Part shown: piece by piece, positions 1 to 26,809 of the stretch
How the letters are laid out: the number at the start of each line of letters is the position of its first letter
Position numbering within the stretch: the first letter of the stretch is position 1
Translations under genes and position numbers: made by a program
The notes under the pieces: generated by a model
The model's database searches: none
The model's input: the letters and a program-made list of their open reading frames with translations, nothing else
Told to the model about the DNA's origin: nothing
Virus record (IMG/VR): IMGVR_UViG_3300036790_000374
Location: 1-26,809 of that record
Reading direction: 5' to 3' (one strand)
Source of the DNA: a virus
Length of the DNA: 26,809 bases

Positions 1-1
1 T

Positions 2-220
2 GCCAGCGATGAACATATAGATTGCGCCGCGCTCGCAGCCCAGGGGAAGGCCCCCGAAGAAATTAGTAGGATCACCGACGGCAAGGTGCTTAGAGAACCT
101 GGTCCTCTCACACCGATGCGCGTGTTCTGGGCTGTCTTTTGGGCGCTTTGGGCGTTTACGGCGAGCGCGGTCGTAGTCGTCGGCGTCTTCAATCTCTTCA
201 ATGAACTCACGCGGCCTTGA
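2..220 (+). CDS. C-terminal part of a small membrane protein (5' end outside window)
   Basis: The frame is open from the first complete codon to a TGA at 218-220, giving 72 residues with no start visible. The last third contains one strongly hydrophobic segment rich in Trp, Phe, Ala and Val (around positions 121-205), followed by a short polar tail ending N-E-L-T-R-P. The N-terminal part is polar. The stop overlaps the TTG start of the next gene, so the two may be translationally coupled. I do not recognise the family. A small phage membrane protein such as a holin or exclusion protein is possible but is only a guess. The base composition is less G+C-rich than the structural genes. Confidence 0.45.
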   Translation, partial: ASDEHIDCAALAAQGKAPEEISRITDGKVLREPGPLTPMRVFWAVFWALWAFTASAVVVVGVFNLFNELTRP

Positions 221-792
221 CAGAAATCCCCATCATCCCGCCAGAGGAGTTCGATCTCCCGCTGTGGTCTAAGGTGCGTCGCCTCGCGATGTTCAGGTCC
301 GCGTTAGTATTGCAGGGAATCGAACCTGCAGACACTGCAATAGATGAGCTTGAGCGTACCTATTGTCTCGGCCTACCAGCTTACAAACTCCAGGCATGCT
401 GGAAGAATTCGGCGGTTGCTCAGGTCGGAGCGATGAGCTTTGTTTGGCGCATCAAGGTCGCGGCGACGGCCCGGTGCATTCAAATAGCGGCCTCACGAGC
501 CGAACGAACATCTGCGCTCTACCCTCGCCACGCCAGAGACATGCCCTACTTAAATATTTGGACAGTTACGGATCAATGCAAACAGTCACGTCACGCGCAC
601 CTCAATAATTTTGCGGCCGTTTGGAGCGATGATGTGTGGAAAGTACTCAAGCCGCCTTTCGATTGGGAGTGTGCATGCATGATTCAGATAGCCATTTCCC
701 CATATCCTTTTTCTGAAGCCGAAGCATTGAAGGCGGGACTACCGCGCATCGATGCAAAGACGCTCACGGCAGTGAGTTGTTGGATGGGATAG
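217..792 (+). CDS. orphan MuF-like (phage head morphogenesis) domain protein
   Basis: This is a 191-residue product with a TTG start that overlaps the preceding stop; an ATG at 289 is an alternative start. The C-terminal half carries the signature of the Mu F / SPP1 gp7 minor head family: an Arg-rich helix (about 84-98), then P110-Y-L with an aromatic strand and D119, then R125-x-x-H128-L-N, D138-D-x-W141, P146-P147, W150, and the paired C152-x-C154. The spacing from the histidine to the cysteine pair is close to that of the family. The family takes part in head assembly or DNA delivery, and the domain also occurs fused to toxins in polymorphic systems. The prophage has a full-length MuF protein at 9451-10353, so this copy is a second one, far shorter and with lower G+C. 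It could be a decayed head gene, a moron, or a stand-alone effector. Confidence 0.55.
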   Translation: MTEIPIIPPEEFDLPLWSKVRRLAMFRSALVLQGIEPADTAIDELERTYCLGLPAYKLQACWKNSAVAQVGAMSFVWRIKVAATARCIQIAASRAERTSALYPRHARDMPYLNIWTVTDQCKQSRHAHLNNFAAVWSDDVWKVLKPPFDWECACMIQIAISPYPFSEAEALKAGLPRIDAKTLTAVSCWMG

Positions 793-871
793 ATACCGCT
801 TGGCCTGGGGCTGCCGCTTTGCCCAACTTTCGCCTTGTGTTCGCCATAAGTTTCGAGCTATGCTCGCCAGC

Positions 872-1762
872 ATGAATTCCCCCTTCTCTTGGCCTGGCGG
901 AAAGCGCGCGCTGAAGAACACCCTTTTGTCGTTGATGCCGTCGCATGAAATCTATGCCGAGGTGTTCGCAGGATCTGCAAAGCTGCTCTTCGCGAAGGAG
1001 CCGTCACGCCTGGAAATCGTCAATGATGTGAATGGCGATCTGATCAATTTCTTCCGCGTGGCGAAGCATCGGCCCAGCGAGCTGGCGGAGGAGCTGGAGG
1101 CGGAGTGCATTCATGCCGGCCGCTTCCGCGAGCTACGTGCGGATCGGCGGGACGCTTCGGAGCTGGAGCGCGCCCTGCGCTTCGCTTACCTAGTCTGGTA
1201 TAGCTTCGGTGGCAAGGGTGAACACTTCGCGCGGCCGTCAGTAAAAAGTCCGAAGGTAAAGCGCGCCCTCGATACCGTTCGCTGTGTGCTCACCGCGACC
1301 GCGGAGCGCCTTTCTGGCGTGCTGATCGAGCAGCGGGATTTTATGCACATCCTCGATCGCTACGACAGCGCCAGCACATTCTTTTACCTCGACCCGCCAT
1401 ACGTGGAGTACGGCGACAACGGCCGGTATGAACCGCTGACCGCCGCGCGCCGCGAAGAGATGTTCAAAAGGCTGGCAAAGCTGAAGGGCCGGTTCTTGAT
1501 GAGCTTCGACGATTGTGAAGAGATCCGAACTCTGGCACGAGCGCGACATTTCAAGGTGAAGTCCGTTGGCGTCGTGTACACGCTTTGCGGAGCTGCCGAG
1601 CGCCGGACATCCTCGGAACTCCTTATTGCCAACTATGATCTTGCGGCGTCGCCTGCAAAAGCAAACGCCTCTCACTCGGAGAGGCGTTTGCGACAACAAC
1701 AGCAGACCAGGGGAAAGCTTGTTAGCCAAACTACTCCGATAGTCAGCCGCTGTCAATCATGA
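872..1762 (+). CDS. dam: DNA adenine N6-methyltransferase, Dam/D12 class
   Basis: The product has 296 residues from the ATG at 872, chosen because it places the family's N-terminal W-P-G-G-K at residues 7-11. An ATG at 860 and a TTG at 800 are in frame, and none has a clear Shine-Dalgarno. Class-alpha motifs are present: the S-adenosylmethionine-binding F-x-G segment (E-V-F-A-G-S, about 30-35), an N-D-x-N segment (about 51-54), and the catalytic D-P-P-Y at 174-177. The family end motif S-E-L-L-I-A-N-Y lies near residue 255. About 40 extra residues follow, rich in Gln, Arg and Ser and encoded partly by a perfect hairpin; this tail looks like read-through beyond the normal C terminus. Phage Dam enzymes methylate adenine, typically in GATC, to protect phage DNA or alter regulation. 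The target here is unproven. Confidence 0.88.
   Translation: MNSPFSWPGGKRALKNTLLSLMPSHEIYAEVFAGSAKLLFAKEPSRLEIVNDVNGDLINFFRVAKHRPSELAEELEAECIHAGRFRELRADRRDASELERALRFAYLVWYSFGGKGEHFARPSVKSPKVKRALDTVRCVLTATAERLSGVLIEQRDFMHILDRYDSASTFFYLDPPYVEYGDNGRYEPLTAARREEMFKRLAKLKGRFLMSFDDCEEIRTLARARHFKVKSVGVVYTLCGAAERRTSSELLIANYDLAASPAKANASHSERRLRQQQQTRGKLVSQTTPIVSRCQS
1661..1691. terminator. perfect 13-bp hairpin inside the 3' end of dam
   Basis: Bases 1661-1673 (GCAAACGCCTCTC) and 1679-1691 (GAGAGGCGTTTGC) pair perfectly around a 5-base loop. On the plus strand no T-run follows. An A-run precedes the stem (1657-1660), so read on the minus strand the stem is followed by TTTT. It could therefore terminate minus-strand transcription or weakly terminate both ways. 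It lies within the unusual C-terminal extension of dam, before the stop at 1760-1762. The 200 bases from 1763 to the next gene are very G+C-rich and show no convincing gene or promoter. Confidence 0.6.
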
Positions 1763-1962
1763 CGCCGTAACCGCGCGCATCGCCGCGCCCGCGCTCAGCG
1801 CCGCGCGCAACCCGCGCGGCTGCCCGCTTCCCAGCATCATCCGACTACGGACTCTGCCGGCCTCGATCAAAAGGAGCCTGCGGGTGCCAGAGTCGCGTTT
1901 GCGCGTCGCCGAAGTGTCCTCCGCATGACGGCGACGCGCAATATGCGAACGGAGGGGCGCGC

Positions 1963-2526
1963 GTGAACAACCAGCAAAATGCGTTTCTGGTCAAGATTGT
2001 GCCTGACGCGCAGAACTCGCAGAACCATTGGGGTGTTCCCGCTTCCGTAACCATTGCCCAGGCGATTGAAGAGTCGAGCGACCAAAAGGGCTGGGGCCAG
2101 AGCAGCCTGGCGCTGCTGGCGAACAACTACTTCGGCATCAAGGGCACGCACCTTCTCGAACCCGACACCTACATCAAGGAACCGACTCACGAGTACATTG
2201 CCGGAAAGCTGCAGGAAGTGGATGCCGACTTTGAGCGGTATCCGTCTGTCGGCGCGAGCTTCGATGCGCATGCGCAGTTGCTGGCCACCGCGCTTCGCTA
2301 TAAGCCGGCGATGGCCGCGCGCAGCGACCCTGAAAGCTTCTGCATTCAACTCCAGAAATGCGGCTACTCGACCAACCCGAATTACGCGGTGGACCTCTGG
2401 CGCTGCATTCAGGACTACGACCTTACGCAGTACGATCTTCCGCCCGCTCCGGCGGCTGCTGGATCCACGCCAACATCAACCGCGCCGGCGCTACCGGCAG
2501 AAGGAAGCACCAATGAAAAACCGTAA
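1963..2526 (+). CDS. endolysin: glucosaminidase (FlgJ-like peptidoglycan hydrolase)
   Basis: This 187-residue protein has a GTG start preceded by GGAGGGG at 1951-1957. The glucosaminidase/muramidase domain spans about residues 22-150. It begins with S-V-T-I-A-Q-A-I-E-E (catalytic Glu at 36 or 37), then G-W-G-x-S-x-L-A, A-N-N-Y-F-G-I-K-G and, further on, Y-x-S-V-G-A-S-F-x-A-H with A-T-A-L-R-Y-K, all typical of the FlgJ/LytG family that cuts glycan strands. The last 30 residues are Pro/Ala/Thr-rich. No signal peptide is visible, so release would need a holin, and a candidate lies at 4144-4584. Compared with FlgJ there is a short insertion between the catalytic Glu and G-W-G. The 3' end overlaps the lipoprotein start by 14 bases. 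A virion-associated hydrolase is less likely from the position among lysis genes. Confidence 0.85.
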   Translation: MNNQQNAFLVKIVPDAQNSQNHWGVPASVTIAQAIEESSDQKGWGQSSLALLANNYFGIKGTHLLEPDTYIKEPTHEYIAGKLQEVDADFERYPSVGASFDAHAQLLATALRYKPAMAARSDPESFCIQLQKCGYSTNPNYAVDLWRCIQDYDLTQYDLPPAPAAAGSTPTSTAPALPAEGSTNEKP

Positions 2527-3163
2527 GAACGCAGCTACGCGGCTGCTCGGCGGACTGGCTCTGTGTGCGCTGGCGATGTTCGCCGGCGTGCCCATGACCG
2601 GCTGCACGCAGGCGCAGAAGACGAATGTCGCCCAGGAGATTGTGAACTGGGTTCCGACGCTGGTATCCGCTGCCGACACTGTCAATGGACTGGTGCAGGC
2701 CGCCGACCCGGCGACGGTGGCGATCCTCGGCCCGATCACGCTGGGCATCAATACGCTTGCGCCGCAGGTGATGACGGCCGCGAAGAACTACCTGGCGAAC
2801 CCCATGCAGACGACGCTGCAGGAGTTGCAGGCGCTAACCACGCAGATACAGCAGAATACGAATGCCGCGCTGCTCGCTGCCGCCGGGATCAAAGACCCGG
2901 CGAGTCAGGCTGCCGCAATCAAGAACATCAACCTGCTGGCTTCCGCCGCGCAGGCGCTGCTGGCGCTGGTGCAAAGCATCAGCACGCCGGCGCAGGCCAA
3001 GGCTATGGCGGCGCATGTGACCGTGACGCTGGCGCAGGTGCGGCCTTATCTGGACGATGCCCGAATGCAAGCTGCGGCCGAACGCGTGGGCCGCGACCTG
3101 GAATTACGGCAGGCGCCGACGGTCGGCCAGTTTTACGCATACGAAGCGCGTGCAGGCTTCTGA
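2513..3163 (+). CDS. predicted lipoprotein, helical, lysis region
   Basis: This 216-residue protein starts at the ATG at 2513; the frame is open further upstream, but only this start gives a signal peptide and it has an AAGGAAG just before it. Residues 1-31 form a lipoprotein signal: basic K-N-R-K-N-A-A-T-R, a hydrophobic core, and the lipobox M-T-G-C with Cys31. The mature part is Ala/Gln/Leu-rich and almost wholly helical, with no second membrane segment. The gene sits between the endolysin and the nuclease, overlapping both neighbours. That place would suit an outer-membrane spanin, but it is longer than a typical Rz1 and no partner Rz is apparent. An exclusion lipoprotein is another option. 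The family is not recognised. Confidence 0.72.
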   Translation: MKNRKNAATRLLGGLALCALAMFAGVPMTGCTQAQKTNVAQEIVNWVPTLVSAADTVNGLVQAADPATVAILGPITLGINTLAPQVMTAAKNYLANPMQTTLQELQALTTQIQQNTNAALLAAAGIKDPASQAAAIKNINLLASAAQALLALVQSISTPAQAKAMAAHVTVTLAQVRPYLDDARMQAAAERVGRDLELRQAPTVGQFYAYEARAGF

Positions 3164-3315
3164 TGTCGCGGCCGATTACCTGCAACATGTGTGCCAAGGT
3201 CTTCCGCGGCGCGGGCGCATCGCGTGTGCTGCGGAAGGTTCTCTTCTTTTTTTGCCCTCGCTGTTGGGTTAACCGCATGTTATGCGAGGCGTTTATGAAA
3301 CAGGTGGCGCGATGA
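3163..3315 (+). CDS. 50-residue zinc-ribbon-like small protein
   Basis: The ATG at 3163 shares its A with the preceding TGA, and the stop at 3313-3315 overlaps the next ATG, so the gene is locked between two coupled genes. The product has two CxxC knuckles, C7-N-M-C10 and C31-P-R-C34, separated by 20 mainly basic and hydrophobic residues (K-V-L-F-F-F just before the second), plus a lone C41. Two CxxC pairs at this distance are typical of zinc ribbons such as Com-like or transcription-factor-type ribbons. Mu's Com, a small zinc-binding regulator of mom translation, is a formal analogue, but no sequence similarity is claimed. It could instead be an out-of-frame stretch, but the tight double coupling and paired cysteines argue for a gene. 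Confidence 0.5.
   Translation: MSRPITCNMCAKVFRGAGASRVLRKVLFFFCPRCWVNRMLCEAFMKQVAR
3201..3253 (+). terminator. possible intrinsic terminator/attenuator inside the zinc-ribbon gene
   Basis: CTTCCGC (3201-3207) pairs with GCGGAAG (3231-3237) around a 23-base G+C-rich loop. A pyrimidine stretch follows that ends in seven T (3247-3253). This is the shape of a rho-independent terminator with an over-long loop. It lies within a reading frame, so it may only be coding sequence. If active it would reduce expression of the nuclease gene relative to the lipoprotein. Confidence 0.3.
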
Positions 3316-3968
3316 ATGTCATCACGAAAACTTCGAGGGTTATGCGGCGTGCCGGCGCGGTCTTGATGTATTGCGGACTGATCCTCGCGTGCGGGGTTCT
3401 TCAGCGCAGTTGCACCGGCGGCGGCTCGATGCGGGCGGTGCATGCCGAATCCACAAAGCCGATCCCGACTCAGGCCCCGGCCCCGGTTCAGGCCGTCGTC
3501 GTTCACTACTCGCCGGCGGAGAACCTGGAACCTATCGACGTAGAGCTGCTCGACCAGGCGAAGACTACGCTCGATATCTCCACCTTCGCCATGGACGACA
3601 AGCCCATTGCGGAGGAGCTGGTGAAGCTGGCCGGCCGCGGCGTGTCTGTCCGGATATACCGCGATCGGACGCAATACTCCGGCGAGGTGGCCAGGGGCAA
3701 AAAGGGCGGCGTGGATCTGAGCCAGCTTTTCGCCGGCCAGCCGAATATCCATCTTCGAGTGAAGGGCTCGGTGGCCCTCGCGCACCTGAAGGCTTTCGTG
3801 GTGGATGGGAAGCTTCTGCGGGAGGGGTCGGCGAACTGGAGCGTCCAGGGCGAGAAGGTGCAGGACAACTCGCTCCTGGTGGTCCGCGATCCGGCGGCCG
3901 TGGCCAGGTTTGAAACGAACTTTGAAGCCATCTGGGCGCGGCCGGGAAACCAGGTGATTTACCCCTGA
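3312..3968 (+). CDS. exported phospholipase-D-like nuclease (Nuc type, single HKD motif)
   Basis: This 218-residue protein starts at an ATG overlapping the previous TGA (ATGA); an ATG at 3282 is in frame but less coupled. Residues 10-30 form a basic then hydrophobic export signal, with Cys27 in a lipobox-like I-L-A-C. A PLD domain follows, about 62-212, with H158-L-K160-x4-D165 and the downstream G-S-A-N-W-S (172-177), N186 and a terminal F-x-x-x-W. One HKD motif and this length match the Nuc-type endonucleases, which act as dimers on DNA; lipid hydrolysis is also known in the superfamily. An exported nuclease in a lysis block could degrade incoming phage DNA in the periplasm or host DNA at lysis. 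Both roles are inferred. Confidence 0.82.
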   Translation: MNVITKTSRVMRRAGAVLMYCGLILACGVLQRSCTGGGSMRAVHAESTKPIPTQAPAPVQAVVVHYSPAENLEPIDVELLDQAKTTLDISTFAMDDKPIAEELVKLAGRGVSVRIYRDRTQYSGEVARGKKGGVDLSQLFAGQPNIHLRVKGSVALAHLKAFVVDGKLLREGSANWSVQGEKVQDNSLLVVRDPAAVARFETNFEAIWARPGNQVIYP

Positions 3969-3988
3969 GTTCGTCGAAAACCCGAAAA

Positions 3989-4003
3989 CGCGCCACGGGC
4001 GCG
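3989..4003. terminator. short G+C hairpin after the nuclease gene
   Basis: CGCGCC (3989-3994) and GGCGCG (3998-4003) pair with a 3-base loop, 20 bases after the nuclease stop. AAAA precedes it and no T-run follows, so like the dam hairpin it has terminator shape only on the minus strand. The 175-base gap to the next gene (3969-4143) otherwise shows a strong GAGGGGGTAGGG ribosome-binding stretch just before 4144 and no clear promoter boxes. Confidence 0.3.
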
Positions 4004-4143
4004 CTGTCGGGCCGGGACGATTTTCACGTAGGGTGGGCCTAAAAATTCACATGAACGGGGTCGACGCGGCCTCCGTGGGCCGGGAATCGGCGAAATTTGG
4101 GGCCGGTTAGACCGAAGAGGGGATTTTTTGAGGGGGTAGGGCA

Positions 4144-4584
4144 ATGGGTAAGGTTCGGGCGGCGGTGGCGGCATGGTTCGCCGGGAAGAAGACGATCCTC
4201 GGCGGACTGGTGGTAATGGCGGCGGCGGTAGCCGGCGTTTGGACGGGAAAGCTGGACGCGGTAACCGGCGTCGGACTCTTCGGGTTCGGGCTTTCGGTTG
4301 CCGGCTATGGCGACAAGGCAAACCGTCATCAGGCGGAGCTTTTGACCGCGCTGCAGGACGTGGCAAAGGCTGGATATGAGCAACGGGCCGGGGAGCCATT
4401 GAAGGCGATCGCGGGCGAGCTGCTGTCGAGTGCCGCTCCGCTTCTGCCGGGGATTGCCGCGACGGCCGGGGCGAGCCTTCATATCTCGGGCGCGACGGCC
4501 GCCGATGTGACAGCGATTGCCCAGAGCGTCGTGTTGGGAGTCAGGGCACAAGTTAAGCCTGCGCCGGAGGCTGCCGCAAAGTGA
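4144..4584 (+). CDS. putative holin (small protein with two membrane segments)
   Basis: This is a 146-residue protein with a purine-rich ribosome-binding site just before its ATG. Two hydrophobic segments stand at about 17-34 and 38-55, joined by a short W-T-G-K-L-D turn and followed by a basic/polar stretch (Y-G-D-K-A-N-R-H-Q). The rest is Ala-rich, helical and ends in Lys. Two short membrane helices, a charged C-terminal part and a place directly before the packaging genes match the holins of Mu-like phages. No signature proves the function. It overlaps the next start by a TGATG. Confidence 0.55.
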   Translation: MGKVRAAVAAWFAGKKTILGGLVVMAAAVAGVWTGKLDAVTGVGLFGFGLSVAGYGDKANRHQAELLTALQDVAKAGYEQRAGEPLKAIAGELLSSAAPLLPGIAATAGASLHISGATAADVTAIAQSVVLGVRAQVKPAPEAAAK

Positions 4585-5090
4585 TGGGCCTGGGATCGAG
4601 GTCGGATGAGTCGCGAGCGGCGGAAGTTGCCGTAGGATTTCGCGGCGGCTGGTTTCGCCATATCAGCATGGCGATCGGCGGCGCCAGCGGAGCCGCGGTT
4701 GCGTTGGGCGGCTACGAGGTTCTTCGCAGTCAGCCCGCCAGGGCCTTTGCGCTGCTGCAGGGTTGGGGTCCGACGTTTCTCCTCGTGTTGGTTGCGCTGT
4801 TGATTGTCGGCAAATTCCTTGACGGCCTGAACCAGACCGTTCGTGAGAGTTTCAGCGTGATGGCGAGCGGCGTTCAATCGAGCGCCCAGGCAGCGAACCG
4901 CCAGGCCGATGCCCTGGGGCGGCTGGCGGACCAGGGCAATAAGCAGGCCGAGGAGGTCCGGCGCCTCGCGATTTATGCGGCCCAGGAATTCCCTGGAGTC
5001 TATGACCGGTTCGACAAGCAGGACGCGGTGTTGGCCGCATTGACACAGGAAGTGCGAGCGCTCAACGGACGAGGAAAAAATGGCGACTGA
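4584..5090 (+). CDS. membrane-anchored coiled-coil protein, DUF2730/Mu gp25-like by position
   Basis: The product has 168 residues from an ATG sharing a base with the previous TGA; a GTG at 4581 is an alternative. Two hydrophobic stretches (about 26-45 and 62-78) are followed by a long helical region (about 82-135) with heptad-like Ala, Leu and Gln spacing. The end of the protein has Y-D-R-F-D-K-Q-D-A-V. In Mu-type phages the gene between the lysis genes and gp26/gp27 is a DUF2730 protein with an N-terminal membrane helix and a coiled coil, and this gene has that layout, though it is longer. It might also be a spanin-like protein spanning the periplasm. Function unknown. Confidence 0.55.
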   Translation: MGLGSRSDESRAAEVAVGFRGGWFRHISMAIGGASGAAVALGGYEVLRSQPARAFALLQGWGPTFLLVLVALLIVGKFLDGLNQTVRESFSVMASGVQSSAQAANRQADALGRLADQGNKQAEEVRRLAIYAAQEFPGVYDRFDKQDAVLAALTQEVRALNGRGKNGD

Positions 5091-5400
5091 ACAGGCAATC
5101 CGGCAGATGCATCGACGCCGCGGCAACGTACTGAAGTTTATTCGGCAGGGCCATGAGGCACAGCTCGACCGAATGAACGACCTGGAGATGCAGGCCATGA
5201 TGCAGGACATTGGCTCAAACATGAGCCAAAAGCAAGTCATGACCATGCTGCAGGATCTGCAGGTGCTCGGCTACGTCACGTTTACGCAGCGGTTCTGCGA
5301 GGCGCGCGAACGGTTTGTTGCCGAGCAGATCATGCTCACCGCCCCAGGCCTGGCGCTTGTCACGCGCCGCAAAGACACCGACGAGGTGGTGTTTGACTAA
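5080..5400 (+). CDS. Mu gp26-like (VpaChn25_0724-type) small protein, winged-helix-like
   Basis: This 106-residue protein has GAGGA a few bases before its ATG and overlaps its upstream neighbour by 11 bases. It is helical for about 70 residues, then has strands around Y-V-T-F, L-A-L-V-T-R-R and a terminal E-V-V-F-D. The pattern helix - L-Q-D-L-Q-V-L-G-Y-V - strand - A-P-G-L-A-L-V looks like a winged helix-turn-helix. In Mu-like phages a short protein of this type lies directly before the DUF3486 gene, and the position is identical here. Its role there is not established. The assignment depends mostly on position and fold impression. Confidence 0.55.
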   Translation: MATEQAIRQMHRRRGNVLKFIRQGHEAQLDRMNDLEMQAMMQDIGSNMSQKQVMTMLQDLQVLGYVTFTQRFCEARERFVAEQIMLTAPGLALVTRRKDTDEVVFD

Positions 5401-6139
5401 GCCGAAGCCAAAGACGGGGGAGCCGCGGAAGGCAAATCAGCCGCTCAAGATCGACTTGCTGCCGCAAGTTGTGCGCGACGCCATTAAGAAGCTCTATGAC
5501 TACGGTACGACGTGGAAAGAGATCGAGGACCGGTCCGCGCAGCCGTACAGCAAAGACTGGGAAAAGGACGGTGGCGGCTTTATCGATTGGGAATCGATTG
5601 AGCTGAAGGTGCTTGAGCATTTCCCCGAGATGCGGTTGCCGAAGTCCAGCGTGCACCGCTGGTTCGATCTCCGCATCCGCCAGGTGCACGACCAGGTGAT
5701 GCTGGAATCCGCGCGGGCCAGGGAGTGGGCTACAGCGATCGCCAGCCAGACAATGCCGCAGGGCAATGCGGCCGTGATCAATGCCATGCGCGACCAGGTC
5801 TTCGGCCTGATGCAGCAGGTGGGAAAGGGCGATACCGCAAAGTTCCTGACCGGGCTGAACCTGCTTGCATTGACAATGAGCCGGCTGCAGCGCGTGGAGC
5901 TGCAGGCTAAGCGCGTGGATGCCGAGCTGCTGAAGATTGAGGCCGAGCGCGCCAAGCTTGCCGCCGAGGCCGGCGATCCGCGTGAGATTTACCTGCTGGC
6001 CTCGCAGCATCTGCTCAAGGCGTTGCGATCGCGGGAGGCCGTCCGTGCCGTCATTGACCCCATCAAGGAAGAACTGATTCAGGAGTTCACGCATGGCGCT
6101 GAGGCCTTCAGCAAACAAATCGAAGCGACAGCAGCGTGA
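5393..6139 (+). CDS. DUF3486-type small terminase subunit (Mu gp27-like)
   Basis: The start chosen is TTG at 5393, overlapping the previous stop and preceded by GAGGTGG; this gives 248 residues beginning M-T-K-P-K-P-K. The early segment L-L-P-Q-V-V-R-D-A-I with W-K-E-I-E and later L-P-K-S-S-V-H-R-W-F is the helix-turn-helix pattern of DUF3486 proteins, DNA-binding partners of the large terminase. Compared with Mu gp27 there is an insertion between the two helices (about 40-65, D-W-E-K-D-G-G-G). The second half is a long helix rich in Glu, Ala, Lys and Leu (about 150-205). It would recognise phage DNA to start headful packaging, and it lies directly before the large subunit, overlapping it by 47 bases. 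Confidence 0.72.
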   Translation: MTKPKPKTGEPRKANQPLKIDLLPQVVRDAIKKLYDYGTTWKEIEDRSAQPYSKDWEKDGGGFIDWESIELKVLEHFPEMRLPKSSVHRWFDLRIRQVHDQVMLESARAREWATAIASQTMPQGNAAVINAMRDQVFGLMQQVGKGDTAKFLTGLNLLALTMSRLQRVELQAKRVDAELLKIEAERAKLAAEAGDPREIYLLASQHLLKALRSREAVRAVIDPIKEELIQEFTHGAEAFSKQIEATAA

Positions 6140-7727
6140 CGAGGCCGCGGCCCGGATCCGCGCCGCGTTCGGCGCGGCGCCTCGGGAGAATACCGCCGCC
6201 AAGCCTGACGCCGGCGAGATACTCGAACAGGCTTTTGAGCTTGCTACGGAGATCACCGCATTCGCCGTCAAGTACCTCTCGCATTTCATGGTCGACCAGC
6301 AAACTGGCGCAGTCATCACTCCGGCCAAGTTCCACGAAGAGCTTTACACAATCCTGCTGACAGAACAGCGCGCCGCAATCGCCGCGCCTCGTGAGCACGC
6401 CAAGTCGACATGTGTTTCTGTAATCTTCGTTCTCTATTGCGTCTGCTATAAGCTGCGCAGGTTCATCGTGCTCATCAGCGATACGCAGCCGCAGGCGGCG
6501 TTGCAGCTCGCGGCCGTGAAGGAGGAGCTGGAGGGCAACGCCGCGCTCGCAGCCGACTTCGGCAACCTGGTCGGCGATAAGAAGTGGGACATCAACGACT
6601 GTCGCACAACGACTGGGATCACTCTTGCCGCGCGCGGCGCCGGGCAAAGCCTCCGCGGATTGCGCTTCCGTCTCTATCGCCCTGACCTGGTCATCTGCGA
6701 CGACATGGAGAACGAAGAGGCCGTGGATAATCCGGAGACCCGCGAAAAGCTGGAGCGCTGGTTTGTCGGCACAGTTCTCAATCTGGGCAAGCGCTGCCAG
6801 GTGTTTGTGATCGGCACCATACTTCACTACGACGGCCTGTTAGCCAAGCTGCTGGACGAAGACAAGTTCAAGCGGTTTGTGAAGCGGCGCTATGAGGCCG
6901 TCGATCAGGAGTGGCATCCGGAGTCTGTGCTGTGGCCGGCGAAGTGGGATATCGATTCGCTGCACGAAAAGGAAGCGGACATCGGCTCGGTGATGTTTAA
7001 CCAGGAGTTCCGCAATCTGCCCATCAGTGCCGACACGCAAGTGTTTCAGGAAGAGTGGATGATTCGCCACGCTTACACGCGCGAGGAGCTGCGGATGCGC
7101 GAGCTGGCGGGAGAGGTTTTCACTAAGGTCACTTATTACGATCCCGCCATCAGTCAAAAGAAGCGCGCGGACTTCTTTGCCGGAGTGACGCTAGCAATCG
7201 ACAGCAAGGGCTTCCTGCTGGTGACCCGCGCCGAACAGATCAAGGTGCCTTACATCCAGCAGAAGAAATTCATCCTCGATCGATACGACGAAGAGCTGCC
7301 CGCCGTGGTGGGCATTGAAAACCAGGCATATCAGGACGCGCTCAAACAAGAGATGGAAGAGCAGAGCCGGGTCACTGGCCGCTACATCAATATCGTCGGC
7401 GTGCCTAACCTGATCGATAAGTTTCTGCGCATCAGCTCTATTTCAAGCCTGATGGAGAACGGAACCATTCGCATGTGTCTCGACGGCACACAGAATGTCC
7501 TGAAGTCGCAGCTCCTCTTTTTGGGAAAAATCAAAGACGATTTAGCCGATGCTCTGCAGGGCGCGGTGCAGCTCGCCCGGCAGTACAGCTTCCAGGGCGC
7601 AATTGAAATCAGCAACGCCCAGGTGGGTGGCCGCGATCCGGAGAGCGGACGTGGCGACGTTCTGAGCGGAGGAAATCGTGGGCAGCGCGATTTAGTGCAA
7701 AGAGAACGGAGATCCAGATGGGCTTGA
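6093..7727 (+). CDS. large terminase subunit (TerL)
   Basis: This 544-residue protein has AGGAG seven bases before its ATG, which fixes the start inside the preceding gene. The ATPase domain has an adenine-binding F-H-E-E-L-Y region (80-85), a Walker A variant P-R-E-H-A-K-S-T (99-106), a Walker B L-V-I-C-D-D-M-E (199-206) and a coupling motif V-I-G-T-I-L-H-Y (239-246). The RNase-H-like nuclease domain has the acidic residues D350 (Y-Y-D-P-A), E409 (G-I-E-N-Q) and the D482-D-L-A-D-A-L-Q group. It pumps DNA into proheads through the portal and cuts it by the headful mode. Domain order and length are normal. The end overlaps the portal start by 10 bases. Confidence 0.93.
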   Translation: MALRPSANKSKRQQRDEAAARIRAAFGAAPRENTAAKPDAGEILEQAFELATEITAFAVKYLSHFMVDQQTGAVITPAKFHEELYTILLTEQRAAIAAPREHAKSTCVSVIFVLYCVCYKLRRFIVLISDTQPQAALQLAAVKEELEGNAALAADFGNLVGDKKWDINDCRTTTGITLAARGAGQSLRGLRFRLYRPDLVICDDMENEEAVDNPETREKLERWFVGTVLNLGKRCQVFVIGTILHYDGLLAKLLDEDKFKRFVKRRYEAVDQEWHPESVLWPAKWDIDSLHEKEADIGSVMFNQEFRNLPISADTQVFQEEWMIRHAYTREELRMRELAGEVFTKVTYYDPAISQKKRADFFAGVTLAIDSKGFLLVTRAEQIKVPYIQQKKFILDRYDEELPAVVGIENQAYQDALKQEMEEQSRVTGRYINIVGVPNLIDKFLRISSISSLMENGTIRMCLDGTQNVLKSQLLFLGKIKDDLADALQGAVQLARQYSFQGAIEISNAQVGGRDPESGRGDVLSGGNRGQRDLVQRERRSRWA

Positions 7728-9451
7728 TTCCAAGGGCGGTGAAAAATCTGTTTTCGCGCCGCGGCGTACAAGAGCGCAACGGTATGACGATGCTCAATCT
7801 CAGCGACAAGAAACGCTGGGATGCGGCGAGTGCCGAAGCGTTGGCGGCCGACATGGCGGCGGTCATGAAAAAGGCCGGCTATAGCACCAGCACATCCGAC
7901 AACGCGATGCTGGCCGCCGCCGCGCAGATGTTAACGGTGGGTGAAGTGTCGCCGGCCGCGAAGCTGGCGGCCGAGGCCGTTGCTCCCCAGCTCTTCACGT
8001 TGACCACCGGCGACGGTGAGGATCCCGGCTTTCGCCGCATCACCAGCCTGGCTACGCTCCGCGATCTGAATCCGCTGATGCATGACCGGATGCTGCAGGT
8101 GTGCTACTTCCTGGCCGTCACTACGCCGTTCGGCAAGCGCATCGTGGAGATACTCACCGATTACACCCTGGGCAAAGGTGTGCGAGTCACGGCGAAGGAT
8201 CCGCGCGTTCAGGATGTGATCGACCGGTTCTGGAACGACGAAGTCAATGACATGGACGCCAACATCGAGAGCTGGTGCGACGAGCAAACCATCTTCGGCG
8301 AGCTGTGTATTCCGCTTGCAGTGAACCCGGTAAGCGGCAGGGTGCGCACGGGGTATATCGACCCCATGAACATTGACACCATCCAGTTCGCCGAGATGGC
8401 TACCGCCGACGGCACCGCCAGCATCAATGTGCCGTTCGCAGTGCGGCTGCGGCGCGAGGTGGGCGAGCTTCTGCAAAAGCCGATGCTGATTGTGCGCCGC
8501 GTCGAAGATCCCAACGATGAAAACTACGGGCGGCTGAATGGCGAGTGCTTCTACTTTGCGCTGAACAAAGCTAAGTCCGCCAGCCGTGGCTTTAGTGAGC
8601 TGTTCAGCCTGGCCGACTGGATCGATCTGTTCGACCAGATGATTTTCGACTTCGGCGACAAGGCCCGCTTCCTGAACTCGTTTGTGTGGCATTACGTTCT
8701 GGACGGTGCCGACGATAAGAAGGTCGCTGCGTTCAAAGACAAACTCACCAAGGATCCTCCGCGCCAGGGCGGCGTCGTGGTAACCAACAAGCAGGTTGAG
8801 ATCAAGGCGCAAACGCCGGACTTCAAAGGCGCTGACCAGGCCGCGGGCGCCGGCATGGTAAAGAAATACGGCCTGGGCGGCGCCGGCATTCCTCCGACGT
8901 TGATGGGCGACGGCGATGACGCCAACCGTGCCTCGGCGCTGGAGATGAATGCGCCGTTCACTAAGAAAATTCAGAAGCGGCAGAACCTGATGTCGCGCTG
9001 CATCAAGTCGGTGCTGAACTTCGTGCTCGATTGCGCACAGCGGGCCGGAGTACTTCCTGAAGGAATCGACCTGAGCTACTCGATCGAGTTCCCCGAAGTC
9101 GCGGTGAAGGATCTGGACAAGGGCGCGCAGACGTTGACCGGCGTAGCCACGGCGATGCAGGTGGGAACGCAGGAAGGCTGGGTCACAACCCAGACGGCCG
9201 CGCGCGCCTTTCACACCATCCTGGGCGAGATCGGCATCGAGATCGACGACAGCCAGGAGGAGTACCAGGCCGCGCAGCAGGAAAAGGCAGACCGCGCGGC
9301 AAAGCAGCAGGATCAATTCTTCCCGCAGAGCGCGTTGGCCGGCGTGTTGAAAGCGCTGAAGACGTCGGGGCCGAATGCCGCGGACGAAGCCGGCCAGGGC
9401 GCGGATAACGATCTGCTCGACGAAGACGAGCAAAGGAGCCTGGTGAACTGA
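7718..9451 (+). CDS. portal protein (Mu gp29 / DUF935-like position)
   Basis: This 577-residue protein starts with an ATG inside the terminase gene. Features typical of portals are present: an N-terminal region leading to a conserved L-R-D-L-N-P-L-M segment and F-G-K-R-I-V-E-I-L-T-D-Y (about 130-150), a mixed alpha/beta clip region with Y-I-D-P-M-N-I-D (about 213-220), a G-G-V-V-V-T segment, then G-A-G-I-P-P-T-L-M-G-D-G with R-A-S-A-L-E-M-N (about 390-415), and a Gln/Asp-rich tail. Portals form the dodecamer at the unique vertex through which DNA passes. Neighbours (terminase before, MuF after) fit. The stop overlaps the next ATG as TGATG. Confidence 0.9.
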   Translation: MGLIPRAVKNLFSRRGVQERNGMTMLNLSDKKRWDAASAEALAADMAAVMKKAGYSTSTSDNAMLAAAAQMLTVGEVSPAAKLAAEAVAPQLFTLTTGDGEDPGFRRITSLATLRDLNPLMHDRMLQVCYFLAVTTPFGKRIVEILTDYTLGKGVRVTAKDPRVQDVIDRFWNDEVNDMDANIESWCDEQTIFGELCIPLAVNPVSGRVRTGYIDPMNIDTIQFAEMATADGTASINVPFAVRLRREVGELLQKPMLIVRRVEDPNDENYGRLNGECFYFALNKAKSASRGFSELFSLADWIDLFDQMIFDFGDKARFLNSFVWHYVLDGADDKKVAAFKDKLTKDPPRQGGVVVTNKQVEIKAQTPDFKGADQAAGAGMVKKYGLGGAGIPPTLMGDGDDANRASALEMNAPFTKKIQKRQNLMSRCIKSVLNFVLDCAQRAGVLPEGIDLSYSIEFPEVAVKDLDKGAQTLTGVATAMQVGTQEGWVTTQTAARAFHTILGEIGIEIDDSQEEYQAAQQEKADRAAKQQDQFFPQSALAGVLKALKTSGPNAADEAGQGADNDLLDEDEQRSLVN

Positions 9452-10353
9452 TGGCAGACTCCCGAGCACAGGCATACGCCCAGCAGCTCGATGCGCTGAC
9501 CCGCGCCGCAGAGGCTTTAGCCCCTGAAGCACGGCTGCGCATTCTCAAGCTGCTGAGCGATGCCAACCGCGAAATCATGGCAGACCTGGCGCGCAGCCAG
9601 CCGGGAAGCTATAACGCCGCGCGTTTGCAGATGCTCAAGGCTCAGGTTGACCGCGTTATGGAGGAGTTCGCGCGCCAGGCCAGCAGCCAAATCAGCGCCA
9701 TGGAACAGAAGGCGTATACGCAGACGGCCGCGCAGGTGGATACAGCGGTCGCCGCCGGCACGGGCGGCGTATTGGTTCAGCCGGTCATCGACCGCGCCGC
9801 GCTGCAGGTAGTGCAGGGATACACGGCGGACCTTATCGGCGGTCTCACGCGCGACATGAGTTCCAAGATCAACGCGGCAATTCAACGCGCGTATCTGGGC
9901 GGCATGAATCTGCAGCAGCTCGTGGCGCAGATCGGCGGCACGCTGGAGGGCGGCAAGTTCTCCGGCCTCTTCAGCCAGGCGGGCGAGCGCGCCATGTCGA
10001 TCGCCACCAATGAAATCATGCGCGTGCATTCGCTGGCATCTGTTGCGCGCATCAACGACCTCGCCACACGGCATTCGGGGCTGGGAAAGCTCTGGAAGCA
10101 TATCCCCGTCGCGCGCGTGCCGCGCATCGGCCATCTGCTCGCCGACGGTCAGATCGTCAAGCCGGACGAGCCCTTCGTCGTCGAGGGCGAAGAGCTGATG
10201 TACCCGCGCGATCCGTCCGGATCCGCGGAGAACACGATCAACTGCCACTGCCTGGTGCTACCACACCTGGGAGAGGCGCAACTCAAACCCACTGACCAGG
10301 AGCGCCAGTTGCTCGAGAGCTACGGTATCCAGGTCACAGCCCAGGCCGCATAG
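9451..10353 (+). CDS. MuF / SPP1 gp7-type minor head morphogenesis protein
   Basis: This 300-residue protein starts at an ATG that overlaps the portal stop. The N-terminal two thirds are helical and Ala/Gln-rich. The C-terminal third has the MuF motif: A-T-N-E-I-M-R-V-H-S (about 186-195), K-L-W-K-H-I-P, G-H-L-L-A-D-G-Q (about 226-233), then N-T-I-N-C-H-C with the Cys pair. Such proteins sit in the head near the portal and help assembly or DNA ejection. Length and place directly after the portal are standard. It is only distantly similar to the orphan MuF-like protein at 217-792, which has the R-x-x-H and P-P-x-x-W-x-C-x-C form. Confidence 0.86.
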   Translation: MADSRAQAYAQQLDALTRAAEALAPEARLRILKLLSDANREIMADLARSQPGSYNAARLQMLKAQVDRVMEEFARQASSQISAMEQKAYTQTAAQVDTAVAAGTGGVLVQPVIDRAALQVVQGYTADLIGGLTRDMSSKINAAIQRAYLGGMNLQQLVAQIGGTLEGGKFSGLFSQAGERAMSIATNEIMRVHSLASVARINDLATRHSGLGKLWKHIPVARVPRIGHLLADGQIVKPDEPFVVEGEELMYPRDPSGSAENTINCHCLVLPHLGEAQLKPTDQERQLLESYGIQVTAQAA

Positions 10354-10376
10354 CGGTCTGAAAGGAAAAGCAGCCC

Positions 10377-10736
10377 ATGCCCACTTCGATTGCTTCAACC
10401 CCCGCCATTCCCGCCCCGCCGTCGTTCATGAGCGATAAGGCAGGGAAGAACTGGCAGGCCACCTACGCCGCGGCCCTCACCCAGGCAAAGATCAACAACC
10501 CCGACAACGAGCGCGCGCAGCGCGGCGCGGCACTCAAAGCAGCGAATGCCCTCCTCGCCGTACCCGCGCCTACTTCGGCGGAAGATATCGCGAAACTTGA
10601 GCCTTGGCAGGTTCTGCTCCGTGAGGATCGTCTCGTAAACGACAAGCCCCACAGGATCTGCGTCACTTCGGATGGACGCAAGTATCGCCACCCCATCAAC
10701 CCGTCGAAGGCAGATAACGCTGCGGGCGGCAAGTAA
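10377..10736 (+). CDS. small protein of unknown function between head genes
   Basis: This 119-residue protein has AAAGGA about ten bases before its ATG. A Pro/Ala-rich start is followed by a helical segment (about 22-64: W-Q-A-T-Y-A-A-A-L-T-Q-A-K, then R-A-Q-R-G-A-A-L-K-A-A-N-A-L-L-A) and a basic C terminus with S-D-G-R-K-Y-R-H-P. I recognise no family. The helical segment is reminiscent of small helical domains found in other phage proteins near the capsid genes. It ends 13 bases before the capsid fusion gene. Confidence 0.65.
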   Translation: MPTSIASTPAIPAPPSFMSDKAGKNWQATYAAALTQAKINNPDNERAQRGAALKAANALLAVPAPTSAEDIAKLEPWQVLLREDRLVNDKPHRICVTSDGRKYRHPINPSKADNAAGGK

Positions 10737-10749
10737 CTCCGAGGTCCGG

Positions 10750-13209
10750 ATGAAGCAACCACTTCAATTCGCACGGCGCTTCCGCGTAGCTCAGATAGCT
10801 ATGCGGAAGCCTCGGTTTCTGCTCACGGCAGAAGCGGATATCTCGCTCGATCAGCGGCAGTCGCTGTTGAGCGGCGCGCTACGCCTGCAGTTCGGCGTGG
10901 ATAGCAACGACTACCCCAACTTTTATCTTTACGAAACCTTCGATGACTACGTGATCGCGCGCGGTCCGGACAACGGACTCTTTCGCATCCCTTACACGAT
11001 GGATGGCGAGAACGTTGCTTTCGGTTCAGCGCAGGAAGTGACCACGGCCTATGTGCCGGTAGCGGAGGCGTGCGAATTTGAAGCGGCGGCCGAGGCCGAC
11101 GCGGTGGCTTCGCAGTCCGGGCGCTATCCCATCACCATCATCAGGGCCGGATGGGGCACGGGATCTGTCTCGGGAAAATCTGTCCCGCACTACTACACGC
11201 CGGAATTTGTGTCGTTGGTGGCGGAGGCCGCCAACGGCAGGCCCTTCGGGCGCAAGCATCCCGATCAAAAGGGGCCTGACCCAACCGGCGCAACGCAGCC
11301 CGAGCGCATTGCCGGCTGGCTCGACGGCACCAGCGTCGCCGAGGGCAAGGCTAACGGCTATGTGAATCTCTTTTCCGCGGAGAGCGATCTGCGCTCGAAG
11401 CTCGACCAGGCGCGCGACTCCAAGCGGCTCAGCTTGTTTGGCGTGTCGATGCTCGCCCTTGTCGGCTATAAGCCGGGCGTCGTCGAGGGGAAGCAATGCC
11501 TGGTCGCGGAAAGCTTGGGCGAGTTTTATTCCGTGGATCTCTGCGCACGCGCCGGCGCCGGCGGCGAATTCCTGACCGCGGCGAGTTTTGCAGCCAACAG
11601 CATATCTGCCGCGCAGCTCAAGGCGGTCAAACCCGAAACCACCCCGATTGCGCCAAGCAAGAAGGACAACAACGGCGGCATGGCAATTGCTGCTGAAGGA
11701 GCCACAATGAAGAAGTCCATCCTTCAAATGCTCGAAGCGCTTCGGTTGAGGAATGCCGGACGCTGTGCCGAGCTGAGTTTGAAGTTCGCCAATGTCGCCG
11801 AGGCGGATTATCCGACCTTTTTGGAAACCGTGACCACGGCGCTCACCGAGGTTCCTGCCGCGGTTATTCCGCCCGTTGTCACCGCCGAGGCCGCGCAAGC
11901 GTTGCTTGCCGAAACACAGCGCCTGCAGTCGCGCAACCGCATAGCTGTCAAGCTGGTGGACTCCAGGCTGCCCGAGCCTGCGAAGAAGCTTGTCAACACA
12001 CACCTGGAGAGCGCGCTCACCTCCGAGGCTAACCTGTCCGATGCCGCGATCGATGCGGAGATCGTCTCTGTGCGCGAAGCCTTTGCGGCATTCAACAACA
12101 CGGGGCGCATCGCCGGCGCAACCGGTGTTTCGCTGGACTCCGCTGACAAGATGTCCCTGGCGATGGAAGCAGCAATCGGCGTCAAGGCTGCGGCAGGCAA
12201 GGGGGTTCCGGCCTTCCGCTCGCTTCGCGAGGCCTACACCACCATCACGGGCGACTGGAATTTGGATAGGCTGCGCGGCGGCGGCTGCTTCACCGGCCAT
12301 GCGCTCACCTCGGAAGCCGTCGTAACAGGAGACTTCCCCAACATCCTGCTGAACTCGATGACCAAGCGGCTGCTGCAGGACTGGGCGGAGCTGGCGCTCG
12401 ATGGTCTCGCGAACCTGTACACTTCGGTGCCCATCAGCGATTACAAGCAGCAAGATCGGGTGCGCGAGGGTTTCTTTCCTGAAATCTCGTCTGTGGCGGA
12501 AGCCGGCACTTACCAGGAGATCGCCTACCCCACGGATGAACACATCACTTATACGATGGCCAAGCGGGGCAACCTGTTGACCATCTCGGAAGAGACCATC
12601 CGCAATGACGATCTCGGCGCCATCGCCCGTTTCCCCGGACGCCTGGCCCGCGCCGCCCGCTGGACGCTGAAGAATTACATCACGACGTTCTTCACCGGCA
12701 ACCCCAACTACACCGGCGACTCGGTGGCGTGGTTCAACAGCGCGCATGGCAACCTGAGCACTGTGGCGCTGAGCCAGGACTCGCTGATCGCCGATGAGGT
12801 GGCGCTGCTGACCCAGACGGAGAAGGACTCCGGCGAACCGCTGGGTCTGCCTCTCACCTGGCTCATGGTGCCCCCGGCCCTGGCCGCAACTGCTCGCCAG
12901 ATCAACCAGACCAACACCGCCGGCTCGAACGCTTTCTTCCAGCGCTTTGGGGTAAACAACGAGCGGATATTCGTCAACGAAAAGCTGACCGACGTGACCG
13001 ACTACTACTACGGCACCGATCAGAACAACGCACCCTTCCTGGAGATGGGCTTCCTCGACGGCATCGAGAACCCGCAAATCTTCCTCGCCAACCAGCCCAC
13101 CATCGGCACCCAGTTCACCGCCGATGAGCTGCAGTACAAGGTGAAGTTCCCGTTCGCGGGCGCGATCATCGACTTCCGCGGCGTCGGCAAGCACGTCGTA
13201 GCGGGTTAG
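10750..13209 (+). CDS. prohead protease - scaffold - major capsid fusion protein
   Basis: The product has 819 residues from the ATG at 10750 with GAGGT just before it; an in-frame ATG at 10672 lies inside the preceding gene. Residues about 125-275 resemble Mu gpI-type prohead proteases: K-H170-P, R-I-A-G-W-L-D-G (187-193), and L-S228-L-F-G-V-S233-M (likely catalytic Ser), then E-F-Y-S-V-D-L. A linker rich in Ala, Lys and Asn leads to a helical scaffold-like part (about 320-480) and a capsid part (about 480-819) with HK97-fold features such as F-P-N-I-L-L-N-S-M, a long L-Y-T-S-V-P region and the end segment A-I-I-D-F-R-G-V-G-K-H. Protease/capsid fusions are known in Mu-like prophages. Proteolysis should free the mature shell protein. 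Confidence 0.88.
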   Translation: MKQPLQFARRFRVAQIAMRKPRFLLTAEADISLDQRQSLLSGALRLQFGVDSNDYPNFYLYETFDDYVIARGPDNGLFRIPYTMDGENVAFGSAQEVTTAYVPVAEACEFEAAAEADAVASQSGRYPITIIRAGWGTGSVSGKSVPHYYTPEFVSLVAEAANGRPFGRKHPDQKGPDPTGATQPERIAGWLDGTSVAEGKANGYVNLFSAESDLRSKLDQARDSKRLSLFGVSMLALVGYKPGVVEGKQCLVAESLGEFYSVDLCARAGAGGEFLTAASFAANSISAAQLKAVKPETTPIAPSKKDNNGGMAIAAEGATMKKSILQMLEALRLRNAGRCAELSLKFANVAEADYPTFLETVTTALTEVPAAVIPPVVTAEAAQALLAETQRLQSRNRIAVKLVDSRLPEPAKKLVNTHLESALTSEANLSDAAIDAEIVSVREAFAAFNNTGRIAGATGVSLDSADKMSLAMEAAIGVKAAAGKGVPAFRSLREAYTTITGDWNLDRLRGGGCFTGHALTSEAVVTGDFPNILLNSMTKRLLQDWAELALDGLANLYTSVPISDYKQQDRVREGFFPEISSVAEAGTYQEIAYPTDEHITYTMAKRGNLLTISEETIRNDDLGAIARFPGRLARAARWTLKNYITTFFTGNPNYTGDSVAWFNSAHGNLSTVALSQDSLIADEVALLTQTEKDSGEPLGLPLTWLMVPPALAATARQINQTNTAGSNAFFQRFGVNNERIFVNEKLTDVTDYYYGTDQNNAPFLEMGFLDGIENPQIFLANQPTIGTQFTADELQYKVKFPFAGAIIDFRGVGKHVVAG
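11696..11709 (+). promoter_or_regulatory. internal ribosome-binding site and ATG within the capsid fusion gene
   Basis: AAGGAG at 11696-11701 is followed after five bases by an in-frame ATG at 11707 (M320 of the fusion). This sits exactly between the protease part and the scaffold/capsid part. Initiation here would make a separate 500-residue scaffold-capsid protein ending at 13209, comparable in arrangement to the nested scaffold genes of lambda-like phages. The motif is seen directly; its use is inferred. Confidence 0.55.
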
Positions 13210-13295
13210 CGGCGCCCGGTCTCAGTGAACAGCGATACGTTGGCGGCCTCGGCGAAGCCGGGGCCGCTGACAGGTAACCGAAGGGAGTTTTCAAA

Positions 13296-13688
13296 ATGCA
13301 GGACAGTTTTCGCAGAAGCACACTCACTCTCCCGTTGCCGGCGGCGCTGGCCGTCTCCAACGGCCAGGCAACGTACATCGCGCCGCGGCCCATGCGCATC
13401 GCCGGCGCGCAGCTCTGCCTCGGCGATACCGGCACCGGTGCTGGCGCAACAAACGTCAACGTCAATGTCAACGCGACGGCCGTCAACGCGGCCAACAGCT
13501 TGTCGATCGCCGGCGCGGCGGCCGGCAAGTCGGTCGGCGTAGGAATTACCGGCGGATCGAATAACTACCCCGGCGGCGCGCGCCTCAACAAGGGCGATAT
13601 CGTCACGGTGGATCTGACGAGCCTGCCGGCTACGACTTCGCCGAAGGCGGCCTTCGTCGTTCTCGACATCGTCGAGGTCGACATTTAA
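13296..13688 (+). CDS. putative capsid decoration or head-fibre protein
   Basis: This 130-residue protein has AAGGGAG eight bases before its ATG. It is predicted to be almost all strand: A-T-Y-I-A-P-R-P-M-R-I-A-G-A-Q-L, then a short N-V-N-V-N-V-N repeat, Gly-rich G-V-G-I-T-G-G and a C-terminal V-V-L-D-I-V-E-V-D-I. The gene directly after the capsid gene often encodes a shell-binding decoration protein, and a small beta-rich protein fits. No family is recognised, so the function rests on position. A non-coding stretch of about 100 bases follows. Confidence 0.55.
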   Translation: MQDSFRRSTLTLPLPAALAVSNGQATYIAPRPMRIAGAQLCLGDTGTGAGATNVNVNVNATAVNAANSLSIAGAAAGKSVGVGITGGSNNYPGGARLNKGDIVTVDLTSLPATTSPKAAFVVLDIVEVDI

Positions 13689-13748
13689 CAAGCTACTGGC
13701 AGCGCTCAGATTGCCCATGCCGGCGCGTAGCTGAGCCGAGTCAACCCA

Positions 13749-13768
13749 GGGGCCTCGCGTGGGGCCCC
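13749..13768. other. short G+C hairpin before the connector gene
   Basis: GGGGCC (13749-13754) pairs with GGCCCC (13763-13768) around an 8-base loop, between the decoration-like gene and the GTG start at 13788. There is no T-run. It may lower read-through or stabilise mRNA ends; it could equally be chance in G+C-rich DNA. Confidence 0.3.
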
Positions 13769-13787
13769 GAACCTTCAGAGGTAAAAC

Positions 13788-14516
13788 GTGCCCTTTCCCT
13801 ACGCCATCGCGGACTTTGTCGCGGAGATCCCGAACGTCCTTAGTGACGACTCCGGCAAGATCACGCAATCGCTGTCTGCGCTGGTGATGCGCGCGATTCT
13901 TGAACGCTATTCGCAGGACGCGCCGCTGCAGATCGTGAGCGACGTCGTGGGCAACGGCACCAATTATCTCCCGCTGCCGATTGCGCCGGGCGAAGGCGAC
14001 GACTTGCCCGTGTGGGAGTCGAACTTCAGCGTCATTTCGCAGATCGAATATCCCGTCGGTCAGCAGCCGCCGCAATTGATTCTGGATTCGGACTTCCGCA
14101 TTTACCACACGCCCGGTGAGCCGGATCGCATCCTTTGCAACTTCGACAATCCCACAGCGCAACAGACGATGCGGGTGAGCTGGTCGGCGCGTCATCTGCG
14201 CGACGGATCCACGGTGCCGGACAAGGACTTCTACGCTATCACCGATTTTGCGGCGTCGCTTGGCGCCGAGCGGTTGGCCAGCTTCTACGTGGGCACCGGC
14301 GATAGCTCGATCAGCGCCGACGTGGTGCAGTACCGCTCTAAGTCGGCCGAGATGCTTTCCGTGGCCAAAGCGCTGCGCAAACGCTACTACAACCACATGG
14401 GCATTGAAGAGGGCGCGAACGAAGCCGAGCAGGGGCCGTCGCTGGCACTCGGCAATCAATACCTTGAACAAAACTCGGGCGTCGATCGCCTGGTGCACGG
14501 CAAGTACACGCGGTAA
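13788..14516 (+). CDS. head-tail connector/adaptor-like protein
   Basis: This 242-residue protein has a GTG start with AGAGGT five bases upstream. It has a helical start (L-S-A-L-V-M-R-A-I-L-E-R-Y about 29-41), a central strand-rich part with D-D-L-P-V-W-E (about 67-73) and F-R-I-Y-H-T-P-G-E, and a helical C terminus (S-K-S-A-E-M-L-S-V-A-K-A-L-R-K-R-Y-Y). The mix of a helix bundle with a beta segment and its place as first gene after the shell genes suggest a connector that binds the portal ring. The sequence family is not recognised; a head completion protein is the likely class. Confidence 0.55.
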   Translation: MPFPYAIADFVAEIPNVLSDDSGKITQSLSALVMRAILERYSQDAPLQIVSDVVGNGTNYLPLPIAPGEGDDLPVWESNFSVISQIEYPVGQQPPQLILDSDFRIYHTPGEPDRILCNFDNPTAQQTMRVSWSARHLRDGSTVPDKDFYAITDFAASLGAERLASFYVGTGDSSISADVVQYRSKSAEMLSVAKALRKRYYNHMGIEEGANEAEQGPSLALGNQYLEQNSGVDRLVHGKYTR

Positions 14517-14523
14517 GGAAGCC

Positions 14524-15063
14524 ATGGCTTGGGGAGCAAAAATCACGGGAGTCGAGAATCTTGCGCCGGAGATGACGGCCGCTTACGAGCTGGGCGTGCG
14601 CGCCGGGCTCGAAGCCATCGGCATTAAGGGCGCAGAGATGGTGCAGGAATTCATCGCCACTCCATACGGCGCGCTGCCTCCGGCCGTGGCGTTCGGCAAC
14701 CTGGCCGCTTCCATTGTTTCGTCGTTCGTTCGCGAGGCAACCATGTGCCGGGAAATCATCGGCGTAAGTCCTGCTGTCGGCGCCGATGTATACGCAGCTC
14801 CAGTCGAGACCGGCGCCAGGCCGCACATGCCGCCGGCATCCGCGCTGGTTCCGTGGGTACAAAAGAAGTTCGGCATCGACGATGAAAAGAAGGCCCTGAG
14901 CCTGGCGTTCGCGATTGCCACGTCAATGAAGAAGAAAGGCACACAGGGGCATGAGATGTTCTCTCGCACCCTGACCGCTCTTGAGCCGCTCGCTCCGGAG
15001 ATTCTTGAGCACTACATCGCGGCAGCCTTCGCGGAGCATGGCTTCACGGGAGGCGTCCATTGA
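14524..15063 (+). CDS. tail completion/neck protein (HK97 gp10-like or Mu gpG-like position)
   Basis: The product has 179 residues from the ATG at 14524 with AAGGAAG just before it; the frame is open upstream inside the previous gene, but that part is out of frame with the real neighbour. A helical N terminus is followed by P-Y-G-A-L-P-P and a strand with V-E-T-G-A-R-P-H-M-P-P (about 98-108), then P-W-V-Q-K-K-F (about 114-120) and a helical end. The combination x-x-G-x-R-P-H-M-P-P and a following V-x-x-K-F is typical of HK97 gp10-type neck proteins. It would join head and tail. Confidence 0.7.
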   Translation: MAWGAKITGVENLAPEMTAAYELGVRAGLEAIGIKGAEMVQEFIATPYGALPPAVAFGNLAASIVSSFVREATMCREIIGVSPAVGADVYAAPVETGARPHMPPASALVPWVQKKFGIDDEKKALSLAFAIATSMKKKGTQGHEMFSRTLTALEPLAPEILEHYIAAAFAEHGFTGGVH

Positions 15064-15527
15064 GCGCGCAATCGGCAACGGCCGCCGTGTATGGAGTGCT
15101 GAAGGGCATCGATTCCCTCGGTCCGAACGTCTACGACCGGATCCGCTTCGCCATGGACGATGCGACATTCAACTCGCTTTTTGTGGATAGCATCAGTGTT
15201 CCGAATACTACTTTCGTGCATGTCTGGATGGTGAGCCGCGAAAGCTCGTCTTCAAAAGACGAGGTACTGCAGGCTTATCAGCGTAGCCACACTATCGTTG
15301 CCACCGGTTTCATGGGCTTCAAAGACCCGACATCGGAGCCAGTTTGGCAGGCCGAGGTTGAAACCATCGCTCTCGCGCTTGGCGCATTCGCCCAGCGCCG
15401 ATTCAACGGCGACTTCGATTGGTCGGGGCCCCCGCAGGTTGAGGGCGTCAAGCTTGTTATGTTCCGAAACGCGTTGTGCCACACGGCGCGCATCATCCAC
15501 CCCGTTCAAGAATTTCCGCTCAATTGA
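15060..15527 (+). CDS. tail terminator-like protein
   Basis: This 155-residue protein has a TTG start that overlaps the previous TGA and is preceded by GGGAGG. It has an alternating helix-strand pattern (V-Y-G-V-L-K-G-I-D, then a strand with T-T-F-V-H-V-W-M-V, then H-T-I-V-A-T-G-F-M-G-F and a final I-I-H-P-V-Q-E-F) that resembles tail terminator and tail completion proteins. Its position, after the neck gene and before the tube gene, is the standard one for a terminator that caps the tube at the correct length. No direct sequence match is claimed. Confidence 0.6.
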   Translation: MSAQSATAAVYGVLKGIDSLGPNVYDRIRFAMDDATFNSLFVDSISVPNTTFVHVWMVSRESSSSKDEVLQAYQRSHTIVATGFMGFKDPTSEPVWQAEVETIALALGAFAQRRFNGDFDWSGPPQVEGVKLVMFRNALCHTARIIHPVQEFPLN

Positions 15528-15542
15528 GCTGAAGGAGTCTCT

Positions 15543-16556
15543 ATGCCTACGTCATTTCAAACTCAGCGCAGCATCGCACGCAATTTGGTGCTCAGCGCGC
15601 TTTCACAGGAAACCATCGGCGAGACCTTTGCCGATGCCTCGCTTACTTATCGCGGGCGGCCGGAAACCAGTGCGTTTGCGCAGTGGGACGGCAGCTATGA
15701 GTCCGACTATGAGTACGCCGGCAAGGGCAACTCAATGGCTACCGAGAGCCGGCTCATCACGCAGCAGTCGTCCCTCTCGCTTTCCACGCGGCTGGATGAC
15801 TTCCTTGTGGGCTTTCTCTTCGCATTCTGCATGGCCCAGGAGACGTACACGGTTGGAGCGGAAGGCGCGCCGAACACCCATCTGTTCACATGGAAAGACA
15901 CCGGCGATCCGGCGTTACTCACCAATGTCTATATCGAAGACACTTCGGCGCTCAAGCGCAAATGGGCCGACCTGTCGCTCTCACAGTTTGTGCTCTCCGG
16001 CTCCGACAAGGGGTCGGTGATGGTGAAGGCCAGTTTTATCGGCCTCGGCACCTTCACCGCGGTTGCCATGGGCGCGCTGCCGGCTCTCCCAACCGCACAG
16101 TACCTTTACGGCTCCGATTCCGTCGTGTCGATCGGCCCGGTGGGCGCGCCCGTCTCGTTGTCGCCGCGCGTGCTGAGCTGGGAGGCGACCTTCGACCATC
16201 AGAATGAGTTGTTCCGCGCCACGGGCGGCGGCACGAAGCCTTACTTTGTGCGCCAGGGCAACCCGATCCAGAAGCTCAAGCTGGTGATCGCGAACGATAC
16301 GACCTCCGACGTTGAAACGTGGAGGATCAACCAGACGCCGTTGGAAGTGAAAATCGTGGTCGCTTCGGGCGCGACATCGCTGACCATCGACTACCCCAAC
16401 GTCAATATCCCCAAGGCCGACATCGGCGAGCAGGATAAGCTCGTCGCCTCCACTATCGAGCTGGATCAGACCACGATCAAGCAGCCTGCGGGCGGTGGCA
16501 ATGCTGTCACGGCCACCGTGCTGAATACCGACGTGGCATACCTCACCGGCGTATAA
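15543..16556 (+). CDS. major tail tube protein
   Basis: This 337-residue protein has GAAGGAG seven bases before its ATG. It is strand-rich with segments typical of tube proteins: D-A-S-L-T-Y-R-G near 32, S-L-S-L-S-T-R-L-D (about 77-85), F-V-L-S-G-S-D-K-G (about 148-156), then F-R-A-T-G-G-G-T-K-P and repeated K-L-V-I/V-K-I-V strands, ending V-L-N-T-D-V-A-Y-L-T-G-V. It lies between the terminator and the chaperone-region genes before a tape measure, which is the invariable place of the tube gene. No sheath gene accompanies it, so the tail is non-contractile. Its length is greater than that of lambda gpV and would leave room for an extra surface domain. Confidence 0.75.
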   Translation: MPTSFQTQRSIARNLVLSALSQETIGETFADASLTYRGRPETSAFAQWDGSYESDYEYAGKGNSMATESRLITQQSSLSLSTRLDDFLVGFLFAFCMAQETYTVGAEGAPNTHLFTWKDTGDPALLTNVYIEDTSALKRKWADLSLSQFVLSGSDKGSVMVKASFIGLGTFTAVAMGALPALPTAQYLYGSDSVVSIGPVGAPVSLSPRVLSWEATFDHQNELFRATGGGTKPYFVRQGNPIQKLKLVIANDTTSDVETWRINQTPLEVKIVVASGATSLTIDYPNVNIPKADIGEQDKLVASTIELDQTTIKQPAGGGNAVTATVLNTDVAYLTGV

Positions 16557-16576
16557 CGCGAGCAACGAGGAAAGCG

Positions 16577-16942
16577 ATGACGCCGCAATCTCCCGTGGTC
16601 GAGGGGCTGGAGCCGTACGAGATTCTTCTCGGCGCGGACCAGCCCCAGTATCTCCCTCTCCCCGTGCTGCGCAGCCCGGCTCCGCAGTATGCGGTGATGA
16701 GCCGCTGGGTGCCCACCGCGGAAGAACGCAAACTGATTGCCGAAGGCGCGGACATTTACCTTACGCTGTTCACCTTCGGCGCCGACTATCCACCGACCCA
16801 GATTCACATCATGCGATCGAGCGCCGACGCTGAGCTGATCGAACAGCAGATGAATCTGAACGTCGAACTGAGCCAGCGGATGCGCGCCCAGATGGCTGCG
16901 CAGGCGCTCAAGGAGCAAACGACTCATGAAAAAAGCAACTGA
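16577..16942 (+). CDS. first tail assembly chaperone-region protein (lambda gpG position)
   Basis: This 121-residue protein has GAGGA near its ATG. It begins T-P-Q-S-P-V-V-E-G-L-E-P-Y-E-I, has strands around L-P-L-P-V-L-R-S, a W-V-P-T-A-E-E-R-K-L segment (about 44-53) and ends in a helix rich in Gln, Met and Ala. It has no recognised family. In long-tailed phages the small gene between tube and tape measure is a tail assembly chaperone. The 3' end overlaps the next gene by 17 bases, including a slippery-looking A-run described separately. Confidence 0.5.
   Translation: MTPQSPVVEGLEPYEILLGADQPQYLPLPVLRSPAPQYAVMSRWVPTAEERKLIAEGADIYLTLFTFGADYPPTQIHIMRSSADAELIEQQMNLNVELSQRMRAQMAAQALKEQTTHEKSN
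16910..16935 (+). promoter_or_regulatory. ribosome-binding site plus A6G run in the chaperone-gene overlap
   Basis: AAGGAG (16910-16915) stands ten bases before the ATG at 16926 and would serve that gene. Three bases into the new gene lies AAAAAAG (16929-16935), still within the first gene, whose stop is at 16940-16942. From the first frame, the Lys codon AAA at 16931-16933 can re-pair perfectly either two bases back or one base forward. Both moves enter the frame of the second gene. The site could thus allow a fusion protein besides normal initiation. Confidence 0.4.
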
Positions 16943-17714
16943 GACAGCCATGGTGCGCGGCGAGAAGCCGGCCGCCGAACCAATTGAAGAGGCCGCTCCC
17001 GCAGCGCCGGCGCTGTTGCCGCTCGACCAGGTGCGGGTCATAGTGCTCAAGAGCCCGCGCGGCCCGTTGACCTACACCTTCCGCAGAATCGTCATTGCCG
17101 ATTGGCAGGCGTTCTTTGCCGCCGTCGTGAATCAGACGCTGCAGCGCCAGGGCGTGCGCGAGGCCGTGTATGAGAGCGAGACCGCGCAACTGCAGCTCGT
17201 GGAGAAGACTTTGACGGCCGTCGAAGGCTACGGCGATTTGAGCAAACTGAAGGATTGGAAGAAATCCCTGCCGCTGAAGCATCGCCTCGCCGTTGGCTCA
17301 GTGCTGCGCGGCGTGGGCGAGGCCGCGGCAGATGCCGATGCGCCGCTCTCTGACCTGGTCGAGATCCGGCTCGACGGCTATTGGTCCGCCGGCGCGGACG
17401 GCCGCACGGCGCTCTATTCCGGACTTGTGCATCGCTTCCGCCAGCCGTCGATCGAGCAACTGAAGAAGTTCAACTTTGAAACGGCTCGGGTGCGGGCCGA
17501 GGGCGATTCTAGCAACGGTGTCACCTCATACCCATCGCGCCAGTTGGTGGCCATGCGCATCTACGACGAGCTGATCGAAGAAGTGGACGGATATGCGGCC
17601 GCAGGCGCGGCTCTTACGGGTATCGAGAACATCTGCCGCGAGATGGACGGTGCGCACAAGGCGGAGGCCGCACTGGCGCTGTTCTCGCAGGGCGACTCTA
17701 TTCGCGTGCAGTAA
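16926..17714 (+). CDS. second tail chaperone-region protein
   Basis: This 262-residue protein has its own Shine-Dalgarno and overlaps the first gene by 17 bases in a +1/-2 relation. It starts with an Ala/Pro/Glu-rich stretch (about 1-35). A strand region with V-I-V-L-K-S-P-R-G-P-L-T-Y-T-F (about 39-53) follows, then helices with W-Q-A-F-F-A-A-V-V-N-Q and a final Ala-rich part. Its place before the tape measure points to a tail chaperone or tube-tape adaptor, but no family is recognised. It could be produced alone or as a frameshift extension of the first protein. Confidence 0.5.
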   Translation: MKKATETAMVRGEKPAAEPIEEAAPAAPALLPLDQVRVIVLKSPRGPLTYTFRRIVIADWQAFFAAVVNQTLQRQGVREAVYESETAQLQLVEKTLTAVEGYGDLSKLKDWKKSLPLKHRLAVGSVLRGVGEAAADADAPLSDLVEIRLDGYWSAGADGRTALYSGLVHRFRQPSIEQLKKFNFETARVRAEGDSSNGVTSYPSRQLVAMRIYDELIEEVDGYAAAGAALTGIENICREMDGAHKAEAALALFSQGDSIRVQ

Positions 17715-18094
17715 TGCGCGAGGTGGCGTGGGACTTTAAACGGCTGCGGACGGCCGCGCGGGAATTCTTTGAGGAAGGCTATGACAGCACGGAGGCAAAT
17801 CGCATTCTGGCACAGACCGCCCCGGAGCACCAGGCCGCGGCGCGCCAGAAGCTGTACAAGCCGCGTACGCTTCCCGAGGGCTATTACGTTTGGGTTGCGC
17901 ACCTCATCTGGCTTGAAGCGATGCTTGAGGTTGCGACATTCGCGCTTTTTGCCGTCGAGGCTGAAGGATTGCGCATGCTCAAACAGGAGCGCGGCCGCTT
18001 CCAGTCCGCGCACCCACCATGCCCTCACTGCGGAATGCCTAACGAACCGCATGCGCTCTGTTGTAGGGAGTGTGGCGGCGAGATGGGCAAATAG
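17714..18094 (+). CDS. zinc-ribbon protein before the tape measure gene
   Basis: This 126-residue protein has an ATG that overlaps the previous stop (TAATG). The N-terminal 95 residues are helical and basic/acidic mixed (D-F-K-R-L-R-T-A-A-R-E-F-F near the start; W-V-A-H-L-I-W-L-E-A-M about 60-70). The C terminus holds two CxxC pairs, C103-P-H-C106-G and C117-R-E-C120-G, a classic zinc ribbon. In many long-tailed phages the gene at this place is the second chaperone, which binds the tape measure; a metal-binding ribbon there is not usual as far as I know. DNA or protein binding cannot be told apart from the sequence. Confidence 0.65.
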   Translation: MREVAWDFKRLRTAAREFFEEGYDSTEANRILAQTAPEHQAAARQKLYKPRTLPEGYYVWVAHLIWLEAMLEVATFALFAVEAEGLRMLKQERGRFQSAHPPCPHCGMPNEPHALCCRECGGEMGK

Positions 18095-18112
18095 AAAGGC
18101 CTGGGGCTGCTA

Positions 18113-21100
18113 ATGGCAACTGCCGTACAGATCGAATTGATGGTGGATGAGAAGGGCGCGGTCAGCGGTGTGCGCGCCTTCGATACCTCCGTCAGGGGAT
18201 CCGCGGGCAGCGTCAATCAGCTCGATGCGACGCTACAACGCTTGAATGGACATCTTGACCAGCTCGCGATGAAGGGGAAAAAGGCCGGCCAGGATGCCAA
18301 AGACGGTCTAGATAAGACCGGTATTGCCGCCCTGGGCGCAACGGAGCGGATGCGGCTGCTGGAGGAATCTATGGGCGTGCGTGTGCCGCGCGCCATGCTC
18401 CGGCTCATTGCGACCAGCAAGATTGCACAGTCGGGTCTCACCGCCGTTGGAACCGCCGTTGTCGCATTCGGCGGAATCCAGCTTGGCGTAATGGTTTTTG
18501 AGCAGATGATCGCCGGCGCGAAGAAGTTATGGAATGAGCAGCTTTCCCTGACGAAAGCCGCCGAGGATTATGCGGCCGAAGTTGAAAAGACGCGGGATCA
18601 GGACTTCGGGAACAGCCGGTCGATCGAAACCACGCGCATGCGGATCGAGGAGGCAACCGAGGCAGTCAAGAACTTCAAAAAAGAGTCTGATGAGGCAACG
18701 AAGCGCCCCCAGATGTTTGCACACGGCTGGGCCGCTCCGCTCAATCTCATTCCCGGAGCGGGTGGCCTGGCTGCGATGTACCAGCAGCGCAGCCGCGCGC
18801 ACGATCTACAGGGGCAGGCATACGATTCTCAGCGCCAGGTGGACAAACTCAGCCAGGATGCCGACAGCACTCAGTATCACGAAGGCCGCGTTAGCTCGAT
18901 AGAACTTGAGCATGCCAGCGATGCCAGGCTGCAAGGCCAGCAGAAATATAATGCGGAGCTTCGCAAGACGATAGAGCTCGACGCCGAGACTCGCCGGTTC
19001 GAGACAGAGCAGGACAAGATACGCGGCAACACTGCCGCACCGGATGCGGGCGCCAAGAAAGAGGCCGATGCAAACGAAATTGCGCGCCGGCAAAATGCGG
19101 CTGAGATGCAGGCGGAAAACGATGCCAAGGCTAAAGAGAATGCGGAGGAGCTGCGGCGGGTACATGAAGAGGCCATCGAGAGCGGCCTGCGCGGGTCGGC
19201 GCTCTATCACGCGCAGGAAGCAAAGGCTATCGACGATCTCAAGCAAAAGGGCATCGCATCTGCGCAGGCTGTGGCTGATGTTCATGCCAAGTTTCATAAC
19301 GAGGAGATGAAGCAGCTTCAGGATCAGCAGCGCGAGACCGCCAAAATAGTGGATGAAGCAAAGCTCTCCAGCCTGACTGGCATTGCGCATGTTCAGGCTC
19401 AGGGCCAGAGCCGCATCAATGAAGTAAGCGCGGATCCGACTCTCGACCCCGCGGAGAAGGCTAAGCGCATTGCCGCCATCCAGGAGCAGACCGATGCCGA
19501 CGTGGCCCAGAAACAAATTGAGTGGTCGCAGCGCGTCGACGCAGTCGTCCAGGCATCGCAGGAAAAGCAGGTTAGCGGATTTGCGCGGATACGCAAGGAG
19601 GCGGAAAAGGCCCGCGCGGACCTGCAGCGCCAGTTTGACGATTCTCATAACTTGATGAACCTGAACACGCCGGCCGGGCAAAAGACGCTGGATGCCGATA
19701 CCGTGCAGCTCGGGCACGGCTTCGATGCGATCGACAAGAGCAGCGGCCAGCAACAGGCGGAGCTGGCGCAGAAAAACGCCCAGGATACTGAAGAGATCGA
19801 GGCCGAAGCGCAGCGGCGCGGATTGAGCGCTATGAAGCAGCAGACGGCGGCGATCCAGGCTGAATACAACGACCGTGTGCGCAAGTACCAGGAGCAACTC
19901 AAGCAAGACGAAATTTCAGAGGATGACTTCAACCGCCGTGTGTTAGCCGCTGCGCGCGAGCGCGATGCCGAAGAAGCCGAGGCCGCCAAGGCCGCGCGCG
20001 AAAAGATGGCTGGCGAGTTCGATCATTTCTTCAGCAGTCTCGATCATCCGATGAAAGCGCTGCAGGAGATCGGCGACAAAGTTGCGGGCGAAGCAGCAGC
20101 CACCATGGTGCAGAAGGCGCAGGCGCACTTCAGCAAAGGCGCTCCGCAGCCCGCGCAGGACGATAGCATGCTTGGCAACATCCTTGGCAGCTTCGGCTTC
20201 GGCGGCCGGCATGGGCACAAGGACGGGCACACACCGGCAACGGCCGCGGCCGCTCCCGATGGCGCGCACCGCGCCGGCAGCAGCGTCTTCACTGTTAGCC
20301 AGGCGATGATTCGCGTTGGGCAGGCGAGCATCGCGTTTGGCGGCGGAACACAATCGGGCTCAGGTTCGGGTTATGCCGGCGGCACTACGCTACTGGGCTC
20401 GCCTGTTTTATCTGGGTCTCACGCTGGATCGGGGAGCGGGAGCGGATCGGCGAGTACTCCGCTATGGAAGCAGGTAGAGGACGGCGCGACGCGGCAAATA
20501 CCGTCATCCGCGCCGGGCGCGAGCGGATCGGGGCGTGAGGCGGCCGGTTCGACGCCGATGTTGAGCAGCTCGGCGACGGCGGGAATCGGCGGCGGTATCG
20601 TAGGCGGTGCGGGCGATTCTTCAACGCCGCTGGCAACTGGCTTTACCGCCGGCAGCGGAGTTGCTCCTCCGCGCGGTGGAGGTATGACGGCCGCGGTGAA
20701 TGATATGGCGCTGGGCTACAGCGCATTCAAGCAGGGCAAGAGCACTTTCGGCGGCGGCTCGGGCGGTTCCGGCAGCGGCGCTGGCGACACGGCAGAAGTG
20801 CAGCATCCTTCGATCTCCGGACATTTTGACGACAGCGGTAATTTTGTTTCAGACGGTAGCGGTTCGGGAACCAATAACGGGATGCTCGACGGCGGGGGCG
20901 TGAAGTCCAACCTGGGCGGCGCAGTCTCCGGTGCAGAGGGCATGTATGCGGCGTACGAGGGCGATGGCGGCGTCGGCGGCGCGCTGAAGGGCGGCATGGC
21001 CGGCATGCAGCTCGGCGCGGCCCTTGGCGGCCCACTGGGCGCGGCAATCGGCGCTGCTGCTGGAGCCGTGGTAGGTGCAATCGGATTTGGCGGCCGCGAG

Positions 21101-21688
21101 AAGGCCCGCGTCTACGATCTGAAGCAAATTCGGCCGCGCATCAACAACGATATGGACAGTTTTCAGCAGGGCGGCATGGATTATCTGAGCGCGTACAGCG
21201 ATATGGAGAGCGCACAGAACGAAAGCCACGCGGCCATGATGAAGATGGGGCCTGCCGCAATCAGCTACTGGGGCGACACTGTGCGGCCGGAGATTGCGAC
21301 CATTGAGGCAAAGTTGAATCGGGAGTCTAAGGCCGGCCGTAGCGCTGTATCTATGAGCGCCGCGCAATATGCCGTGGGCACCGACTACGTGCCTGAGACC
21401 GCAATGGCGTTGGTTCATAAGGGCGAGATCATCACGCCTGCAGATGAATCCGAAAAGGTGAGAAGCAGGCGGCGCGCGATGAACTCGAACGATGTGGCGG
21501 ACAACTACCGCACCGCGATGGCATCGAAGAGCGCGCAGCGCGGTGGAAGCGGCGACCGCAATGTAAATATCAACGTTCACGCCCACGACGCGAAGGGAAC
21601 TGCGCAATTCTTTAACGACAACATGCACCACATTCGCCGCGTCCTGAATTCGAGCTACGGAAGCTATGGAGGGTTGGCCGATGCCTGA
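18113..21688 (+). CDS. tape measure protein
   Basis: This 1191-residue protein is by far the longest gene of the tail block. The N terminus has a conserved-type start (I-E-L-M-V-D-E-K-G-A-V), a helix and a hydrophobic stretch at about 103-140. Long charged coiled-coil helices rich in Ala, Gln, Glu and Lys run from about 140 to 680. A Gly/Ser-rich low-complexity part (about 720-935) follows, then a glycine-zipper-like membrane segment (about 950-990, repeated G-A-A/G-A-x-G). Near the C terminus is G-T-D-Y-V-P-E-T-A-M-A-L-V-H-K-G-E-I-I-T-P, a motif common in tape measure ends. It sets tail length and enters the cell envelope at infection. At about 0.15 nm per residue the tail would be near 180 nm, an estimate only. 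Confidence 0.92.
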   Translation: MATAVQIELMVDEKGAVSGVRAFDTSVRGSAGSVNQLDATLQRLNGHLDQLAMKGKKAGQDAKDGLDKTGIAALGATERMRLLEESMGVRVPRAMLRLIATSKIAQSGLTAVGTAVVAFGGIQLGVMVFEQMIAGAKKLWNEQLSLTKAAEDYAAEVEKTRDQDFGNSRSIETTRMRIEEATEAVKNFKKESDEATKRPQMFAHGWAAPLNLIPGAGGLAAMYQQRSRAHDLQGQAYDSQRQVDKLSQDADSTQYHEGRVSSIELEHASDARLQGQQKYNAELRKTIELDAETRRFETEQDKIRGNTAAPDAGAKKEADANEIARRQNAAEMQAENDAKAKENAEELRRVHEEAIESGLRGSALYHAQEAKAIDDLKQKGIASAQAVADVHAKFHNEEMKQLQDQQRETAKIVDEAKLSSLTGIAHVQAQGQSRINEVSADPTLDPAEKAKRIAAIQEQTDADVAQKQIEWSQRVDAVVQASQEKQVSGFARIRKEAEKARADLQRQFDDSHNLMNLNTPAGQKTLDADTVQLGHGFDAIDKSSGQQQAELAQKNAQDTEEIEAEAQRRGLSAMKQQTAAIQAEYNDRVRKYQEQLKQDEISEDDFNRRVLAAARERDAEEAEAAKAAREKMAGEFDHFFSSLDHPMKALQEIGDKVAGEAAATMVQKAQAHFSKGAPQPAQDDSMLGNILGSFGFGGRHGHKDGHTPATAAAAPDGAHRAGSSVFTVSQAMIRVGQASIAFGGGTQSGSGSGYAGGTTLLGSPVLSGSHAGSGSGSGSASTPLWKQVEDGATRQIPSSAPGASGSGREAAGSTPMLSSSATAGIGGGIVGGAGDSSTPLATGFTAGSGVAPPRGGGMTAAVNDMALGYSAFKQGKSTFGGGSGGSGSGAGDTAEVQHPSISGHFDDSGNFVSDGSGSGTNNGMLDGGGVKSNLGGAVSGAEGMYAAYEGDGGVGGALKGGMAGMQLGAALGGPLGAAIGAAAGAVVGAIGFGGREKARVYDLKQIRPRINNDMDSFQQGGMDYLSAYSDMESAQNESHAAMMKMGPAAISYWGDTVRPEIATIEAKLNRESKAGRSAVSMSAAQYAVGTDYVPETAMALVHKGEIITPADESEKVRSRRRAMNSNDVADNYRTAMASKSAQRGGSGDRNVNINVHAHDAKGTAQFFNDNMHHIRRVLNSSYGSYGGLADA

Positions 21689-22499
21689 GACAGACATCCT
21701 CAATCCCATCCAGGGTTGGGATCCAGACCTCGGCGACAGCATGAACCCGAGCTTTGGATTTACGCGGAAACGCGCCAACACCCGCAGCAATAAGAAGCCT
21801 GCAGGCGGCCAGCCCTACTCGCGCGAATTGAGCAACGCCGGCCACGTCTTCACGCTCTCATGGATGGGGCGCACGCTCGCATGCGCCAAGCGCCTGAAGT
21901 ACTACCAGGAGCAATACGAGGACGGCTTCTTCACCATCATCGACTGGGACGATAACGGCCGCCATTATGTGGGCCGCTTTACCAGCGATGTAGCGCCGGT
22001 GTTGACCAAGAACAATAGCTGGGATGTGCAGATGGTCGAGTTCACCGAGATTCCCCAGTGCAACTCGGTCCAAGCCCCCAACGGCTGGGATGCTGACGCC
22101 ATCTGGCACTACCCGTTCAATGACTTCGGCGATCAGAAGCTCGCAGTGAGCGGCGCGTGGACCAAGACGGTGCACGCGTTTGGAACCTCGAACATCACCA
22201 CGATGGACAACCCTGGAACCGTAGCCGGCGACTGGGCGCAATTTGAATACAGAGGATACGGCTTCAAACTCTCACTTCTGAAAGGCCCTGGCCTTGGGAA
22301 GGCGGATATCTACCTGGACGGCACGCTACTGGAGACGGCGGACTGCTACGCAGCCGCGAATGAGGGGCCGCAATTTGTGGTGTCCAAGACTGCAGTGCCG
22401 CTGGATATTCATCGCGTGATGGCCGTCGTGGATGGCACAAAAAATGCCGACGCCACGGGCTTCGCTATAGGCTGGGCCGGATTGAGAGTGATGCGATGA
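21681..22499 (+). CDS. distal tail protein with C-terminal carbohydrate-binding-like jelly-roll
   Basis: The product has 272 residues. The ATG at 21681 is preferred over 21666 because GGAGGGT ends seven bases before it; it overlaps the tape measure stop. Residues about 45-125 (F-T-L-S-W, Y-Y-Q-E-Q-Y-E-D-G-F-F-T-I, Y-V-G-R-F-T) have the look of distal tail or lambda gpM-like proteins that form the ring under the tube. Residues about 183-272 resemble galactose-binding-like jelly-rolls: F-E-Y-R-G-Y-G, K-G-P-G-L-G-K-A-D-I-Y-L-D-G, D-C-Y, then H-R-V-M-A-V-V-D-G-T-K-N and G-L-R-V. Such add-on domains at the tail tip often touch sugars on the host. The gene order supports the assignment. Confidence 0.72.
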   Translation: MPETDILNPIQGWDPDLGDSMNPSFGFTRKRANTRSNKKPAGGQPYSRELSNAGHVFTLSWMGRTLACAKRLKYYQEQYEDGFFTIIDWDDNGRHYVGRFTSDVAPVLTKNNSWDVQMVEFTEIPQCNSVQAPNGWDADAIWHYPFNDFGDQKLAVSGAWTKTVHAFGTSNITTMDNPGTVAGDWAQFEYRGYGFKLSLLKGPGLGKADIYLDGTLLETADCYAAANEGPQFVVSKTAVPLDIHRVMAVVDGTKNADATGFAIGWAGLRVMR

Positions 22500-23158
22500 T
22501 TCCTTACTCGCCGACCCTGCAGGGAGTCATTGGAGCCAAGACTGGGATTGCCCCGGCGCATCTGCTCGATGTCGAGGACTGCAACGGGAACTTCTATTAC
22601 TGGGCCAACCGTAAGATGTCGGCGCCGTGTGTACAGGGGTTCGCCGGCGCAACGGTGGCCTATCTGCCGTGGATATTGAGCGTGCCTAACTGGACGTTCT
22701 ATCGCTCGATGCAAACCGATATGGGTGCAATTGAGATGCAGAACCTGAGCGGCGACACGCTGCAGCGCGATTTTGAAAAGATCGTTCGCGCCAGCGCTCT
22801 TGAGGGTGCGCAGTTTGTCTACCGTGAGTGGCAAGGCGATGCGATGGAGGCGACGCTTGAAGTGCATGGCACTCTCAGCATTGACGACAGTGACCCGGAG
22901 ACCGTGAAGCTAAACTGCAAGCAGCTTACAAATCCATCCACCGATGTTGCTCCATCTTATGTTTACAGCGAAATTTGCCAGTGGCGCTGGGGCAGCGTCC
23001 AGTGTGGGTCGACCGCGTTGACGCCATGCTCACAGAGCTATCCCACCTGCCAGGTGATCGAGCGCATCTTCGTCACCATCAACAGCTACGAGAAGAACTT
23101 CGGAGAGGCTACTGCGAATGTGGCCACGAACGTTGTGAACAGGATCAGACAGTTCTAA
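22496..23158 (+). CDS. tail protein with four-cysteine cluster (lambda gpL / phage_BR0599-like)
   Basis: This 220-residue protein has an ATGA overlap with the previous gene. The N-terminal part is strand-rich with P-A-H-L-L-D-V-E-D-C-N-G (about 20-31). The C-terminal part after L-T-N-P-S-T-D-V-A-P contains C161, C170, C178 and C185 with W-R-W-G-S between the first two. This matches the Cys-rich C-terminal domain of lambda gpL and of BR0599 proteins in gene-transfer-agent and Mu-like siphovirus tails; in gpL four cysteines hold an iron-sulfur cluster. Its place between the distal tail gene and the tail tip agrees. Cluster binding here is inferred from the spacing only. Confidence 0.72.
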   Translation: MIPYSPTLQGVIGAKTGIAPAHLLDVEDCNGNFYYWANRKMSAPCVQGFAGATVAYLPWILSVPNWTFYRSMQTDMGAIEMQNLSGDTLQRDFEKIVRASALEGAQFVYREWQGDAMEATLEVHGTLSIDDSDPETVKLNCKQLTNPSTDVAPSYVYSEICQWRWGSVQCGSTALTPCSQSYPTCQVIERIFVTINSYEKNFGEATANVATNVVNRIRQF

Positions 23159-23159
23159 T

Positions 23160-26100
23160 ATGCCCAACAGCTCAACTACCGTCGCCGTTGACTCAAGCAC
23201 TACCACAAATGCGGCCGTGCCGCTTTGCTATGGTCCGGTCTGGGTCACGGGCAAGCGACTCGATTATTACGAGCTGCAGAACACCGGCAACGACAATCTG
23301 GACTACACACGCGTGGGTTTGTGGCTGCTCGGCGAGGGTGAGTGGGATGGCTGCCATGAACTCTGGATCAACGACAATCTTGTTTGGACGAGCGAATTCG
23401 ACGATCTGACCCAGTTTCATTTTCACCGCGGGGCGGATGCCACAATCGGCGCGGGTCTGAACCCGTCTTCGGTCGGTCCCGATCAGGGCGTCGATTCGTT
23501 CTTCTCTCAGTTTCCCACTGCGGTTACTCCGCTGGCGCTGAGCCGCATTGCCTACTACGCAATTATGCGCAAGCAGCCGATTCAAAATCAGACCAACACG
23601 CACCAGGATGACCCTACGCAATGGGCCGATATCAATCCCATCGGGTTGTGGAGGTCGACGCGGGTGAGGCTGTTCGATGACGAGGGGAACCAGACGGCCT
23701 ACGCTTATTCCACAAACCCTGCGTGGCACTTCGTGGACGCGATTCTGCGGAAGAAGATATTCCCCGAGTACAACATCGATTTGAATGCCGGCATCGACCA
23801 GATAAGCGCGGCCGCTCAAAACCGCTTTGACTGGGGAGCGATCTACTCGGCAGCTCAATATTTTGATGGTTTTCTATTGAATGGCCGGCGCAGATTTGAG
23901 GGCGTCTACGCTTTTTCGCAGACCACTACTTTGGCCGCAATTCTAGAACAAATGCTGAAATGCTGCCGGAGCTTCATGCGCGAGTATGCTGGAAAAATTT
24001 CTCTGGTTCCAGATCAGACGCGCGCATCTGTGTTTACCTTCTCGCGTAACAATACCCTGCCTGGTTCGCCGTGCCCCAGCGATAAAGCCGTGAGCGGTGC
24101 GCCTAACTGCTATGTGGGCAAGTTCAGGGATCTGCTGATTCCGACAGGGGCGACTATTGCATCCATCGCTTGCTCCGATCATCAGAATCCGGAGGTGACC
24201 ACGGAAGCGCCGCATCCGTTTAACCAGGGAGACTTTGTTGCGATAGGGGGGACGGGCACAATCTACGACGGCACTTGGATCGTGGCCACCGTTCCGGACA
24301 CCGACGACGACGATGAACTCGACACGGTGACCACGCTTACACTCACGTCGAAAGGATCGAACTACCCGTCTGCAGTTGGCTCCGGTGGATCGATGGGGCT
24401 GCTTTATTCGCGCCTCAAGGAGCGTGCTCCGCAATTCGATCACCAAAATAATCAATATGCCCGCGGCGCCGTTGGCGTGGGGCTTCCCAGGCAGAGAAAT
24501 CGATTCCGCGTCGAATATGATTACTCCACTTCGACATTTGACCAGGTCTACAGAATCACCACCTTTGAGCGCGACCTCGCGCTTGGCTCGGACGTGTCGC
24601 CCTATGTGACGCCGCGGGCTGTCACACTGAAGGCTGCGCTGTTTGCGCGCGATGCGGCCGGGTCGGGCGCTGTGGCTGCCCAGATTCAGTGCGGTGACAG
24701 GGTAACGCTGGATAACACTGCCAACTATGCCTACGCGGGCGATTACACGGTGAGTGACATTGCCCGCAAGCCCTACAACGCGACGGCATCTGCGAGCGGA
24801 GGAAGCATCCAATTGACCGCGGATGCTGATGGCGGTGAGCTGGAACTGACGCTCGGACCATATCTTCCATCGGATGCCTATGACGTGTCCGATCCTGCGG
24901 CGGCCAGTTGGTCAAACGTGCCGGGCAGTGACCCAGGAAATAACGGCAGCTTCACGGCGATCGCGCTTGCGGACGATGGACAGCTCGCCTTTCTAACTGG
25001 ATCGGTCACCAGCGGCAATACCTTTGATCTTCCATCCACCGGATTCAGTCCATCGAATGTACTTGATTGGGTCGGTCCGCAGGGCTATGTCGAGGGTGAT
25101 AGCCCGATGCAGATCATCCAGCTCTGCGAGGTGGATGAGAATCGGTTCTGCACACTTGACTATTTTGACGGGGATAACATCTGGCACGGGGATATGAACT
25201 TTGCTTGCGCGACGTGGTTGGGCGGCTCCGGGTCGGCTGCGGCCGCTTCGGCCGGCGCATTTGAATTTGAAGTTTTCACGCTCGCTGGCGGCGAGGAGAT
25301 TTGCTTCGGCAAGGGCATCGTGGCGCACGGCACCGCTGTTGAACTGCCCACGGGCTTCGTCTCATCTCAGATGTTTGCCGTCGCCTATCCGCACGATGGC
25401 AATCCGGATGGAGACAACGATGCTCACTGGGTGGGTGCCTACGTGGATGAAAGTAACGTCGTCAACCTTTCTTATAAGGATGGCGAGGGTAACGTGTGGC
25501 ATGGAAATGCCTCGGTGCTCATCTTTGCCTGGAAGAATAACTCGGGCGAAGTTGCGACCCAGACTGTCGATGGTGAACAGTGGATGACCTACGCTAATTC
25601 CGATGGCTTTACTTTGGGTGTGGGCCTCGGCACCAATATGGCGAACGGATCGACCTTTGCGCTGCCAACTCAGGCAGGTGCTGGGGACTCCCTTCAGATT
25701 ATCGCCGGGTCGCATGGTTGGGATTACCCTGACAACGGCCACCACGCGCATGGAATCGGTGCCTGTTATGTTGATAGCTCGCTAGCCGTGAATATGGTCT
25801 TTGAGGATGGCGAAGGCAATGTCTGGCCCGGCACGGCCGACGTGTTTGCACTGTTCTACGAGCCCACCGGAACGGTGTCGGTTTCGCCTGGTGGAATCAC
25901 CGTCACAGTGTCACCTGCTGCGATCAGCTTGGCACTGAGCGGCATCCAGCAATATTCGGCTTATGTCGGTGGCACCTCGACGACCACCGTGACCTGGAGT
26001 GTGGACGGCGTTGATGGGGGGAATGGGACTGTCGGAACTATCGACGATACGGGGCTTTATACCGCGCCGGCAGACTCCGGAACTCATGTCATCAAGGCGG

Positions 26101-26438
26101 TAAGCACGGAAAATATTGCTGCCTTCGGAACATCGACTGTAATTGTGGGAAGCGGTACCGGAACAGGCGGCGCGGCGATTGGTCACATCGTGGTTTCGCC
26201 GCTGTCAGTATCGGTACCTGTGGGTGCAGCGGTTGGCTTTACGGCCTATTTAGATGGCGCTGAAACCTCCGGGGTGGACTGGTTGGTAAACGGTATTGCG
26301 GGAGGCAATTCGACGTTGGGCTTTGTGACGTCGGGCGGTATTTTTACGCCGGTAGCAATCGGAGAATATGCGGTGATCGCGCAGCTCTCAGGATCGCCTG
26401 GGGTAGCCGGTGCGGCATGGGTGTCCGTTGGATTGTGA
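23160..26438 (+). CDS. tail-tip/receptor protein (lambda gpJ-like) with repeats and two Ig-like domains
   Basis: This 1092-residue protein starts two bases after the previous stop. Residues 1-590 look like the hub part of a tail tip protein: R-L-D-Y-Y-E-L-Q near 33, G-L-W-R-S-T-R-V-R-L-F (about 160-170), Y-S-T-N-P-A-W-H-F-V-D-A-I-L (about 182-195), Y-F-D-G-F-L-L-N-G-R-R-R-F-E-G, then a region describing R-F-R-V-E-Y-D-Y and G-D-R-V-T-L-D-N-T. Three related repeats of about 80-85 residues follow (604-903), each with an F/E-L-P-T-like start and a G-x-x-x-W-x-G-x segment. Two Ig-like domains (about 915-1000 and 1006-1092) end the protein. It should contact the cell surface and determine host range. 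No enzymatic motif is seen. Confidence 0.82.
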   Translation: MPNSSTTVAVDSSTTTNAAVPLCYGPVWVTGKRLDYYELQNTGNDNLDYTRVGLWLLGEGEWDGCHELWINDNLVWTSEFDDLTQFHFHRGADATIGAGLNPSSVGPDQGVDSFFSQFPTAVTPLALSRIAYYAIMRKQPIQNQTNTHQDDPTQWADINPIGLWRSTRVRLFDDEGNQTAYAYSTNPAWHFVDAILRKKIFPEYNIDLNAGIDQISAAAQNRFDWGAIYSAAQYFDGFLLNGRRRFEGVYAFSQTTTLAAILEQMLKCCRSFMREYAGKISLVPDQTRASVFTFSRNNTLPGSPCPSDKAVSGAPNCYVGKFRDLLIPTGATIASIACSDHQNPEVTTEAPHPFNQGDFVAIGGTGTIYDGTWIVATVPDTDDDDELDTVTTLTLTSKGSNYPSAVGSGGSMGLLYSRLKERAPQFDHQNNQYARGAVGVGLPRQRNRFRVEYDYSTSTFDQVYRITTFERDLALGSDVSPYVTPRAVTLKAALFARDAAGSGAVAAQIQCGDRVTLDNTANYAYAGDYTVSDIARKPYNATASASGGSIQLTADADGGELELTLGPYLPSDAYDVSDPAAASWSNVPGSDPGNNGSFTAIALADDGQLAFLTGSVTSGNTFDLPSTGFSPSNVLDWVGPQGYVEGDSPMQIIQLCEVDENRFCTLDYFDGDNIWHGDMNFACATWLGGSGSAAAASAGAFEFEVFTLAGGEEICFGKGIVAHGTAVELPTGFVSSQMFAVAYPHDGNPDGDNDAHWVGAYVDESNVVNLSYKDGEGNVWHGNASVLIFAWKNNSGEVATQTVDGEQWMTYANSDGFTLGVGLGTNMANGSTFALPTQAGAGDSLQIIAGSHGWDYPDNGHHAHGIGACYVDSSLAVNMVFEDGEGNVWPGTADVFALFYEPTGTVSVSPGGITVTVSPAAISLALSGIQQYSAYVGGTSTTTVTWSVDGVDGGNGTVGTIDDTGLYTAPADSGTHVIKAVSTENIAAFGTSTVIVGSGTGTGGAAIGHIVVSPLSVSVPVGAAVGFTAYLDGAETSGVDWLVNGIAGGNSTLGFVTSGGIFTPVAIGEYAVIAQLSGSPGVAGAAWVSVGL
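24973..25869 (+). repeat. three tandem protein repeats in the tail-tip gene
   Basis: The repeats begin near 24973, 25297 and 25609. Shared marks are L-P-S/T near the start, an alternating strand core (I-I-Q-L-C, A-V-A-Y-P, I-I-A-G-S), a Y-V/F-D segment, then D-G-D/E-G-N-x-W-H/P-G followed by F/V-A-x-x-W/F/Y. The second and third copies are closest and share D-G-E-G-N-V-W. The DNA copies have diverged, so they are repeats at protein level only. Confidence 0.6.
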
Positions 26439-26526
26439 TGATGGTAGAGGGGATAGGTGGCGGCTGTTGGCAATCTAGTAAACTCACGCCGGCGTTTTGG
26501 AGCACCCTTGGTGGCAACCAGTCCAG

Positions 26527-26587
26527 CGAAGCGGCTGCATGTGGTCTAACGAAGCGGCTGCAGCTACAGTTGGTCTCGAAGCAGGCT
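26527..26587 (+). repeat. direct repeats at the presumed prophage right end
   Basis: CGAAGCGGCTGCA occurs at 26527-26539 and again at 26550-26562, 23 bases apart. A third partial copy, CGAAGCAGGCT, is at 26577-26587. TGGTCT precedes the second copy (26542-26547) and the third (26571-26576). Mu ends carry several MuA-binding sites of about 22 bases in direct or inverted order, so a similar role is possible; no match to Mu's own sites is claimed. Confidence 0.45.
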
Positions 26588-26695
26588 AAAGGCGTGCGGA
26601 TCGTATGGAGGTTCTCTGTTTTGCCCGTCTCTGCATGAACGTTGGAATGCGCAAGGCGCACGGAACGCCGCCAGACTAGGTCTCTCGATCCGCGC

Positions 26696-26701
26696 TACAA
26701 T
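26696..26701 (+). promoter_or_regulatory. -10 box of sdaA, suggesting a leaderless transcript
   Basis: TACAAT at 26696-26701 matches the sigma-70 -10 consensus in five of six positions. Transcription would start six to seven bases later, at or next to the GTG start of sdaA (26708). No good -35 box is seen at 17 bases (AGACTA at 26673-26678). No Shine-Dalgarno precedes the GTG, which supports a leaderless mRNA. Confidence 0.45.
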
Positions 26702-26707
26702 CCAAGC

Positions 26708-26809
26708 GTGACTACGAGCCTGTTCGATCTGTACAAAATCGGCGTCGGCCCTTCGAGTTCGCATACTATGGGGCCGATGCGCGCGGCTTGCCGTTTTGCG
26801 CGCGAGCTT
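26708..26809 (+). CDS. sdaA: L-serine dehydratase (L-serine ammonia-lyase), N-terminal 34 codons
   Basis: A GTG start opens a frame that runs off the window end after 34 codons. The translated start [13 protein letters not shown] and then [13 protein letters not shown] is the N-terminal signature of the iron-sulfur L-serine dehydratase family; S/T-V-F-D-L-F-K-I-G-x-G-P-S-S-S-H-T-x-G-P-M is near invariant. The enzyme deaminates L-serine to pyruvate and ammonia in the cytoplasm. It is a host metabolic gene and marks the chromosome beyond the prophage. The phage lies directly upstream, so the insertion may have replaced or distanced its original upstream region. Confidence 0.93.

Follow-up and report, generated by a model that had tools for sequence, protein, structure and literature searches.

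A Lysis-Block Slot Filled by Exchangeable Nuclease-like Proteins with Export-like N-Termini in Mu-like Phages of Probable Acidobacteriaceae Hosts

A slot in the lysis block of a Mu-like phage and its relatives holds nuclease-like proteins of different families, each with an export-like N-terminus. Both the conservation of this slot and the exchange of catalytic domains within it are evident at the level of sequence. In the phage described here, the slot holds a PLD-family protein, for which a role at lysis is the reading that we lean towards.

The window, meaning the whole stretch of DNA that was analyzed, is a 26.8 kb virus record and is Mu-like by gene content. Its host group is probably Acidobacteriaceae (or Acidobacteria), because five contigs from Acidobacteriaceae or Acidobacteria genome bins hold relatives of the window lipoprotein. 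The gene order is endolysin, holin candidate, membrane protein at the Mu gp25 position, Mu Gp27-type small terminase, large terminase, and portal. The features of the lysis block are as follows:

1963..2526, plus strand: endolysin of the glucosaminidase type (PF01832, E=1.4e-27; PHROG endolysins); the lysis block begins here
2513..3163, plus strand: lipoprotein of 216 aa with Cys31 in MTGC, predicted helical, conserved in Acidobacteriota phages
3163..3315, plus strand: zinc-ribbon-like protein of 50 aa (C-x2-C ... C-x2-C-W ... C), with relatives in L184 and L203/L204
3312..3968, plus strand: PLD-family nuclease-like protein of 218 aa with an export-like N-terminus, the slot gene (PF13091; 26 aligned phage relatives)
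3312..3446, plus strand: probable export signal, PLD residues 1-45, with a basic start, a hydrophobic stretch, Cys34 (3411-3413), and VHA|E
3783..3836, plus strand: PLD catalytic motif H158-x-K160-x4-D165-x6-G172-S173-x-N175, its columns invariant in the phage PLD alignment
4144..4584, plus strand: candidate for the holin, a protein of two hydrophobic segments that matches PHROG holins weakly (E=0.055); relatives at the equivalent place
4581..5090, plus strand: membrane protein at the Mu gp25 position, the right border of the census slot; its order is conserved in related loci

The end of the endolysin gene and the start of the lipoprotein gene overlap by 14 nt. The lipoprotein gene is coupled to the gene of the 50-aa protein by TGATG, and the latter to the PLD gene by ATGA. 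Neither a signal nor a SAR domain was seen in the endolysin, and DUF2730 was not matched by the membrane protein at 4581..5090. A D12-class DNA adenine methyltransferase (875-1762; PF02086, E=1.5e-21) directly precedes the lysis block, and its relatives occupy the equivalent place in L017, L143, L234, and others. A 191-aa ORF (217-792), located outside the head-gene block, weakly resembles Mu F-like minor head proteins over their C-terminal part (PF04233; its E of 7e-4 misses the cutoff).

The first-pass annotation had described three overlapping genes between the endolysin and the holin candidate, and its coordinates, overlaps, and motifs are all correct. The first was called a lipoprotein of 216 residues with Cys31; it has more than 20 relatives, in which the GC of the lipobox is invariant. 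The second was called a 50-residue protein with two CxxC pairs, and its five cysteines align in L184 and L203/L204. Since each of the three ORFs has relatives with conserved residues, they are real genes and not chance reading frames.

The PLD protein is matched by PF13091 (PLDc_2) with an E of 7.6e-19 and 68.3 bits, the cutoff being 27. It bears the H158 motif, HLKAFVVDGKLLREGSAN, and is a single domain of about 150 aa of the PLD-superfamily endonuclease type (Nuc/NucT). Cys34, H158, K160, D165, G172, S173, and N175 are invariant across the 26 aligned phage PLDs. The pattern H-x-K-x4-D-x6-G-S-x-N is present in 25 of the 26, and all 26 agree in the catalytic columns. Among solved structures, Nuc (1BYR, E=1.7e-6) matches best, which makes the protein kin to a solved nuclease, and it would be expected to act as one. 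It is not a NucT equivalog (34.5 bits, NCBIfam cutoff 297) or DISARM DrmC (35.9 bits, NCBIfam cutoff 133), and no further DISARM gene was seen among the window ORFs. Matches in named phages are weak. The only named one is the phospholipase D of phage WO (27% identity over 64%), which is likewise a PLD-family phage protein but belongs to another phage type and host.

Nuc of plasmid pKM101 (PDB 1BYR) and NucT of H. pylori, both nucleases and the closest PLDs to have been characterized, have the same single HKD domain and the same H-x-K-x4-D-x6-G-S-x-N pattern as the window PLD. Nuc is non-specific, and NucT is a periplasmic, membrane-associated nuclease (PMC5714352). Unlike both, the window PLD is phage-encoded, lies in a lysis block, and is distant in sequence.

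In the first search with the lipoprotein, relatives were found to hold, at the place of the PLD gene, either a PLD or a protein with DHLIS...WPQP...KD, both with export-like N-termini. A census was then seeded with the small terminase to avoid selecting loci by their nuclease. It comprises the best 80 of 136 terminase loci, ranked by closeness to these terminases, and favors close relatives of the window. These loci form 48 clusters at 95% identity, of which 37 show the endolysin and 11 end before it. Of these 37 clusters (best 80 of 136 loci), 28 have the slot filled by a nuclease-like protein whose N-terminus is export-like. The occupant is a PLD in 23 (window included), HNH-like in four, and Endonuclease_NS in one. 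The PLD and HNH-like genes of the census clusters always lie between the endolysin and the gp25-position gene. The remaining ten clusters, with neither PLD nor HNH-like protein, were classified by eye. The nuclease is not essential, because, of the 37 clusters (best 80 of 136 loci), seven have no recognized nuclease and two others, L181 and L235, have a signal-like stub and no nuclease.

The HNH-like slot protein is present in L003, L006, L007, L018, L019, and L217. Its conserved motif is E-x-DHLIS-(I/L)-E-x-GG ... N-x-WPQP ... KD, and its Pfam matches are all sub-threshold. This motif and these matches make it a weakly recognized HNH-like family; its AlphaFold2 model is poor (pLDDT 54). No match was found in named phages when searched with the HNH-like protein of L018. 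The slot protein of L180 is a Serratia-type Endonuclease_NS (PF01223, E=1.2e-43, 149.8 bits, cutoff 23). Its N-terminus is signal-like, and homology to the other slot signals was not established by comparison. One close relative beyond L180 was identified, on a fragment with no visible Mu-like character. Endonuclease_NS-family genes annotated as periplasmic DNA/RNA non-specific endonucleases, with about 31% identity to L180, are also present in the jumbo phages Klebsiella K64-1 and RaK2, which are different phages.

Several other arrangements were observed around the slot. L196 has a single 324-aa ORF (L196:6711-7685) that opens with a holin-like domain (GKKTIVGG...) and runs on through a second hydrophobic stretch into a PLD domain. 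A prophage in an Acidobacteriaceae genome bin (L158:8987-9415) has a slot-type signal followed by a 142-aa protein without a recognized nuclease. Small proteins of about 83-100 aa, x83 and x87 (L008:8899-9150, L007:8632-8895, and relatives), precede the slot nuclease in most related phages. They have no known family, sometimes overlap the start of the nuclease, and are present in nuclease-less loci too. Within the lysis block, just upstream of the HNH-like gene, is a small LuxR-type helix-turn-helix protein with a zinc-ribbon-like CPxCGK start (L007:8895-9236, L004:8956-9294). Small exported-looking proteins that share the HNH-like motif were also found in non-Mu-like contigs (L100, L105-L108, L112, L120, and L123), about 0.5-1 kb from a lysozyme gene.

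Eight of the nine phage HNH-like signals resemble phage PLD signals, with scores of 52-128; the 61 control signals score 34 or less. These eight beat 299 or 300 of 300 shuffles, and the L018 signal does not. The clearest pair for comparison is L169 (PLD) and L217 (HNH-like), which are 80% identical in DNA over 1.87 kb. The identity spans the upstream small gene and the signal and stops at the YAQ codons. The catalytic domains that follow are unrelated in DNA, and identity resumes downstream at 85% and 92%. Read from its DNA, this pair is a natural swap in which the signal stayed and the catalytic domain changed.

PLD relatives with a signal or lipobox are also present in host-family genomes, and no phage gene was recognized nearby in the 14 host-family stretches around cellular PLDs that were read. 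Lipobox-bearing cellular PLDs related to the phage ones include L270:7411-8121 and L274:7028-7648. In the tree, the window PLD, L128, and L178 group with some cellular PLDs (84/72), and 23 other phage PLDs form a separate group (100/100). A separate origin of the window PLD is suggested by this tree, although the AU test does not reject one clade of phage PLDs (p=0.336). In its signal the window PLD resembles phage HNH-like proteins (score 58, 0/300 shuffles) and the other phage PLDs (score 50, 0/300 shuffles) but not cellular PLDs (score 26, 109/300 shuffles), as though a catalytic domain had been inserted behind a signal already resident there.

Export was judged by inspection, from hydrophobicity and motif, for all slot proteins. 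The PLD had been annotated as carrying an export signal. What is found is an export-like N-terminus by these two measures, which probably directs export, and to this is added a cysteine, Cys34, that is conserved in relatives at the end of the hydrophobic stretch. The sequence at that cysteine is lipobox-like in at least 17 of the 26 phage PLDs (for example, LAGC, LASC, and LTSC), a lower bound because the automatic count chose the wrong cysteine in several proteins, nearly all HNH-like ones included. The window PLD has a non-canonical QRSC there, and the VHA|E that comes next looks like a signal peptidase I site. Since a conserved cysteine ends the hydrophobic stretch of the signal, the PLD may itself also be a lipoprotein; alternatively, the mature enzyme may be free in the periplasm.

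The lipoprotein gene is flanked by the endolysin gene before and the zinc-ribbon gene after. Its family is well conserved, with the invariant GC lipobox, VAQEIVNW, and a C-terminal GF. The predicted structure is all-helical (pLDDT 74), a fold search against the PDB gave nothing at E<=0.001, and a search of named phages gave no match. At 216 aa, predicted all-helical, and with no i-spanin-like neighbor gene, it does not fit an outer-membrane spanin. The zinc-ribbon gene resembles its neighbors in GC3, its protein has no match in Pfam or PHROG, and it is rare among related phages.

Among the best 80 of 136 loci, the lipoprotein was detected in 10 of the 23 PLD clusters, two of the four HNH-like clusters, and two clusters without a recognized nuclease. 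The nearest PLD relative, L128 (62% identity), has neither lipoprotein nor zinc ribbon. Because the lipoprotein is also found in nuclease-less phages, the zinc ribbon is rare, and L128 has neither, the three genes are not a conserved unit. Conserved adjacency of the trio in related phages had been proposed as a check, and on this result the trio is rejected as one system: the lipoprotein and the zinc ribbon are present or absent irrespective of the nuclease. The joint action of lipoprotein and nuclease that the first-pass annotation suggested is not supported. By these comparisons, the conserved thing is the slot and not the trio.

Some lipoprotein ORFs have an extra hydrophobic domain preceding the lipobox (L004:7779-8615, L007:7779-8615, L018:7755-8597, L019:7761-8630, and the ORFs of L023 and L235). 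A separate downstream holin gene was not detected in phages with this N-terminal extension. The holin profile does not match the extension, so homology to the window holin is unsupported. These ORFs may be holin-lipoprotein fusions, or an internal start may be used.

Phage Mu shares with the window the order of endolysin, envelope proteins, gp25-position membrane protein, and packaging genes (gp22, gp23/23.1, and gp25 in Mu). In Mu, the endolysin is of the SAR type, a spanin pair sits at this place, and a nuclease is not described (PMC9239132). The window differs in its endolysin, in which no export signal was seen, and in having a holin candidate. The streptococcal prophage DNases (Spd1, Spd-3, and Sda1) are phage-encoded exported nucleases, as is proposed for the window PLD. 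DNases of S. pyogenes prophages were proposed to lower viscosity by cutting the DNA of the host once the phage has lysed it (PMC3629212), a role credited to Broudy et al. where that work is cited in PMC2658872. The two differ in that the streptococcal hosts are Gram-positive and spd-3 is transcribed from promoters of its own that the host regulates (PMC3629212), whereas the window PLD gene overlaps its neighbors in a Mu-like lysis block. Different nuclease families behind one signal type also set the relatives of the window apart. The window PLD has the PLD fold and is not of the streptococcal nuclease family; it resembles those DNases in way of working at most.

We consider it somewhat probable that the PLD is a lysis nuclease, made late, kept outside the cytoplasm, and meeting host DNA when the holin opens the membrane. 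This reading draws on the lysis-block position, the export-like signal, families with some non-specific members, and an activity conserved over fold. An exported, probably non-specific nuclease would be made in the late lysis block alongside the endolysin. The signal would carry it over the inner membrane, where the conserved cysteine would perhaps leave it anchored. Outside the cytoplasm, it would spare phage DNA during transposition and packaging. After holin and endolysin have breached the inner membrane and the wall, respectively, the nuclease would reach the spilled host chromosome and cut it. Viscosity would drop and virions would be released, their own DNA shielded by capsids. Nuclease activity, export, anchoring, late expression, and benefit to virion release are all inferred here. 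Related viruses swap the cutting part for unrelated enzymes and often keep the signal, a pattern suggesting that the virus benefits from an exported nuclease at lysis. Counted against a lysis role is that phage Mu lyses its host and no such gene is described there (PMC9239132). No description of this nuclease and lysis-block arrangement was found in the literature covered, most subscription journals lying outside that coverage.

An envelope nuclease in the lysis block had been annotated with two possible functions, superinfection exclusion and DNA degradation at lysis. The envelope nuclease gains from the unrelated nucleases with export-like N-termini that share the slot, and loses the joint role of the lipoprotein; of the two functions, degradation at lysis appears to fit the late lysis-block position better. 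Under exclusion, the nuclease would cut incoming DNA of other phages on its way through the periplasm. The conserved active site and export-like signal would serve this, and NucT, a periplasmic PLD nuclease, is linked to natural transformation (PMC5714352). The gene, however, is part of the lysis block and runs in the same direction as the endolysin, holin, and packaging genes, and a scan for sigma-70 promoters gave none that would be its own (weak evidence in Acidobacteria). Mu late genes are silent in the lysogen and expressed late in infection. By analogy, the PLD gene would be silent in a lysogen and come on too late to protect an infected cell, and exclusion is unlikely. The negative promoter scan and the overlapping genes in the lysis block also speak against a lysogen cargo gene (moron) expressed from the prophage, for example, in DNA uptake control or nutrient scavenging. 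Such a gene would agree with the related exported PLDs on host-family chromosomes outside phage genes, which imply a cellular role for the enzyme, and with the phages that have no PLD gene, but the slot is retained while the enzyme is swapped, and we regard a moron as quite improbable.

The nuclease might instead work beyond the lysed cell and aid virion spread by attacking the extracellular DNA of a biofilm or soil matrix, not the host chromosome, and the same anatomy and the same enzymes would serve. This reading has no specific support, and in many relatives the conserved cysteine suggests a membrane anchor, which would limit diffusion; it is improbable. The PLD superfamily also includes lipases, the gene sits among lysis genes, and a spanin pair was not identified in the window, so the protein might be a phospholipase that aids envelope breakage at lysis. 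The best solved match is a nuclease, though, and Endonuclease_NS or HNH-like proteins fill the same slot behind similar signals. Because the slot enzyme is exchanged with other nucleases, nuclease rather than lipase activity appears to be kept, and a lipase is very improbable.

Lysis by phages of Gram-negative hosts is usually described in three steps, one per envelope layer, by the holin, the endolysin, and an outer-membrane disruptor. It is quite possible, if somewhat short of probable, that the Mu-like lysis block in Acidobacteria has an extra element, an envelope-held nuclease retained for what it does rather than for how it folds, with PLD, HNH-like, and Serratia-type domains exchanged by recombination behind a conserved export signal. 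If so, a step that handles the spilled chromosome would be added to lysis, and the old viscosity proposal for phage DNases would become directly testable. The design of a signal with an exchangeable domain would also give a rule for spotting such genes in unannotated phages.

What the first reader, a model, noticed from the sequence alone, without database searches (positions are those of the whole stretch)
11696..13209. Internal start that could make capsid protein separately from the protease fusion
A protease fused one-to-one to the shell protein would give far more protease than a capsid needs. AAGGAG with a five-base spacer and ATG at 11707 lies exactly at the junction between protease and scaffold parts and keeps the frame. 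This would give a long (819) and a short (500) product, with the short one in excess, and solves the stoichiometry problem.
Basis: partly seen in the sequence, partly recalled or inferred. Interest (0 to 1): 0.55.

Follow-up and report, generated by a model that had tools for sequence, protein, structure and literature searches.

The report
Second start inside protease-capsid fusion gene
A phage gene that joins a protease to the virus shell protein carries a second ribosome-binding site and start codon at the joint, kept in nearly all relatives, so one gene very probably makes both a protease-shell fusion and a separate shell protein.

Summary
In detail: AAGGAG (11696-11701), five bases, in-frame ATG at 11707, between an N-terminal protease and an all-helical scaffold joined to an HK97-fold capsid protein (819-aa and 500-aa readings). 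In this one sequence the site could be chance. In relatives it is not: 53 of 54 distinct fusion genes have the Met at the aligned position, the 54th has it two codons earlier, and all 54 have a Shine-Dalgarno-like pairing of -6 kcal/mol or better, against 81 of 644 other in-frame ATGs. The linker has 16 lengths, always in frame. Synonymous codon choice is most constrained just upstream of this ATG. Fusions of the same capsid family to other proteases mostly carry such a site too (15/15, 35/43, 45/55 representatives). Faecalibacterium phage FP_Epona has the two parts as separate genes split at this joint. Lambda C/Nu3 and Mu I/Z are the known precedents, for scaffold alone. That the short product is in excess was not tested; pairing strength does not predict it. 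Verdict: an internal start, very probably used; a new variant of a known nested-start design.

The parts
10741..10744 (+). GAGG, likely ribosome-binding site of the long (fusion) form
   Evidence: pairing -7.1 kcal/mol; same place in L001
10750..13209 (+). long form: protease-scaffold-major capsid fusion, 819 aa
   Evidence: ORF; one open frame in all 67 related loci
11044..11568 (+). protease fold like T4 gp21 / herpesvirus assemblin; conserved H170 and S233 as likely catalytic residues
   Evidence: AlphaFold2 model pLDDT 82; Foldseek top hit T4 gp21 E 1.2e-3; VIA Z 10.9 over 150 residues; H149/S212 of A5 invariant
11569..11706 (+). variable linker that carries the internal ribosome-binding site
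   Evidence: 16 distinct lengths, 34-59 residues, in 53 sequences, frame kept; peak of synonymous constraint
11696..11701 (+). AAGGAG, internal Shine-Dalgarno sequence
   Evidence: GGA is 56 of 61 Gly codons in the six codons before the ATG against 508 of 3738 elsewhere
11707..11709 (+). internal start codon ATG (M320 of the long form)
   Evidence: aligned ATG in 53 of 54; two codons earlier in L039
11707..13209 (+). short form: scaffold-major capsid precursor, 500 aa (inferred product)
   Evidence: stand-alone 530-aa counterpart gp39 in FP_Epona
11710..12090 (+). all-helical scaffold (delta-like) domain
   Evidence: helices 2-15, 17-29, 32-48, 60-86, 90-106, 112-128 of the short-form model
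12316..13185 (+). HK97-fold major capsid domain, Pfam PF25209 Phage_capsid_4
   Evidence: Pfam E 2.4e-28; Foldseek HK97 and relatives E 1e-8

Best explanation
The gene at 10750-13209 is a two-start gene. Ribosomes that start at 10750 make an 819-aa protease-scaffold-capsid fusion; ribosomes that start independently at 11707, from the AAGGAG at the joint, make a 500-aa scaffold-capsid precursor of the same kind as HK97 gp5. Both assemble through their shared scaffold and capsid domains, so a minority of fusion chains carries the protease into the procapsid, where it removes the scaffold from all chains. Shown here: both readings exist, the start site is conserved and under selection, the domains are a gp21-like protease fold, a helical scaffold and an HK97-fold capsid protein, and an unfused relative has the two parts as separate genes cut at this joint. 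Inferred: that the site initiates in vivo, that the short form is the more abundant one, and that the fusion brings the protease into the shell.
For: Met at the aligned position in 53 of 54 and an SD-like pairing of -6 or better in 54 of 54 distinct genes, against 81 of 644 other in-frame ATGs; the Met is the only column conserved in at least 50 sequences between residues 292 and 328. Linker of 16 lengths, always in frame, so the fusion reading is kept as well. The 12 five-codon windows with most excess synonymous identity, of 760, all start at residues 305-317; GGA in 33 of 37 Gly codons just upstream in the 80% representatives, against 13.6% elsewhere. In L060 and L062 the AGGAG is read in another codon phase. 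Same capsid family fused to ClpP-type and S78-type proteases: site at the joint in 15/15, 35/43 and 45/55 representatives. FP_Epona gp38/gp39 are separate genes split at the joint with a strong RBS (-11.6) overlapping the protease stop. Lambda Nu3 and Mu Z, annotated internal starts in protease-scaffold genes, give -6.9 and -7.4 on the same scale.
Against: No protein or ribosome-profiling data. When upstream codons are redrawn synonymously, pairing energy is only mildly better than expected (Fisher p 7e-4 window family, 0.006 S1 family; 0.61 F10 and 0.49 PBb001 families), so much of the SD is carried by residue choice and in the ClpP-type family it could reflect protein conservation. 8 of 43 S1-type and 10 of 55 PBb001-type representatives lack a clear site at the aligned position. 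In 9 of 54 family members another in-frame ATG pairs better.
Confidence: 0.87

Rival explanations
1. The site is a relic of two formerly separate genes (protease, then scaffold-capsid) that fused by loss of the stop codon, and it is no longer used; only the fusion is made and it cuts itself.
For: FP_Epona shows the separate-gene state, split at the joint; Blf4 and JustBecause also have separate genes, cut elsewhere.
Against: A relic would decay: Met and SD persist across relatives of 38-75% identity (best segment) whose linkers have 16 different lengths, and synonymous constraint peaks there.
Confidence: 0.06
2. The short chain exists but arises by cleavage at the joint; the SD-like purines are only the codons of a Glu/Gly-rich flexible linker.
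For: EGA, QE, EE and KE residues dominate before the Met; synonymous redraws give weak p values in two of four families.
Against: GGA bias, codon-phase shifts in L060 and L062 and the conserved Met, which a cleavage site or linker would not need.
Confidence: 0.05
3. Chance resemblance in a G-rich linker.
For: 13 of 644 other in-frame ATGs pair at -8 or better, so one such site per gene is not rare.
Against: Conservation in 54 of 54 genes and in most members of three further fusion families.
Confidence: 0.01

Closest known systems
Phage lambda C/Nu3 (nested scaffold start in the protease gene)
   Same: In-frame internal start at the protease/scaffold joint gives a protease-scaffold fusion and free scaffold; annotated in NC_001416, pairing -6.9.
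   Different: Lambda's capsid protein E is a separate gene; here scaffold and capsid protein are one chain, so the internal start makes the shell protein itself. The protease is of another family.
Phage Mu I/Z and P. aeruginosa Mu-like PaMx73 gene 27
   Same: Protease gene with internal start for the scaffold Z; a putative counterpart at Val 177 with ACGAGGA is described for PaMx73 (passages of PMC4378225).
   Different: The capsid protein T is separate. Profile comparison of protease and scaffold with the Mu I/Z family is not significant (best E 0.018), although that alignment ends at the two start Mets; the capsid domain shows a short match to Mu T (E 2e-4).
ClpP-capsid fusions of F10/MD8-type and lambdoid phages (PHROG 133)
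   Same: One gene for protease, scaffold and capsid protein; homologous capsid domain (E 2.8e-28); in-frame ATG with SD at the joint.
   Different: Protease of the ClpP family (Pfam E 4e-37). The MD8 paper describes the triple fusion and says nothing of an internal start (PMC8508860, section 2.5 read).
HK97 gp4/gp5 and FP_Epona gp38/gp39
   Same: The short product corresponds to the stand-alone scaffold(delta)-capsid precursor (FP_Epona; HK97 as told in PMC8508860).
   Different: There the protease is a separate gene; here it is also fused in frame.

Membership tests
Protease-capsid fusion genes with Phage_capsid_4 capsid domain | C-terminal Phage_capsid_4 (PF25209) HK97-fold domain | tested here: met
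   100.6 bits against cut-off 27; HK97-fold Foldseek hits
Protease-capsid fusion genes with Phage_capsid_4 capsid domain | N-terminal capsid maturation protease in the same frame | tested here: met
   by fold: T4 gp21, Z 10.9, 150 residues, E 1.2e-3; invariant His and Ser; activity not tested
Nested in-frame start genes (lambda C/Nu3, Mu I/Z design) | in-frame internal start with ribosome-binding site at the protease/scaffold boundary | tested here: met
Nested in-frame start genes (lambda C/Nu3, Mu I/Z design) | second protein actually made from the internal start | not testable with these tools
   needs protein or ribosome data
Mu I/Z gene family | sequence homology to Mu gene I/Z | tested here: inconclusive
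   hhalign best E 0.018, probability 3%; others 0.06-0.11
ClpP (S14) type protease-capsid fusions | CLP_protease domain at the N terminus | tested here: not met
   no Pfam family up to E 1 for window 10750-11706; the F10 and mEp460 N-terminal parts match CLP_protease

The most novel reading that the evidence does not exclude
Most protease-capsid fusion genes of the Phage_capsid_4 lineage are two-start genes: protease modules of at least three kinds (gp21-like, S78, ClpP-like) have been joined in front of the same scaffold-capsid module, and in most cases the capsid module kept or regained its own ribosome-binding site inside the fused frame. Many database entries called 'head maturation protease' would then hide the real, shorter capsid precursor.
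Probability: 0.65. Interest if true: 0.6.

Novelty: new variant of a known kind. Interest (0 to 1): 0.52.

Why it matters
A protease fused one-to-one to a shell protein raises a stoichiometry problem that the papers seen here on such fusions do not address. A conserved internal start gives a simple, testable answer, extends the lambda and Mu nested-start design from free scaffold to the capsid protein itself, and would change how the major capsid protein is annotated in many phages (its true N terminus and its abundant form). It also points to a joint at which different proteases have been exchanged while the start site was kept.

Tried and rejected
Host: genome contigs gave no full-length relative of the window's own type; the two closest capsid matches are Acidobacteria MAGs with only the capsid part, and the window's protease profile found nothing in those two genomes, so the host is only suggested. 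A conserved RNA hairpin upstream of the SD: windows at -40..-13 are more stable than most of the gene (22 of 33 in the top 10%), but RNAalifold finds no consensus pair and synonymous redraws give only Fisher p 0.04; not claimed. Start-region openness: the -15..+3 stretch is somewhat less paired at the junction than at random in-gene places (median 0.49 against 0.39, p 4e-4), overall folding energy not different (p 0.15). Sequence search of the protease part against solved structures: none up to E 10; the fold comparison did better. Homology to Mu I/Z: not significant. RNA family search and metagenome collections were not used. The ten paper searches found no statement of an internal start in a protease-capsid fusion; the library lacks most subscription papers, so this does not show that none exists.

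Full report
What is there. The window is a whole 26,809-base IMG/VR record. Gene 10750-13209 reads as 819 aa, with terminase, portal and head-morphogenesis genes upstream. AAGGAG lies at 11696-11701, five bases before an in-frame ATG at 11707. The part before the ATG has no Pfam family up to E 1, but its AlphaFold2 model (pLDDT 82) matches the T4 prohead protease gp21 best (Foldseek E 1.2e-3; VIA-align Z 10.9, 150 residues, rmsd 3.5), followed at Z 4-5.6 mostly by herpesvirus assemblins; H170 and S233 are invariant in a 40-sequence alignment. That these are the catalytic residues is inferred. The part after the ATG is modelled as six helices from residue 2 to 128 and then an HK97-like fold (pLDDT 80; Foldseek), with Pfam Phage_capsid_4. 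So the ATG sits at the first residue of the scaffold domain.

Conservation in the window's own family. Two searches of viral contigs gave L001, L002 and L004-L068, 67 loci. All keep one open frame through protease and capsid as far as the contigs reach. I dropped ten with identical DNA over the last 1,600 bases, two that repeat the contigs of L001 and L002, and two without the joint (L059, L064), leaving 53 plus the window. 53 of 54 have ATG at the aligned position; L039 has it two codons earlier. The pairing energy of the upstream 18 bases with the anti-SD is -6.0 or better in 54 of 54, against 81 of 644 other in-frame ATGs and 153 of 749 out-of-frame ATGs; the junction ATG is the best-pairing in-frame ATG (ties included) in 45 of 54. 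In a ten-sequence alignment that reaches 27% identity (cultured Microcystis phage Mae-JY22) M320 is the only invariant residue between F274 and L407; the linker before it has 16 different lengths in 53 sequences. In the Chloroflexi fusions L311 and L312 a GTG after AGAGGAGGAA (-12.0) is the best-pairing start listed, just after the protease part.

Is it selection on the DNA? Three tests. Synonymous identity among 33 representatives (under 80% identical) is highest of the whole gene in the codons just upstream of the ATG: the 12 top windows of 760 start at residues 305-317. Glycine codons in the six codons before the ATG are GGA in 56 of 61 cases (33 of 37 in representatives) against 13.6% elsewhere. 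Redrawing upstream codons synonymously and scoring pairing energy is a weaker test: Fisher p 7e-4 for the window family, 0.006 for the S1 family, not significant for the F10 and PBb001 families; control ATGs 0.997 (25 scored). I read this as an SD held by both residue choice and codon choice, with the second shown clearly only in the window's family and less so in the S1 family.

Other fusion families. The capsid domain is homologous to those of F10, S1 and PBb001 (hhalign E 2.8e-28, 1.5e-34, 3.2e-43), whose N-terminal parts differ: ClpP in F10 and mEp460, S78 in PBb001, no Pfam match up to E 0.01 for S1, Mae-JY22 and L311. Further loci were fetched (each search returning its best 75-80 loci; the S1 and PBb001 sets overlap in part). 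After removing duplicates and sequences without the joint, representatives under 90% identity have ATG or GTG at the aligned position with pairing of -5 or better in 15 of 15, 35 of 43 and 45 of 55. Of the eight S1-type exceptions L186 and L189 have an ATG at -6.4 ten codons on; of the ten PBb001-type exceptions L231 has one at -8.1 twenty codons on, L250 one at -5.5 two codons before and L234 one at -4.9 in place; the rest show none at -5 or better within 25 codons. Ten cultured fused phages were read singly: Mae-JY22, F10, mEp460, mEp043, S1, PBb001, RcDormio, MinM1, Nsp-JY21, yong2; all ten have an ATG with pairing of -5.6 to -10.0 at the end of the protease part. I chose that ATG by eye from the domain layout, and several of these genes have other in-frame starts that pair as well or better, so single cases are weak; the alignments carry the claim.

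The unfused state. In Faecalibacterium phage FP_Epona the protease (gp38, 176 aa) and the scaffold-capsid protein (gp39, 530 aa) are separate genes; they match positions 26-189 and 173-644 of PHROG 4523, so the cut is at the joint. gp39 starts after TAGGAGG, which overlaps the stop of gp38 (-11.6). The short form is thus a complete product in a relative. Blf4 and JustBecause have protease gene, a small gene between and capsid gene apart, cut elsewhere. The order of events (fusion by loss of the stop, or fission) was not tested.

How it probably works. Two independent starts on one message give a fusion and a capsid precursor that share scaffold and capsid domains; co-assembly brings a minority of proteases into the shell. 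The ratio is not shown: pairing is -7.1 for the long start and -8.0 for the internal one, and in lambda the long start pairs better than the Nu3 start, although Nu3 is the more abundant product (recalled, no call).

What is known. Lambda C/Nu3 and Mu I/Z are annotated nested starts for the scaffold alone. For P. aeruginosa Mu-like phages a putative one is described (PMC4378225, passages). The MD8 paper describes a protease-scaffold-capsid gene and proposes no second start (PMC8508860, section 2.5); the Paracoccus virome paper reports ClpP-capsid fusions in 17 of its Siphoviridae prophages (PMC6536676, passages). I saw no report of an internal start in such a fusion, within the limits of the library. 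Hence: new variant of a known kind.

Noticed in passing
window 11673-11695: GC-rich potential hairpin ending just before the SD; similar hairpins in many relatives, in the top 10% of in-gene stability in 22 of 33 representatives, but synonymous control only p 0.04 and no consensus pair.
   Followed up: partly
window 10813-11043: An extra N-terminal region before the gp21-like fold (helix plus strands), matched in the fold comparison mainly by designed proteins at Z 4-5; function unknown.
   Followed up: no
L309:5905-7071, L310:5797-7056: Acidobacteria MAG contigs with a close capsid domain (50-52% identical) but no scaffold or window-type protease attached; hint at the host phylum and at another way of cutting the module.
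   Followed up: partly
L182, L185, L217, L230 and other S1/PBb001-type loci: Fusions without a recognisable SD at the joint, some with A-rich upstream sequence; perhaps hosts that initiate without SD.
   Followed up: no
window 11026-13194 (minus strand): A 722-aa open frame antisense to most of the fusion gene; probably a by-product of codon composition.
   Followed up: no
L346:1800-1830 (FP_Epona): The protease stop codon TAG is part of the TAGGAGG ribosome-binding site of the capsid gene; relevant to how fused and unfused forms could interconvert.
   Followed up: no
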